NCBI GenBank assembly: GCA_947564645.1
Contig: CANOCU010000021.1
Span: 1-55,213 of the forward strand
DNA from: an uncultured Lachnospiraceae bacterium
GTDB taxonomy: Bacteria > Bacillota > Clostridia > Lachnospirales > Lachnospiraceae
Length of the DNA stretch: 55,213 nucleotides
Direction of reading: 5' to 3'
This document shows positions 1 to 55,213 of the stretch, in pieces; position 1 is the stretch's first letter, and each line of letters begins with the position of its first letter. The notes under the pieces are model-generated. The model saw nothing but the letters and a program-made list of their open reading frames with translations. It did not search any database and was not told where the DNA came from. Made by a program: the position numbers and the translations under genes.

Positions 1-2
1 AC

Positions 3-131
3 AATCTTACACTGAATGAGCTGAAAGGCATATGTGAGAACAGGCTGTCAGATAGGGATGTTTTGGTGATGGACACCGCGGGGGTCAGCAGTATGTATGC
101 CAATGACGGCGGCGTGATCGTGACACTTTAA
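3..131 (+). CDS. C-terminal end of an unidentified protein (partial)
   Basis: An open frame enters from the left edge and ends at TAA 129-131, giving the last 42 residues of a protein. The visible tail has a charged helix followed by VLVMDTAGVSSMYANDGGV and ends IVTL. I do not recognise the family from so short a piece. The gene converges on the LytTR regulator and shares with it a hairpin at 149-175. Codon use resembles the rest of the chromosome, so it is probably a real gene end rather than a chance frame. Confidence 0.5.
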   Translation, partial: NLTLNELKGICENRLSDRDVLVMDTAGVSSMYANDGGVIVTL

Positions 132-148
132 GACAGAATGGAATTACG

Positions 149-175
149 ACGGATTGACTGAAATGGTCAGTCCGT
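149..175. terminator. Hairpin between convergent genes
   Basis: ACGGATTGACT and GGTCAGTCCGT pair (with G-T wobbles) around a 5-base loop. The hairpin lies between the stop of the partial + strand gene (131) and the stop of the minus-strand LytTR gene (167-169), which it overlaps. A T-rich stretch follows only weakly on the + side, so termination is inferred from the position. Confidence 0.45.
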
Positions 176-940
176 ATTTGCTTTCAGTGCCTTTTTGAGT
201 TTGGAAAGCTCCAAAGGCGATACGGATAATGTTTTTCCGTCCTTCATGGTCAGCCTCAGGAGAGAGAACTTTTCCACAGCGGTGGTGTTGACAAAACAAT
301 GCTCGGATATGATGACAAAATGGGTAAACATGGCCACCTGCGAGTAGAGATTGGGCAGGGTGCTCAGAATATCGAGCGTGCGCCCCTCGGTCAGGACCAC
401 ATGGAGATAGTTGCCGCCCTTGACGGCATAGAGGATTTCGTCCTCATGGACATAGAGGGTGTCCTTTTCCCCGCGCAGTTCTATGGTGGGAATGGTCTCG
501 GCCTTCATGTTCTGGGCGTGGTCTAACATTTCATCGAGTTCGTTTACCTTGATCGGCTTTTGCAGATAGAGGATTTGTTTCTGAAGCTGCCTGCGCAGGA
601 TATCGTGGTTGGACGCTTCCGTGACATCCTCCGGCACTTTGGCGAGGGCCGCCTCGATGACGGAGGGATAATTTATGGTTGAGATGCACAGCACAATGGG
701 AGCCACAACGCCCGCGTCGATCAGTTTGCGCGCAAGCTGAAAGCCGTTGACGGGGCCGCTTGTCATGTCGATAAAAAAGGCATCGTAGAGCATGGGAGAG
801 CGCATGACCGCCTCCACATTTCCGTAAGAATCAATATAGAGCACACCCGTGGTGTGAAGCCTCCTGTCGGAGGCGCGCCCGAGGAGACGCTCCATCTGCT
901 TTCTGTCCGCAATGTTATCGTCACAAACCGCAATGTGCAT
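167..940 (-). CDS. LytTR-family response regulator
   Basis: A 257-residue cytoplasmic transcription regulator. The N-terminal receiver domain (about 1-135) has the acidic pair in VCDDN (D7, D8), a likely phospho-acceptor D58 in FFIDM and the lysine of LQKPIK. The C-terminal part (about 150-250) reads as a LytTR DNA-binding domain (IPTIELRG, then EDEILYAVKGGNYLHV). The stretch between the fifth strand (LCIST) and the conserved lysine is longer than usual and the loop after D58 lacks the common MPxMdG, so phosphorylation control may be atypical. The start has a GGAGG about 7 bases upstream. It follows argG and a DUF1294 gene on the same strand. No cognate histidine kinase is adjacent. In the family such regulators control bacteriocin, virulence or transport genes; the target here is unknown. 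Confidence 0.88.
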   Translation of the reverse strand: MHIAVCDDNIADRKQMERLLGRASDRRLHTTGVLYIDSYGNVEAVMRSPMLYDAFFIDMTSGPVNGFQLARKLIDAGVVAPIVLCISTINYPSVIEAALAKVPEDVTEASNHDILRRQLQKQILYLQKPIKVNELDEMLDHAQNMKAETIPTIELRGEKDTLYVHEDEILYAVKGGNYLHVVLTEGRTLDILSTLPNLYSQVAMFTHFVIISEHCFVNTTAVEKFSLLRLTMKDGKTLSVSPLELSKLKKALKANTD

Positions 941-950
941 AGATATCCTC

Positions 951-1244
951 CTACCAGAACCCCCACTCGATCGGTGAAAACACCAACGTAAGAATCAAAA
1001 TAATCTGTAAAGCCAAAATCACCGGCATTCCGTAGAGGAAGTACCAGTGTCTTGTCTTGTGGTGAAAAAGATGCATACCTGCAATGGAGCCGATGCTGCC
1101 GCCAATGATGGCCAACACAAAGAGGGTGGACTCGGGAATACGAAAGGCACGCTTGACGGCCTTTCGTTTGTCCACGCCCATCATGATAAAGCTGACCACA
1201 TTGACTGCAACGGCGTATAGGATAATTATATCAAATGAATTCAT
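951..1244 (-). CDS. DUF1294 small membrane protein
   Basis: A 97-residue protein with three hydrophobic segments (about 5-22, 40-57 and 72-92), so probably an inner-membrane protein. It carries the DUF1294 signature: DKRKAVKRAFRIPE followed by a glycine-rich GGSIGSIAGM and an HHKTRHWYF motif. The function of the family is unknown. It lies 4 bases after argG and 10 before the LytTR gene, so the three are likely co-transcribed. No clear Shine-Dalgarno precedes it, which suggests translational coupling to argG. Linkage to argG looks like genome position rather than arginine metabolism. Confidence 0.8.
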   Translation of the reverse strand: MNSFDIIILYAVAVNVVSFIMMGVDKRKAVKRAFRIPESTLFVLAIIGGSIGSIAGMHLFHHKTRHWYFLYGMPVILALQIILILTLVFSPIEWGFW

Positions 1245-1248
1245 GGTT

Positions 1249-2472
1249 TTAAAGCAGTTTTTCGCCCTGTTCCTGCATTTTCATAGCGCGAACCTTACAG
1301 GACAGGCCAAACAGATTGATGAAGCCTTCTGCATCGTGGTGATCGTAGAGATCGCCGGTGGTGAAGGAGGCAATGCTTTCGTTGTACAGTGTGTAAGGAG
1401 AGGTGGTGCCTGCCTTGATGATGTTCCCCTTGTAGAGTTTGAATTTCACTTCTCCGGTCACATAGCGTTGGGTGGATTCGATAAACGCCTGCAGCGCCTC
1501 GCGCAGCGGTGTGAACCACTTACCTTCATATACGACCTGTGCAAATTTATTGCCAAGATCGGCTTTGAGCGCGTAGGTGTCGCGGTCAAGAATCAGTTCC
1601 TCAAGCTGCTGATGCGCCTCATAGAGGATGGTGCCGCCGGGGGTCTCATAGACGCCGCGGGACTTCATGCCTACCACACGGTTCTCTACGATATCGATGA
1701 TGCCGATGCCGTGTTTGCCGCCCAGTTCGTTCAGGGTGGAGATGATCTCGGATACTTTCATCTGCCTGCCGTTGACAGAAGTGGGAATCCCTTTCTCGAA
1801 AGTCATGGTAACATACTCGCCCTCATCGGGAGCCTTCTCCGGTGTGGTACCAAGCACAAGCAGGTGTTCATAGTTAGGTTCATTGGAAGGATCTTCCAGT
1901 TCCAGGCCCTCGTGGCTGATATGCCACAGGTTGCGGTCGCGGCTGTAGCTTGAATCTGCAGAGAAAGGCAGATGAATACCGTGCTGCTTGCAGTACTCGA
2001 TCTCCTCCTCACGGGAATTCATGATCCACTTCTCATTGCGCCATGCAGCAATGATCTTTAAGTCGGGCGCCAGCGCCTTGATGCCCAGTTCGAAACGGAT
2101 CTGGTCGTTGCCCTTGCCGGTAGCGCCGTGGCAGATCGCGGTGGCGCCTTCTTTGCGTGCGACCTCCACTAACTTTCTGGCGATCACGGGGCGGGCCATG
2201 GAGGTGCCCAGCAGGTATTTGTTCTCATATACGGCATGCGCCTGTACGCAGGGCATGATGAATTCGTCGCAGAACTCGTCTGTCAGATCCTCGATATAGA
2301 GTTTGGAGGCACCGCTTGACAGGGCGCGTTCTTCCAGGCCGTCCAGTTCCTCCGCCTGTCCGCAGTTGCCGCATACGCAGATCACTTCGTAATCAAAATT
2401 TTCCTTTAACCAGGGGATGATCGCCGTGGTGTCCAGTCCGCCTGAATAGGCAAGAACAACTTTTTCTTTCAT
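1249..2472 (-). CDS. argG: Argininosuccinate synthase
   Basis: The enzyme joins citrulline and aspartate with ATP to make argininosuccinate, the penultimate step of arginine biosynthesis, in the cytoplasm. The 407-residue protein has the family's usual length. It opens with the ATP-pyrophosphatase loop AYSGGLDT (residues 8-15), followed by the [15 protein letters not shown] and [14 protein letters not shown] blocks that bind ATP and citrulline. The start ATG has AAAGGAG about 9 bases upstream. It is divergent from the argC operon, and the shared 341-bp gap carries ArgR-box-like palindromes, so repression by arginine through ArgR is likely (inference). argH is not adjacent, which is less common. 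Confidence 0.97.
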
Positions 2473-2527
2473 GATAGAGTCTCCTTTGTTTTTAGAAATC
2501 TGTTCCTAAAACAATATACATCATGGC

Positions 2528-2556
2528 AGTATAGAATGCAAGTGTGATTTTATGCA
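2528..2556 (-). promoter_or_regulatory. Candidate argG promoter
   Basis: On the minus strand a TATACT -10 lies at 2528-2533. A weak -35 (TGCATA, 2551-2556) sits 17 bases upstream and overlaps the ARG-box-like palindrome at 2550-2567. This arrangement would let a repressor block RNA polymerase. The weak -35 makes this tentative. Confidence 0.4.
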
Positions 2557-2567
2557 TTTTTGAAGCG
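2550..2567. promoter_or_regulatory. ArgR-box-like site, argG side
   Basis: TTATGCATTTTTGAAGCG resembles one ARG box half well (TATGCAT-TTTT) and the other poorly. It overlaps the -35 region proposed for argG. ArgR/AhrC operators are imperfect 18-bp palindromes with an A/T core; the assignment rests on similarity and context. Confidence 0.4.
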
Positions 2568-2624
2568 AATATTTCTCCTTTTTTATGCAAAAAGTAGAAT
2601 TAAAAATGGATAATATGCATCAAT

Positions 2625-2643
2625 AATGAATTTTTATGCATAA
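2625..2643. promoter_or_regulatory. ArgR/AhrC box
   Basis: AATGAATTTTTATGCATAA fits the known ARG box pattern (AATGAAT-A/T core-ATTCATA) with only a few mismatches. It lies midway between the divergent argG and argC genes. A further partial copy (AATATGCATCAAT) is immediately upstream at 2612-2624, so the operator may be a tandem pair as in other ArgR targets. Confidence 0.6.
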
Positions 2644-2813
2644 AGTGCCGGATTTTTAAAGCTTTGGCGTTTTCTAGTGATTTCTATAGCAAGGCGTGAT
2701 ATACTGGTCATACGACCGGCGGCAGCGGCCGGGAATCCATGTCAGGATATAAAGTCTCAATGTTATAGATGTTTATTTACTTATATATTTTTGGAAAGGA
2801 GTACGGAGCAAAA

Positions 2814-3881
2814 ATGATCAGAGCAGGGATTATAGGAGCGACAGGATATGCGGGCGGTGAATTGGTGAGGCTGCTTATGGGGCACAGAGAGGTGGAGGTC
2901 AAATGGTATGGTTCCCGCAGCTATGTAGATCAGAAATATGCATCCGTTTATCAGAATCTGTATAAGATCGTGGATGCTGCCTGTATGGATGATAATATGG
3001 AAGAACTGGCAGGGCAGGTGGACGTTATCTTTACGGCGACGCCTCAGGGATTCTGTGCGTCGGTGTTGAATGACGCTATTTTGTCGAAGGTAAAGATTGT
3101 GGACCTGAGTGCGGATTTTCGGATCAAAGACGTGACTGTCTATGAGAAATGGTACGGGATAGAGCACAGGTCTCCTCAGTACATAGAAGAGGCGGTGTAT
3201 GGACTTTGCGAGGTCAACAGGGAGGATGTGAAGAAGGCCAGACTGGTGGCCAATCCTGGCTGTTATACGACCTGCTCCATCCTGACGGCTTATCCGCTTG
3301 TGAAGGAAGGGCTGATCGATCCGGATACGCTGATTATCGATGCCAAGAGTGGGACGTCGGGAGCCGGGCGGGGCGCCAAGGTGCCGAACCTGTACTGTGA
3401 AGTGAACGAGAATATCAAGGCTTACGGCGTTGCAAGCCACAGACATACGCCGGAGATCGAAGAGCAGCTGGGCTATGCGGCGGGCAGAGAGATTCTGGTG
3501 AATTTTACGCCCCATCTGGTTCCGATGAACAGGGGAATTCTGGTCACGGAATATGCGAAGCTCCTTCCGGTAACAAGGGCAGACGGCGGAAAGAGCCTGC
3601 CGGCTTACGAGGAGATCCGGGCAGTGTATGATAAGTATTATGGAAAAGAAACGTTTGTCCGCGTATTGGAAAAAGGCGTCTGCCCGGAGACAAAGTGGGT
3701 GGAAGGCAGCAACTATGTGGATCTTAATTTTGTGATCGATGAGCGGACCGGCAGGATCATCATGATGGGTGCGCTTGATAATCTGGTAAAAGGGGCAGCA
3801 GGTCAGGCCGTGCAGAATATGAACCTGATGTTCGGACTTCCGGAAAGCGAAGGGCTTAATCTGGTGCCGATGTTCCCGTAG
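2814..3881 (+). CDS. argC: N-acetyl-gamma-glutamyl-phosphate reductase
   Basis: NADPH-dependent reduction of N-acetylglutamyl phosphate to the semialdehyde, third step of ornithine/arginine synthesis. The 355-residue protein begins with the Rossmann motif GIIGATGYAGGEL and has the catalytic cysteine C150 in ANPGCYTT, plus the conserved HRHTPEIE block. I start at ATG 2814: GGAAAGGAG and GGAG lie just upstream and MIRAGIIG is the usual family start, although the frame is open further upstream to 2769. It opens a long operon (comEB-like, GNAT, coiled-coil, argJ, argB, argD, binding protein) whose gaps are all short. A TATACT at 2700-2705 may be its -10, and the ARG boxes upstream suggest arginine repression. 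Confidence 0.96.
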   Translation: MIRAGIIGATGYAGGELVRLLMGHREVEVKWYGSRSYVDQKYASVYQNLYKIVDAACMDDNMEELAGQVDVIFTATPQGFCASVLNDAILSKVKIVDLSADFRIKDVTVYEKWYGIEHRSPQYIEEAVYGLCEVNREDVKKARLVANPGCYTTCSILTAYPLVKEGLIDPDTLIIDAKSGTSGAGRGAKVPNLYCEVNENIKAYGVASHRHTPEIEEQLGYAAGREILVNFTPHLVPMNRGILVTEYAKLLPVTRADGGKSLPAYEEIRAVYDKYYGKETFVRVLEKGVCPETKWVEGSNYVDLNFVIDERTGRIIMMGALDNLVKGAAGQAVQNMNLMFGLPESEGLNLVPMFP

Positions 3882-3968
3882 GGTATTTCCGGCAGGCGTA
3901 ATGCACGGGACAGGGAAGGAATGAGCAAACAGGGAGCTGTAGAATGAAACAGGAAAGGAACAGGAATC

Positions 3969-4457
3969 GTGGTAAGAAGAGATAAAGTCAATTATTATCT
4001 GGATCTGGCAAAGATGGTGGCGCAGCGTTCCACCTGTCTCAGAAGGCATTATGGGGCGGTGATCGTCAAGAATGACGAGGTGATCTCCACGGGCTATGTG
4101 GGGGCGCCGCGGGGGCGGAAGAACTGCACGGACCTCGGGGAATGCGTGCGTATCAGGATGGAGATTCCCCGGGGCGAACGGTATGAGCTTTGCCGCAGTG
4201 TCCATGCGGAGGCGAATGCGATCATCAGCGCGTCCAGGGACAAGATGATCGGAAGTGCGTTGTATCTGGTAGGCGTGGAGGCCGATACGGGGGAATATGT
4301 GAAAAATTCCTGCAGCTGTTCCATGTGCAAGCGGCAGATCATCAATGCCGGGATCGAGACGGTCTACATCCGGGATACGGAAGACGACTACCGGATCATT
4401 CCGGTACAGCAGTGGATTGACGATGATGAGTCGTTGGAGGGAACGTTAGGATATTGA
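3969..4457 (+). CDS. ComEB/dCMP-deaminase family zinc deaminase
   Basis: A 162-residue member of the cytidine/deoxycytidylate deaminase fold. The zinc site is visible: H79-A-E81 with E as proton shuttle, and C117-S-M-C120. The usual proline before the second cysteine pair is a serine here. The N-terminal DKVNYYLDLAKMVAQRSTC with the GYVGAPRG loop matches dCMP deaminase/ComEB proteins, which convert dCMP to dUMP and feed thymidylate synthesis. Start is GTG 3969, preceded by AGGAAAGG; the nearby ATGs are out of frame or run into stops. It sits between argC and the GNAT gene in the arginine operon, so co-expression with arginine genes seems positional. Exact substrate is not proven by sequence. 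Confidence 0.85.
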   Translation: MVRRDKVNYYLDLAKMVAQRSTCLRRHYGAVIVKNDEVISTGYVGAPRGRKNCTDLGECVRIRMEIPRGERYELCRSVHAEANAIISASRDKMIGSALYLVGVEADTGEYVKNSCSCSMCKRQIINAGIETVYIRDTEDDYRIIPVQQWIDDDESLEGTLGY

Positions 4458-4509
4458 TCAAACACTTCCATTACAGGAGAGTTTTGAGGAGAAAGGCAGA
4501 GAAAACAGG

Positions 4510-4959
4510 ATGACGATACGGACGATGACAATAGAAGATTACGAGGGAGTAAAGGCTCTGTGGCTTTCCATCAAGGGTTTTGCGATCAGGAGTCTGGACG
4601 ATTCCAGGGAAGGAGTTGCCCGTTTCCTTGCCAGAAATCCGTCCAGCAGTGTGGTGGCGGTGGAGGACGGACAGATCGTGGGAGCGATTCTGTGCGGACA
4701 TGACGGCAGACGCGGCTGTTTGTATCATGTCTGCGTGGCGGAAGGTTTCCGGATGCGGGGGATCGGCAGGCGGATGGTGGTCTTTTGCATGGAGGCGCTC
4801 AAGGCGGAACAGATCAATAAGGTGTCGCTGATCGCCTTTACGGCCAACGATATCGGTAATGCTTTCTGGAGGCAGATCGGCTGGACGAGGCGGGAAGATC
4901 TGAACTATTATGACTTCACGTTAAATGAGAAGAATATTACGGCGTTCAATAAAACATGA
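4510..4959 (+). CDS. GNAT-family N-acetyltransferase
   Basis: A 149-residue single-domain acetyltransferase. The acetyl-CoA pyrophosphate loop R81-M-R-G-I-G86 is present, followed by a helix and a beta-bulge region (KVSLIAFTANDIGNAFW) and the typical YYDFTL end. GNAT enzymes transfer acetyl from acetyl-CoA to amines; the acceptor cannot be read from sequence. Its place between argC and argJ raises the possibility of a short N-acetylglutamate synthase that primes the arginine cycle, but ribosomal-protein or small-molecule acetylation is equally possible. Its stop codon lies inside a perfect 9-bp inverted repeat (4955-4975). Confidence 0.85.
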   Translation: MTIRTMTIEDYEGVKALWLSIKGFAIRSLDDSREGVARFLARNPSSSVVAVEDGQIVGAILCGHDGRRGCLYHVCVAEGFRMRGIGRRMVVFCMEALKAEQINKVSLIAFTANDIGNAFWRQIGWTRREDLNYYDFTLNEKNITAFNKT

Positions 4960-4975
4960 CTTATAGTAAGTCATG
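4955..4975 (+). repeat. Perfect 9-bp inverted repeat over a stop codon
   Basis: CATGACTTA, a 3-base loop TAG, then TAAGTCATG. It includes the GNAT stop (TGA 4957-4959) and precedes the coiled-coil gene. It lacks a following T-run, so it is more likely an mRNA stability or attenuation element, or a small palindromic binding site, than a terminator. Confidence 0.6.
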
Positions 4976-5015
4976 TCTTAGAGAATGCAGGAAGGGAAAG
5001 AAAAGAGGGGTTAAG

Positions 5016-5642
5016 ATGGCAACGATGAAGATCAGGGAGGCCAGGCAGGCGTATACGTCGCAGCTGGAGGTGCTGAGAGACAGGCAGAAGAAGCTGCTTA
5101 AGGAGAAGGAAGAAAACGAAACGAAATTTAAGTACAGCATCGGCGGGGAAGCATTAAACGGCGGCGCCGGGGTGGTGATCGAACTGTCGGAAGAATATCG
5201 TAAGCGTGTGCAGGAACTGCAGGAGAAGATCGATCAGGTGAAGGAACAGATCGAGGAGCATGTGAAGCTGCGGGATCAGGTGATCGAACTGGAGGTCGGG
5301 ATCGCCAATGCGGAAGTGGCAAAGCAGCAGGGAGAGGCCATGCAGGAGTATGGGGAAGACGTGGCCAAATGCCTGGAGATTGCCAGGAGGATCGCCAACG
5401 GCGATAAAGTGCCTGCTTCGGATGAGAAGAAGCTGATGGACTTTAATATGGAAGTCTACATGGCGGCCAAGAATATGGCGGTCATGAATGCGGACAAGAA
5501 ACACAAGGAATATGAGTCTCTGTGGGAAGAGAAGGAAGAAGAAAAGGGAGGACAGCCGGATCCGCATGAGACGGCCGGTGATACACAGATCAGTGTGGAG
5601 ATTCCGGATATCGGAACGGAGGAAATTTCATCTTCCCAATAA
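5016..5642 (+). CDS. Coiled-coil protein of unknown function in the arginine operon
   Basis: A 208-residue, strongly charged protein with heptad-like helices (about 4-40 and 60-115) and a low-complexity acidic tail after about residue 165. No signal peptide or membrane segment is visible, so it should be cytoplasmic. The start ATG 5016 has AGAGGGG 5 bases upstream; an ATG at 4956 overlapping the GNAT stop is in frame but lacks a ribosome binding site. The middle part (GGEALNGGAGVVIELSEEYR) is glycine-rich and breaks the coiled coil. I do not recognise a family. It lies between the GNAT gene and argJ with short gaps, so it is likely co-expressed with arginine synthesis; no role can be assigned. 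Confidence 0.75.
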   Translation: MATMKIREARQAYTSQLEVLRDRQKKLLKEKEENETKFKYSIGGEALNGGAGVVIELSEEYRKRVQELQEKIDQVKEQIEEHVKLRDQVIELEVGIANAEVAKQQGEAMQEYGEDVAKCLEIARRIANGDKVPASDEKKLMDFNMEVYMAAKNMAVMNADKKHKEYESLWEEKEEEKGGQPDPHETAGDTQISVEIPDIGTEEISSSQ

Positions 5643-5726
5643 GGGAGAAATGTATTAGAATAATTAACAGCGCGCGAAAATGAAAGAGGGTTATTTGCGC
5701 AAAAGGCAGAAAGGAAAGGCGAATCC

Positions 5727-6950
5727 ATGAAAATCATAGAGGGCGGTGTGACCGCGGCCCGGGGATTTGAGGCGGCGGGCGTCGAAGCGGCAATCAAATA
5801 TCAGAACAGAAAGGACATGGCGTTGGTGTACAGCCAGGCGCCCTGCAGGGCGGCAGGCGTTTTTACCAGCAATGTAGTGAAGGCGGCGCCGGTATTGTGG
5901 GATAAGGAGATCGTGGAGAATGCTCCTGCCGTACACGCCGTGATCGTAAATTCCGGCATTGCCAATGCCTGTACCGGCAGGCAGGGATTTGACTGCTGCA
6001 GGCAGACGGCTGATAAGGCGGCGCAGTTGTTCGGGATTTCTCCGGATGCGGTACTGGTGGCGTCAACCGGTGTGATCGGCAATCAGATTCCGGTGGAGAA
6101 GCTTCTGGCCGGTGTGGAGAAGCTGGCAGCATCTAAGGCCGATACGCAGGAGGCGGGCACGTTGGCAGCGGAAGCCATCATGACCACGGATACGGTGTCC
6201 AAGCAGGCAGCGGTGCAGATCGAGCTGGGCGGCAGGACGGTGACGGTCGGCGGTATGTGTAAGGGGTCCGGTATGATTCATCCGAATATGTGCACCATGC
6301 TTGCCTTCGTGACCACGGATGCGGCTATCTCCAAAGAGCTTTTGCAGGAGGCGCTGCGGGAGGATGTTGTGGACACCTTTAATATGATCTCCGTGGATGG
6401 GGATACATCCACCAACGACACCCTGGTGGTGCTGGCCAACGGTATGGCGGGTAACCCGGAGATCACCTGTAAGAATGCGGATTATGAGAAGTTTAGAGAA
6501 GCGCTCAGGCTGATCAATACTACACTGGCGAAGAAGATGGCCGGGGACGGCGAGGGTGCAACGGCGCTTTTTGAGACGAAAGTGATCCACGCGGATACGA
6601 AGGAGAATGCGCGTATCTTAAGTAAGTCGGTGATCGGTTCCAGTCTGTGCAAAGCGGCGATCTTCGGGCATGATGCCAATTTCGGCCGGTTCCTGTGTGC
6701 GCTTGGGTATTCCGGGGTACAGTTTGATCCGGAGAAGATCGAGTTGTATTTTCAGAATACGGAAAAGAGCATCCTGCTCTATAAAAACGGTGTGGCAGTG
6801 GATTACAGTGAGGAAGAGGCCACGCAGGTATTGGCTTCCCCGGAAGTCACGGTGTTGGTGGATATGCATATGGGAGATGCCGAGGCAACGGCCTGGGGGT
6901 GTGACTTGAGCTATGAGTATGTGAAGATCAATGCCGATTACAGGAGCTGA
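5727..6950 (+). CDS. argJ: Glutamate N-acetyltransferase / amino-acid acetyltransferase
   Basis: ArgJ moves the acetyl group from N-acetylornithine to glutamate, recycling it; bifunctional members also make N-acetylglutamate from acetyl-CoA. The 407-residue length fits. The proenzyme cleaves itself before a threonine: here KGSGMIHPNMCTML, with T190 as the new N-terminal nucleophile. The residue before it is C189 instead of the common alanine. The oxyanion-hole region STGVIGNQIP and the GDGEGATAL block are also present. AAAGGAAAGG lies upstream of ATG 5727. Whether this copy can use acetyl-CoA cannot be decided from sequence; the GNAT gene upstream may matter for that. Confidence 0.96.
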   Translation: MKIIEGGVTAARGFEAAGVEAAIKYQNRKDMALVYSQAPCRAAGVFTSNVVKAAPVLWDKEIVENAPAVHAVIVNSGIANACTGRQGFDCCRQTADKAAQLFGISPDAVLVASTGVIGNQIPVEKLLAGVEKLAASKADTQEAGTLAAEAIMTTDTVSKQAAVQIELGGRTVTVGGMCKGSGMIHPNMCTMLAFVTTDAAISKELLQEALREDVVDTFNMISVDGDTSTNDTLVVLANGMAGNPEITCKNADYEKFREALRLINTTLAKKMAGDGEGATALFETKVIHADTKENARILSKSVIGSSLCKAAIFGHDANFGRFLCALGYSGVQFDPEKIELYFQNTEKSILLYKNGVAVDYSEEEATQVLASPEVTVLVDMHMGDAEATAWGCDLSYEYVKINADYRS

Positions 6951-7037
6951 GGATCGCATACAGGCAGAAGATAAATTCCGGTAAATCGTATCATCTTTTG
7001 ACCTAAACATTATATGACTTGGAAAAGGATAAAAAAC

Positions 7038-7925
7038 ATGGAACAAAAAGAAATGGAAAAGATTCTGGGAAAGGCTGAGGTTCTGATCGAGGCCCTTCCT
7101 TATATTCAGAAGTTTAACCGCAAGATCATTGTGGTGAAATACGGCGGCAGCGCCATGAGCGACGAGGAACTGCAGAGGAATGTTATCAAGGATGTTACGC
7201 TGCTTAAGCTGGTAGGATTTAAGCCGATCATCGTGCATGGCGGCGGCAAGGAGATCAGCCGCTGGGTGGGTAAGGTCGGCAAGGAGGCGCGGTTTGTAAA
7301 CGGTCTGCGGGTGACGGATGAAGAGACCATGGAGATCGCGGAGATGGTCCTGAATAAGGTCAATAAGAATCTGGTGCGGATGGTGGAAGAGCTGGGTGTC
7401 AGGGCAGTGGGCATCAGCGGCAAGGATGCGGGATTACTGCAATGTACGAAGAAGTGTCCGGACGGCGAGGATATCGGTTACGTGGGAGAGATCTGCAGCG
7501 TGGATCCCAAGGTGCTCTATGATCTGTTGGAGAAGGATTTCCTGCCCATCGTGGCGCCGGTCGGTCTGGACCAGGAGTTTACGACTTATAATATCAATGC
7601 GGATGACGCTGCCTGTGCCATCGCCAAGGCGGTAGGCGCTGACAAGCTGGTCTTCCTGACAGATATAGAGGGACTGTATCGGGACATCAATGATAAGAGC
7701 AGTTTTATATCGAGACTATCGGCCGCACAGGCAGACGAGCTGATCGGCAGCGGCTGCATCGGAGGCGGGATGCTGCCGAAGCTTGGTAACTGTACGGATG
7801 CCATCAGGGAGGGCGTTAACAGGGTTCATATCCTGGACGGCCGGATTGCCCACTGCCTGTTGTTGGAGATCTTTACCAACCAGGGGATCGGGACGGCCAT
7901 TATCTCGGATGAAGACGGGGTGTAG
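7038..7925 (+). CDS. argB: Acetylglutamate kinase
   Basis: Phosphorylates N-acetylglutamate with ATP, the second step of the cyclic ornithine route. The 295-residue protein has the amino-acid-kinase fold with K34-Y-G-G-S-A-M, the HGGGKEI loop (about 67-73) and the C-terminal GGMLPKL motif. The N-terminal helix before the fold (about 1-27) is of the type seen in hexameric, arginine-inhibited kinases, so feedback inhibition by arginine is likely (inference). I start at ATG 7038 because GGAAAAGGA lies 10 bases upstream; an in-frame ATG at 7014 adds 8 residues with no ribosome binding site. It follows argJ and precedes argD in the operon. Confidence 0.96.
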
Positions 7926-8002
7926 CGGACAGCCGGCAGACAGATGGAGCGACAGTGCAGCAGGAAGTGCGATATTCAGGATGGAAGAAGAGGAAGAAAC
8001 GT

Positions 8003-9211
8003 ATGAGTACAACAATGCAGCAGTATATCGATGAGGCGGAGAAAGCCCTTTTACATACGTACAACCGTTACCAGGTGGTATTTGAAAAGGGGGACGGCGT
8101 GTATCTGTATGATATGGACGGCAAGCGGTATCTGGATTTTGTGTCCGGCATCGCGGTGTTTGCTCTGGGGTATCATAATGAGGAGTACAATGACGCCTTA
8201 AAGGCGCAGATCGACAAGATCATTCATACGTCCAATTATTATTATAATCTGCCGGCCATTGAGGCGGCCACGAAGCTGAAGGAGATTTCCGGTATGGACC
8301 GGGTGTTTTTCACCAACAGCGGTGCGGAGGCTGTGGAGGGCGCGGTGAAGACGGCGAGAAAATATGCTTTTCTGAAGGATGGCAGGACGGATCATGAGAT
8401 TATCGCCATGAACCATTCTTTTCACGGCAGAACCATGGGGGCGCTTTCGGTGACGGGCAATCCGCATTACAGGGAAGCGTTCGAGCCGATGATCGGGCAT
8501 ATCCGCTTTGCCAGTCTGAATGATTTCGAAAGCGTGATGGCGCAGGTAACGGATAAGACCTGTGCGATCCTGTTTGAGACGGTGCAGGGAGAGGGCGGTA
8601 TCTATCCGGCTACGGAAGAGTTTATGCGCAAGGTGCGGAAGCTCTGCGACGAGCGGGATATCCTGATGATGTTAGATGAGATCCAGTGCGGCATGGGTCG
8701 GATCGGCACGATGTTCGCATGGCAGCGGTATGGTATCAGACCGGATGTGATGACGACGGCGAAGGCATTGGGATGCGGCGTGCCGGTAGGCGCTTTTCTG
8801 ATGACAGAGAAGGTGGGCGCCCATTCCCTTGTGGCGGGAGATCATGGCAGCACTTATGGCGGCAATCCGCTGGCCTGTGCGGCCGTGAGCAAGGTGATCG
8901 AGCTTTTCGAGAAGCAGAATGTGCTTGCGAACGTGCAGGAAGTCGGCGCTTATCTTGGTGAAAGTCTTGACAGACTGGTACAGGAGTTTGACTGTGTGAA
9001 GGCACACCGGGGCGTGGGACTTTTGCAGGGGCTTGTTTTCGACAGGCCGGTGGGAGAGATTATCATAAGGGCCATGGACAAGGGGCTGGTACTGATCAAC
9101 GCCGGAGCGGACATTATCAGATTTGTGCCGCCGCTTGTGATCACGAAGGAACATGTGGACGATATGATGAGGATCCTGCGGGAGAGTATACAGGAAATTT
9201 GTTATGAGTAA
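8003..9211 (+). CDS. argD: Acetylornithine aminotransferase
   Basis: PLP-dependent class III transaminase that converts N-acetylglutamate semialdehyde to N-acetylornithine with glutamate. The 402-residue protein shows the NSGAEAVEGA phosphate-binding loop, HSFHGRT, D225 in MLDEIQCGMGR and the PLP lysine K254 in TTAKALGCGVP. Start ATG 8003 follows AGAGGAAGAA; upstream in-frame GTG 7955 would add 16 basic residues unlike the family. Related ornithine or succinylornithine transaminases share the fold, but the neighbours argC-J-B settle the role. It is followed after 20 bases by the solute-binding protein gene. Confidence 0.95.
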   Translation: MSTTMQQYIDEAEKALLHTYNRYQVVFEKGDGVYLYDMDGKRYLDFVSGIAVFALGYHNEEYNDALKAQIDKIIHTSNYYYNLPAIEAATKLKEISGMDRVFFTNSGAEAVEGAVKTARKYAFLKDGRTDHEIIAMNHSFHGRTMGALSVTGNPHYREAFEPMIGHIRFASLNDFESVMAQVTDKTCAILFETVQGEGGIYPATEEFMRKVRKLCDERDILMMLDEIQCGMGRIGTMFAWQRYGIRPDVMTTAKALGCGVPVGAFLMTEKVGAHSLVAGDHGSTYGGNPLACAAVSKVIELFEKQNVLANVQEVGAYLGESLDRLVQEFDCVKAHRGVGLLQGLVFDRPVGEIIIRAMDKGLVLINAGADIIRFVPPLVITKEHVDDMMRILRESIQEICYE

Positions 9212-9231
9212 GAAGATTTAAGGAGATAGAA

Positions 9232-10818
9232 GTGGCTTTGAGAAAAAGATTGATCACGATTCTGATCATTGCACTCTGTGCCGGCGGCGTGTATGCCGCA
9301 GGATATTTTGGGTTGTCGATCCGGCAAAGTGAGGAGCCGAATACAGAGGAGGATTCTCTGTTCGGGCACCGGGAGACGCTCTATCTATGGTATACGGACG
9401 AGGCTTTGACCGATTATCTGAACAGTGTGGCGGTAGCGTACAGCGAATACCAGGATGAAGTGCGTGTGATGCCGGTCTATACGTCGGGACGGGAGTATTT
9501 GGAGACGGTCAACCAGGCATCACTCCACACGGAGGAAGTGCCGGATTTGTATATTGTAAGCAACGATTCCCTGGAAAAGGCGTATTTGGCAGGGCTTGCA
9601 TCAGAAGTCAGGCTGCCGGAAGGTGTTCCGGCCATGGAGCAGTGGCTTCCGGGGACTGCCGTCGGAGCAGTGACTTATGAAGAGAAACAGATTGCCTATC
9701 CGTTTTATTTTGAGACAAGCTGTTTTCTGTATAACCGGACTTACCTTGAAGACTGGGCCAGAGCGCAGATTGAGGCAGAACAGGATACGGCGGAGACGGA
9801 AGCCGCACAGCAGCAGATCGATGAGGGACAGGAAGCGGAGACAGAGACCGCAGAAAACGGCGGCGATGAGGAGAGCGAAGCGACAGGGGAACAGGATGCA
9901 GGTGATGCGGCAGAGGCCAATGCAGAGAGCCGGGAAGATGCGGTCAGGGAAAAGGTGAACGGCGTCCTGCCGGATACGATTGACGATATCCTGACATTTG
10001 CGGATGAATATGATGCACCGGAGCAGGTGGAAGCTGTCTTTAAATGGGACGTGTCGGATATCTTCTATAATTATTTCTTCGTGGGAGACGCCATTGATGT
10101 GGGCGGCGTTAACGGGGATAGAGCCGATTCGATCCATATTTACAATGAAAATGCGATCAAGTGCATGAGGGTCTATCAGGATCTGAACCAGTTCTTTTCC
10201 ATTGATACGAAGGAAATCAGTTATGACGGCGTACTGCAGGACTTTATGGACGGTAAGATCGTATATACGGTAGCTACATCCGATGCGCTCTCCAAGATCG
10301 AGGAGGCGAAGGAGGAAGGAAATTTTGCTTATGAATATGGAATTTCCATGCTGCCGGATGTGAGTGATGAGCTGCGGTCGGCCTCCTTGTCCGTCACGCA
10401 GTGTGTGGTGGTCAACGGTTATTCCGTTAAGAAGGAGATGGCAAACGATTTTGCCCTGTACCTGACAAGACAGGCTTCGGAGCAGCTTTTTGCAAGAACC
10501 GGAAAGCTTCCGGTCAGTGATACGGGTGATACGTATGAGGACGCGAACAGAGCGGCATTCCTGCAGGAATATGAATGTTCCGTTCCGATGCCCAAGATGA
10601 TCGAGACCAGCAATTTCTGGGTGGAGTTGGAGATTACTTTCGCAAGGATATGGAGCGGAGAGGATGCAAACAGTGATCTGAAGGCTTTGTCTGAGAAGAT
10701 CATGGCGCAGGTGGTCGGCGGAGAATATACGGAAGAATATATCGATGTGCCGGAGGAGACTGAGGAAGAGTACGTGGACGAGGAGATGGAAGACGAAGGA
10801 ACCACGGGTGGCGATTGA
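9232..10818 (+). CDS. Membrane-anchored solute-binding protein (ABC type 1 like)
   Basis: A 528-residue extracytoplasmic protein. Residues 6-26 form one hydrophobic segment that acts as signal or membrane anchor; the cysteine in it lacks a proper lipobox. The rest resembles the sugar/oligosaccharide solute-binding fold (LYLWYTDE start, PDLYIVSNDSL, FMDGKIVYTVATSDAL, KKEMANDFALYLT). The fold is interrupted at about 178-238 by an acidic Q/E/A-rich insertion and ends in an acidic tail. Start GTG 9232 has AAGGAGAT 4 bases upstream. It is the last gene of the arginine operon and no permease or ATPase is adjacent, so it is an orphan: it could serve a distant transporter or act as a surface sensor. 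Ligand unknown. Confidence 0.8.
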   Translation: MALRKRLITILIIALCAGGVYAAGYFGLSIRQSEEPNTEEDSLFGHRETLYLWYTDEALTDYLNSVAVAYSEYQDEVRVMPVYTSGREYLETVNQASLHTEEVPDLYIVSNDSLEKAYLAGLASEVRLPEGVPAMEQWLPGTAVGAVTYEEKQIAYPFYFETSCFLYNRTYLEDWARAQIEAEQDTAETEAAQQQIDEGQEAETETAENGGDEESEATGEQDAGDAAEANAESREDAVREKVNGVLPDTIDDILTFADEYDAPEQVEAVFKWDVSDIFYNYFFVGDAIDVGGVNGDRADSIHIYNENAIKCMRVYQDLNQFFSIDTKEISYDGVLQDFMDGKIVYTVATSDALSKIEEAKEEGNFAYEYGISMLPDVSDELRSASLSVTQCVVVNGYSVKKEMANDFALYLTRQASEQLFARTGKLPVSDTGDTYEDANRAAFLQEYECSVPMPKMIETSNFWVELEITFARIWSGEDANSDLKALSEKIMAQVVGGEYTEEYIDVPEETEEEYVDEEMEDEGTTGGD

Positions 10819-10827
10819 GTTCGAGTG

Positions 10828-10932
10828 ATGAAATGGGATTTTATATGGATGGTATTCTATATGCTTACTGGATGTATATTTATTTTAGTAGAAATGTATT
10901 TTCAAATATGGAATTATGTTGCCATTTATTAA
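10828..10932 (+). CDS. Possible 34-residue hydrophobic peptide
   Basis: A short AT-rich frame from ATG 10828 to TAA 10930-10932 encodes a peptide that is hydrophobic and aromatic over nearly all of its length (MKWDFIWMVFYMLTG...). It would form a single membrane helix. No good ribosome binding site is visible. It lies at the exact point where base composition falls, just before the DUF6602 gene. It may be a real small membrane protein of the acquired segment or chance. Confidence 0.25.
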   Translation: MKWDFIWMVFYMLTGCIFILVEMYFQIWNYVAIY

Positions 10933-10958
10933 AGTGATAAAAGGAACAAAATAAAAAA

Positions 10959-11918
10959 ATGGAAGAATATATATATAATAATGTTATAAAAAATATTGCT
11001 CAAGAATTTGAAAGATCCATAAAAAATATAGTTGCAGTTTATAATTTCGATTATGGCGATGAGTTTGAAATTAGCGTTTGTAAATTTTTAAGAAGATTTT
11101 TGCCTTTAAAATATGGAATTTGCCGTGGATTTGTTGTAGATAAATATGGCAATAGTGCTGGTGATGATATTATTATTTATGATCAAGAATTATATCCGAC
11201 ATTAAGATTTTTAGAGTTGGATAATCAGTTCGCTCAAAAAGAACAAATTCCAGTAGAAGCAGTATATGCATACATAGAAGCGAAATATACTTTAAATTCA
11301 GCGTCATTAAGAAAGGCTGTGAAACAAGTTGGTGCTGTTAAAAAATTATGTTATTCACGTTCTGCTGTAATCATGGGAAATTTTCAAAATGATTGTCATA
11401 TATTTAATAATCAATTTAGTAAGACAAATGGATGGAATCCAATTATTACCAATCCAATTTATGGGATGATTTTGTCCGCTAATTGTGTCGGAAATAACGG
11501 TCAAAAAGCAGAAAACGGGGAAGATGCAACAAAATTTGTGTTGGATGAAATACAAAATGAGTTGAATTCGGATATTGAGGATTTACATCATTTTTGTTTT
11601 GATTCTATAATCGCAGGAAATTCTACCACAGCTTTTTGCGGACATTATATGTTTGATAAAGAAGGACGTATAATAGATGGTGTTCACCTTACCAGATTTT
11701 ATACTGGGATACGACCTGGAGCATGCTATCAAGTTAATACACATGAAAATATAGCGTTTGGTTTATCGATTGCTCATTTGATGATGGCCTTGAATTATAT
11801 TCAATTAGGTGATATGCCTTGGGAAATGATTTTTAATACTGCTAAGATGCCAGATAAAGAAGTCAGGGAAAAGTTTATGAAAATTGTTGATAGTGATAAA
11901 GGGGATGGTTATGTTTAA
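10959..11918 (+). CDS. DUF6602 family protein (nuclease-like)
   Basis: A 319-residue protein matching DUF6602 in its core: GDEFEISVCKFLRRFLP, GFVVDKYGNSAGDDIIIYD and YAYIEAKYTL. Spacing of E35, D70/D75 and E107-x-K109 looks like a PD-(D/E)xK nuclease centre, which is an inference. Such proteins often occur in phage-defence or mobile regions. The gene is clearly more AT-rich than the arginine operon before it and uses AT-ending codons, a sign of transfer. It has AAAGGA about 15 bases upstream. It stands alone at the left edge of a mobile-DNA scar. Biological role unknown. Confidence 0.75.
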   Translation: MEEYIYNNVIKNIAQEFERSIKNIVAVYNFDYGDEFEISVCKFLRRFLPLKYGICRGFVVDKYGNSAGDDIIIYDQELYPTLRFLELDNQFAQKEQIPVEAVYAYIEAKYTLNSASLRKAVKQVGAVKKLCYSRSAVIMGNFQNDCHIFNNQFSKTNGWNPIITNPIYGMILSANCVGNNGQKAENGEDATKFVLDEIQNELNSDIEDLHHFCFDSIIAGNSTTAFCGHYMFDKEGRIIDGVHLTRFYTGIRPGACYQVNTHENIAFGLSIAHLMMALNYIQLGDMPWEMIFNTAKMPDKEVREKFMKIVDSDKGDGYV

Positions 11919-11940
11919 ACTTTTAGATATAGTTTATTTG

Positions 11941-11960
11941 TGGCAACATTTTGGCAACAT
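11941..11960 (+). repeat. Direct repeat TGGCAACAT x2
   Basis: Two copies of TGGCAACAT at 11941-11949 and 11952-11960, spaced 11 bases start to start. They sit just after the DUF6602 gene at the border of the mobile scar. Such a repeat could be a recombinase arm or attachment site remnant, but nothing proves this. Confidence 0.4.
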
Positions 11961-12021
11961 ATCAAGGAACAAACTTTAATAGAAAAATAGCCTCTGAATT
12001 TGAAGAACTGTTTTCGTATTT

Positions 12022-12060
12022 ATCCCCGGAAATGCCACTATTTCAGGCACTTTCGGGGAT
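12022..12060 (+). terminator. Imperfect hairpin in a 325-bp gap
   Basis: ATCCCCGGAAATGCC pairs with GGCACTTTCGGGGAT (12 of 15 positions) around a 9-base loop, followed by TTCTCTTGTTT. It could end transcription from the DUF6602 gene. The rest of 11919-12243 holds only the TGGCAACAT repeat; a 77-codon frame on the minus strand there has no features of a gene. Confidence 0.4.
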
Positions 12061-12243
12061 TTCTCTTGTTTGAGAAGGTTTACCGTAATAAGAATAAAGC
12101 TGGGATTTTTCTTTAATTGTTTGACGGTTGGCATTATGAGCTTTGAATTTGAACACCTTTTCAAATAGGCGGAAGCTGAAAAGTTTTCCGCTAAAAAGTA
12201 TAAGAACAATTTAGCGGAAGCCTCGCGGCCTCCACCTTTTATT

Positions 12244-12501
12244 TCATGTCCGCTCGAAAGGCTCTCCGCAATCCCTACAGATTACATTGACCTCGCGCGT
12301 TGCCCGGATAATGGTGCCGCAGCAGGGGCAGACATATTTGATACTGCGGTTCTTGGATTTCTTGCTTCCGCCTTTGGTCGTTCCCAGCTCCTGCAGGCGG
12401 CTTGCATTGATACCGGCCTCGCCTATGGTTTCTCTGATCCATGCCTCCGCCTCCGGGGCCAGCGTCGTTACCGTCCAGCCGTATTTCTGGTGCTCAGGAT
12501 T
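12244..12501 (-). pseudogene. C-terminal remnant of an SprT-like zinc-ribbon protein
   Basis: On the minus strand a frame opens right after a stop (12502-12504) and runs 85 codons to TGA 12244-12246. It reads HQKYGWTVTTLAPEAEAW near the start and ends in a four-cysteine ribbon (YVCPCCGTIIRATREVN, then CRDCG). This is the end of SprT-like proteins carried by integrative conjugative elements of Firmicutes; the metalloprotease core with HExxH is missing. The fragment overlaps by 34 bases, in another frame, the end of a LigA fragment. The two were therefore joined by deletion near 12490. Confidence 0.65.
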
Positions 12502-13182
12502 TTAACGCCGAGCTGCTCTGCCTTTTCTCCGCAGATCAGGTAATCCGTCTTTTTGGTAACGGAGCTGCCGGGCGTGGCGCCGAGGCTGATAATTTTGGCG
12601 TTGATCCCGTCGCGGGTGAAGTTCTCAAGTTTTCCGGTCGCTACGATGGTGCATCCTGCAAATGTGTTGTTCGTTGTTTCGTTCATATTGTTCTCCTCTC
12701 CGGATGTCTGTGCATCCAAACCATTTTCAAAGTGTAATTCGTTCTGTAAGCTGCCCCATAACAGGAGATTATTCGGGTTACGGAACCATTTGTGGAGGTT
12801 GCTGCTCATAATGTCCCCAATCCCTTCCAGGCAGGTAAAGTCAAAGCGGTCCAGTGCAGCCAGCCTCAGCTCCCGCAGGCTGCTGTGGAAATGCCTGTCC
12901 AGTATCCTGCTGGCAGTCCTGCCGATCAGGGGAATATCCATTGCCACAAGGAAGCGTACAAAGGTTGTGTTGCGACTTTCATTGATGGAAGCAATCAGGT
13001 TTTCGTAGGATTTTTCCCCAAAGCCCTCCAGTGCAATGATCTCCTTCCGGTAACGGTCAAGGTGGTACAGGTCCTGGTAGCTTTTTAATGCACCGAGCCG
13101 GATGAGCTGGTCCAGTGTTGCTTCGGAAAGTCCTTTGATGTTCATAGCTTTCCTTTCTGCAAAGTGGACGAAGCGCTGAAGG
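12468..13182 (-). pseudogene. Truncated NAD-dependent DNA ligase (LigA) C-terminal fragment
   Basis: From the first ATG (13145) the minus strand encodes 225 residues that match the second half of LigA: AMNIKGLSEATL, then helix-hairpin-helix repeats (GFGEKSYENLI, LEGIGDIMSSNL) and a BRCT domain (about 160-215) with VATGKLENFTRDGINAKI. Homology continues upstream of that ATG in the same frame to about 13182 (LQRFVHFAERK), where it stops at the IS110 fragment. The adenylation and OB domains are lost, so it cannot ligate. The 3' end is also broken: after GVKILS the frame passes into SprT-like sequence and ends at once. It is most likely a leftover from a mobile element; the cell must have an intact ligA elsewhere. 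Confidence 0.8.
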
Positions 13183-13824
13183 ATGATCTGGCATGATGCA
13201 AAGCTTAGAGGACGCGGCTATAACAGAGCCAGAGAGATCTTAGAGTATGCGAAAACAAGTGTAGGGATCAAGGATGGAGCCGTTGCGGGCAGGAGTGCGG
13301 TAAAGTGGTTTGTCCAGAAGATTTTGGAGCTGGATGCCGAACTTGCTGTCGTGGAAGAGCAGATCGGTCAGAGATGTCAGGAAATACCGCATGTCAGTAA
13401 CATTCTGGAGATATCCGGAATAGGAGAAAACACTCTGTCGGGGATGCTTGCGGAGATGGGAGATATTTCACGGTTTGATGATGTAAAGGAAATACAGAAA
13501 CTGAGTGGATTAGGGCTGGTAGCCAGCAGTTCCGGCAAGCATAAGGGAGAGACCAGGATAAGCCACAGAGGACGTAAAAGGCTCAGATGCTGGTTGTTCC
13601 AGGCAGCGAAGTCAGCAGTGGCACATGCGGAGGAATTCAAGGAACTGCATATATACTATACGACACGGGCAGATAATCCATTGAAAAAGATGCAGTCATT
13701 GATCGTAATAGCCTGTAAGCTTCTGAGGATAATCTATACGATACTGAAGAAAGGGACGGCCTATGATCCGGAGAAGATGCGGATGGACATCAGGCGTCCG
13801 GAAAAGGAAGCAGCGGCAGCATAA
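13183..13824 (+). pseudogene. 5'-truncated IS110-family transposase
   Basis: 213 codons match the C-terminal part of IS110-family transposases (Transposase_20): a helical linker, IPHVSNILEISGIGENTLSGML, the GDISRFDDVKEIQKLSGLGL block and ISHRGRKRLRCWLFQAAKSA. The N-terminal RuvC-like DEDD catalytic domain (about 150-180 residues) is missing; homology starts near KLRGRGYNRAREI at about 13198, directly against the ligA fragment. IS110 enzymes cut and join DNA without terminal inverted repeats and are guided by a bridge RNA. This copy should be inactive. No ribosome binding site is seen before ATG 13183. Confidence 0.85.
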
Positions 13825-13848
13825 GGGATTCAGACAGCATCATTAATT

Positions 13849-14131
13849 CCAGAGCCCTGCCGGGTTCCGGAGGATTCCGAGACCGGACAGGGTTCTGGAA
13901 AGAAACCCGAAAACGATGGAGTACTATAGGTACTGCATCCGCATAAAGACGGGCTGGATAACGCAGGGATAAGCGTCCACGGAATATCCGTACCCTGCGG
14001 AATATGCAGGCCAGTAAGATCAAAATACAAACAAGAGCTGTAGCCGGCAGTAGTTGTCTCCGTAGGGCATGACCCTGTCAGAAAGCTTAGCGGGCACTCA
14101 GTGTATGGACAGGTGGGATGACTGTCATACA
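13849..14131 (+). ncRNA. Candidate bridge RNA region of the IS110 remnant
   Basis: The region after the transposase stop is GC-balanced, non-coding on the + strand and rich in stems. At 13849-13898 CCAGAGCCCTGCCGG pairs with CCGGACAGGGTTCTGG around an 18-base loop. At 14099-14131 GTGTATGGACAG pairs with CTGTCATACAC with one bulge. IS110-family elements are known to express a structured bridge RNA with target- and donor-binding loops from such a non-coding end. The assignment here is inference from place and stems; the loops have not been matched to target or donor sequence. Confidence 0.4.
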
Positions 14132-14160
14132 CCTTTGGCGCTGTTTATTGAGGTAGCTAT

Positions 14161-14300
14161 TTAAAGAAAAGCCTTTAAAATCAATAATTTAGGGCTTGAC
14201 ATTATAGGAAGGAAATTGATTATCCCTACAAAGTTGAAATCAATATCTACTTTCTGTACCCGTTTCCCGTCCACCTTTTCCGGCGTAGAAGCTTGATTGT
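14161..14300 (-). pseudogene. C-terminal tail of a large serine recombinase (remnant)
   Basis: On the minus strand a frame ends at TAA 14161-14163 and contains EKVDGKRVQKVDIDFNFVG, which resembles the conserved end of Tn4451-type serine recombinases (KxxGKRxQxVDIYYxFIG). Only about 45 codons are left, with no start. It supports the view that 11919-16172 is the wreck of an integrative element. The remainder of 14300-14463 is AT-rich and holds no gene that I can see. Confidence 0.4.
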
Positions 14301-14463
14301 ATAAGACAAAATTATATATAGTTTGTAAGGATAGGAGCAGAGAAATCTATTTCTATTTATTTTGGACATATATAATGGTTGGTAAATAAATTACAGTTGA
14401 AAGTATTCGCTATAGCGAATATAATAGAATGAATAGATTATAGAATTTCTTGGGAGATGCGTA

Positions 14464-14640
14464 ATGGAATACTTAACAACCAAAGAGTTGGCAGAAATAT
14501 GGAAAATATCACAACGTCGAATTCAAATGTATTGTAAAGAAGGACGTATTAAGGGAGCAGTGTTAAAAGGGAATATTTGGTTAATTCCAAAAGATGCAGA
14601 AAAACCACAAGATCCGAGAAGACATAATGCTGTTAATTAG
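14464..14640 (+). CDS. Small helix-turn-helix protein
   Basis: A 58-residue protein with the excisionase/MerR-like helix-turn-helix start YLTTKELAEIWKISQRRIQMYCKEGRIKGAV followed by a short wing (GNIWLIPKDA). This type binds DNA and often acts as excisionase or as a control gene beside restriction-modification genes. ATG 14464 has GGGAGA about 5 bases upstream. The gene ends 16 bases before the methyltransferase start, so they form one unit and it may control the methyltransferase. AT-rich composition matches the acquired segment. Confidence 0.75.
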   Translation: MEYLTTKELAEIWKISQRRIQMYCKEGRIKGAVLKGNIWLIPKDAEKPQDPRRHNAVN

Positions 14641-14656
14641 TAAAATGGAGGGTAAT

Positions 14657-15988
14657 ATGCCTACACTAAATTGGATAGGAAAAGATAAAGTTATTAATCA
14701 TCATAAAGAAGTTCCATATCGTATGTTAGAACGAAAATATAGTTATGAAAATGGAAAAAAATCAAGTAATAATGATAGCGAAAATATGATAATTCATGGA
14801 GAAAACCTTGAAGTACTAAAATCTTTGTTGCCAAAGTATGAGGGGAAAGTTAAGTGTATTTATATTGATCCACCATATAATACAGGAGAAGAGGGTTGGA
14901 TTTATAATGATAATCTTAATGATCCAAAAATAAAAAAGTGGTTTGGTCAGGTGGTGGGAAAAGAAGGAGAAGATTTATCACGCCATGATAAATGGCTTTG
15001 CATGATGTATCCAAGATTGAAACTTTTATGCAGACTATTAGCAGATAATGGGATTATATTTATCAGTATAGATGATAATGAATATTCAAATTTAAAATTA
15101 ATATGTGATGAGATTTTTGGGAGTAGAAATTTTATTACAACATTTATTTGGGAAAAACGTGTTAATAGAGAAAACAGAAAGGTTGTTTCCTCAAGGCATG
15201 ATTACATTTTATGCTATGCGAGAGATATAACTGAAGACCAACGGTCCTTAAAGCAATTGCCGATGTCTGGAGAGGCTCTGAATAGATATTCTAATCCAGA
15301 CAATGATCCGCGTGGACCATGGAAGTCAGATCCGGCAACTGCACAAGCTGGACATGCAACACAGGCACAATTTTATACTCTAATCGTGCCAAGTGGCAAA
15401 GAACATACGTTGCCAGCGGGAAGATGTTGGTTATACACTAAGGAAAAAATGATGGATGAAATAGCGGCAGGCAGGATTTGGTTAGGTGAAAATGGAAATA
15501 ATACGCCGCGAAAAAAAACTTATTTATATGAAAAAGAGCGTGGACTAACTCCAGAAACTATTTGGTTCGCTTCTGATGTCTCGACAAATGAAAGGGCAAA
15601 GAACGAGCTCAAAACAATTTTTCCAGAAACGATACCTTTCACAACACCTAAACCACATGAGCTGATTGAACTGATTTTACAGTTATGTACAGGAGCAAAT
15701 GATATTGTACTTGATTCTTTTGCAGGTTCTGGAACTACAGCTCATGCAGTTCTCAACATGAATAGAGCGGATGCTGGTAACCGCAAATTTATTTTGATTG
15801 AGATGATGGATTATGCCGAAAGCATTACCGCTGAGCGTGTTCGGAGAGTCATTGACGGATATGGTGAAGGTAATAATGAAGTAGTAGGAACAGGAGGAAA
15901 TTTCAGTTTCTATGAATTGGGTGAAAGACTGATACTTGAAAATGGAGATTTGAATCCATCAATTTTGAATTTACTACACACTGTGTAG
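14657..15988 (+). pseudogene. Type III-like DNA methyltransferase (Mod), C-terminally broken
   Basis: 443 residues of a beta-class adenine/cytosine-N4 methyltransferase: motif IV DPPYNTG at 71-77 precedes the SAM motif FAGSGTT at 355-361, the order of type III Mod subunits. GGAGGG lies 4 bases before ATG 14657. Mod proteins usually run past 600 residues; this one ends just after GERLILENGDLNPSI. After its stop another frame remains open, reading IYYT near 15969-15980, the kind of motif expected next in Mod, and continues through LEKLNYDKKNNKG. A frameshift or deletion near 15968 therefore broke the gene. The catalytic motifs are intact, but specificity and activity are doubtful. No Res subunit follows. 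Confidence 0.75.
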
Positions 15989-16037
15989 CGAATTGGAAAA
16001 ATTAAATTATGATAAGAAAAATAATAAGGGGATTTTA

Positions 16038-16172
16038 ATGCCAAAGGATAATAGAAACTTTTTTGAAAAGAAAAAAGATTGGTCAGAAATAAAAAAACAC
16101 TTTGCTTGGTGCCTATCTGAAACCGCACTTTCAAAAAATCTTGGTGATTATTTCCGCCTTTACGAAATTTAG
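16038..16172 (+). pseudogene. 44-codon fragment, TcmP-like start
   Basis: A short frame with AAGGGG before ATG 16038. The first part (NRNFFEKKKDWSEIK) resembles the N-terminus of three-Cys-motif partner (TcmP) proteins, which start with a F..K..WS..K pattern; the rest does not continue the family. It is in the same frame as the open stretch after the broken Mod gene. I read it as a fused leftover at the right edge of the mobile scar; the family call is weak. Confidence 0.3.
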
Positions 16173-16288
16173 GGAGAGTCATTAAGCATAAGGTTAAAGG
16201 GTTAAAAAAGTATAATTCCTTTATGAAAAGAAATATAATAAAGCGAATAGACAGAGCTGTAATAGAAAAACGAAAAAGGGTTGATCTC

Positions 16289-16975
16289 ATGGCAAACATT
16301 CTGGTTGTTGAAGATGAAAAGAGCATGCAGGAAATTATTGTGGAATATATGCGGCGCGGCGGACATACCTGCTTTACGGCAGACGACGGAATGGATGCGC
16401 TCATGGTATTGAAGGATCATCCCATGGATCTGATGATCCTGGATATTATGATGCCCCATCTTGACGGATTTTCCGTCTGTAAGATGGCAAGGGAGATAAG
16501 CAGCCTCCCGATTATCATGCTGACGGCCAAAAGCAATGAGGACGATAAATTAAAAGGCTATGATCTGGGCGCAGATGACTATATGACGAAACCTTTCAGT
16601 CCGAAGGTGCTGCTGGCAAAAGCAAACGCCTTACTGCGCCGCTTATCTGTCCTTCCGGCAGACACCGTAAACACCACAAACTCTGTTTGCGGGGGAGCTA
16701 TTTCCATCCTCCCGTCTGCCCATAAGGTTTTTCTGGAAGGGCAGGAGATTACCCTGACCCATAAGGAATATGAACTGCTTTATTTCCTTATGTCAAACCC
16801 GGGACAGGTCTTCAACCGGGAACAACTGTTGAACCGGATATGGGGATATGATTTTGAGGGGACCACCAGGACCGTGGATACGCATATTAAGACCTTACGG
16901 CAAAAGCTGGGCGGGGAGGGCAGACATATCGTTACGCTCATCCGGTCCGGTTACAAATTCGAGGTGACGGCATGA
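16289..16975 (+). CDS. OmpR-family response regulator of the ABC-exporter module
   Basis: A 228-residue two-domain regulator. The receiver domain (1-115) has VVEDEKS acidic residues, the phospho-acceptor in LMILDIMMP, and K in YMTKPFSP. The winged-helix domain (about 130-228) ends with GTTRTVDTHIKTLRQKLG, the recognition helix of OmpR/PhoB proteins. I start at ATG 16289, preceded by AAAAAGGG; an in-frame ATG at 16223 adds 22 basic residues unlike the family. Its gene overlaps the kinase gene by 4 bases. The 11-bp TTCACA repeats at 18115-18153 between the kinase and the exporter genes are probably its binding sites (inference). Confidence 0.93.
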   Translation: MANILVVEDEKSMQEIIVEYMRRGGHTCFTADDGMDALMVLKDHPMDLMILDIMMPHLDGFSVCKMAREISSLPIIMLTAKSNEDDKLKGYDLGADDYMTKPFSPKVLLAKANALLRRLSVLPADTVNTTNSVCGGAISILPSAHKVFLEGQEITLTHKEYELLYFLMSNPGQVFNREQLLNRIWGYDFEGTTRTVDTHIKTLRQKLGGEGRHIVTLIRSGYKFEVTA

Positions 16976-18048
16976 AAATGAGTGATCATATGAATCTGTT
17001 TACCATCCGGAAAAAATTAGTGATGGCTTCCAAACTGATGGGAGCCGTTCTGGTATTCTCTTATGTGCTTTCTACCAGGCTGCCGTTAAACGCAGATGCT
17101 TCTTTTATGATCTGGCTTCTGTCTGTTGCCGTCTTAATCTGCGTGATCGACCTGTGGATGGCCAGGTTTATCTCCAGGCCCGTGTCTGAACTGAATGAAG
17201 CCGCCGGCAGGATGGCAGAGTTAGACTTCTCACATCTTTGTGAGGTGACAGGGCGTGATGAGTTCGGGCAGCTTTCCCATAGTCTGAACGTTATGGCCGG
17301 GAATCTTCAGAAGGCATTTGAGGAGCTGGAACAGGCAAACAGGAAGCTGGAACAGGATGTGGAGCAGAAAAAACGCCTGCTGGCTGAGCGGAAGGAACTG
17401 GTGGACAACCTTTCCCATGAAATGAAGACGCCCCTGGGCGTGATCCGGGCCTATGCCGAAGGACTGCAGGATGAAACAGATGAGGAAAAAAGGCAGGATT
17501 ACTACGAGGTCATCATAGCGGAAACGCAGCGTATGGGCAGCCTGATCACGACACTGCTTGACTTATCTGCACTGGAAAACGGAGCCACACAGCTTACCCC
17601 GAAGCGCTTCGACTTTGTGGAATTTCTGGAGACCGTAGCCGGGCGGCTGTTGATGGATATCCCGGATGCTGATTTTGAGCTTCAGTATGACTTGCCGGGG
17701 CTGCCTGTCTATGTCCATACAGATAAGGGCAGGATGGAGCAGGTGCTTAATAATCTGATCGTCAATGCGAAGCGGAATGTCCGACCGGGCGGTATTTTGA
17801 AACTTTCACTCACAGAACAGGATGGTGTTTTGGACTTTTCCGTCTATAATCAGGGACACCCGATTCCACAGGAAAACCTTTCCAAAATCTGGACGAAATT
17901 TTACCGCGACAAGAATACAAAATACAACGGTTCCGGACTGGGACTCGCGATCGTGGCGCAGATTCTTTCCATGCAGCATCTGGCGTATGGAGCAGTAAAT
18001 CGTCCGGACGGTGTGGAGTTCTGTTTTTCCATTCCTATTGTAAAATAA
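16972..18048 (+). CDS. Sensor histidine kinase of the ABC-exporter module
   Basis: A 358-residue membrane kinase. Two membrane segments (about 18-36 and 44-62) are separated by only a few residues, so there is almost no outer sensor domain, as in intramembrane-sensing kinases for cell-envelope stress. A HAMP linker (about 63-115), a coiled coil, the H-box LSHEMKTPLGVIRAYAEG and an ATPase domain (NNLIVNAKRN, GSGLGLAIV) follow. It shares ATGA with the response regulator. With the exporter downstream it most likely senses a peptide antibiotic or envelope stress, perhaps through the ABC complex. Confidence 0.9.
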   Translation: MKMSDHMNLFTIRKKLVMASKLMGAVLVFSYVLSTRLPLNADASFMIWLLSVAVLICVIDLWMARFISRPVSELNEAAGRMAELDFSHLCEVTGRDEFGQLSHSLNVMAGNLQKAFEELEQANRKLEQDVEQKKRLLAERKELVDNLSHEMKTPLGVIRAYAEGLQDETDEEKRQDYYEVIIAETQRMGSLITTLLDLSALENGATQLTPKRFDFVEFLETVAGRLLMDIPDADFELQYDLPGLPVYVHTDKGRMEQVLNNLIVNAKRNVRPGGILKLSLTEQDGVLDFSVYNQGHPIPQENLSKIWTKFYRDKNTKYNGSGLGLAIVAQILSMQHLAYGAVNRPDGVEFCFSIPIVK

Positions 18049-18058
18049 AAAATAATCC

Positions 18059-18108
18059 AAACGAAAAGCTTTGGTTACTGAAAAGTAATTGAGGCTTTTT
18101 ATTTTAGA
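18059..18108 (+). terminator. Terminator-like hairpin after the kinase gene
   Basis: Nested pairing AAAAGC...TTACT-GAAA-AGTAA...GCTTTTT followed by ATTTT lies 10 bases after the kinase stop. It would separate the regulator genes from the exporter operon and its own promoter. Confidence 0.5.
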
Positions 18109-18114
18109 AAAGAT

Positions 18115-18153
18115 TTCACAGAGACTTCACACCGATTTCACATGGACTTCAAT
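18115..18153 (+). promoter_or_regulatory. Four 11-bp direct repeats (TTCACA), response-regulator operator
   Basis: TTCACA at 18115, 18126 and 18137 and TTCAAT at 18148: four copies with exact 11-bp spacing, i.e. one helical turn. This is the arrangement used by OmpR-type regulators that bind as head-to-tail dimers. The array lies 66 bases before the 50-residue protein gene that opens the exporter operon; TATTCT at 18163-18168 could be the -10. Confidence 0.7.
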
Positions 18154-18218
18154 GCACTTTTCTATTCTTACCTCATCAGGAGGAAAGATATTTTCCTCAA
18201 AATAAGGAGGTAGTGGTT

Positions 18219-18371
18219 ATGTTTTTAGGTTTGGAATGGTACTGGTGGATTGTGATTGTGGTGGTACTCATTGTTTCTGTTCCGCTCAAGGTAAAGTTTA
18301 TGAAATGGTGGGGTAAGCGTCAGCAGGAGCAGAAGAAGGGGCAGCATGGGAAGTGGGGTGATGACGAATGA
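18219..18371 (+). CDS. 50-residue single-pass membrane protein before the ABC exporter
   Basis: ATG 18219 is preceded by AAGGAGG at 7-8 bases. The peptide starts MFLGLEWYWW, has one hydrophobic helix (about 9-25) and a basic, Q/K-rich cytoplasmic tail ending WGDDE. Its stop overlaps the ATG of the ATPase gene (ATGA), so translation is coupled. It could be an accessory subunit that links the exporter and the kinase, but I know of no characterised homologue. Confidence 0.7.
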   Translation: MFLGLEWYWWIVIVVVLIVSVPLKVKFMKWWGKRQQEQKKGQHGKWGDDE

Positions 18372-19216
18372 TTGAGGTCAGGAACCTGACATTTTCATAC
18401 AGCAAAGACAAGCAGACCCTCCACGGCCTGGACTTCACCGTGGAGGACGGGGAGATTTTCGGCTTCCTGGGGCCGAACGGCTCCGGAAAGTCTACGACGC
18501 AGAAGATACTCACCGGGATTTTGAAGGGGCATGGCGGGAAAGTCTCCCTGTTCGGGCAGGACATCTCCTCTGCCCGCGGGCAGGAGTTTTTCCAAAAGAT
18601 CGGAGTCCTCTTTGAGTTTCCCTATCTGTATGCCAATTTGAGCGCCGTGGATAATCTGAACTATTTCGCCTCGTTCTACCCAAAGGAGCAGCGGCGGGAT
18701 GTGGGGGAGCTGCTTAACATGCTGGAGTTTAAGCCAGACTTTCTGAAAAAGCCGGTGTCCTCTTACTCCAAGGGAATGCGCCAGAGGGTAAGCATGGCGA
18801 GGGCGCTGGTGAGTAATCCCCGGCTGCTGTTCCTGGACGAGCCCACCAGCGGCCTTGACCCCTCCGGTGCGGTGCTGTTCCGGAAAATCATCGAGCAGGA
18901 GCGGAAAAAAGGGACGACGGTCTTTGTCACCACCCACAATATGGTGGACGCTGATCTCCTGTGCGACCGGGTGGCATTTATCGTGGGCGGAAACCTGGTG
19001 GCTCTGGATACGCCCAAACGTCTGAAGGAGAAAAACAGCAATCACCGGGTCGTCATCGACTATCTATATCAGGGGCGGCGGGAGACGAAAACCATAGAGG
19101 CTCCGGAGCTGGAGGCGGGCATCCCCTTTGCCCATGATGAGATCATCAGCATCCACTCCCAGGAACCGACGTTGGAGGATATGTTTATCCAGTACACAGG
19201 AAGGGGGTTATCCTGA
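18368..19216 (+). CDS. ABC transporter ATP-binding protein
   Basis: A 282-residue ATPase of the drug/bacteriocin export type. Walker A GPNGSGKSTT (about 39-48), the Q-loop region FEFPYLYANLSAVDNL, the signature YSKGMRQRVSMARAL, Walker B LLFLDEP and the switch H in TTHNMVDAD are all present. A C-terminal extension of about 70 residues resembles that of BcrA/lantibiotic-immunity ATPases. It overlaps the gene before and the permease after, so the operon is one translation unit. It powers the two membrane proteins that follow. Confidence 0.93.
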   Translation: MIEVRNLTFSYSKDKQTLHGLDFTVEDGEIFGFLGPNGSGKSTTQKILTGILKGHGGKVSLFGQDISSARGQEFFQKIGVLFEFPYLYANLSAVDNLNYFASFYPKEQRRDVGELLNMLEFKPDFLKKPVSSYSKGMRQRVSMARALVSNPRLLFLDEPTSGLDPSGAVLFRKIIEQERKKGTTVFVTTHNMVDADLLCDRVAFIVGGNLVALDTPKRLKEKNSNHRVVIDYLYQGRRETKTIEAPELEAGIPFAHDEIISIHSQEPTLEDMFIQYTGRGLS

Positions 19217-20208
19217 TGGGAAAAGGCTTTTGCGCTCTGTTCAAAAAAGACTGCCGGATGCTGGCATCGGGGAAGTTCTTCCTGATGGCAATCGGTTTTC
19301 TGGCTCTCTATACGGCCTATGTGAACCTGGGCTATATCCGCTTCATGCAGATGGAACCCTACAATGTATACCTATATGACCCGGCGGAAACACAAGCTTC
19401 CAAATCTCCCCTGGTGCAGACCGTTCCGTCCATGGAGGCTATGGACTATGCCCTGTCCTCCGATGCCAACGGCGTGGGGCTGGACGCCAGTGCCGGGGAG
19501 GTGCGGGTGGTGCTTTACAAAGGGGCGGAATACATCGACAACCACCGGGCGGACTATGCCCTGTCCCTGTTGGAGCCCTCGGTGAGTCATACCCCGGAGG
19601 TGCTTGGCACAAACACGCCGGAACAGAAAGCCAGGAAAGAGATCACCTGCGAACTGCTGTTTTTTGAACTGGCCGCTGTAGGCTTTCTGGGGATTGCCGT
19701 CGTGCTGTTCAAGGAAAAGGGCATGGGCGTGATCCGCGTCCACGCCATCCTTCCGCTGCATAAAGACCTGTTCCTGCTGTCCAAGCTGGCAGTGTTCCTG
19801 TTCTCCGATCTGGTCTTTGCGGTACTGCTCACCCTGCTGAACACAGGGCTTGCAGACGGGGCGGCGGTGCTGCCTGCCGTTCTGCTCCAGACAGCGGTTC
19901 TGTCGCTGATGATGGCCCTGGTGGGACTATTGTGCGCATTGCTGTTAAAGGACTTTAGGCAATTTACGCTGGCTTATCTGGTCATTGCCATTTTTGCCGC
20001 CACACCTGTATTTTTGTCCGCCAATACATCGGTCAAATTTGATTGGATCCATTATCATCCGTTCTATCATGTCTACATGGGGCTGAAAAATGCCTATTTT
20101 GGAACGGCCATTTCGCCGGTCTATTATGCCGGTGCTGCCGGTACGATTGTGCTGCTGTTCCTGGCGGTGCGGCTTGCGTTTCATCGGGAAATCGGAAAGG
20201 AGGGATAA
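19216..20208 (+). CDS. ABC-2 type permease, first subunit
   Basis: A 330-residue membrane protein with one N-terminal helix (about 17-35), an extracytoplasmic stretch of about 115 residues (MEPYNVYLYDP to TPEQKARKE) and five further helices from about 150 to 322. This is the plan of ABC-2 export permeases. Its ATG overlaps the TGA of the ATPase gene (TGATG). It pairs with the next permease as a heterodimer. Substrate is probably a peptide antibiotic or lipid, judged only from the regulatory context. Confidence 0.85.
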   Translation: MGKGFCALFKKDCRMLASGKFFLMAIGFLALYTAYVNLGYIRFMQMEPYNVYLYDPAETQASKSPLVQTVPSMEAMDYALSSDANGVGLDASAGEVRVVLYKGAEYIDNHRADYALSLLEPSVSHTPEVLGTNTPEQKARKEITCELLFFELAAVGFLGIAVVLFKEKGMGVIRVHAILPLHKDLFLLSKLAVFLFSDLVFAVLLTLLNTGLADGAAVLPAVLLQTAVLSLMMALVGLLCALLLKDFRQFTLAYLVIAIFAATPVFLSANTSVKFDWIHYHPFYHVYMGLKNAYFGTAISPVYYAGAAGTIVLLFLAVRLAFHREIGKEG

Positions 20209-20211
20209 GAC

Positions 20212-21222
20212 ATGAGAGGATTAAAATATCAAATGAAAAGCGTTCTGCGGGATAAATTCTGCCTGATGACCTTCCTGCTTCCTATTCTGGTGGCTGTGGC
20301 TTTGCATTTCATGGGTTCCATTGATATGTCCAGCCTGGGGGAACTGCATTTTGGAGTACTGGAAAACGATCTGTCCCCGCAGACGGTTACATGGCTTAAG
20401 CGGTATGGTCCGGTAACAGCGTACGGGACACAGGAAGAACTGACCGATGCCATCAACGAACCGTCCACCAATGTGATCGGCGTGAGGGCAGACGGCGACA
20501 GCCTCAAAACCGCGGTCAGCGGGGACGAACTGGATATTTTCCGACAGGCGGCGGCAACTCTGCCCGCCCTCTATGAGCGGCGGGTAGCGGCGGGCCAGGC
20601 TAAGATCCGGACATTGGAGCGTCCGGACATCATGGAAAGTCTGCAGGGCATCTTTATCCCTGCTGTGCTGATCGTCGCCATGTTTATGGGCTGTACGTTC
20701 AATGCCATGAACATCATTTCCGAAAAAGAGGATGGTGTGGCCTTTGTCAATGAAATCCTGCCGCAGACGTCTAGCCAGTACATTTTGCAGAAGGTGGTGG
20801 TGGGGTTCCTCTTTGGAAGCCTGTCCTCCGTCGCGACCGCATGTATCTGTTTCCGATTGTCCTGGCAGAATTTGGGACTTATGCTGGCACTGATCGTCTT
20901 ATCGTCCTTTGTGGCGGCGCTGATCGGACTGTTTATCGGCAGGTTTTCCGAGGGCCTGATGATCGGCGTGGTCTATATCAAGATTGTCATGCTGGTATTT
21001 CTGGCCGTGCCCATTCTGTGTGCCCTGATTGGAGTGAGCGGGCTGCTGGCGGTCATCTGCAATATCGTCCCGTCCCAGCCGGCCTTTGAAGGCATCTTGG
21101 CCCTGTCCGCCGGGCGTATGGGGACGGCGATGAAAGACGTCGGTATTCTTGCGATTCACTGTATCGTATGGTTTGCGCTGTATGTTCTGCTCTCCATGCA
21201 GCGTAGAAGGCAATCGATTTGA
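20212..21222 (+). CDS. ABC-2 type permease, second subunit
   Basis: A 336-residue membrane protein with the same topology as its neighbour: one helix at about 18-36, an outer domain of about 120 residues (GVLENDLSPQTVTWLKRYGP onwards), then five helices with FIPAVLIVAMFMGCTFNAMNIISEKEDG, typical of ABC-2 exporters. GGAGGGAT lies before ATG 20212 and only 3 bases separate it from the preceding gene. It completes the exporter encoded by the operon. Confidence 0.85.
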   Translation: MRGLKYQMKSVLRDKFCLMTFLLPILVAVALHFMGSIDMSSLGELHFGVLENDLSPQTVTWLKRYGPVTAYGTQEELTDAINEPSTNVIGVRADGDSLKTAVSGDELDIFRQAAATLPALYERRVAAGQAKIRTLERPDIMESLQGIFIPAVLIVAMFMGCTFNAMNIISEKEDGVAFVNEILPQTSSQYILQKVVVGFLFGSLSSVATACICFRLSWQNLGLMLALIVLSSFVAALIGLFIGRFSEGLMIGVVYIKIVMLVFLAVPILCALIGVSGLLAVICNIVPSQPAFEGILALSAGRMGTAMKDVGILAIHCIVWFALYVLLSMQRRRQSI

Positions 21223-21394
21223 CGATCGGGATCCAGGCGCAACATAAGATAGTACGCAGGATCAGTTACCCCATATTACAGCAATACATGACAGAAATAA
21301 TCTAAGAAGCTATCAGCTCAACTGCTGTCATAAATGCGTGGCAATATTTGGGGTACTCCGGCTTTGAATGTATAGTAATATGAGAAATGGAAAT

Positions 21395-21430
21395 AATAAG
21401 GCAAAGTATGCAAAATGCTTTGCCTTATTT
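21395..21430 (+). terminator. Terminator before the DMT transporter gene
   Basis: AATAAGGCAAAG pairs perfectly with CTTTGCCTTATT across an 11-base loop, with T/A-rich flanks on both sides. It likely ends the exporter operon. An imperfect repeat (TACCCCATATT near 21268 and AATATTTGGGGTA near 21345) flanks a structured stretch between the operon and this terminator. Confidence 0.7.
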
Positions 21431-21482
21431 CAATTTCATGCGACCCGCCACAGGCGGTTATAATGGCAGGAAGGAGTATCAT

Positions 21483-21914
21483 ATGTTTGGGTTTTTGATC
21501 GCATTATTGTCAGGGGCTCTTATGAGTGTACAGGGGGTATTTAATACCCAGGTGACGAAGACTTCCGGTATCTGGGTGGCAAATGCCTTCGTGCAGTTTA
21601 CGGCGCTGCTTGTCTGTCTGGCGGCATGGCTTTTTACGGACAGATCCTCGTTCTCCGCGCTGTGGAAAGTAGAACCAAAATATATGCTTCTGGGCGGTAC
21701 GATCGGTGCTTTCATCACCTATACGGTGATCAAGGGTATGGAGCTGCTGGGACCGGCCAGATCGGTGATGATCATCGTCATATCGCAGTTAATCGTCGCT
21801 TACCTGATCGAGCTATTCGGTCTGTTTGGCGTAGAAAAGCAGCCGCTTGAAATGCGCAAGATCGTCGGGATGGGAATTGCCGTCGCCGGAATTGTGATTT
21901 TTAAGTGGACATAA
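21483..21914 (+). CDS. DMT-family (YdcZ-type) membrane transporter
   Basis: A 144-residue protein with five hydrophobic helices, GALMSVQGVFNTQ near the start and a final GMGIAVAGIVIFKW. It matches the short YdcZ/DUF606 branch of the drug/metabolite transporter superfamily, which works as a homo- or heterodimer. ATG 21483 follows AAGGAGT at 6 bases; the frame is open upstream but without a better start. The substrate is unknown. It stands alone, after a terminator and 79 bases before the comEA-like gene. Confidence 0.85.
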   Translation: MFGFLIALLSGALMSVQGVFNTQVTKTSGIWVANAFVQFTALLVCLAAWLFTDRSSFSALWKVEPKYMLLGGTIGAFITYTVIKGMELLGPARSVMIIVISQLIVAYLIELFGLFGVEKQPLEMRKIVGMGIAVAGIVIFKWT

Positions 21915-21993
21915 GGGACAATTTACTTTACAATGGAAATACAGTGCATAGCGGGAACTTCCTTGTCGGATCACGGTGTTCGGAAAGGAAACT

Positions 21994-22806
21994 ATGTATT
22001 ATCAGAGAAAAGTTAATAGTTGGAGAATTATTATAGCAATGATCGTTCTGGGAGCTGCTATCTGTATATTACCGGGGTGTACCCGCAGGGAACAGCTTGT
22101 GTTGGAGACCGCAGATAAGCGGGAAACGGCAGAAGAGCTGGAAGAGGCAGGGCAGAGGCAGACAGAGGAGGAAGCCGAACCGGAGCCACAGGGACAAGGG
22201 CAGGAAGAGCCGATGGAGCAGAGAAAGCCGCAGGGGCAGGAAGAATCGCAGGTGCAGATAACGCAGACGCCGTCCGGGGAAGATACGATCTGTGTACATG
22301 TCTGTGGTGCGGTGGACAGAGCCGGTGTCTATGAACTTCCGGCAGGCAGCCGGGTATTCGAGGCAGTGGAGATGGCAGGGGGCTTTACGGACGAAGCGGA
22401 TGAAAGTTATGTTAACCAGGCGCAGCGGTTATCGGACGGTGACAAGCTTGTGATCCCTACCATACAGCAGGCGCAGGATAGCAGGGAAGACGCAGACAGC
22501 GGCGCCTTACAGATCGGTATCGTGGAGCAGTCTCTGGCAGGCAGTCTGGATGGAGACGATCCGGGGAGCGGGCAGGAGCCCGGCTATGCTGCGTCGCTTT
22601 CCGCATCGGACGGTAAGATCAATATCAATACGGCTTCCGAGGCGCAGCTTTGTGAGATTCCGGGCATCGGGGCAGTGAGAGCGGCGGCGATCGTATCTTA
22701 CAGACAGGAGGCCGGCTCTTTCTCATCGATAGAGGAGATCATGAACGTAAGCGGTATCAAGGAAGGGACTTTTGCAAAAATAAAAGACAGGATCAAAGTA
22801 AATTAG
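21994..22806 (+). CDS. comEA: ComEA-like DNA-binding lipoprotein
   Basis: A 270-residue surface protein. The signal ends with the lipobox LPGC (about 26-29), then a Q/E-rich spacer, an SLBB domain (ICVHVCGAVDRAGVYELPAGSRV to LVIPT, about 90-150) and a C-terminal double helix-hairpin-helix (KININTASEAQLCEIPGIGAVRAAAIV, about 205-268). ComEA binds double-stranded DNA outside the membrane and hands it to ComEC, whose gene follows 3 genes later. I start at ATG 21994, with GGAAAGGA 5 bases upstream, rather than in-frame GTG 21976. The lipid anchor replaces the usual membrane helix. Confidence 0.88.
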   Translation: MYYQRKVNSWRIIIAMIVLGAAICILPGCTRREQLVLETADKRETAEELEEAGQRQTEEEAEPEPQGQGQEEPMEQRKPQGQEESQVQITQTPSGEDTICVHVCGAVDRAGVYELPAGSRVFEAVEMAGGFTDEADESYVNQAQRLSDGDKLVIPTIQQAQDSREDADSGALQIGIVEQSLAGSLDGDDPGSGQEPGYAASLSASDGKININTASEAQLCEIPGIGAVRAAAIVSYRQEAGSFSSIEEIMNVSGIKEGTFAKIKDRIKVN

Positions 22807-22821
22807 GGGCGTGTTTAGGGA

Positions 22822-23508
22822 ATGGGACAGAAAGTATTAGTGGTTGATGATGAAAAATTGATCGTAAAAGGCATCCGTTTCAGCCTGGAACAGGATGGAA
22901 TGGAAGTGGATTGTGCTTACGACGGGGAGGAAGCGCTGGAACTGGCGAAGAACAATACATATGATATGGTGCTTCTGGATGTCATGCTGCCCAAGATGAC
23001 AGGATTTGAGGTTTGTCAGCAGATCCGGGAATTTTCCAATGTTCCGATCGTTATGCTGACCGCCAAAGGCGAGGACATGGATAAGATTCTCGGACTGGAT
23101 TACGGCGCGGATGACTATATCACCAAACCATTTAATATTCTGGAGGTCAAAGCCAGGATCAAGGCGATCATGCGCAGAACCGCCCGCGGCAGTGATAACA
23201 GAGCTGCCGCGAAGGTGGTGGAGAAAGGCGGTATGCGGTTAGACTGCGACAGCAGGAGAGTCTATATTGATGGAAAAGAGATCAATCTGACGGCGAAGGA
23301 ATACGAGGTGCTGGAGCTGTTGATGAAGAACCAGGGCAAGGTGTACAGCAGGGAGAACCTGCTGAAGCTTGTGTGGGGTAACGATTATCCGGGAGATGTC
23401 AGGACTGTGGATGTACATATCAGAAGACTGAGAGAAAAGATCGAGAACATCCCGGGAGAGCCGGTATGCGTCAGAACTAAATGGGGTGTAGGATACTATT
23501 TTGCTTAA
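22822..23508 (+). CDS. OmpR-family response regulator (WalR-like)
   Basis: A 228-residue regulator: receiver domain with VVDDEKL, phospho-acceptor in MVLLDVMLP and K in YITKPFN, then a winged helix ending DVRTVDVHIRRLREKIE. The closeness to WalR/PhoP proteins and the pairing with a kinase of the WalK plan suggest control of envelope functions. It lies between comEA and comEC, 15 bases after comEA, and overlaps the kinase gene by 8 bases. Confidence 0.93.
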   Translation: MGQKVLVVDDEKLIVKGIRFSLEQDGMEVDCAYDGEEALELAKNNTYDMVLLDVMLPKMTGFEVCQQIREFSNVPIVMLTAKGEDMDKILGLDYGADDYITKPFNILEVKARIKAIMRRTARGSDNRAAAKVVEKGGMRLDCDSRRVYIDGKEINLTAKEYEVLELLMKNQGKVYSRENLLKLVWGNDYPGDVRTVDVHIRRLREKIENIPGEPVCVRTKWGVGYYFA

Positions 23509-24973
23509 AAATAAACTATGTAACATAAAAATTCTAAGAAGTCTGAAATCCAGAATCTTCCTGATCCTGCTCATAGTCGGATTGGTTCCCTGTATCAGTA
23601 TGCGGTATGCGATCTTACAGAACTATGAGCAGCGGGCTGTCAGTGTCAAAATTTCTGACGTCTCCACACAACTTAAAATTCTCGCCAATCACCTGATAAC
23701 ATATCACTACCTGCAGGATACCTCGTCCGAAGTGATCAATGCGGAGCTGGATCAGCTGTCAAGCCTTTATGACGGACGGGTGTTGGTGATCAATAATGAT
23801 CTTAAAGTAGTGAAAGATACTTATGGGATCAGTGAGAATAAGACCATTATATCGGAGGAGGTAGTGCGCTGTATCAAGGGTGAAAATACCAGCCGGTATG
23901 ATAAGAACAACGGCTATGTGGAAATGACGATTCCCATTACGGAGACGGTCACCTTCGGCGGCGATGAAAAGGAAAAGATAGAGCGGATAGAGATCGTGCG
24001 GGGCGTTATGCTGGTGAGCGCCTCAACAGACAGCATCAGGATAACGATGGAAATCCTCAGCCGTAAGGCATTGATCGTGGAGGTCATCGTCATTCTGGCG
24101 ATTGTCATCGTTTCGGTGTTGGCGGCAAAAGTTCTGATCAGGCCTTTCGAGAAAATAACGGAAGCATTGAACCGGGCGCAGGAAGGTTATACGGATGATC
24201 CGATCTCTGTTACGGACTGCCTGGAGACCGAGCATATAGGCGACGCTTTTAACAGGGTTTTGGGAAGAATGAAGGTACTTGATACTTCCAGGCAGGAGTT
24301 CGTTTCCAATGTGTCTCATGAGCTCAGGACGCCGATCACTTCCATGAAAGTTCTGGCAGATTCCCTGATCAGTCAGAAGGATGTGCCCATAGAATTATAT
24401 CAGGAATTTATGACGGATATTGCCGAGGAGATCGATCGGGAGGATAAGATCATTACGGATCTTCTTTCTCTTGTGAAAATGGACAGGACTGCGGCAGATT
24501 TAAATATTACAGAGGTAGATATCGATGCGTTGGTGGAGCTGATTATGCGCAGGCTGCGCCCTATTGCGCAGAACAGGGATGTGGAAGTGGTATACGAGAG
24601 TGTACGCCCGGTGACGGCCGCGGTGGATGAAGTCAAGATGACTCTGGTTATCTCCAATCTGGTGGAGAATGCGATCAAGTACAATAAAGAGCATGGGTGG
24701 GTCAAGGTGAAGCTGGATGCCGACCATCAGTTTTTTACGGTGGAAGTGGCGGATTCCGGGGTGGGCATTCCGGATGAGTGTCTGGATCATATCTATGAGA
24801 GATTTTTCCGTGTCGATAAGTCACGTTCCAGAGAGATCGGGGGTACAGGCTTAGGCCTGGCGATCACCAGAAGCGCTATCCTCATGCACAGAGGAATCAT
24901 TAAGGCGGAGAGTGTCGAAGGGGAGGGGACTACTTTTACGATTAAAGTACCCTTAAAGTATATTCCTGTATGA
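23501..24973 (+). CDS. Sensor histidine kinase (WalK-like)
   Basis: A 490-residue kinase starting at TTG 23501 inside the regulator gene. It has a membrane helix at about 18-36, an extracytoplasmic domain (about 40-185) of PAS/Cache size, a second helix (about 188-210), HAMP, the H-box NVSHELRTPITSMKVLADS and an ATPase domain (SNLVENAIKYN, DSGVGIP, GGTGLGLAI). There is no cytoplasmic PAS domain, unlike true WalK. The start codon is unusual, but translational coupling explains it. The signal is unknown; GerMN and competence genes next to it suggest surface or growth-phase cues. Confidence 0.9.
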   Translation: MLKNKLCNIKILRSLKSRIFLILLIVGLVPCISMRYAILQNYEQRAVSVKISDVSTQLKILANHLITYHYLQDTSSEVINAELDQLSSLYDGRVLVINNDLKVVKDTYGISENKTIISEEVVRCIKGENTSRYDKNNGYVEMTIPITETVTFGGDEKEKIERIEIVRGVMLVSASTDSIRITMEILSRKALIVEVIVILAIVIVSVLAAKVLIRPFEKITEALNRAQEGYTDDPISVTDCLETEHIGDAFNRVLGRMKVLDTSRQEFVSNVSHELRTPITSMKVLADSLISQKDVPIELYQEFMTDIAEEIDREDKIITDLLSLVKMDRTAADLNITEVDIDALVELIMRRLRPIAQNRDVEVVYESVRPVTAAVDEVKMTLVISNLVENAIKYNKEHGWVKVKLDADHQFFTVEVADSGVGIPDECLDHIYERFFRVDKSRSREIGGTGLGLAITRSAILMHRGIIKAESVEGEGTTFTIKVPLKYIPV

Positions 24974-25039
24974 GTGCTTCCTGAGGAACCGGCCGTAAGA
25001 ACAGTTTCAGTAAAGCATAGAAAAGAGTTGTGGGTGCGT

Positions 25040-25990
25040 ATGAATAGAAAATGGATAACAGCTGCTGTTGTTTTCCTGCTCATGCTGTTGTGCGCGGCAT
25101 GTGGAGAAGATACGAAGACAGACAGTGGGAAGGTCTATACAATATATTATGTCAATAAAGAAGAGACCAATACACTTCCGAAAGAATATGTCAGTGAGAC
25201 GGAGGAAAGCGCAAAGCTGCTTCAGGAATTATTGGGACAGCTTGGAAAGCTGCCGGAGAAATTGGAATATGAAGCTCCGCTTGCCAATGGATTTAAGCTG
25301 CTTGGATATACATTGGATAACGGACAGCTGACAATGAACTTTGATGAGCAGTATAAGACGATGGATTCCATGAAAGAGATCCTGACAAGGGCGGCTATCG
25401 TCAGGACTGTCACGCAGGTCCCGGAGATCAGTTATGTCTCTTTTACGGTACAGGGAGAATTGTTGGCTGACAGCAGCGGGATGGCGATCGGGACAATGTC
25501 TGCCGATTCGTTTATCGAGAATACGGGGGACGAGATCAACGCCTATGAGAAGGTGAATCTTCGATTGTATTTTGCTAATGAGGATGGCAGCGGGCTTGTG
25601 GAAGAGAACCGCAGGAATGTGGTGTACAACAGTAATATATCGTTGGAGAAACTGGTAGTGGAACAGCTTGTCAAAGGCCCGAAAGCCCAGAATGCCTATC
25701 CGACGATCAATCCGGCGACGAAGATCGTGAGCGTGTCGGTCAAGGATGGCACCTGCTATGTGAATTTCGGCAGCGAATTTCTGAATCAGCCGTATAGCGT
25801 AAGCGCGGAAGTGACGATCTATTCCATTGCCAATTCGTTAGTGGAGTTGTCTAACGTAAATAAGGTTCAGATATCGATAGATGGCGAGACAAACATTACC
25901 TATCGGGAGAAGATCAACCTGGGCGATCTGCTCGAGAGAAATCTGGATCTTCTCGTGACGCAGGAGAATGAAAATAAAGATGGATCATGA
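25040..25990 (+). CDS. GerMN-domain lipoprotein
   Basis: A 316-residue surface protein. The signal peptide ends with LLCAACG (lipobox cysteine at about 21). Two GerMN/Gmad1-type units follow, about 60-160 (FKLLGYTLDNGQLTMNFDEQY) and 175-290 (VNLRLYFAN, LVVEQLVKGP, VKDGTCYVNFGSEF). GerMN domains occur in spore germination GerM and in the sensor-associated LpqB protein next to MtrAB. Position right after a histidine kinase gene suits an LpqB-like accessory role. I start at ATG 25040 rather than the in-frame codon at 24974, which would bury the signal peptide. Confidence 0.85.
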   Translation: MNRKWITAAVVFLLMLLCAACGEDTKTDSGKVYTIYYVNKEETNTLPKEYVSETEESAKLLQELLGQLGKLPEKLEYEAPLANGFKLLGYTLDNGQLTMNFDEQYKTMDSMKEILTRAAIVRTVTQVPEISYVSFTVQGELLADSSGMAIGTMSADSFIENTGDEINAYEKVNLRLYFANEDGSGLVEENRRNVVYNSNISLEKLVVEQLVKGPKAQNAYPTINPATKIVSVSVKDGTCYVNFGSEFLNQPYSVSAEVTIYSIANSLVELSNVNKVQISIDGETNITYREKINLGDLLERNLDLLVTQENENKDGS

Positions 25991-26043
25991 TAGCCGGCAA
26001 CATTTTGCGAAGGTAAGATTGTGGTTCCGGTATGGAGGATAAT

Positions 26044-28422
26044 ATGAGAAGACCACTATGCCTGCTGGGACTGGTGTATGTGGCGGCGGTCTGGCTCTTA
26101 CTTTACAGCAGGGCAGGCGGGACGACAGTCAATGATTCCCTGGACAGGGAACAGGTCGTCGCCGCCGGGTATGTGGACTGGAAGGAATACCGTCTGTCAC
26201 GGGATGTCAGGACGCCTGTCATCCATCTGTCCGATGCAGTGATCGTAAACGCAAGTCAAGTCACGGTTCTGGAACAATTCTTATCAGATTCTGAGAAGAT
26301 TCCAAAACAAAAGTTACACAGATTATATCCTGTTCGTGATTTCTGGGGAGCGAACAGGGAGAAGTTCAGAAAGGAAGGCACCGAAGAGATTGAGGGTGTC
26401 ATCTGCTATATGGAAGCGGAGCCTATGCCCGAAATGGGCAGCCTTGTGATGGTGCGGGGCAGCTATCGTTCTTTTTCACATGCCACGAATCCGGGGGAGT
26501 TCGATTCTGCGGAGTATTATGCGATCCTCGGGCAGCAGGGCAGGATCATGAGAAGCCGGGTGTTTGCGGCAGGAGAAAGTTACGACGTCTTCCGGGAGAA
26601 GCTGTACCGGCTGCGGGAGTATCTGTCGCTTCTGCTGGATGCCTGTTATGACGAGGCGGACGCCTCGGTGATGAAGGCCATGCTTCTGGGGGAAAAGGGA
26701 ACGCTTAACGCGCAGCTGAAGGAGCTGTACCGGGCGAACGGTATCATCCATATCCTGGCGATCAGCGGACTGCATCTGTCCGTTATCGGTATGGGGTGTC
26801 ACAGGCTTTTGCATAAGATCAGAGTACCGTATGTGGTTAACATAATATTGTGTGCAGGCCTGATGTACTGCTACGGAACCATGACGGGGATGGGAACCTC
26901 CATGCTGCGGGCCTATGTGATGTTTGTCCTGCATCTTCTGGCGGGACTGATCGGCAGAACCTATGATCTGCTGACCGCGGTGACCGTCTCCGCACTGATC
27001 ATCCTGCTGCAGCAGCCGCTGTATCTGCGGCACAGCGGTTTCCTGTTCTCCTTCGGCGCAGTGTGCGGGATCGGTATCCTGCTCCCGGCGGTGGAGAAGA
27101 ATCTGTTCGGGAAGAGCAGGACAGAGCGGGCGCTTCTTTCCGGTGCGGCAGTCTCCATGGCTACGCTGCCGGTGTATCTGTGCTTCTACTATGAGTTTCC
27201 GCCCTATTCGGTGGTCTTAAATCTGATCGTGATCCCTTGTATGACGCTGGTACTTTTGTGCGGTCTGGCCGGTATGGGTCTGGCGGCGCTCTTTCTGCCG
27301 CTTGGTGCGGCGGCGGCTCTGCCGGTACATATGCTTCTGGGGTTCTATGAAAAGTGCTGTGCCCTCTGTCTGCGGCTGCCCGGTCACACCTGGGCAGCGG
27401 GACACCCGGCCCTGTGGCAGGTGTTGCTCTTTTTCGGGATCCTGCTCCTGTTGGTGGTGCAAAATGAGAGACTGCCGAAGCTTCTTTTCTGGCAGGGAAT
27501 GCTGTGCGCCCTGCTTGTGTTCGGGATCAGGCTTCCCGAAGGGCTGCAGATCACCATGGTGGATGTGGGGCAGGGGGACTGTATCTATCTGTCCGGGGAC
27601 AGTGGTTTTCATATGCTGATCGACGGCGGCAGTTCGGATAAGAGCGACGTGGCGGACTATCAGATCATACCTTTTCTGAAATATGAGGGGGTAAGGCATC
27701 TGGACGCGGTGGTCGTGACCCATCCGGACAGCGATCACATAAGCGGGATCTGTGCGCTGCTTTCGGGGATGGGGAGCGGGGAAGTATCCGGGCAGGAGAG
27801 TATGTTGTCTGCGGCAGGAGGACAATACGCAGCAGGAGGGATGGGAAGCAGATTCACGATCGGGGCATTGTATCTGCCGGATGTAGGGGAAGCGGGCAGG
27901 ACGGAAGGCTACCGGGAGCTGGAGCAGCTGGCGGAACAGGCCCTGGTGCCGGTGCGCTATATCGGATCTGGCGACCGGCTGCAGTGCGGAAATGTTATGT
28001 TAACCTGTCTGCATCCGGAAAAAGGATGGAACACGGAGGACGGCAACGCCTACTCTACGGTGCTGCATCTGTCCTGCGGTGACTTCACGGCTCTTTTTAC
28101 GGGAGATCTGGAGGGTGCAGGGGAGAGAAGGGTGGAGGAGATCGTAAGAAAGAATAAACAGCTGCAGGATATCACGCTGCTGAAGGTAGCGCATCACGGT
28201 TCTAAGAATTCCACAGGGGAATCGTTCCTGCAGGCACTGGATCCGGAGATTGCGCTGCTGTCGGCGGGCAGGGATAACCGGTACGGACATCCGCACGAGG
28301 AACTGCTTATGCGTCTGCGGTCACAGGGGTGTCTGATCTACACAACGCAGGAGAGCGGCGCGGTGACGGTGCGCGTGCGGGGAAGGAAGGTGGTTGTTGT
28401 AGAAGAAGGATTGTTTGACTAA
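26044..28422 (+). CDS. comEC: ComEC/Rec2 DNA-uptake channel
   Basis: A 792-residue polytopic membrane protein. An N-terminal OB-like domain, a central Competence domain of about ten helices (LAISGLHLSVIGMG is its signature) and a C-terminal metallo-beta-lactamase domain (MVDVGQGDCIYL, LIDGGSS, VTHPDSDHISGI, FTGDLEG, VAHHGSKNS) are all complete, including the metal ligands. ComEC moves single-stranded DNA into the cell and the C-terminal part is thought to degrade the other strand. GGAGG at 26034-26038 fits ATG 26044, not ATG 26032. Together with comEA it suggests a DNA-uptake system; pilus genes are not in this window. Confidence 0.93.
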   Translation: MRRPLCLLGLVYVAAVWLLLYSRAGGTTVNDSLDREQVVAAGYVDWKEYRLSRDVRTPVIHLSDAVIVNASQVTVLEQFLSDSEKIPKQKLHRLYPVRDFWGANREKFRKEGTEEIEGVICYMEAEPMPEMGSLVMVRGSYRSFSHATNPGEFDSAEYYAILGQQGRIMRSRVFAAGESYDVFREKLYRLREYLSLLLDACYDEADASVMKAMLLGEKGTLNAQLKELYRANGIIHILAISGLHLSVIGMGCHRLLHKIRVPYVVNIILCAGLMYCYGTMTGMGTSMLRAYVMFVLHLLAGLIGRTYDLLTAVTVSALIILLQQPLYLRHSGFLFSFGAVCGIGILLPAVEKNLFGKSRTERALLSGAAVSMATLPVYLCFYYEFPPYSVVLNLIVIPCMTLVLLCGLAGMGLAALFLPLGAAAALPVHMLLGFYEKCCALCLRLPGHTWAAGHPALWQVLLFFGILLLLVVQNERLPKLLFWQGMLCALLVFGIRLPEGLQITMVDVGQGDCIYLSGDSGFHMLIDGGSSDKSDVADYQIIPFLKYEGVRHLDAVVVTHPDSDHISGICALLSGMGSGEVSGQESMLSAAGGQYAAGGMGSRFTIGALYLPDVGEAGRTEGYRELEQLAEQALVPVRYIGSGDRLQCGNVMLTCLHPEKGWNTEDGNAYSTVLHLSCGDFTALFTGDLEGAGERRVEEIVRKNKQLQDITLLKVAHHGSKNSTGESFLQALDPEIALLSAGRDNRYGHPHEELLMRLRSQGCLIYTTQESGAVTVRVRGRKVVVVEEGLFD

Positions 28423-28459
28423 TGTGTAGAGAATGTGTATTATATACAAAGGAGGGATC

Positions 28460-28630
28460 ATGAAGCAGCGGGAACTGATAAGGAGGCTTAAGAAGGCCGG
28501 TTTTGTGTTTATGCGGCATGGAGGCGCTCATGATATTTATAAAAGAGGGAATGATGAAGAACAGATTCCGAGACATCGGGAGATTGATGAGAGACTGGCA
28601 TTGGCGATATTACGTAGATGGGGTCTGTAG
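28460..28630 (+). CDS. hicA: HicA-type mRNA interferase toxin
   Basis: A 56-residue protein with the HicA fold: KQRELIRRLKKAGFVFMRHGGAHDIYKRG, where the histidine of GGAHDIY is the catalytic residue, and a C-terminal HREIDERLALAILRRWGL. GGAGG lies 5 bases before ATG 28460. HicA cleaves mRNA and is held inactive by HicB. The antitoxin gene follows 46 bases later, the usual order. Confidence 0.9.
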   Translation: MKQRELIRRLKKAGFVFMRHGGAHDIYKRGNDEEQIPRHREIDERLALAILRRWGL

Positions 28631-28676
28631 AAAAATGCGTGCAGACAGGTGATTCGGCATAGGAACGGAGGCAGAG

Positions 28677-29099
28677 ATGAGAAAAGTATATCCTGTAATT
28701 TTTACACCGGTACATGATGAGAAAGACACGATATTGATTGAAGTGCCGGATATGAAGATATTGACAGAAGGGTATGGCGCGGCAGATGCCGTCTGCATGG
28801 CGCGGGATGCGATCGGATTGAAGGGAATATGCTGTGAAGACGAGGGCAGGGAGATTCCTCCACCTAGCGAAATAGGCGCCGTGGATCTGTCCGAAGGGAC
28901 TTTTACAAAAGAAGGGGAAAGCTATCTTTCCCTGGTAGATATCGACTTCGCGGAGTATCGACGCAGGATGGATCATAAAACGGTACGACGCAATGTGACG
29001 CTTCCCAACTGGCTGAATCAGGAGGCGGAGAAAGCGCATCTTAATGTGTCCGGAGTATTGCAGGAAGCGCTGATGGCGAAGCTGAATGTGTCAAGATAA
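28677..29099 (+). CDS. hicB: HicB-type antitoxin
   Basis: A 140-residue protein. The N-terminal half (YPVIFTPVHDEKDTILIEVPDMKILTEGYGAADAVCMARDAIG) is the degenerate RNase H-like HicB domain that covers the toxin. The C-terminal part (TVRRNVTLPNWLNQEAEKAHLNVSGVLQEAL) is a ribbon-helix-helix DNA-binding domain, so it probably represses its own operon. ATG 28677 has CGGAGGCAGAG just upstream. The pair has the composition of the chromosome, so no recent transfer is obvious. Confidence 0.92.
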   Translation: MRKVYPVIFTPVHDEKDTILIEVPDMKILTEGYGAADAVCMARDAIGLKGICCEDEGREIPPPSEIGAVDLSEGTFTKEGESYLSLVDIDFAEYRRRMDHKTVRRNVTLPNWLNQEAEKAHLNVSGVLQEALMAKLNVSR

Positions 29100-29201
29100 A
29101 TAAATGACGACCGGAAGCATGAAGGAGCAAAGAATTTGTTTTTAGATAATTATATGATTTGTGGCAACAATATATTTTAAGAAGAAGGAGAGGTGATCAT
29201 T

Positions 29202-30125
29202 GTGGCAAAAAGAATATTAGACTGTTATGCGTCGGACTTCGCGGGTTTCACGAAGAGGGATCTGCTGGAATCCATACGCAAGAGTGAGGGGCGCGTCATG
29301 CTCTGCGAGACGATCGGCACGGTGCGGCCCATGCTGGGGGATGTGACCAATGCAGAGTTCGTGTCGGCTATGGGCGCGGACCTTGTGCTGTTAAATATGT
29401 TTGATGTGAATGCGCCCGTGATCGAGGGACTGCCGGAGGGGAAGCCGGAAGATACCGTGCGGCTGATCAAACGGCTGACGGGACGCCCGGTAGGGATCAA
29501 TCTGGAACCGACGGATATCGGTGAGGATGCGGAAACGTCCCCGCTCTGGCAGATGTCTGCCGGACGGCGCGCCACCCTGGAGAATGCACAGCGCGCCTGC
29601 GATATGGGGGTGGATATGATCCTGCTTACCGGCAATCCGGGGATGGGTGTAGACAATGAGGCCATCGAGGAAACGCTCCGTCTGTACAGGAAGAATCTGG
29701 GCGACAGAGTCATTCTGGCCGCGGGCAAGATGCATGCGGCGGGAATCCTTACGGAAGCCGCGCAGCAGATCATGACGAAGGAGGACTGCAGACGGTTCAG
29801 GGAGGCAGGGGCGGATATCCTGCTCTTTCCCGCGCCGGGGACGGTGCCGGGCATCACGATGGAGTACGTGCGGGAGCTGGTCGGTTACGCGCACAGTCTG
29901 GGCGCACTGACGATCACGGCGGTCGGCACATCCCAGGAGGGAGCGGATACGGACACCATCCGCCGGATCGCGCTGATGTGCAAGATGACCGGTACGGATA
30001 TGCATCATCTGGGCGACACCGGCTATACGGGGATGGCGCTGCCGGAGAATATACAGGCGTATTCGGTGGCCATGCGCGGCGTCCGGCATACGTATCACCG
30101 GATGGCGGCATCGGTGCGCAGGTAA
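29202..30125 (+). CDS. TIM-barrel protein, PEP-mutase-like (DUF7916 type)
   Basis: A 307-residue cytoplasmic protein with alternating strands and helices of a TIM barrel: VMLCETIGTVRPMLGDVTNAEFVSA, GADLVLLNMFDVN, GRPVGINLEP, GVDMILLTGNPGMGVDN, ADILLFPAPGTVPG and a final glycine-rich TGTDMHHLGDTGYTG. It resembles proteins annotated as PEP phosphonomutase-like in gut Clostridia and enterics; no reaction is established for them that I know of. I start at GTG 29202, with AAGGAGA about 11 bases before; the GTG at 29193 lies on top of that site. It stands before the REC-synthetase gene with a 113-base gap. Confidence 0.7.
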   Translation: MAKRILDCYASDFAGFTKRDLLESIRKSEGRVMLCETIGTVRPMLGDVTNAEFVSAMGADLVLLNMFDVNAPVIEGLPEGKPEDTVRLIKRLTGRPVGINLEPTDIGEDAETSPLWQMSAGRRATLENAQRACDMGVDMILLTGNPGMGVDNEAIEETLRLYRKNLGDRVILAAGKMHAAGILTEAAQQIMTKEDCRRFREAGADILLFPAPGTVPGITMEYVRELVGYAHSLGALTITAVGTSQEGADTDTIRRIALMCKMTGTDMHHLGDTGYTGMALPENIQAYSVAMRGVRHTYHRMAASVRR

Positions 30126-30238
30126 GAAGGTATCGGTGTGCAGGCAGTCTGACGGACGGGCGGACAGGAAGCCGGAGCGCAGCTGTCACGGACATGAAAA
30201 AGAATACGGCAAATTCGGGGAAACTGGGGAACACGGAA

Positions 30239-31309
30239 ATGCAAAAGATATTGGTAGTAGACGATGCGGCGGTGAACCGTGAACTGCTGCAGGAAATGTT
30301 AGAGGACCATTATGCGATCGAGATGGCGGAGAACGGCCATCAGGCGCTGAGAAAGCTTCTGGAGTACAAGGGGGAACTGGCGGCGGTGCTCTTGGATCTG
30401 CAGATGCCGGAGATGGACGGATATGCGGTGATCGATGCGATGAAGGAGAACGGATGGCTGGAACAAATCCCGGTGCTGGTAATAAGCGGCGAGAATGGGG
30501 CAGAGATCGAGAGCCGCTGCCTGTCGGTCGGGGTTTCTGATTTTATCCACAAACCCTTCGACAGTTCTATTGTCAAGAACAGGGTCAGGAATACGATCGA
30601 TCTGTTCACATATAAGAACAGCCTGGAACAGCAGGTGGAGGAGCAGCGGCAGACTTTGCGGCAGCAGGACCGGATCATCCGCATCCAGGCCGAGAAGCTG
30701 AAGGAGGCGGAGCCTTTTCACCGGCTGATGATGGAGTACCGGTTTGCCATCATGGAGATCGAGACGAGGCTTAAGGTGCTGAACGAAGAGTTCTCGCGGG
30801 AATATAAGCGCAATCCCTTCGAATCCATCAAGAGCAGGCTAAAGACACCGGAGAGCATTTATGAGAAGCTGGAGCGCAAGGGATATCCGATCACGGTGGA
30901 GAATATCAGGGAACATCTCACGGACGTGGCGGGACTGCGGGTCATCTGTTCTTTTCCGGATGATATCTACAGACTGGCGGATCTGGTCATCCGGCAGGAC
31001 GACATCCTTCTTCTGCGGAAAAAAGATTATATACAGCATCCGAAGGACAACGGATACCGGAGCCTGCACCTCATACTGAGCGTGCCGATCTTCCTCTCCA
31101 ATGAGAAAAAGTATATGAAAGCGGAAGTCCAGTTCCGCACGATCGCCATGGATTTCTGGGCCAGCCTGGAGCATAAGCTGAAATACAAGAAGGACATTAA
31201 GAATGCGGCGGGGATCGTGGCGCAGCTGAAAGTCTGTGCCGATTCCATCGAGATGCTGGATTATCAGATGCAGGATCTGCGCAATAAGATTGATATGGAC
31301 GGATGCTGA
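30239..31309 (+). CDS. Receiver domain fused to a RelA/SpoT-type (p)ppGpp synthetase
   Basis: A 356-residue protein. Residues 1-120 form a receiver domain: acidic pair D8-D9, phospho-acceptor D53 in LLDLQMPEMDG, S83 and K105 in FIHKPF. A coiled coil (about 125-160) links it to a small alarmone synthetase domain (about 165-350): SIKSRLKTPESIYEKLERKG, DVAGLRV with D229, NGYRSLH with Y273, and AEVQFRTIAMDFWASLEHKLKYK with E296. These are the synthetase residues of YjbM/RelQ-type enzymes, which make (p)ppGpp from ATP and GTP or GDP. No hydrolase domain is present. Phosphorylation of the receiver could therefore switch alarmone synthesis (inference). ATG 30239 is the family-like start; in-frame ATG 30194 would add 15 residues. 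No kinase is adjacent. Confidence 0.88.
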   Translation: MQKILVVDDAAVNRELLQEMLEDHYAIEMAENGHQALRKLLEYKGELAAVLLDLQMPEMDGYAVIDAMKENGWLEQIPVLVISGENGAEIESRCLSVGVSDFIHKPFDSSIVKNRVRNTIDLFTYKNSLEQQVEEQRQTLRQQDRIIRIQAEKLKEAEPFHRLMMEYRFAIMEIETRLKVLNEEFSREYKRNPFESIKSRLKTPESIYEKLERKGYPITVENIREHLTDVAGLRVICSFPDDIYRLADLVIRQDDILLLRKKDYIQHPKDNGYRSLHLILSVPIFLSNEKKYMKAEVQFRTIAMDFWASLEHKLKYKKDIKNAAGIVAQLKVCADSIEMLDYQMQDLRNKIDMDGC

Positions 31310-31465
31310 AGAAGAAAAGCAGGTTGGATTCAGATTGATATGATTAGCTATTTCGGCAACAGAGCGGACCCGGCTGTAATGATACTGAATATAGGACTTG
31401 ATCTGCCTGATATAGTTCGTTCTTCCGGTATCATACTGCATAAAGAGACGGGGGATATCCATCAT
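31310..31465 (-). pseudogene. Remnant of an AraC-family regulator
   Basis: The minus strand encodes about 50 residues ending in the first helix-turn-helix of AraC proteins: NYIRQIKSYIQYHYSRVRSV, then AEIANHINLNP. The second helix-turn-helix is missing, because the sequence runs into the end of the receiver-synthetase gene on the other strand. No start signal or upstream domain remains. It is a dead fragment. Confidence 0.55.
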
Positions 31466-31472
31466 CAGCTAG

Positions 31473-31760
31473 GGTGTTCTGATGTGCCCGGATGATCCGC
31501 CGGCAGAGAAAGAGGCTGTCAGCGCCAGTGATTTAGAAGGGAAACCGGTGATTCTTCCACGGCGGCAGAATGTGCAAAGCAAACTGTCAAATTGGTTTGG
31601 AGATTCATTCGGTAAGGTGAAAATGCTTTTCACCAGTAATCTTAGCACAAATGGAGCCATCATGGTACAGGGTGGCCTGGGTATTCCTTGGCAATAGAAG
31701 GTTCGGTTCCTTTCTGGGATAAACAGAAAATTTTATGTTCCCGCCCGGGCATTGTTCGGA
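31473..31760 (+). pseudogene. Remnant of a LysR-family regulator, frameshifted
   Basis: One frame reads AEKEAVSASDLEGKPVILP and SNLSTNGAIMVQGGLG, the co-inducer domain of LysR regulators. It ends at 31697 with IPWQ; the continuation AIEGSVPFWDKQKI lies in another frame from about 31690. A stop (TAG 31470-31472) precedes it and the DNA-binding domain is absent. The following 31760-31972 continues open for about 70 codons (...DCDWEGEHERIKVMIKIREKI) but I cannot place it in a family; it may belong to another lost gene. Confidence 0.6.
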
Positions 31761-32010
31761 AGTGGAAAAATAAAGGAACTGTATTTGCTTTCCTGCCAAT
31801 AAAGAAAGGAATGGCGCTTGCAGGGACAAGGTTCCTTTCCGGTTCCTACTGGGGATTTACGCTAATGCATATACATGGGGCCTCATTGGGGGATTGTGAC
31901 TGGGAGGGCGAACATGAGCGGATCAAGGTGATGATCAAGATCAGGGAAAAGATTGTACAGGACGGCAGGTAATAATTGATTAATCTTCTGTTTTATCATA
32001 TACTAAACCT

Positions 32011-33000
32011 ATGCAGAAATTAGCGGAAGAGATCAAAACAGGACAACTGAAACAGGTATACATCCTGTACGGAGAAGAGGCATATCTGCGCAGCCAGTAC
32101 AAGGACAAGCTGAAAAAGGCATTGCTCGGCGATGGAGACGATATGAACTGTCACTATTTCGAGGGGAAGGGAATCTCATCGGGAGAGGTGATCGATCTGG
32201 CTGAGACTATGCCCTTTTTTGCACAGCGCCGGGTGATCATATTGGAGAACAGCGGCCTTTTTGCAAGAGGCGGGGAGGAACTGGCGGCCTATCTGGGCAG
32301 TCCGGCTCAGACGGCGTACTTCGTGTTCGTGGAGCAGACGGTAGACAAGCGCAGTAAGCTGTATAAGGCGGCGACGGCCAGAGGGCGGGCCATTGAGTTC
32401 AAGCCTCAGGATGAGGCCGTGCTGAAAAGATGGATCCTGGGTTTTCTGAAGAAAGAGGATAAGAAGATCACGGAGCGGGATCTGGATCTTTTTCTGGACA
32501 AGACCGGCTCCGGTATGGAGAATATCAGAGGAGAGCTGGAGAAGCTTTTCTGTTACTGCATGGGGCGGGACGTGATCACGGCGCAGGACATCGAGGCGGT
32601 GTGCACGCGGCAGGTGAGCAGCCAGATCTTCGATATGATAGGCGCGGTGGCGGAGAGGCGGCAGAAGACGGCCCTGGATCTTTATTACGATCTGCTAACG
32701 CTGAAAGAGCCGCCCATGCGGATCCTCTTCCTGATCACGAGGCAGTTTAATCTGCTCCTGCAGGTGAAGGAACTGAAGAATAAAGGCTATGACGCCAACA
32801 CTATCGGCAGCAAGGTGGGACTGGCAGGGTTTATTGCCAGGAAATATGTGACACAGGCCGCCAGATTCCGGGAGGAGGATCTGCGCAGGGCACTGACGGA
32901 CTGTGTGGAGACGGAGGAAGCGGTCAAGACCGGCAGGATGAACGATGTGATGAGTGTGGAGCTTCTGATCGTGAAATACAGCGCGGATAATACAGCGTAA
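32011..33000 (+). CDS. holA: DNA polymerase III subunit delta
   Basis: The clamp-loader subunit that opens the sliding clamp. The 329-residue length and the start MQKLAEEIKTGQLKQVYILYGEEAYLR are typical, followed by the AAA+-like fold without a working Walker A, the FFAQRRVIILENSGLF strand, and the collar domain (about 215-329, LKEPPMRILFLITRQFNLLLQVKEL). No Shine-Dalgarno is visible before ATG 32011, which is unusual here. It lies downstream of the LysR/AraC remnants, so its original upstream control may have been lost. Confidence 0.94.
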   Translation: MQKLAEEIKTGQLKQVYILYGEEAYLRSQYKDKLKKALLGDGDDMNCHYFEGKGISSGEVIDLAETMPFFAQRRVIILENSGLFARGGEELAAYLGSPAQTAYFVFVEQTVDKRSKLYKAATARGRAIEFKPQDEAVLKRWILGFLKKEDKKITERDLDLFLDKTGSGMENIRGELEKLFCYCMGRDVITAQDIEAVCTRQVSSQIFDMIGAVAERRQKTALDLYYDLLTLKEPPMRILFLITRQFNLLLQVKELKNKGYDANTIGSKVGLAGFIARKYVTQAARFREEDLRRALTDCVETEEAVKTGRMNDVMSVELLIVKYSADNTA

Positions 33001-33023
33001 GTTTACATAAGTTATAGTAAACG
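33001..33023. repeat. GTTTAC / GTAAAC inverted repeat
   Basis: GTTTAC at 33001-33006 and GTAAAC at 33017-33022 are perfect inverted copies 10 bases apart, directly after holA. The minus-strand reading CGTTTACTATAA also occurs at 37180-37191 before the GH3 gene, so it may belong to the same family of sites as the 27-bp elements at 34875 and 37160. Confidence 0.4.
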
Positions 33024-33075
33024 ATATAGCAGGAACCGACATAAACAGAGAAAAGCAGGGAATGAAAGGAGCATA

Positions 33076-33690
33076 ATGAGCAATATGAGTATGAAGATTG
33101 TATGTCTGGACCTGGAGGGGGTATTGGTTCCGGAGATCTGGATCGCTTTTGCGAAAGCCAGCGGGATTCCGGAATTGGAAAGGACCACCAGGGACGAGCC
33201 GGATTATGATAAACTGATGCGTTGGCGGATCGGCGTATTGAAAGAGCACGGATTGGGACTTAAGCAGATACAGGATACGATCGCCACGATCGATCCGATC
33301 CCGGGGGCGAAGGAATTTCTGGATGAGCTTCGCAGCATCACGCAGGTGGTCATTATCAGCGATACCTTCACCCAGTTTGCAGGGCCTCTGATGAAGAAGC
33401 TGGGATGGCCTACGATCTTCTGTAATTCGCTAAAGGTGGCGCCGGACGGCGAGATCACGGGCTTTAAAATGCGGATCGAAAATTCCAAGCTCTCTACGGT
33501 GAAGGCGCTGCAGTCCATCGGTTTCGAGACCATCGCAGCCGGTGACAGCCACAACGATCTGGATATGATCCGGGCCAGTAAGGCAGGCTTCCTGTTCAAG
33601 AGTACAGAGCAGATCATTCGGGAGAATCCGCAGTTTCCGGCCTATGAGACCTATGAGGAACTGATGGCGGCGATCAGGCATGTGCTGTAG
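33076..33690 (+). CDS. thrH: Phosphoserine phosphatase / homoserine phosphotransferase
   Basis: A 204-residue HAD-superfamily enzyme. The nucleophile D12 and acid E14 lie in CLDLEGVLVPEIW, where ThrH has E instead of the usual second aspartate; IISDTFTQF, the lysine region and GDSHNDLDM complete the HAD motifs. ThrH dephosphorylates phosphoserine and can pass the phosphate to homoserine. With glyA, hom and aspartokinase at 47-51 kb it could fill in for a missing thrB or serB (inference). GAAAGGAG lies 7 bases before ATG 33076. Its end overlaps no other gene; apbE starts 4 bases later. Confidence 0.93.
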   Translation: MSNMSMKIVCLDLEGVLVPEIWIAFAKASGIPELERTTRDEPDYDKLMRWRIGVLKEHGLGLKQIQDTIATIDPIPGAKEFLDELRSITQVVIISDTFTQFAGPLMKKLGWPTIFCNSLKVAPDGEITGFKMRIENSKLSTVKALQSIGFETIAAGDSHNDLDMIRASKAGFLFKSTEQIIRENPQFPAYETYEELMAAIRHVL

Positions 33691-33694
33691 AAGG

Positions 33695-34768
33695 ATGGCA
33701 GGCAAGTCATTCCGGGGTTTCCTTCTGGTGTTACCTGTCATGCTTTCCGTACTCAGCGCCTGCGCGCCCATCCGGGGCAGGACAGAAGCGTATTCGCAGT
33801 CCTTCTTTGCCATGGACACTTATATGACGTTCACCGTATACGATGACAATGCAGAGGAGGCCCGGGCAGCTCTGCGGCAGGCGCAGGGCGAGTTGGAGGC
33901 GCTGGAGGCGCTCTGGTCCGTCACGGAACAGGACAGCGATATCTATGCGGTAAATCACAGCGGCGGACAGACTGTGACGGTTGACGATCAGACAGCCGGG
34001 CTGCTTTCCTTCGCCCTGCAAATGGCGCGGAAGACAGGAGGCGCACTGGAACCGACGCTTTATCCCGTCCTGACGGCCTGGGGATTTACGACGGATGAGA
34101 ACCGGATCCCTTCAGCCGATGAGCTTTCCGCACTTCTGGAAAAGACCGGATATGACAGAGTAGTCACAGCGGGGAACCGTGTCACGCTGCCGGATGGTAT
34201 GATGCTGGACTTGGGGGCTGTGGGCAAGGGATACGCGGGAGACCTGGCCGGGCAGTGCCTGAAAGAACAAGGGATAGACTCCGCACTTCTGGATATCGGC
34301 GGTAATATACAGGCCGTGGGTACGAAGCCGGACGGCAGTGACTGGAAGCTGGGACTGCGCAGTCCCTTCGGTGAAGGCATATTCGGGACATTGCGGATTT
34401 CCGATCAGGCAGTCGTCACCTCCGGGAATTACGAACGTTATTTTATTGGGGAGGACGGCGTCCGGTATGGTCATATCGTGGATCCTGAGACGGGATATCC
34501 GGTAGATAACGGACTGACATCCGTGACGGTCGTCGCAGATGAAGGAAAGTTGTGCGACGCGCTGTCCACGGCGCTCTTCGTCATGGGGCCGGAAGGTGCG
34601 GTGGAATACTGGAAAACGCACCAGGAGGGGCAGCCGTTTGATATGATATTGGTCACGGAGGACCGGGAAGTTTATGTGACGGAACAAATTAAAGACAGAT
34701 TTAATTTACAAAAAGAGTATCGGGATATGCCGGTATATCCGATTGCCTTATCGGATGAGCAGGAGTGA
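33695..34768 (+). CDS. apbE: FAD:protein FMN transferase (lipoprotein)
   Basis: ApbE attaches FMN through a phosphoester to threonines of NqrB/RnfD/RnfG-type proteins on the outer face of the membrane. The 357-residue protein has a signal peptide with lipobox LSAC (about 20-23), the start FFAMDTYMTFTVYDD, the flavin/Mg-binding MLDLGAVGKGYAGD, LLDIGGNI and the late HIVDPETGYPV and CDALSTALFVMG motifs. I start at ATG 33695, which gives a proper signal peptide; its ribosome binding site is weak (GAAGG right at the start). It follows thrH by 4 bases. The flavoprotein partner is not in the window. Confidence 0.94.
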   Translation: MAGKSFRGFLLVLPVMLSVLSACAPIRGRTEAYSQSFFAMDTYMTFTVYDDNAEEARAALRQAQGELEALEALWSVTEQDSDIYAVNHSGGQTVTVDDQTAGLLSFALQMARKTGGALEPTLYPVLTAWGFTTDENRIPSADELSALLEKTGYDRVVTAGNRVTLPDGMMLDLGAVGKGYAGDLAGQCLKEQGIDSALLDIGGNIQAVGTKPDGSDWKLGLRSPFGEGIFGTLRISDQAVVTSGNYERYFIGEDGVRYGHIVDPETGYPVDNGLTSVTVVADEGKLCDALSTALFVMGPEGAVEYWKTHQEGQPFDMILVTEDREVYVTEQIKDRFNLQKEYRDMPVYPIALSDEQE

Positions 34769-34874
34769 CAGGGTGACAATAACTTAAGTCGAGAAATGCC
34801 AGACAGGTGAAAAACAGCGAGAAATAGCGGATTAGAGCGAAAAACAGAAAATTATATCAGAATTTAATTTCATA

Positions 34875-34901
34875 GTAAGCGACATTAGAAATTCCGTTTA
34901 C
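34875..34901. repeat. 27-bp dyad element, copy 1
   Basis: GTAAGCG, 13 central bases (ACATTAGAAATTC) and CGTTTAC. It matches at 23 of 27 positions the element at 37160-37186, with the same spacing between the arms. It lies in the 304-bp gap between apbE and the antiporter gene, 13 bases before a strong terminator. See the finding for discussion. Confidence 0.6.
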
Positions 34902-34914
34902 AATGTATTATAAA

Positions 34915-34962
34915 AAGAATTGCCGGTGTGTCAGAGAGCAGAGCACATCGGCAATTCTTTTT
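34915..34962. terminator. Bidirectional terminator between apbE and nhaC
   Basis: AAGAATTGCCGGTGTG pairs with CACATCGGCAATTCTT over 16 positions (one G-T), with a 13-base loop, T-run after and A-run before. It serves the convergent apbE and antiporter genes. The remainder of the gap (34769-35072) is AT-rich and holds only the 27-bp element. Confidence 0.85.
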
Positions 34963-35072
34963 GTGACAATTGTTATTATTACAGTCGAAATGCGATTCAC
35001 TACGCATTTACGATCCAATACAGTGAATTATGAGAGCGTTTGCACCTCACCGCAAGCAACATGTAACACGTG

Positions 35073-36674
35073 TTATTCACGACTCGTTTTCTTGATCACG
35101 AGCAGCGCCAGCAGTAACAGCACGATGCCCACCGGCATGGAGATCCATGCGCTCTGTGCGAAACCGGCTACGATATAGGTGATAAAGGAGATCGCAGCCA
35201 CGACAATCACATAGGGCAGCTGGGTGGACACGTGATTGACGTGGTCACACTGTGCACCGGCAGAAGCCATGATCGTAGTATCGGAGATGGGAGAGCAGTG
35301 ATCGCCGCATACGGCGCCTGCCATACAGGCGGAGATGGAGATGATCATCAGCTGCGGATTGGTATTCATAAACACATTCACGACGATCGGGATCAGGATA
35401 CCAAAGGTTCCCCAGGAAGTTCCGGTGGAGAATGCGAGGAAACATGCCACGATGAAAATGATCGCCGGCAGGAAGTTCATGAAAGATCCCGCACTCTTCT
35501 GGACGGCGTCGGCCACGAAAGTTGCCGCGCCCAGGGAATCCGTCATGGCTTTCAGCGTCCAGGCGAAGGTCAGGATCAGGATCGCCGGAACCATAGCCTT
35601 GAAGCCGTCGGGCAGACAGGCCATGCAGTCCTTGAAGTTTAAGACTCTCCGGATCAGATAGATGATGATCGTCAGGAGCATGGCGCAGATGCTGCCCAGT
35701 GCAAGACCGACGGAAGCGTCGGAATTGGAGAAGGCTTCGACGAAACCGGCACCGGCAAAGAAATCTCCCGTATAGATCATGCCGATGACACAGCAGATGA
35801 TCAGCAGGATGATGGGGATCAGCAGGTCGATCACTTTTCCCTTGGGATTCACGATCTCCGTATCCTGCGCGGATTCCTTCTTGCCGGTGGAGAACAGATC
35901 GCCTTTCAGGGCGTTGGCTTCATGGGTCTTCATGGGACCGAAATCCACCTTCATGAGTACCAGTGCGATCATCATGACGATGGTCAGGATCGCATAGAAG
36001 TTGTAGGGGATCGCGCGGATGAAGATGGAGAATCCGTCTTCGCCCTCCACGAAACCGGAAACAGCCGCCGCCCAGGAGGAGATCGGTGCGATGATGCAGA
36101 CAGGCGCCGCGGTGGCATCGATCAGATAGGCCAGTTTTGCCCGGGAGACCTTATGCTCATCCGTGACGGGCTTCATGACGCTGCCCACGGTAAGGCAGTT
36201 GAAATAATCGTCGATAAAGATCAAAACGCCGAGAACGATGGTGGCAAGCTGCGCGCCGGCCCTGGTCTTGATCTTCTCTTTGGCAAAGTGTCCGAAGGCT
36301 GCGGAACCGCCTGCACGGTTCATCAGGCTCACCATGGCGCCCAGGATCACGAGGAACACCAGGATCCCCACGTTATAGCCGTCGGACAGGACGGAGACGA
36401 AGCCGTCGTTGAAAATGTGGGTGAGCGTTCCCTCGAAGGAGAAGCCGGAATAGAACAGGCCGCCCACCAGGATACCGATGAAGAGTGAGCTGTAGACTTC
36501 CTTCGTGATCAGGGCCAGCACGATCGCGACCACAGGCGGAATCAGCGCCCAGAAAGTGGCATACATGGCGGGTATGTACTCGGCCTCCGCTTCCGCGGCG
36601 AACGCGGTCAGCGGCAGAAGCGCAAGGCAAAGAAGCATCAGGCCCGCTCCTCGTAACAGTTTTTTCTTTTTCAT
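35073..36674 (-). CDS. nhaC: NhaC-family Na+/H+ antiporter
   Basis: A 533-residue membrane transporter of the NhaC/ion-transporter superfamily, with about twelve helices. Diagnostic stretches are LIFIDDYFNCLTVGSVMKPVTDEHKVSRAKLAYLIDATAAPVCIIAPISSW and the late FLAFSTGTSWGTFGILIPIV plus CGDHCSPISDTTIMAS. It exchanges Na+ for H+, or a related organic ion pair. The N-terminus carries an extra signal-like helix (KKKKLLRGAGLMLL) and an alanine/glutamate stretch before the first core helix. GGGAG lies 8 bases before the ATG at 36674. The gene stands alone, minus strand. Substrate could also be malate/lactate or an amino acid as in other members. Confidence 0.88.
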   Translation of the reverse strand: MKKKKLLRGAGLMLLCLALLPLTAFAAEAEAEYIPAMYATFWALIPPVVAIVLALITKEVYSSLFIGILVGGLFYSGFSFEGTLTHIFNDGFVSVLSDGYNVGILVFLVILGAMVSLMNRAGGSAAFGHFAKEKIKTRAGAQLATIVLGVLIFIDDYFNCLTVGSVMKPVTDEHKVSRAKLAYLIDATAAPVCIIAPISSWAAAVSGFVEGEDGFSIFIRAIPYNFYAILTIVMMIALVLMKVDFGPMKTHEANALKGDLFSTGKKESAQDTEIVNPKGKVIDLLIPIILLIICCVIGMIYTGDFFAGAGFVEAFSNSDASVGLALGSICAMLLTIIIYLIRRVLNFKDCMACLPDGFKAMVPAILILTFAWTLKAMTDSLGAATFVADAVQKSAGSFMNFLPAIIFIVACFLAFSTGTSWGTFGILIPIVVNVFMNTNPQLMIISISACMAGAVCGDHCSPISDTTIMASAGAQCDHVNHVSTQLPYVIVVAAISFITYIVAGFAQSAWISMPVGIVLLLLALLVIKKTSRE

Positions 36675-37210
36675 TTGTTTGTACTCCCTTTTCTATAGTT
36701 TGTGCAGGTAAGCTCCGGCATCGAAGCACTCTTGCGGCCAGAAAGGTTCTGCGGCGCATGGAAAGGTTAGATTCTGCATAAAAATACACCATAGATACGC
36801 GATAAATAACACCAGATATGCATCGGATGCAGAGCTTATATTATAATTGCCGAAGTTAGTATACCACTGCTTCCCGTGTTTCACAAGGAAAAAGACATAA
36901 AATATGAATATTTATGTAACAGTTCAGCTATGAAACAATTTGTGATCTGGGTGCCTGTCTACAAGGCACTGACTGCAAGTTGTTGCGGCCGGGCAGAGTT
37001 TGAGGTTGCTATAGCACCTGTTATTCTGATACATTATGGGAAAGCCATAGAGCACAAGGGGCATAGAGCGTGAGATACGTGAGATATAGGTAAGAGACAG
37101 AATCCATGAAGCGATGAAAGATATTATGGGAACGGACTTTGTTATGATGTGAAATATATAGTTAACGACAGTAGAAATTTCGTTTACTATAAAATGAAGG
37201 AGGGTATCAC
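36675..37210. other. 536-bp divergent intergenic region
   Basis: Lies between the antiporter (minus) and GH3 (plus) genes and should hold both promoters. I see the 27-bp dyad element at 37160-37186 close to the GH3 start and a short hairpin (GTGCCT/AGGCAC near 36950). A 47-codon frame at 36930-37073 has no ribosome binding site and no family features, so I do not call it a gene. Confidence 0.5.
37160..37186. repeat. 27-bp dyad element, copy 2
   Basis: GTTAACG, 13 central bases (ACAGTAGAAATTT) and CGTTTAC, ending 24 bases before the GH3 start. It agrees with copy 1 at 34875-34901 in 23 of 27 positions. As it lies over the expected leader of the GH3 gene it could be an operator of a sugar-responsive regulator. 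Confidence 0.6.
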
Positions 37211-39325
37211 ATGACGAGAGAAGAGGCAAGAAAGAGGGCGTCCGGGCTGGTGGCACAGATGACGGTGGAGGAACGTGCCGGGCAGCTGCGGTATGAGGCG
37301 CCGGCGATCGAAAGGCTTGGTGTTCCTGCCTACAACTGGTGGGGAGAGGGGCTGCACGGCGTGGCAAGAGCAGGAGTGGCCACGGTATTTCCGCAGGCGA
37401 TCGGTATCGCGGCGGCCTTTGATGAAGAACTGGCAGGCAGGATCGGGGAATGCGTGGCTACGGAGGGCAGGGCAAAATACAATGAGTATTCGGCCCACGA
37501 TGACAGGGATATCTATAAGGGGCTTACCTTCTGGTCGCCCAATGTCAATATCTTCCGGGATCCCAGATGGGGAAGGGGACATGAGACTTATGGGGAGGAT
37601 CCTTATCTGACTTCCAGACTGGGCGTTTCCTTCGTCAGGGGACTGCAGGGTGACGGGGAGGTCATGAAGGCGGCGGCCTGTGCGAAGCATTTTGCCGTGC
37701 ATTCCGGGCCGGAGGCGCTGCGCCATGAGTTTAATGCCAAGGCAAGCCCGAAGGATATGGAGGAGACTTATCTGCCGGCTTTCGAGGCGCTTGTCAAAGA
37801 AGCGCACGTGGAGGCGGTGATGGGCGCTTATAACAGGACGAACGGGGAACCTTGCTGCGGAAGCGAGACGTTGATTGGCGGCATTCTGCGAGGAAAATGG
37901 AATTTTGAGGGACATTTCGTGTCCGATTGCTGGGCGATCCGGGATTTTCATGAGCATCACATGGTGACTGCAACACCGGCGCAGTCCGCCGCCATGGCAT
38001 TGAATGCCGGATGTGACTTAAACTGCGGCGTGACTTATCTGCATCTGCTGGAGGCGCTTAAAGAGGGGCTGGTGACGGAAGAGAGTATCACCGAGGCGGC
38101 AGTGCGCCTGTTTACCACCAGATTCCTGCTAGGGCTTTTTGATGAAACGGAGTATGACAGGCTTAATTACGAAGTGGTGGAATGCGAAGAGCATATTGCG
38201 CTGGCAGACCGGGCCGCCAGGGAGAGTATCGTTCTGCTTAAGAATGACGGCATCCTTCCTTTGCATATGGACAAGATCAGGACGATCGGCGTGATCGGCC
38301 CCAATGCGGACAGCCGCAGGCCCCTGGTTGGCAATTATCACGGGACATCGTCGGAATATATCACGGTTGCGGAAGGCATCCGCGACTATGTGGACGGCAA
38401 GCTAAGAGTCCTGTTCTCGGAAGGATGCGGTTTGTTCGAGGATAAGACGGAGGCGCTGGCTATTGCGGGGGACAGACTGGCAGAGGCCAGGATCGTTGCG
38501 GAGCACAGCGATGTGGTAGTATTGTGTCTGGGACTGGATGAGACACTGGAAGGAGAAGAGGGAGATACCGGCAACAGCTATGCGTCCGGGGACAAGACGG
38601 ATCTGCTGCTTCCGAAACCCCAGAGAGACCTGATGGAGGCGGTGGCTTCCGTGGGTAAGCCGGTGGTCTTGTGCCTGATGACAGGAAGCGCCATGGATCT
38701 GCGCTATGCGGCGAAGCATTTTAATGCTGTCGTGCAGTTATGGTATCCGGGCGCCAGAGGAGGCAGGAATGCGGCCGAGATCCTGTTCGGAGCCGTTTCC
38801 CCGTCCGGTAAGCTGCCGGTTACTTTCTATGAGGACAGCGACAGGCTGCCGGAATTTACCGATTACAGCATGGCAGGCAGGACTTACCGTTATATGGAGG
38901 AGATGGCGCAGTATCCGTTTGGATTCGGTCTGACTTACGGGGATGTGGAAGTGACGGAGGCAGAGCTTATAGGGATCAATCCACCGGAAGAAATGTCCGT
39001 CAAAGTAACCCTGCAGAATAAGGGGCAGCGTGACACGGACGATGTGGTTCAGATCTATATCAGAAATACGGACTCTGCATATGCGCCTAAGAATCCCTCA
39101 CTCTGTGCGTTCAAACGGGTTCATGTCAAGGCGGGAGAGACCGTACAGACGACGCTGCAGATCGCGGCAAGGGCGTTTACGGTGGTGAATCCCGAGGGAG
39201 AGCGGGTGATGGACGGTACCCATTTTGATCTCTATGCCGCGACCTTCCAGCCGGATGAGCGGAGTGAGGAGCTGATGGGGAGAAAAGCCGTGAAAATGGA
39301 TCTTTTCTTCCTTATGCCCAATTGA
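37211..39325 (+). CDS. GH3 glycoside hydrolase, beta-xylosidase/beta-glucosidase type
   Basis: A 704-residue cytoplasmic enzyme (no signal peptide) with the three GH3 parts: (alpha/beta)8 domain, (alpha/beta)6 sandwich with KNDGILPL, and a C-terminal fibronectin-like domain (about 600-690). YNWWGEGLHGVARAG, TVFPQAIGIAAAFD and the nucleophile D239 in FVSDCWAIRD point to the branch rich in xylan 1,4-beta-xylosidases. It would split short oligosaccharides taken up by the cell. GGAGGG lies 9 bases before ATG 37211. A 27-bp dyad just upstream may regulate it, and a strong terminator follows at 39375. Substrate (xyloside, glucoside or arabinoside) is not certain. Confidence 0.92.
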   Translation: MTREEARKRASGLVAQMTVEERAGQLRYEAPAIERLGVPAYNWWGEGLHGVARAGVATVFPQAIGIAAAFDEELAGRIGECVATEGRAKYNEYSAHDDRDIYKGLTFWSPNVNIFRDPRWGRGHETYGEDPYLTSRLGVSFVRGLQGDGEVMKAAACAKHFAVHSGPEALRHEFNAKASPKDMEETYLPAFEALVKEAHVEAVMGAYNRTNGEPCCGSETLIGGILRGKWNFEGHFVSDCWAIRDFHEHHMVTATPAQSAAMALNAGCDLNCGVTYLHLLEALKEGLVTEESITEAAVRLFTTRFLLGLFDETEYDRLNYEVVECEEHIALADRAARESIVLLKNDGILPLHMDKIRTIGVIGPNADSRRPLVGNYHGTSSEYITVAEGIRDYVDGKLRVLFSEGCGLFEDKTEALAIAGDRLAEARIVAEHSDVVVLCLGLDETLEGEEGDTGNSYASGDKTDLLLPKPQRDLMEAVASVGKPVVLCLMTGSAMDLRYAAKHFNAVVQLWYPGARGGRNAAEILFGAVSPSGKLPVTFYEDSDRLPEFTDYSMAGRTYRYMEEMAQYPFGFGLTYGDVEVTEAELIGINPPEEMSVKVTLQNKGQRDTDDVVQIYIRNTDSAYAPKNPSLCAFKRVHVKAGETVQTTLQIAARAFTVVNPEGERVMDGTHFDLYAATFQPDERSEELMGRKAVKMDLFFLMPN

Positions 39326-39374
39326 CGGGGCTATATTATCCGGGATCTGTCCGGGTAGATTGTCTTCGTAGACC

Positions 39375-39409
39375 GGGACTGAAATTGATAAAATTTCAGT
39401 CCCTTTTTT
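39375..39409 (+). terminator. Rho-independent terminator after GH3 gene
   Basis: GGGACTGAAATT pairs perfectly with AATTTCAGTCCC around a 5-base loop and is followed by six T. It lies 50 bases after the GH3 stop. Confidence 0.92.
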
Positions 39410-39526
39410 ACTGCTTCCTATCTAAAACGTATAAGTCCGATTTATGGTACATTAATTGTGCTATTGTATTTGCAGATAACGCTGTTGGATCCATATGAGA
39501 GGAATGCTAAGGAGGGGTAGGCGCTT

Positions 39527-39886
39527 ATGTCTGATAAGAAATTTAGAATGTTTACGGTTCTGCTGATCCTGCTCATTATCTTCTGTATAAAGGGAACGGT
39601 GATGAGCAGGGAGAATAAGCAGCGTGCGGAGGAGAATCATTACTATCTTGCATTGGAAGAGGAGTATGTGCAGAGCACGAGGGAATATCTGAGGAAGCAG
39701 GGTTTTGACAACTGTGGAGTGATGATGACGAGGGTGACGAATGAGGACGGAAGCAGGGAATACACGGTGCGCCTTCATCACCGGAAACTTACGGGGATGG
39801 ACGTCAGAGATAAGCTGGCTCTGAGGGATCGATTGTCACAGGCAGAATTTGGTCATGAGTCATGTACTTTTTGGTATGATCTGTAA
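39527..39886 (+). CDS. Small membrane-anchored protein, unknown function
   Basis: A 119-residue protein with one N-terminal helix (about 7-25, MFTVLLILLIIFCI) and an outer domain of about 90 residues (ENHYYLALEEEYVQSTREYLRKQGFDNCGVMMTRVTNEDG...). Type II topology is likely. GGAGGGG lies about 11 bases before ATG 39527. The soluble part looks folded, with two cysteines, but I recognise no family. It is followed by a strong promoter with LexA-like boxes that drives the next gene, so it is probably its own transcript. Confidence 0.7.
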   Translation: MSDKKFRMFTVLLILLIIFCIKGTVMSRENKQRAEENHYYLALEEEYVQSTREYLRKQGFDNCGVMMTRVTNEDGSREYTVRLHHRKLTGMDVRDKLALRDRLSQAEFGHESCTFWYDL

Positions 39887-39890
39887 AGGA

Positions 39891-39919
39891 TTGACAAAAT
39901 CGAACATATATTCTATACT
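39891..39919 (+). promoter_or_regulatory. Consensus promoter embedded in LexA-like boxes
   Basis: TTGACA (39891-39896), 17-base spacer, TATACT (39914-39919): near-ideal vegetative promoter. The spacer contains CGAACATATATTCT and the transcript start region contains AGAACAAATGTTCT, both of the GAAC-N4-GTTC LexA type. A second promoter (ATGACT, 17 bases, TATACT at 40000-40005) follows. Both point to the DUF1653 gene at 40135. Confidence 0.8.
39901..39914. promoter_or_regulatory. LexA (SOS) box-like site 1
   Basis: CGAACATATATTCT matches the Gram-positive LexA consensus CGAAC-N4-GTTCG at 11 or 12 of 14 positions and fills the spacer of the promoter at 39891-39919. Confidence 0.55.
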
Positions 39920-39926
39920 CATAATA

Positions 39927-39940
39927 AGAACAAATGTTCT
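39927..39940. promoter_or_regulatory. LexA (SOS) box, perfect GAAC-N4-GTTC palindrome
   Basis: AGAACAAATGTTCT is a perfect palindrome in its arms and lies just after the -10, at the expected transcription start. A repressor bound here and at site 1 would block the promoter fully. Confidence 0.7.
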
Positions 39941-40134
39941 GGTACATAATGTCTGATTTTTCATGTACAGAAAGGAATGACTTTTTTTCGATTTGGGATT
40001 ATACTAGTAGAGTATGAATTGTAAAACATATTTGAACAGCCCCGGAACAATCTTGAATATGACGGACTGGGGTTAGTACGAAAAGAGGGACTATGGTAGG
40101 TAGGAATAGAATACCTATGCATGGAGGTGCAAGC

Positions 40135-40698
40135 ATGAGAGCGAATCCCAAACCGCAGGAGATGTACAGACATTTTAAAGGAAATGTATATCAGATCCGC
40201 TGCCTCGCGAAGCACAGCGAGACCGGAGAGACGATGGTGGTCTATCAGGCGATGTATGACACTTTTCAGATCTATGTCAGACCGCTTGCCATGTTTATGG
40301 AAGAAGTAGACCGTGTGAAGTATCCGGAAGCAGCACAGCAATACCGCTTCGAGCTATTACAGGATTTGGAGCTGTTGTCCGAATCACAGGAAACGGAAGA
40401 ACCGATGAAGCCGGGCGCATCCGGGTCCGATGGGCCGGTAGAGCGGATACAGGCAGAGACGGCAGACGAACAACTGAATATCGATCCTCTGGTGATGGAG
40501 TTTCTGGAGGCAGATACCTATGAGTCAAGACTCAATATCCTTGCCGCGCTCCGCCATAGAATCACAGATGAGATGATCAACACGATGGCGATGGCCGTTG
40601 ATCTGGAGATTAAGGAAGGCGATGTGGAAGAGCGGTATGAGGAACTTAAGAACTGTCTGTTGACTTTTGAGAAATACGAGTGTAACAGGCTGCGATAA
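40135..40698 (+). CDS. DUF1653-domain protein
   Basis: A 187-residue cytoplasmic protein. The N-terminal 70 residues (PQEMYRHFKGNVYQIRCLAKHSETGETMVVYQAMYD, then YVRPLAMFMEEV) are a DUF1653 domain, a small beta-rich fold of unknown function. The middle is acidic and flexible; the last 75 residues (MEFLEADTYESRLNILAALRHRITDEMI) form a helical domain I do not recognise. GGAGGTG lies 5 bases before ATG 40135. Its leader is about 200 bases and begins at a promoter with two LexA-like sites, so DNA damage may induce it (inference). Confidence 0.82.
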   Translation: MRANPKPQEMYRHFKGNVYQIRCLAKHSETGETMVVYQAMYDTFQIYVRPLAMFMEEVDRVKYPEAAQQYRFELLQDLELLSESQETEEPMKPGASGSDGPVERIQAETADEQLNIDPLVMEFLEADTYESRLNILAALRHRITDEMINTMAMAVDLEIKEGDVEERYEELKNCLLTFEKYECNRLR

Positions 40699-40772
40699 GT
40701 TCTCGTATTTGTCAGGATAATGCCATAAGATACGAGCACCGGAGTGAATCTGATTCTAAACGGGAGGTTACT

Positions 40773-41717
40773 ATGGCATTTGATCTTGACAATAAGCTGG
40801 TGGTGGGCGTTTCTTCCAGAGCGCTTTTTGACCTGACTTATGAGAATACGATATTTGAGGCGGATGGTGTGGAGGCATATTGCAGGTATCAGGTAGAACA
40901 TGAAAATGAGATCCTGCAGCCGGGCCCGGGATTCCCTTTGATCAAGGCACTGCTCAATTTAAATAAGCTGCCAGGCAGGGAAGAGAGTGTGGAAGTTATC
41001 ATCATGTCCCGGAACAGTCCGGATTCCTCGCTTCGTGTCTTTCATGCGATCGAGCACTATGGGCTGAATATCACAAGGGCTGTGCTTGCCAGCGGTGCGT
41101 CATTGGCGCCGTATCTGACAGCTTTTAAGACCGATCTGTTTCTGTCGGCCTATGAGGATGATGTGCAGAGCGCCATAGATTCCAACATAGCAGCCGGTAT
41201 CATCTGTACCGACGGCCTTCGAACCTATGACTGTGACCATCAGATCAGGCAGATTCGTATCGCCTTTGACGGGGATGCCGTGCTTTTTTCTGATGAATCG
41301 GAACAGATTTTCAAGGAGCAGGGGCTTGAGGCTTTCGAGGAGAATGAGAGGCGTAATGCCAATAATCCGCTGGGGGCAGGGCCTTTCGCCAAGTTTCTTA
41401 AGATGTTGTCCGATCTGCAGAAGGATTGTACGGCTGAGGAAGCGCCGATCAGGACTGCGCTTGTGACAGCCAGATGTGCACCGACGCACGAGAGAGTGCT
41501 CCGTACGCTCCGCGCCTGGAATGTTCGCATCGACGAGGTATTTTTCCTGGGAGGGATCCGCAAGAAAGAGATTTTGCAGGCGTTTGGGGCGCATATATTT
41601 TTTGATGATCAGTCGCTGCATACCATACAGGCGTCAGAGGTGGTGCCTGCAGCCAGAGTTCCTTACCGGAAGAAGGTTCCCTGCGATGAAACGGAAGAAG
41701 AGCTGGACAGCAGTTGA
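40773..41717 (+). CDS. Cytosolic 5'-nucleotidase (NT5C1 type)
   Basis: A 314-residue protein matching the 5-nucleotidase family related to mammalian cytosolic 5'-nucleotidase I. It opens LVVGVSSRALFDL, then GPGFPLIKALLNLN, VIIMSRNSPDSSLRVFHAIEHYGLNITRAVLASG, IAFDGDAVLFSDESE and a late HIFFDDQ, which together form the HAD-like active site. It should release phosphate from AMP or dNMPs. GGGAGG lies about 6 bases before ATG 40773. Possibly co-transcribed with the DUF1653 gene, 74 bases upstream, which would place nucleotide salvage in a damage response. Confidence 0.9.
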   Translation: MAFDLDNKLVVGVSSRALFDLTYENTIFEADGVEAYCRYQVEHENEILQPGPGFPLIKALLNLNKLPGREESVEVIIMSRNSPDSSLRVFHAIEHYGLNITRAVLASGASLAPYLTAFKTDLFLSAYEDDVQSAIDSNIAAGIICTDGLRTYDCDHQIRQIRIAFDGDAVLFSDESEQIFKEQGLEAFEENERRNANNPLGAGPFAKFLKMLSDLQKDCTAEEAPIRTALVTARCAPTHERVLRTLRAWNVRIDEVFFLGGIRKKEILQAFGAHIFFDDQSLHTIQASEVVPAARVPYRKKVPCDETEEELDSS

Positions 41718-41802
41718 CTGACCTGACCGGGCAGCCGTCGGTTTTGGAAGAGCGAGATAGATGATGAGACGATAAGAGAAAGAACAGAGCGGTTTACATA
41801 AT

Positions 41803-43584
41803 ATGAAATATGACAATATGATCGCTGCAAACTTTATAGAGCGGGTGAACCGGTTTATTGCCTATGTGGATATTGCCGGTGAGCGGATGAAAGTGCATGT
41901 CAGGAATACCGGAAGATGCCGGGAGCTGTTGCGGGACAATGCTTTGGTCTTTCTGGAGAAGAGTGATAATCCGCAGCGATCCACGGCTTATGATCTGGTA
42001 GCGGTGGATAAGGATGGAAGACTGATCAATATGGATTCCCTTGCGCCGAATAAAGCAGTGGGTGAGTGGCTTGCAGGCGGTGGACTCTATCGGGATGTCA
42101 GTCAGGTAAGACCGGAGACAACTTTCGGAAATTCCCGCTTTGATTTCTATGTGGAGAGCGAGGCGGGGGAACGGGCTTTTATAGAGGTTAAGGGCGTTAC
42201 GCTGGAGAAGGACAATATAGCGGCATTTCCCGATGCACCTTCTGAGCGGGCCATAAAGCATGTGGAGGAACTGGCAGAAGCGTGTACACAGGGATATGAA
42301 GCCTATCTGATCTTCGTTGTTCAGATGAAGGGAATCAGGCATGTGGAACCGAATTGGGATACGCAGCCGGCCTTTGGAGAAGCGCTTAAGAAGGCAAGAA
42401 GAGCCGGCGTGCGTCTGCTTGCCTACGATTGCCTGGTGGAGCCGGACAGCATGACGATTCACGAGCAGGTTCCTGTTGTATTGGACAGCCTGGATCTGAT
42501 CGCCAAGCCTTTGCTTGCCTGGTACGATGCCGGAAGACGGATCCTGCCCTGGCGTGAGGAGCCGACACCGTATCATGTATGGCTGTCGGAGATCATGCTT
42601 CAGCAGACGAGAGTTGAGGCGGTAAAGCCCTACTATGACCGCTTCCTGAGATATCTGCCGGATATAGAGAGCCTTGCGGCTGTGGAGGAAGAGCATCTTC
42701 TGAAGCTGTGGGAGGGACTGGGGTATTATAACCGCGCCAGAAATCTGAAGAAATCCGCGATGCAGATCGTAGCGGAATATGGTGGAGAGATGCCGGGAGA
42801 GTATGAACAGCTGATCGGACTTGCCGGGATCGGAAGTTATACGGCGGGAGCCATTGCTTCGATCGCATTTCAGAAGGCGATACCGGCGGTGGATGGTAAT
42901 GTACTGCGGATCCTTTCAAGACTGCGGTTGGATGACAGGGATATTCTTGACGTTCGTGTGAAGAGATCCATAGAAGAGGAATTAAAGGCCGTGATGCCGC
43001 AGGAGCGGCCGGGCGATTTCAATCAGGCGCTTATGGAGCTTGGCGCTATGGTATGTATCCCCAACGGCAGTCCAAAATGTGAAGAATGTCCCTGGTATGA
43101 TCTATGCCAGGCAAGGCTGCAGGACCGGATAGCGGAGTATCCGAAGAAGGCGCCGAAGAAAGCACGCAAAACAGAGAAAAAGACGGTGCTGGTCATTCTG
43201 GATGAGCAGTATGTGGCGCTTCATAAGAGAGCCGCCAGGGGACTGCTTGCCGGTATGTATGAGTTTCCCATGTTGGAAGGGCATCTGAGTGAGGATGAAG
43301 TGTTGTCCTATTTGAGGCAGTCAGGCATGTCGCCGCTTCGCATACAGAGGTTAGAGCCTTCCAAACATATCTTTACACATAAGGAATGGCATATGATCGG
43401 CTATCAGGTGCGTGTGGATGAGCTGATGAAGGCTGACATGGCGGGCGCGGGAAAGGCAGCGCAGGAAGAAGAGAACGGACAGGCATATATCTTTATCGAT
43501 CCCAGGGAGACGAAGAGCCGTTATCCGATTCCTTCGGCGTTTGCTGCGTATGCAGATTATATGGAGATGAAGCGCGGCGTCTGA
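41803..43584 (+). CDS. SfsA - MutY fusion protein
   Basis: A 593-residue fusion. Residues 1-228 are SfsA (FIERVNRFIAYVDIAGERMKVHVRNTGR, MDSLAPNKAV, SRFDFYV, FIEVKGVTLE), an OB-plus-nuclease-like fold that binds DNA. Residues 235-590 are the A/G-specific adenine glycosylase MutY: catalytic E263 in SEIMLQQTR, helix-hairpin-helix LAGIGSYTAGAIASI with D364 in PAVDGN, iron-sulphur cysteines C418, C426, C429 and C435, and a NUDIX-like C-terminal domain that recognises 8-oxoG. The first Cys spacing is 7 residues instead of the usual 6. There is no frameshift or internal start signal, so it is translated as one chain. It removes adenine opposite 8-oxoguanine. Confidence 0.93.
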   Translation: MKYDNMIAANFIERVNRFIAYVDIAGERMKVHVRNTGRCRELLRDNALVFLEKSDNPQRSTAYDLVAVDKDGRLINMDSLAPNKAVGEWLAGGGLYRDVSQVRPETTFGNSRFDFYVESEAGERAFIEVKGVTLEKDNIAAFPDAPSERAIKHVEELAEACTQGYEAYLIFVVQMKGIRHVEPNWDTQPAFGEALKKARRAGVRLLAYDCLVEPDSMTIHEQVPVVLDSLDLIAKPLLAWYDAGRRILPWREEPTPYHVWLSEIMLQQTRVEAVKPYYDRFLRYLPDIESLAAVEEEHLLKLWEGLGYYNRARNLKKSAMQIVAEYGGEMPGEYEQLIGLAGIGSYTAGAIASIAFQKAIPAVDGNVLRILSRLRLDDRDILDVRVKRSIEEELKAVMPQERPGDFNQALMELGAMVCIPNGSPKCEECPWYDLCQARLQDRIAEYPKKAPKKARKTEKKTVLVILDEQYVALHKRAARGLLAGMYEFPMLEGHLSEDEVLSYLRQSGMSPLRIQRLEPSKHIFTHKEWHMIGYQVRVDELMKADMAGAGKAAQEEENGQAYIFIDPRETKSRYPIPSAFAAYADYMEMKRGV

Positions 43585-43730
43585 GAATGCAGGAAATACG
43601 GTATCCGGGAAATACAAGGATACGGCGTGTGAAAATACAGGGGATGCTTTGACATTATAAAAGATTTGTAATCCGGGCAGAATATAAGAGAGCAGAATAG
43701 AACAGAACACAGCGATAAGGGGAATAAGAC

Positions 43731-44756
43731 ATGAAATTATTATCAGTGGCAATACCAAGCTACAATTCGGAAGCTTATATGCGCAAGTGCATCGATTCGC
43801 TTCTTGTGGGTGGAGAGGATGTGGAGATTCTGATCGTGGATGACGGCTCCACGGACAGAACCGGGGCCATTGCAGACGAATATGAGGCAAGATATCCGTC
43901 CATTATCAAAGCAGTGCATAAGGAAAACGGCGGACATGGGTCTGCGGTCAATGCCGGGTTAGAACATGCTTCGGGACTGTATTTTAAAGTGGTTGACAGT
44001 GATGACTGGGTGAAGGAGAGCGCATATCTTAAGATTCTGGAGGTACTGAGAGATATTACTACTGGGGATTCCGGTCTGGATATGCTGATCAGTAATTTTG
44101 TCTATGAGAAGGAAGGCGAGAAGAAGCATAAGGTCATGAAATACCGGCACGCCCTGCCTCAGGACCGGATCTTTACCTGGAATGAAGTGAAGCACTTTCA
44201 TAAAGGACAGTATATCTTAATGCATTCTGTTATTTTTCGGACCAGGCTTTTGCGGGAGTGCGGAATGAATCTGCCGGAGCATACGTTCTATGTGGATAAT
44301 ATTTTCGTGTTTGAACCGTTGCCATTTGTCAGGAATATGTACTATCTGGATGTTAATTTCTATCGCTATTATATCGGAAGGGAGGGACAGTCCGTTAACG
44401 AGGAGATTATGATATCGAGGGTCGATCAGCAGATCAGGGTCAATAAACTGATGGTCGATTATCTGGCGGATCATAAAGCGAAAGTCCTGTCCAACCGTAA
44501 ACTGAAGAATTACATGTTCAATTATCTGGAGATCATCACGGTCATTTCTTCTATATTATTAATACGTGCCGGAACGGAGGAGGCGCTTGAGAAGAAGCAG
44601 GAGCTGTGGCAGTACATCAAACAGAAGGATATCGGGATCTATATGCGTCTGCGCTATGGTGTGCTTGGAAATTCCATGAATCTGCCGGGAAAGGGCGGAC
44701 GTAAGATATCGGTGGAAGGATATAAGCTCTGCCGCAGATTTTATAAATTCAACTGA
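43731..44756 (+). CDS. Family 2 glycosyltransferase
   Basis: A 341-residue enzyme with the GT-A fold: VAIPSYNSEAYMRKCIDSLL, the nucleotide-binding IVDDGSTDRT, ENGGHGSAVNAGLEHASG and the metal-binding D-x-D in VVDSDDWV. No membrane helix is visible, so it acts at the cytoplasmic face on a lipid- or polymer-linked acceptor. AAGGGG lies about 8 bases before ATG 43731. It stands alone, so the glycan is not known; teichoic acid or exopolysaccharide decoration are the usual roles. Confidence 0.9.
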   Translation: MKLLSVAIPSYNSEAYMRKCIDSLLVGGEDVEILIVDDGSTDRTGAIADEYEARYPSIIKAVHKENGGHGSAVNAGLEHASGLYFKVVDSDDWVKESAYLKILEVLRDITTGDSGLDMLISNFVYEKEGEKKHKVMKYRHALPQDRIFTWNEVKHFHKGQYILMHSVIFRTRLLRECGMNLPEHTFYVDNIFVFEPLPFVRNMYYLDVNFYRYYIGREGQSVNEEIMISRVDQQIRVNKLMVDYLADHKAKVLSNRKLKNYMFNYLEIITVISSILLIRAGTEEALEKKQELWQYIKQKDIGIYMRLRYGVLGNSMNLPGKGGRKISVEGYKLCRRFYKFN

Positions 44757-44820
44757 TCTTCGCTGCATCTGTCAAATGTTTGCAGGCGATTACCTGGCTT
44801 GCCGCTTGCGGGAAGAAACA

Positions 44821-44863
44821 AAATCCGTAACGGATGGGGAGTGCCCTGTCGTTACGGATTTTC
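44821..44863. terminator. Bidirectional terminator
   Basis: AAATCCGTAACG pairs perfectly with CGTTACGGATTT around a 17-base loop, T-run on the right and A-run on the left. It serves the convergent glycosyltransferase and PAP2 genes. Confidence 0.85.
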
Positions 44864-44895
44864 TGATGATAAAATATCGGAATCTATTCAAAACT

Positions 44896-45645
44896 CTAGC
44901 CAACCTTCGGGTTACGTTTCCTGCGGCTCTGTGTGCTGCGGTAGAAATTGAACAGTACGTCCGAGCGGTACACGAGGCCGTACATGACTGCAGCCAGGAT
45001 AAAAGCGGTCATCACATCGAACAGAGAGTGCTGTTTGATGAATACGGTGGACAGTATGATGGAAACGCACAGGATTAAAGAACCAATCCTGATTCCCTTA
45101 TATTTTCTTAAACTGTGGCTTCTCATGACTGCTATATGACATCCGAGCGAATTGTAGACATGAATGCTTGGCCACAGGTTCGTGGGAGTGTCTGCCCGGT
45201 AAAGGGCTGCCACCATATGAGTGAATACATTATCTCTCGGCATGATGTAAGGTCTCAAATGATGCCCGTTAGGCCAGAGCGTTGAGACCAGAAGAAAGAT
45301 CGTCATTCCGGTAAAAAGGAAAGTACAGATCCTGAAGTAATCATCCCGGTCACGAAAGAAGAAATACATCACTACCACCGCTACATAGGCAAACCAGAGC
45401 AGATAGGGGATGACGAACACCTCACAGAAGGGGATATAATCATCGAAAGCCACATGAATGACCTGATAATGACTGGTGACAGTACGCTCTAAATGACCAA
45501 ACCACGAAAGATAGATGATACCGTAAATGATCAACGGAACCGCATGTCTGTATTTTAACATAAACTGAATAAACGGACCATGCTTCTGCAATATGGCAGG
45601 CTGTAGGCGTGCCGTCCTTTGATGATTCTTTGAATAATTTTCCAT
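44896..45645 (-). CDS. PAP2-superfamily membrane phosphatase
   Basis: A 249-residue protein with about six membrane helices. The PAP2 motifs are in place: NGHHLRP (with R for phosphate), WPSIHVYNS and VFIKQHSLFDV with the catalytic histidine. It resembles the Aur1/Ipt1-like branch, which acts on lipid phosphates. I start at the ATG at 45645, with GGGGAA 6 bases upstream; an in-frame ATG at 45678 adds 11 residues without a site. A possible promoter TTGACT-N16-TATCAT lies at 45759-45786. The lipid kinase gene upstream makes a lipid phosphorylation/dephosphorylation pair plausible. Confidence 0.86.
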   Translation of the reverse strand: MENYSKNHQRTARLQPAILQKHGPFIQFMLKYRHAVPLIIYGIIYLSWFGHLERTVTSHYQVIHVAFDDYIPFCEVFVIPYLLWFAYVAVVVMYFFFRDRDDYFRICTFLFTGMTIFLLVSTLWPNGHHLRPYIMPRDNVFTHMVAALYRADTPTNLWPSIHVYNSLGCHIAVMRSHSLRKYKGIRIGSLILCVSIILSTVFIKQHSLFDVMTAFILAAVMYGLVYRSDVLFNFYRSTQSRRKRNPKVG

Positions 45646-45758
45646 GATAAATTCCCCATTTGTCTGACTGATCTTCATGACAGTTATTATGAAAGTTTCC
45701 AGGCTCTGTCTGCTGATATCTCTTTATATATATGACATGCTGTCAACTCATAGAAGAT

Positions 45759-45786
45759 ATGATAGCAGATTGGGATGAAAAGTCAA
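45759..45786 (-). promoter_or_regulatory. Candidate promoter of the PAP2 gene
   Basis: On the minus strand TTGACT (45781-45786), 16 bases, TATCAT (45759-45764), about 115 bases before the start codon. Confidence 0.45.
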
Positions 45787-45846
45787 AATAAGAATTCCAT
45801 AAATATTTCTTAATTTTTCATGAAAAAGTATTCATTATGTTCAATC

Positions 45847-46809
45847 TTATACTAAAAAGCGAAGGCGCTGTTTGAGACAGGAGACGCTGATCCAGTCCGA
45901 TTTAAGATATACTTCTCCGTCCGTATGTACCCAGAGAGGAGCAGAGGTTTTGATCTGAACGGAAGAAGCCCTGTAATGGTCGATCTTCGGGAACAGATAG
46001 TGCTTGCCGATAAATGCAGTAGGCAGGGCAAACAGGATCAGGAGTTTTGGCAGATCCCCCACGACGCACAGATCTAATAGTCCGTCGCTGTTGACAGCCT
46101 GAGGGCAGAAACAGAAACCGCCGCCTTCATAAGGGTGGATCATTAGAGCCGTAAACAGCAGCTTTGGCACGAAAACAGTTTTCTTACCGTCCAGTGTTAT
46201 CTCACAGGAAATGGCTCTTGCCGTAAATAACTGTTTCAAGGCGATACAAAGATAGGTCAGCTTGCCAAGTTTCAATTTGTTTAAAACATCTTTGACGGGA
46301 GAAGACAGCGCTTCCTCGCAGACGGCGGCATCGAATCCGATCCCGCTGCTGACGACAAAATACCGGCTTTTGTGTGTGAAACGGCTGTGAAGCCTGGACA
46401 CAACTTCTGTATTGCTTTCGTAAGTCAGGATTCCGAGGTCTACCATATGGGCATGAGAGGCATCAAGGATCTGTAGAAGCAGTTCTTTGGGGTCATGACA
46501 TAAACCAAGCGCTCTGGCAAGATCATTGCTGGAGCCGGTAGGAATATAACCGAAATTCACGTTATCAAAGTTCTCGATCCCCTGCAAAGCTTCATTTACC
46601 GTACCGTCGCCGCCAAGTACGATCAGATTGACAGGCTGTCCCGGAATAACCGAGGTGATCTGTCTTGTCAGTTCTGTCACATGTCCTGTATAAGTCGACT
46701 GGTAGAGTCGGTAGGGGATTCCCTTTTCACGCAGAATGGGTTCCAGTGTCTGCCAGATGGAAAGTCCCTTGCCGGATTTGGATGTCGGGTTCATGATGAT
46801 GTGGTACAT
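45847..46809 (-). CDS. Diacylglycerol/lipid kinase (YegS/DgkB family)
   Basis: A 320-residue soluble enzyme of the DAGK catalytic family. The nucleotide loop NPTSKSGKG (about 7-15), the signature LGGDGTVNEALQGI (about 64-77), the YIPTGSSNDLARALG loop and the C-terminal HTDGE are typical. It phosphorylates diacylglycerol or a related lipid with ATP, recycling lipid left from teichoic-acid synthesis. Start at 46809 with AGAGGGAAAC upstream. It is divergent from glyA and precedes the PAP2 phosphatase on the same strand with a 200-bp gap. Confidence 0.9.
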   Translation of the reverse strand: MYHIIMNPTSKSGKGLSIWQTLEPILREKGIPYRLYQSTYTGHVTELTRQITSVIPGQPVNLIVLGGDGTVNEALQGIENFDNVNFGYIPTGSSNDLARALGLCHDPKELLLQILDASHAHMVDLGILTYESNTEVVSRLHSRFTHKSRYFVVSSGIGFDAAVCEEALSSPVKDVLNKLKLGKLTYLCIALKQLFTARAISCEITLDGKKTVFVPKLLFTALMIHPYEGGGFCFCPQAVNSDGLLDLCVVGDLPKLLILFALPTAFIGKHYLFPKIDHYRASSVQIKTSAPLWVHTDGEVYLKSDWISVSCLKQRLRFLV

Positions 46810-46928
46810 GGTTTGTTTCCCTCTCTGTCGGATTCATGGTGAGTCTGGTCTGCAGGGCGCCGGAATGGCTCTCTTTTTTCAGTATAACATGTACGGCGGG
46901 GATTTTGCCATAAGTTTGTAACATTCTG

Positions 46929-46958
46929 TTGCGCCCATGTAAATGCCTGTGATATACT
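46929..46958 (+). promoter_or_regulatory. Candidate glyA promoter
   Basis: TTGCGC (46929-46934), 18 bases, TATACT (46953-46958), 66 bases before the glyA start. Confidence 0.5.
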
Positions 46959-47023
46959 TATACAGAATTTTATCAGCTGGATGCAGATTTACTTTTGGAA
47001 TAGAAGAAAGGCAGGGACAAGGA

Positions 47024-48262
47024 ATGTATTCATTGGATGATGTAAGAAGAACGGACCCGGAGATCGCGGAGGCAATCGAGGCTGAGCAGCAACGCCAGAA
47101 CTCTCATATTGAATTGATCGCATCCGAGAACTGGGTGAGCAAGGCTGTGATGGCAGCTATGGGAAGTCCGCTGACAAACAAGTATGCGGAGGGATATCCC
47201 GGCAAAAGATACTATGGCGGCTGCGAATGTGTGGATGTGGTGGAGAACCTGGCAAGAGACAGAGCGAAAGAACTGTTTGGCTGTGAGTATGTTAATGTAC
47301 AGCCACATTCGGGAGCGCAGGCTAATATGGCAGCTTTTTTTGCCATTATGGAGCCGGGAGACACTTTCATGGGTATGAACCTGGATCATGGCGGACATTT
47401 ATCCCATGGTTCACCGGTCAATCTGTCCGGGAAGTATTTTAATTGTGTGCCGTATGGTGTGAATGACGAGGGATTCCTCGATTATGATAACGTGCGCAGG
47501 ATCGCGTTGGAGTGCAGGCCGAAAATGATCGTGGCAGGCGCTTCTGCTTATGCCAGGACGATTGATTTTAAGAAATTCCGGGAGATCGCAGATGAAGTGG
47601 GAGCGGTATTGATGGTGGATATCGCACACATTGCCGGTCTGGTAGCAGCGGGACTGCATCCAAGCCCGATCCCCTATGCTCATGTTACCACTACGACAAC
47701 GCATAAGACACTGCGTGGTCCGCGCGGAGGCATGATCATGTCCAGCCAGGAGGCGGCAGACAAATATAACTTTAACAAGGCTATTTTCCCCGGTACGCAG
47801 GGAGGGCCGCTGATGCATGTGATTGCTGCGAAGGCAGTCTGCTTTAAAGAAGCGCTGGAGCCTTCCTTCAAGGAATACCAGCAGGGTGTGATCGACAATG
47901 CGCAGGCGCTTTGCAAGGGGCTGCAGAGCAGGGACATTAAGATCGTATCCGGTGGAACGGACAATCATCTGATGTTAGTAGATCTGACAGCTTATGATGT
48001 GACCGGTAAAGCGCTTGAAAAGCTTCTGGATGAGGCAAACATTACTGCAAATAAGAATACCATTCCGAATGATCCGAAATCACCGTTTGTCACCAGCGGT
48101 GTCCGTCTTGGCACGCCGGCAGTTACGTCCCGCGGTTTCAATACGGAAGATATGGATCAGGTTGCCGAGGCAGTATCTGTTGTGATCAAAGAAGGGGAAG
48201 CGGGGATTGAGAAAGCGCGTGCGATCGTTAAGACTTTAACGGATCGGTATCCGCTGATCTGA
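47024..48262 (+). CDS. glyA: Serine hydroxymethyltransferase
   Basis: PLP enzyme that interconverts serine and glycine while charging tetrahydrofolate with a one-carbon unit. The 412-residue protein carries [15 protein letters not shown], the [18 protein letters not shown] block, [12 protein letters not shown] and the PLP lysine in [15 protein letters not shown] start at ATG 47024, preceded by GACAAGGA; the open frame upstream to 46943 has no site and no homology. A terminator follows at 48293. The neighbourhood (ACT protein, hom, aspartokinase) is serine/threonine metabolism. Confidence 0.96.
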
Positions 48263-48292
48263 CAGTCTGAAAGGCTGAATTAATTATGCTGA

Positions 48293-48336
48293 AAAGGGGC
48301 AGACAGGAAACAGGTTTGCTCCTTTATTTGTTTTTC
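48293..48336 (+). terminator. Terminator after glyA
   Basis: AAAGGGGCA pairs with TGCTCCTTT (one G-T) across a 15-base loop, followed by a T-rich stretch up to 48336. Confidence 0.75.
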
Positions 48337-48358
48337 GTTGTTTTTCTACAAATTATAC

Positions 48359-48387
48359 TTGCCTTTATTATGCAGTTGTGCTAAGAT
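48359..48387 (+). promoter_or_regulatory. Candidate promoter of the ACT-hom-aspartokinase operon
   Basis: TTGCCT (48359-48364), 17 bases, TAAGAT (48382-48387), about 110 bases before the ACT gene start. The leader contains an AACAATTGTACACGT stretch with a short palindrome but no riboswitch or T-box that I recognise. Confidence 0.4.
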
Positions 48388-48495
48388 ATCTTTCGGCAAC
48401 AAACAACTGTCTTCATGATAAAGACGTTGACAAACAATTGTACACGTATGGGAGATGCAGGCGGGCATACACGGATAGAAAGGCATGATAGTACA

Positions 48496-48939
48496 ATGCG
48501 GGAGAAAAATGGCTATTTTGTAGTGAAGCAGAAGGCTGTTCCGGAGGTTTTGCTCAAGGTGGTGGAAGCAAAACGGTTGGTGGAATCCGGGAAGGCCCTT
48601 TCCATACAGGAAGCAGTTGATGAAGTGGGGATCAGCCGCAGTTCTTTCTATAAATATAAGGATGATATTTTTCCCTTTCATGAAAATGCGCAGGGGACGA
48701 CGATCACGCTGACATTCCAGATGGATGATGAGACAGGTCTTCTGTCTGATGTATTGAAGATCGTAGCGGACTGCGGCGCTAATATTCTGACCATCCACCA
48801 GAGTATTCCGATCAACAGTGTGGCATCTTTGAGTCTCAGTGTACAGGTTCTTCCTACGACCGGAGATATTTCGGAGATGATCGACGCCATGGAGGCAAAG
48901 GCTGGTGTTCATAACGTGAAGATCCTGGCCAGTGAGTAG
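48496..48939 (+). CDS. ACT-domain regulator (PheB/UPF0735 family)
   Basis: A 147-residue protein. An N-terminal helix-turn-helix-like part (VVEAKRLVESGKALSIQEAVDEVGISRSSFYKYKDDIFPF) is followed by an ACT domain (TITLTFQMDDETGLLSDVLKIVADCGANILTIHQSIPI, about 70-145), which binds amino acids. The family is often named PheB without proof of chorismate mutase activity. The DNA-binding half and position before hom suggest an amino-acid-responsive regulator of the operon (inference). ATG 48496 gives the family length; AGAAAGG lies 12 bases before. Confidence 0.88.
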   Translation: MREKNGYFVVKQKAVPEVLLKVVEAKRLVESGKALSIQEAVDEVGISRSSFYKYKDDIFPFHENAQGTTITLTFQMDDETGLLSDVLKIVADCGANILTIHQSIPINSVASLSLSVQVLPTTGDISEMIDAMEAKAGVHNVKILASE

Positions 48940-48990
48940 GAGAAGATAAACAGATACGATACATTAAGGGAGTAAGAGAGGAGCAGCATT

Positions 48991-50199
48991 ATGATTCATG
49001 TAGCGGTATTGGGATATGGAACGGTGGGAAGCGGAGTCGTTGAGGTTATTGAGACAAATAAGAAGGATATCGAGAAAAGAGCGGCGGCCCGTCTGAATAT
49101 CAAATATATTCTGGATCTGAGGGATTTTCCAGGAGACCCCTATGAGAGTAAGGTTGTGCATGATTACAACGTGATCTTGAATGATCCGGAAGTTACGGTG
49201 ATCTGCGAGACGATGGGAGGCGTTCATCCGGCGTATGAGTTTTCCAGGCAGGCGCTGCTTGCGGGCAAAAGCGTGTGCACTTCCAATAAGGAGCTGGTTG
49301 CCAGTCATGGACCGGAACTGATCAGTATTGCCAGAGAGAAACACTGCAATTATCTGTTTGAGGCGAGTGTAGGCGGCGGGATTCCGATCATAAGGCCGCT
49401 TAACTATTCCCTGACAGCAGAAAAAATCGATTCCATTACTGGTATTTTAAACGGCACTACAAACTATATTTTAACTAAGATGGATAAAGAAGGCGCTGAT
49501 TTCGAAGAGGTATTGAAGGAGGCGCAGGAGAAAGGATACGCGGAGAAGAATCCGGAAGCGGATGTGGAAGGATATGATGCCTGCCGTAAGATTGCCATTT
49601 TGTCCTCTCTTATGTGCAGCAAGAATGTCAGATATGAGGAAATTTATACGGAAGGTATCACGAAAATATCCGCAGCGGATTTCGTATATGCTAAGCAGAT
49701 GAACAAATCCATAAAGCTTCTGGCCATGAGCAGAGATAAGAAGGAAGGTTTCTTTGCGATGGTGGCTCCCTTTATGATCTCCAGGACTCATCCGCTCTAC
49801 AGCGTGAATGATGTGTTCAATGCAGTATATGTACACGGTAATATGCTGGGAGATTCCATGTATTACGGGCGGGGAGCTGGTAAGCTTCCTACAGCAAGCG
49901 CCGTTGTCTCAGATGTCGTGGACTGTGCCAGACATCCGGGCAAGACGGTTATGTGCTTCTGGGAAAACGAGGATGTTAAGGTTGCCGATATTGAGAGCGA
50001 TCAGGGCAAATTCTTTGTCAGAGTAAAGAGCGGGCAGAAGGAAGAAGCGCTGGCGGCTTTTGGATCCCTGGCTGAGATCAATGTGGGCATCGCAGAAGAG
50101 TTTGCGTTTATGACACAGGTGATGACGGAAAAAGAATTTAATGACAGGATAGAGAAGATCGGCGGATGTATTAACAGGATCAGGATCTTGAGCGCGTGA
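48991..50199 (+). CDS. hom: Homoserine dehydrogenase
   Basis: NAD(P)H reduction of aspartate semialdehyde to homoserine, the entry to threonine and methionine. The 402-residue protein has the Rossmann start VAVLGYGTVGSGVVEV, the substrate site NKELVASHG and SVGGGIPIIRPL, then GILNGTTNYILTKM and EADVEGYDACRKIAILSS. The C-terminal 80 residues (FFVRVKSG onwards) are an ACT domain, so threonine inhibition is likely. AGAGAGGAG lies 7 bases before ATG 48991. It overlaps the frame of aspartokinase by a few bases and the two are co-expressed. Confidence 0.95.
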   Translation: MIHVAVLGYGTVGSGVVEVIETNKKDIEKRAAARLNIKYILDLRDFPGDPYESKVVHDYNVILNDPEVTVICETMGGVHPAYEFSRQALLAGKSVCTSNKELVASHGPELISIAREKHCNYLFEASVGGGIPIIRPLNYSLTAEKIDSITGILNGTTNYILTKMDKEGADFEEVLKEAQEKGYAEKNPEADVEGYDACRKIAILSSLMCSKNVRYEEIYTEGITKISAADFVYAKQMNKSIKLLAMSRDKKEGFFAMVAPFMISRTHPLYSVNDVFNAVYVHGNMLGDSMYYGRGAGKLPTASAVVSDVVDCARHPGKTVMCFWENEDVKVADIESDQGKFFVRVKSGQKEEALAAFGSLAEINVGIAEEFAFMTQVMTEKEFNDRIEKIGGCINRIRILSA

Positions 50200-50240
50200 T
50201 CCGGGAAAAGGAAAGGTATTTTGGAACAGAGGAGCAGGAT

Positions 50241-51560
50241 ATGAAAAAAGTAGTGAAATTTGGCGGTAGTTCTTTGGCAAGTGCGGAACAGTTCAAAAAA
50301 GTAGGAGAGATCATTCATGCGGATCCGGAACGCAGATTCGTCGTTCCCTCTGCACCGGGTAAAAGAGATGCTGACGATACGAAGGTAACGGATATGCTGT
50401 ATGCCTGTTATGATCTGGCGGAGGAAGGAAAGGATTTTAAGCAACAGCTCAAAGCGATCAGGGACAGATACCAGGAGATCATCGATGGCCTGGAGCTTAA
50501 GATCTCTCTGGACGAAGAATTTAAGGTGATCGAAAAGAACTTTAAGAACAAGGCCGGCAGTAATTATGCTGCGTCCAGAGGCGAATACCTGAATGGTATC
50601 ATAATGGCAAATTATCTTGGTTTTGAGTTCGTGGATGCCGCGGATGTGATCCTTTTTGATGAAAATGGGGAGTTCAATGCAGAAGTTACGAACGTGAGAC
50701 TGCGGGAAAGGCTGGAGAAGCTGCCGTCAGCAGTGGTTCCCGGATTCTATGGAGCTTATGCGGACGGAACGGTGAAGACTTTTTCCAGGGGAGGTTCCGA
50801 TATTACCGGATCGATCGTGGCACGTGCGATCAAAGCCAATGTGTATGAGAACTGGACGGATGTATCCGGATTTCTGATCGCAGATCCCCGGATCATATAC
50901 AAACCGGAGGGGATTGATACGATCACTTATAAAGAGCTGCGTGAGCTGGCCTATATGGGAGCGTCAGTGCTTCATGAGGATGCGATCTTTCCGGTCAGAA
51001 GGGAAGGAATCCCGATCAATATCCGTAATACCAATGCTCCGGATGACAACGGCACATGGATCGTAGAGAGCACTTGCCAGAAATCAAAGTATGTGATCAC
51101 CGGTATTGCAGGCAAAAAGGGCTTCTGCGCGGTGAATATCGATAAGGATATGATGAATTCCGAGATCGGGTTTGGCCGTAAGGTGCTGCAGGCATTTGAA
51201 GAAAACGGTATTTCCTTTGAGCATGTGCCGTCCGGTATTGATACGATGACGGTGTTTGTTCATCAGGATGAGTTTATGCATAAGGAACAGCGGGTCGTAT
51301 CGGCGATCCACAGACTGGCAGACCCGGATCATATCGATATCGAAGGAGATTTTGCGCTGATCGCCGTTGTGGGGCGTGGCATGAAATCGACCCGTGGAAC
51401 GGCGGGAAGGATCTTCTCCGCACTGGCACATGCCAATGTCAATGTCAAGATGATCGATCAGGGTTCCAGCGAGCTTAACATTATCATCGGTGTATCCAAT
51501 GCAGATTTCGAGACGGCTATCAAGGCGATCTATGATATCTTTGTGCTAATGCAGATTTAG
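50241..51560 (+). CDS. lysC: Aspartokinase
   Basis: Phosphorylates aspartate, the first step to lysine, threonine and methionine. The 439-residue monofunctional enzyme starts VVKFGGSSLASAEQFKKV and has the SRGEYLNG, RGGSDITGSIVARAI and YKELRELAYMGASVLHEDAI blocks, then two C-terminal ACT domains (about 300-439) with the feedback site for lysine or threonine. I start at ATG 50241, with GAGGAG 8 bases upstream; the frame is open to 50196 inside hom but lacks homology there. Which amino acid inhibits it cannot be told; pairing with hom favours threonine. Confidence 0.95.
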   Translation: MKKVVKFGGSSLASAEQFKKVGEIIHADPERRFVVPSAPGKRDADDTKVTDMLYACYDLAEEGKDFKQQLKAIRDRYQEIIDGLELKISLDEEFKVIEKNFKNKAGSNYAASRGEYLNGIIMANYLGFEFVDAADVILFDENGEFNAEVTNVRLRERLEKLPSAVVPGFYGAYADGTVKTFSRGGSDITGSIVARAIKANVYENWTDVSGFLIADPRIIYKPEGIDTITYKELRELAYMGASVLHEDAIFPVRREGIPINIRNTNAPDDNGTWIVESTCQKSKYVITGIAGKKGFCAVNIDKDMMNSEIGFGRKVLQAFEENGISFEHVPSGIDTMTVFVHQDEFMHKEQRVVSAIHRLADPDHIDIEGDFALIAVVGRGMKSTRGTAGRIFSALAHANVNVKMIDQGSSELNIIIGVSNADFETAIKAIYDIFVLMQI

Positions 51561-51621
51561 AGGATTCAGGACGGGCTTTTGTGTCAGGGGATGACATGAG
51601 GAAAAAGTGCAGTAAGGATGG

Positions 51622-51658
51622 GAGACGGCGTATGGGAAATACGGCTGTCTCTTTTTTT
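51622..51658 (+). terminator. Terminator of the hom-aspartokinase operon
   Basis: GAGACGGCGTAT pairs with ATACGGCTGTCTC with one bulge and a 5-base loop, followed by seven T. Confidence 0.85.
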
Positions 51659-51783
51659 GATCTGATACCATAAAATGGAAGAGACAAATCACAGCGACCG
51701 GATGGAATTGTGTGAAAGTTTGAAGTAAAATAGAAATATAAGCATACAAGTAAAAATACAGGGCGCGTGAGGAAACGGGATTT

Positions 51784-52785
51784 ATGAGTCAAAAGAAAAG
51801 CGGTGGAAGAAAAAGAATCTGGATCATAACAGGAACACTGACTATTTCGGTTCTTGTGATATACTTTATTTTGGTCAATTTTCTTGTCAGCGCTGCCCTG
51901 GTTCCTTCTTTTATGGAGAAATTGCAGGCGTTCGAAAGAATAACGGATGAAAGCTATGCGGCTCAGGTACAGACTTCAGATATTAAGGTCAATCGCCAGA
52001 TCATGCTGAACGAGATGAATATATGGTTGGAAACCGTGAGATCCCAGGTGATCTCCGTGGTAAGCGTGGATGGTTACAGGCTGGTTGCAAACGAGTTCCT
52101 TACTGATGAAGACAGCCATACGTGGGTGCTTGTTTTACATGGGTATACGGGATGGAAGGAGGAAATGTATCCTTTTGCCTATTGGTATTATGAGGAGGGA
52201 TACCATGTCATCGTACCGGATCTGCGCTGTCAGGGAGAGAGCGACGGTGATTTCATCGGAATGGGCTGGTCGGATCATTACGATTGTATGCTTTGGCTGG
52301 ATTACATACTCTCGCAGGACGGAGACGCACAGATCATTGTTCACGGGCAATCCATGGGAGCAGCCACGGCCCTGATGATGACAGGGGAAGAATCACTGCC
52401 GGATAATGTCGTTGCGGTTATCTCGGATTGTGCCTATACAGATGCCTATTCCATGTTCGGAGAGAAGATCAAAGAGTGGTTTGGTCTGCCGGCATTTCCT
52501 CTTGTTGATTCGGCCTGTGTGGTCCTCAGGCTTAGAGGCGGTTATGATCTGAAGGACGCGTCTGCGGTCGATGCCGTTGTCAGGAGCAGGGTGCCGATCC
52601 TTTTTATCCATGGAGAAGAGGATGCCATGATCAATGTGCAGATGTCCAGAGACCTGTATGAGGCGGCCCGGTGCCGTAAGGAGCTTCTGATCATAGAGGG
52701 AGCGGGTCATGCACAGGCCCAGGATAAGGAACCGGAGACATACTTCGGATCGATCAGGGAGTTCCTGCGGGAATGCCTTCGGTAA
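51784..52785 (+). CDS. Membrane-anchored alpha/beta hydrolase
   Basis: A 333-residue protein with an N-terminal membrane anchor (about 13-37) and an outer alpha/beta hydrolase domain. VLVLHGYTG is the oxyanion strand, VHGQSMGAATALMM carries the nucleophilic serine in G-x-S-x-G, and FIHGEEDAMINVQMSR and GAGHAQ give the acid and the histidine. It resembles YqkD/BAAT-like Bacillus hydrolases. An esterase or peptidase role at the cell surface is likely; substrate unknown. ATG 51784 has GAGGAAACGGG upstream. Confidence 0.9.
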   Translation: MSQKKSGGRKRIWIITGTLTISVLVIYFILVNFLVSAALVPSFMEKLQAFERITDESYAAQVQTSDIKVNRQIMLNEMNIWLETVRSQVISVVSVDGYRLVANEFLTDEDSHTWVLVLHGYTGWKEEMYPFAYWYYEEGYHVIVPDLRCQGESDGDFIGMGWSDHYDCMLWLDYILSQDGDAQIIVHGQSMGAATALMMTGEESLPDNVVAVISDCAYTDAYSMFGEKIKEWFGLPAFPLVDSACVVLRLRGGYDLKDASAVDAVVRSRVPILFIHGEEDAMINVQMSRDLYEAARCRKELLIIEGAGHAQAQDKEPETYFGSIREFLRECLR

Positions 52786-52923
52786 GCCGCGGTTTTATGT
52801 GCCTTTTATACCGTGATTCGACATGGAAATAACAGTAAATAGTTGAAAAAGACGTAAAAAATGTGATAATTTGGATGCAAAGCAAATAAATTGAAAAAAT
52901 AATAATTTTTCTGAAAAAATGTG

Positions 52924-52951
52924 TTGACAAATGGGAATAACCTGATATAAT
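52924..52951 (+). promoter_or_regulatory. Consensus promoter of an unassigned transcript
   Basis: TTGACA (52924-52929), 16 bases, TATAAT (52946-52951), both hexamers perfect. The DNA before it is A/T-rich like an UP element. The next certain gene starts only at 53407, and a hairpin at 53218 lies in between. Confidence 0.8.
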
Positions 52952-53060
52952 TAAATCATAAACAAAACCAATTCAGATAGATAAAATAAAGAAAAGGAGG
53001 TACAGTCCACCGAAAACATAAACCACAATCCATTTTAAAGTACAAATGAATAAGGAACCA

Positions 53061-53129
53061 ATGACAAAACAAAAAGACGTAATCGAGTACATGAGAGAAA
53101 GTAACGAATCACAAAAGAGGAAAGAATAA
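53061..53129 (+). CDS. Possible 22-residue peptide
   Basis: ATG 53061 is preceded by AAGGAA at 3-5 bases. The peptide (MTKQKDVIEYMRESNES, then a basic end) is charged and helical in character. It lies inside the promoter-driven stretch described above and is the only frame there with a ribosome binding site. Its short length keeps the call weak. Confidence 0.25.
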   Translation: MTKQKDVIEYMRESNESQKRKE

Positions 53130-53217
53130 GACGTTACAGTATATGCATACGAAAGAGAAGTGGAAAGAGTACGGAAGAAGAAAAGTGGAGGTACAGGCCA
53201 TTGGATAGTGTAGCATA

Positions 53218-53256
53218 GAAGCGGGTATTAATTCTGAGAGAGTTAGTACCCGCTTC
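53218..53256 (+). terminator. Strong hairpin without T-run
   Basis: GAAGCGGGTA and TACCCGCTTC pair perfectly around a 19-base loop. No T-run follows, so it may be the structured 3' part of a small RNA or an attenuator rather than a simple terminator. Confidence 0.5.
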
Positions 53257-53406
53257 GACGTGTGTGAAAAGAGAACAGGCAGATGCAAAAGAATATCGAA
53301 AAAAGTAAAATCCGGTAGCATATTTTCTGAAAATAAGTTATAGTATAGTTGCTGTGGATTTTATCTTATTGTTAAGAAAAGCACGGCGAACAACAGGAGG
53401 ATTGAT

Positions 53407-54936
53407 ATGGGAAAGCTATTCGGCAGAAAAAAGAGATATTCGGAAGAAGAATATGAGGATGAAGAATTACTTGAGGATGAAGAGTTGGAAGAAGATGACG
53501 ACGACGAGACAGAAGAAGATGATGATGAGATAGAAGAGGACGAGTCGGAAGATGATGAGGATGAGATAGAGGACGACGAAGACGAGTCAGAGGATGACGA
53601 TGAGGAGGAAGATGACGAGGAGTGGGATGAGGAAGACCGGCGCGCTTACAGACACCGTCGGAGGATTCGGAATCAGATCATAGTCTATGCCGTTGTATTT
53701 GTGTTCATGGCAGTCGTGATCGGCGGCTGCGTTTTTGCAGGAAGGAGCATTATCAGCGTCGCCAGACAGAAGAGGCTTGCGGAGGAACAGCTGCAGCTTG
53801 CGGAGGAGCAGCAGAGGCTGCAGGAAGAGCAGGAAGCGCATGATGTAGTGATCGATGCACCCGAGCCGGTGGAAGAGGAGCCGGAGGAGGATTATCTGGG
53901 TGAGATCGTGACGGCATATATTTCGGAGATGCCGATAGAGGATAAGGTGGCAGGACTGTTTATCGTGCAGCCGGAAGTTATCACCGGTGTTTCAACGGTT
54001 ACGCAGGCCGGAGATGGAACAAGAGAAGCACTGGACAAGTGCGCTATAGGCGGACTGATCTATTTTAAGAAGAATATCAAGGATAAAGAGCAGATTACAG
54101 AGATGCTGTCGAATACGTTTTCGATGAGCAAATATCCGATCTTTCTGGCAGTAGACGAAGAAGGAGGATCTGTCAGCAGAGTGGTGGAAAGCGGAATCGA
54201 TGTGGAACAGGTTGGCGATATGGCGGCGATCGGCCAGACCGGAGATGCGGCACAGGCATATGAGGCGGGAATGACGATCGGCACTTATCTGAGAGAGCTT
54301 GGCTTTAATCTGGATTTTGCGCCGGTAGCCGATCTGGCAGATGTTGAGACAGGTGAATTGGGGGACCGGGTTTTTGGATCGGATGCCCAGGCCGTGAGTG
54401 ATATGGTTTCCAATATGGTGGGTGGAATTGAAGGGGCCGGTGTGAGCTCCTGCCTGAAGCATTTTCCGGGGATAGGAGATGTGGAGGGCGATACACACAG
54501 TGGAAGAGTGGAGACGACCAAGACATTGGAGGAAATGCGCAACTACGAATTGCTGCCTTTTAAAGCGGGTATAGATGCAGGAGCGGATCTGGTCATGGTC
54601 AGCCATATTACGGCATCTGCAGTGGATGAGGAGGCAGTGCCTTCTTCTCTGTCCAGGGTGATCGTTACGGATGTTCTGAGAAATGAACTTGGATTTCAGG
54701 GTGTGATCATTACAGATGCCCTGGATATGGGAGCGATCACTGAATACTATACGTCGGAGCAGGCGGCGGTGATGGCGATTGAAGCGGGTGTCGATATGCT
54801 TCTCATGCCAGAGGATTTCAATGCGGCTTATGATGCAGTACTGGCGGCTGTACAGGATGGAACGATTTCGGAGGAGCGGATCAATGAGTCGTTGGAGCGC
54901 ATTTACCGGTTAAAATGTGCCGAGAAACTGGAATAG
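53407..54936 (+). CDS. Membrane-anchored GH3 beta-N-acetylhexosaminidase (NagZ-like)
   Basis: A 509-residue protein in three parts. Residues about 10-80 are almost pure Asp/Glu. A basic patch (AYRHRRRIRNQ) and one membrane helix (about 95-118) follow, then a short coiled coil of L-A-E-E-Q repeats, so the acidic part is cytoplasmic and the rest outside. The outer domain (about 160-505) is the GH3 (alpha/beta)8 barrel with DEEGGSVSR, LNLDFAPVADL, the KHFPGIGDVEGDTHSG catalytic Asp-His motif of NagZ, and the nucleophile in ITDALDMGAI. NagZ frees GlcNAc from muropeptides; in Gram-positives this occurs outside the cell. AGGAGG lies 8 bases before ATG 53407. The acidic tail is unusual. Confidence 0.9.
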   Translation: MGKLFGRKKRYSEEEYEDEELLEDEELEEDDDDETEEDDDEIEEDESEDDEDEIEDDEDESEDDDEEEDDEEWDEEDRRAYRHRRRIRNQIIVYAVVFVFMAVVIGGCVFAGRSIISVARQKRLAEEQLQLAEEQQRLQEEQEAHDVVIDAPEPVEEEPEEDYLGEIVTAYISEMPIEDKVAGLFIVQPEVITGVSTVTQAGDGTREALDKCAIGGLIYFKKNIKDKEQITEMLSNTFSMSKYPIFLAVDEEGGSVSRVVESGIDVEQVGDMAAIGQTGDAAQAYEAGMTIGTYLRELGFNLDFAPVADLADVETGELGDRVFGSDAQAVSDMVSNMVGGIEGAGVSSCLKHFPGIGDVEGDTHSGRVETTKTLEEMRNYELLPFKAGIDAGADLVMVSHITASAVDEEAVPSSLSRVIVTDVLRNELGFQGVIITDALDMGAITEYYTSEQAAVMAIEAGVDMLLMPEDFNAAYDAVLAAVQDGTISEERINESLERIYRLKCAEKLE

Positions 54937-55082
54937 GAACGGATGGTGCTCTGCTCCCGGACGGAATATTTGCCTGGTTAAAGCAGGAATTTAGGGAGAT
55001 ACTGGGGCTGAAATTACCGGGAAGGATAAAGACTGAATTGTGTGTAAAATTAAAAGAATATCAAAAGATTATTGAATTTTAA
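54915..55082 (+). CDS. Possible 55-residue protein overlapping the GH3 end
   Basis: A frame from ATG 54915, inside the last codons of the GH3 gene, to TAA 55080-55082. After a poor start it reads LLPDGIFAWLKQEFREILG and then GRIKTELCVKLKEYQKIIEF, which looks like two amphipathic helices of a real protein. No ribosome binding site is visible. It may be the end of an otherwise lost gene. I do not recognise the family. Confidence 0.35.
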   Translation: MCRETGIGTDGALLPDGIFAWLKQEFREILGLKLPGRIKTELCVKLKEYQKIIEF

Positions 55083-55099
55083 AAATATCAAAAATTCTG

Positions 55100-55128
55100 T
55101 TGACAAAGAGGAAGCGATATAGTATATT
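55100..55128 (+). promoter_or_regulatory. tRNA promoter
   Basis: TTGACA (55100-55105), 17 bases, TATATT (55123-55128), 50 bases before the tRNA. A near-consensus promoter, as expected for stable RNA genes. Confidence 0.8.
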
Positions 55129-55177
55129 ATTACTTGTCCGAGCGATACATAAGAAAATAAAGCCGGATAAGTGATAT

Positions 55178-55213
55178 GCGCGAGTGGCTCAGTTGGTGGA
55201 GCACGACCTTGCC
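55178..55213 (+). tRNA. tRNA-Gly(GCC), 5' part, cut by the window edge
   Basis: The sequence fits positions 1-36 of a tRNA: acceptor strand GCGCGAG, D-stem GCTC/GAGC with loop AGTTGGTGGA, anticodon stem CGACC, U33 and anticodon GCC at 55211-55213. The 3' half lies outside. More tRNA genes may follow. Confidence 0.88.

Follow-up and report, generated by a model that had tools for sequence, protein, structure and literature searches.

Among the closest described relatives of the protein reported here are the small alarmone synthetases (SAS) RelP and RelQ. Excerpts of PMC5794853 describe RelP of S. aureus as always active, with an ordered G-loop, name no known effector for its cleft, and assign helix alpha-1 of RelQ to part of the pppGpp site. 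Control of RelP is transcriptional and runs through the two-component systems WalKR or VraRS in B. subtilis and S. aureus (excerpts of PMC5794853 and PMC10117726). The solved chains of RelP (SAS2/YwaC; S. aureus 6ewz and 6fgj, B. subtilis 6fgk) have 237 and 210 residues, too short to hold a receiver. RelQ (SAS1/YjbM; 5dec and 5ded) belongs to the same enzyme superfamily as the protein described below (E about 1e-33).

Receivers joined to an enzyme are found in the Rec-GGDEF proteins DgcR and WspR (and PleD), where both the enzyme and the messenger are different. The lengths of their linkers step by 7, with a leucine repeat at position a and weak d and e positions, and the register shifts on pseudo-phosphorylation (excerpts of PMC8041772). 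PDB entries 9g85 and 9g86 are titled PleD with c-di-GMP and ppGpp or pppGpp, another receiver-linked enzyme touching both messengers.

A receiver on a RelP-type synthetase

We analyzed a 55,213-nucleotide stretch of DNA, the whole of which we call the window, from an uncultured Lachnospiraceae bacterium (contig CANOCU010000021.1, positions 1 to 55,213). It encodes a genuine fusion of a receiver (REC), a coiled coil and a RelP-type synthetase. Whereas RelP is controlled by transcription (excerpts of PMC10117726), the fusion carries a receiver on the enzyme, and the two-component input that is transcriptional for RelP elsewhere would here be located on the enzyme itself. The gene and its parts are as follows.

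30239..31309, + strand: REC-coiled coil-RelP-type small alarmone synthetase gene (open reading frame, 356 aa, ATG at 30239)
30248..30586, + strand: receiver domain PF00072, residues 4-116 (Pfam Response_reg, 81 bits)
30395..30397, + strand: D53 codon, predicted phospho-acceptor (D in 53/53 aligned and 9/9 held-out proteins)
30551..30553, + strand: K105 codon, conserved receiver lysine (K 47/53 and R 6/53 aligned; K 9/9 held-out)
30587..30706, + strand: predicted coiled-coil linker, residues 117-156, extending receiver alpha-5 (AF2 helix, a-positions, linker lengths)
30707..31294, + strand: RelP-type (p)ppGpp synthetase domain, residues 157-352
31040..31057, + strand: G-loop segment P268-Y273, with the RelP-type proline and the guanosine-binding tyrosine (each 53/53; roles from excerpts of PMC5794853)

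The mechanically called reading frame opens further upstream, at a GTG, and has 443 aa. Because the relatives align from residue 1, which is Met in 59/62 (a TTG, CTG or Val codon stands there in L050, L056 and L100), the ATG at 30239 is probably the correct start. A promoter and terminator scan of the window gave a result near chance.

At E up to 0.001, Pfam gives only two domains in the window protein: Response_reg at residues 4-116, with 81 bits, and RelA_SpoT at 199-319, with 113.7 bits. Each is well over its cut-off, and hydrolase, TGS and ACT domains are therefore absent by this search. The receiver has its acidic pocket (D8 and D9), the phospho-acceptor position D53, S83 and K105. A first-pass annotation, made from the DNA letters and translated reading frames, had described these same five residues, followed by a coiled coil and a synthetase-only RelA_SpoT domain, and this anatomy holds, the coil being present as a predicted helix.

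Conservation of the fusion

The same annotation had put the domain order forward as one to look for across genomes. A contig scan returned 55 loci, 50 of them with a full-length match. We aligned 53 proteins, namely the full-length loci minus L074 plus four from a genome search (the window's own among these), and held out 9 further fusions with 70.8-84.3% identity to their nearest aligned member. All 62 share the REC-coil-SAS layout and every sequence is distinct; clustering at 95% identity gives 46 groups. Chance or an assembly artefact is ruled out by these relatives, which include COE1, MD308 and 1XD21-13, records without a MAG label.

Loss of the key receiver residues in close homologues would, according to the annotation, have counted against its reading, and for the most part they are kept. 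Asp53 and D9 are each kept in 62/62, and position 83 is S or T in 62/62 (S in 44 and T in 9 of the 53 aligned). The exceptions are D8, which is D in 51/53 and E in the other two (2/62 overall), and K105, which is R in 6/53 (6/62 overall). In the held-out fusions the receiver positions are intact in 9/9, with T at S83 in one, as are the synthetase positions, with K at R213 in one.

In CheY, such a lysine change can uncouple phosphorylation from switching. The K105R proteins are thus a warning that phospho-switching may be altered in some members of the family. The six in question (L007, L051, L059, L062, L069 and L072) retain D53 and form a natural series for switch loss.

In 11 chosen pairs, dN/dS of the receiver was 0.056-0.187. 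The synthetase gave 0.025-0.081 (9 pairs computable), and the coil 0-0.041 in 7 of 8 computable pairs and 0.341 in the remaining one, the little-diverged L060/L076; for the coil, 3 pairs were not computable.

The synthetase domain

Excerpts of PMC5794853 name ten ATP- and GTP-site positions in S. aureus RelP (R78, K80, S84, K88, R91, D107, R112, Y151, E174 and H190). The window protein has the matching residue at 10/10 (R200, K202, S206, K210, R213, D229, R234, Y273, E296 and H312), which bears out the annotation's claim of catalytic and GTP-stacking residues. Eight of them (R200, K202, S206, K210, D229, Y273, E296 and H312) are invariant in the 53 aligned and 9 held-out proteins. R234, the equivalent of RelP R112, is R in 51/53, the other two being without a residue call, while R213, the equivalent of the ATP contact R91, is variable (R 36, K 8, L 7, Y 2; n = 53).

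Judged by its sequence, the fused synthetase is of the RelP type, not the RelQ type, and the domain is also RelP-like in fold comparison. The RelP-type G-loop proline, P268, is present in 53/53. In contrast to RelQ, where F42, T44 and N148 belong to the pppGpp site, the fusions have S (48) or A (5), K (52) or G (1), and D (53) at the equivalent positions (n = 53). Given these replacements together with the RelP-type proline, we would not expect RelQ-style stimulation of the fusion by pppGpp, and the three replaced residues rule out RelQ-type allostery as a candidate. The equivalents of RelQ K25 (K in 45/53) and E41 (E in 53/53), which we take to be further contacts of the pppGpp site, are largely kept, so that the case for lost pppGpp binding is made by F42, T44 and N148. 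The host genome has five RelA_SpoT matches.

The coiled coil

In the AF2 model, which is of the monomer only, one helix spans residues 109-155, there is a break at 156, and a second helix spans 157-189; with a pTM of 0.61 the relative placement of the two halves is left loose. The coil is predicted to be a continuation of receiver alpha-5 that ends almost where the first helix of the synthetase begins. Its heptads have V133, L140, I147 and L154 at a, and Gln at d (136, 143 and 150), a position that is mostly Gln across the family; the e positions are mostly small (137 and 151), with 144 mixed. Hydropathy power at the 3.5-residue period is a modest signal, matched by 46 of 5000 column shuffles (47 ungapped sequences).

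The D101-E173 spacing is 72 residues in 47/53 proteins, 65 (minus one heptad) in 4 (L043, L073, L080 and L081), and 68 in 2, the last being 4 short rather than 7. Set beside the DgcR type, the coil is predicted to be continuous with alpha-5 and has a spacing of 72 or 65 in 51/53 but 68 in two, hydrophobic a positions, mostly Gln at d, and an output that is not GGDEF. Because the coil design resembles that of Rec-GGDEF linkers (excerpts of PMC8041772), it suggests the same kind of transmission, with a register shift in the fusion standing as an analogy only.

Among the 50 entries listed in a PDB fold comparison, each covers one half of the protein only, which excludes nothing. The top match in a viral fold library is a phage response regulator protein (357 columns, rmsd 16.5, TM 0.39). 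Full-length matches recur at ranks 9 and 15, with rmsd above 20, and the named proteins among the other leading matches are mostly receivers, histidine kinases and RelA/SpoT proteins.

Distribution and origin

The fusion gene is patchily distributed. The full fusion occurs in 14/61 relatives, all 14 within 37 same-genus genomes, the window's included. A family sample contains it in 13/397, the last fusion scoring 631 bits versus 341 bits for the best receiver-less match. In samples of the class (391 genomes) and phylum (299), the receiver is covered only in the window's genome among the matches listed, at thresholds of E up to 1e-70 and 1e-68, respectively, with only 5 or 6 candidates scored per genome, under which independent receiver-SAS fusions of other parents would fall below threshold. 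None of 31 matching plasmid records and none of 33 matching phage records covers 80% of the query. In one C. difficile plasmid record (CP103805.1, H13), a gene annotated as a diguanylate cyclase matches query residues 2-240 at 33%.

A maximum-likelihood tree was built from 55 SAS domains, 25 fused and 30 stand-alone, of which 54 rows are different. In it, a branch supported at 100/99 has all the fused domains, and no others, on one side. The nearest stand-alone SAS, L086, joins at 98/91, and its 16-kb locus has no receiver match. As the fused synthetases form one well-supported group among stand-alone Lachnospiraceae SAS, a single origin of the fusion, within Lachnospiraceae, is probable.

The relatives of the other half are REC-HD regulators of Lachnospiraceae (e.g., L148), whose receiver and coil are at best 62% identical to those of the fusion over residues 3-156. 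Among 150 genomes sampled from the family, the top match to receiver plus coil outside the fusions is in G108 (62% over residues 3-156), and it ranks above the fusion in G111. Pairwise alignment with the REC-HD protein is gap-free over window residues 3-156 and breaks down beyond, and the outputs differ, being HD_5/HD by Pfam in the three REC-HD proteins scanned (L148, L150 and L123) and a synthetase in the fusion. A REC-GGDEF protein of the host, L124, is less similar (34%). We take the REC-HD relatives to be HD-GYP-like, which would make a c-di-GMP role probable for them.

In a receiver tree with distant outgroups, a branch of 82/59 separates the 25 fusion receivers from 21 putative REC-HD receivers (HD type by Pfam for L148, L150 and L123, and by translated stretch only for the others); the outgroup branches are long, and so weak a branch does not prove descent from REC-HD or its direction. 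The fusion is probably an output-domain swap, in which a stand-alone RelP-like synthetase took the place of the HD output behind a REC-HD receiver and coil.

Gene neighborhood

The fusion gene is flanked by a DUF7916 gene and by holA, and a comEC-like gene lies upstream of it. The neighbors discussed here are the following.

22822..24973, + strand: separate two-component pair, made up of a histidine kinase (23501-24973) and an OmpR-type response regulator (22822-23508), 5-7 kb upstream (Pfam)
28677-29099: HicB-like antitoxin gene, two genes upstream (PF15919, 28.6 bits versus a cut-off of 27)
29193..30125, + strand: DUF7916 protein gene, 113 bp upstream (Pfam, 429 bits)
32011..33000, + strand: DNA polymerase III delta subunit gene (holA), downstream neighbor

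The observation in the first-pass annotation that no kinase is adjacent was correct, the kinase pair above lying 5-7 kb upstream. An orthologue of that kinase (85.6-97.2% identity) is found near the fusion gene at 10/49 other loci. At the other 39, 4 have a distant kinase-like match and 35 are without any in the DNA examined; contigs end early in several, so this absence is not proof. No two-component signaling family was found by Pfam in at least 2 of 114 neighbor proteins from 37 loci, the neighbor frames having been called by a longest-ORF rule (sometimes antisense) after removal of 12/49 near-duplicate loci and within-cluster repeats. The annotation had looked to conserved gene neighbors as a guide; no clustered frame of 90 aa or more is common to most loci, and the widest occurs in 15/50, the window included. 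These surveys rule out a conserved kinase partner as a general rule (10/49 loci; no family repeated). Of 87 matches to HATPase_c in the host, a family that also includes non-kinase ATPases, 84 are above cut-off.

Proposed control of alarmone synthesis

We consider it likely that the fusion is an orphan response regulator in which phosphorylation tunes alarmone synthesis via the coil. Asp53 would receive its phosphate from a kinase whose gene lies elsewhere, or from acetyl phosphate, and the phosphorylated receivers would re-pair. The change would then travel along the alpha-5 coil as a pairing or register shift, as reported for DgcR, and arrive at helix alpha-1 of the synthetase, a helix that forms part of the allosteric cleft in the RelQ tetramer, with the outcome that (p)ppGpp synthesis would be altered. 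The model presumes enzymatic activity, phosphorylation with its effect and direction, and a quaternary state. Since the RelP cleft is without a known effector in the excerpts of PMC5794853, the fusion may give that cleft, by covalent input, what RelQ obtains from pppGpp.

With rather less assurance, at slightly better than an even chance, we lean toward the broader reading that a gut Lachnospiraceae clade rewired its alarmone control, so that a phosphorelay acting via coil and alpha-1 would set synthesis, with a c-di-GMP-type output swapped out and neither ribosome stalling nor new transcription needed.

As to direction, our guess tips modestly toward activation by phosphorylation over repression. 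The repressing version, a sub-case of the orphan regulator in which alarmone synthesis would start when the signal is lost, is possible, if on the unlikely side. According to excerpts of PMC5794853, RelP has an ordered G-loop and is intrinsically active, and the RelP-type proline is present in 53/53, so an added domain could most simply inhibit; against this, the sense described for DgcR is activation (excerpts of PMC8041772).

RelP of S. aureus is, by the excerpts of PMC5794853, always active, so the receiver could inhibit or could only localize. It is doubtful, though, that receiver and coil are a constitutive dimerization or localization module to which phosphorylation is irrelevant, the synthetase being expression-controlled like RelP. 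The R at K105 in 6/53, the lack of a conserved kinase neighbor, and the always-active, WalKR- or VraRS-controlled RelP (excerpts of PMC5794853 and PMC10117726) would all fit such a module, and a stable dimerizer would conserve its coil too. A mere dimerizer, however, need not keep Asp53 in 62/62 with D9 and S/T83 intact, and the dN/dS of the receiver is low. That the protein is no regulator but a toxSAS belonging to a conflict or toxin-antitoxin system, with the HicB-like gene at 28677-29099 as its possible partner, is very improbable: it would suit the patchy distribution (14/37 in the genus, 13/397 in the family sample) and the position of that gene two genes upstream, but the SAS domain is RelP-like in sequence and fold and groups with stand-alone Lachnospiraceae SAS, and no neighbor frame of at least 90 aa recurs in most loci (widest 15/50).

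If the orphan regulator is real, it would be a fast post-translational (p)ppGpp switch, a simple purified system for how a small synthetase gets controlled, and a natural case of an input module passing between second-messenger circuits.

Every part of the fusion is already known separately. The REC-SAS combination was not found in the titles and abstract starts of the open-licence papers listed, and the excerpts of a 2011 RSH survey (PMC3153485) hold no mention of it; it may quite possibly have been noted earlier as a domain architecture in subscription papers, domain databases or response-regulator censuses. Another unusual SAS fusion was seen at L121:1050-2501 (genome G006), where the frame of a small alarmone synthetase runs on into a GDSL lipase/acylhydrolase domain to give 483 aa.
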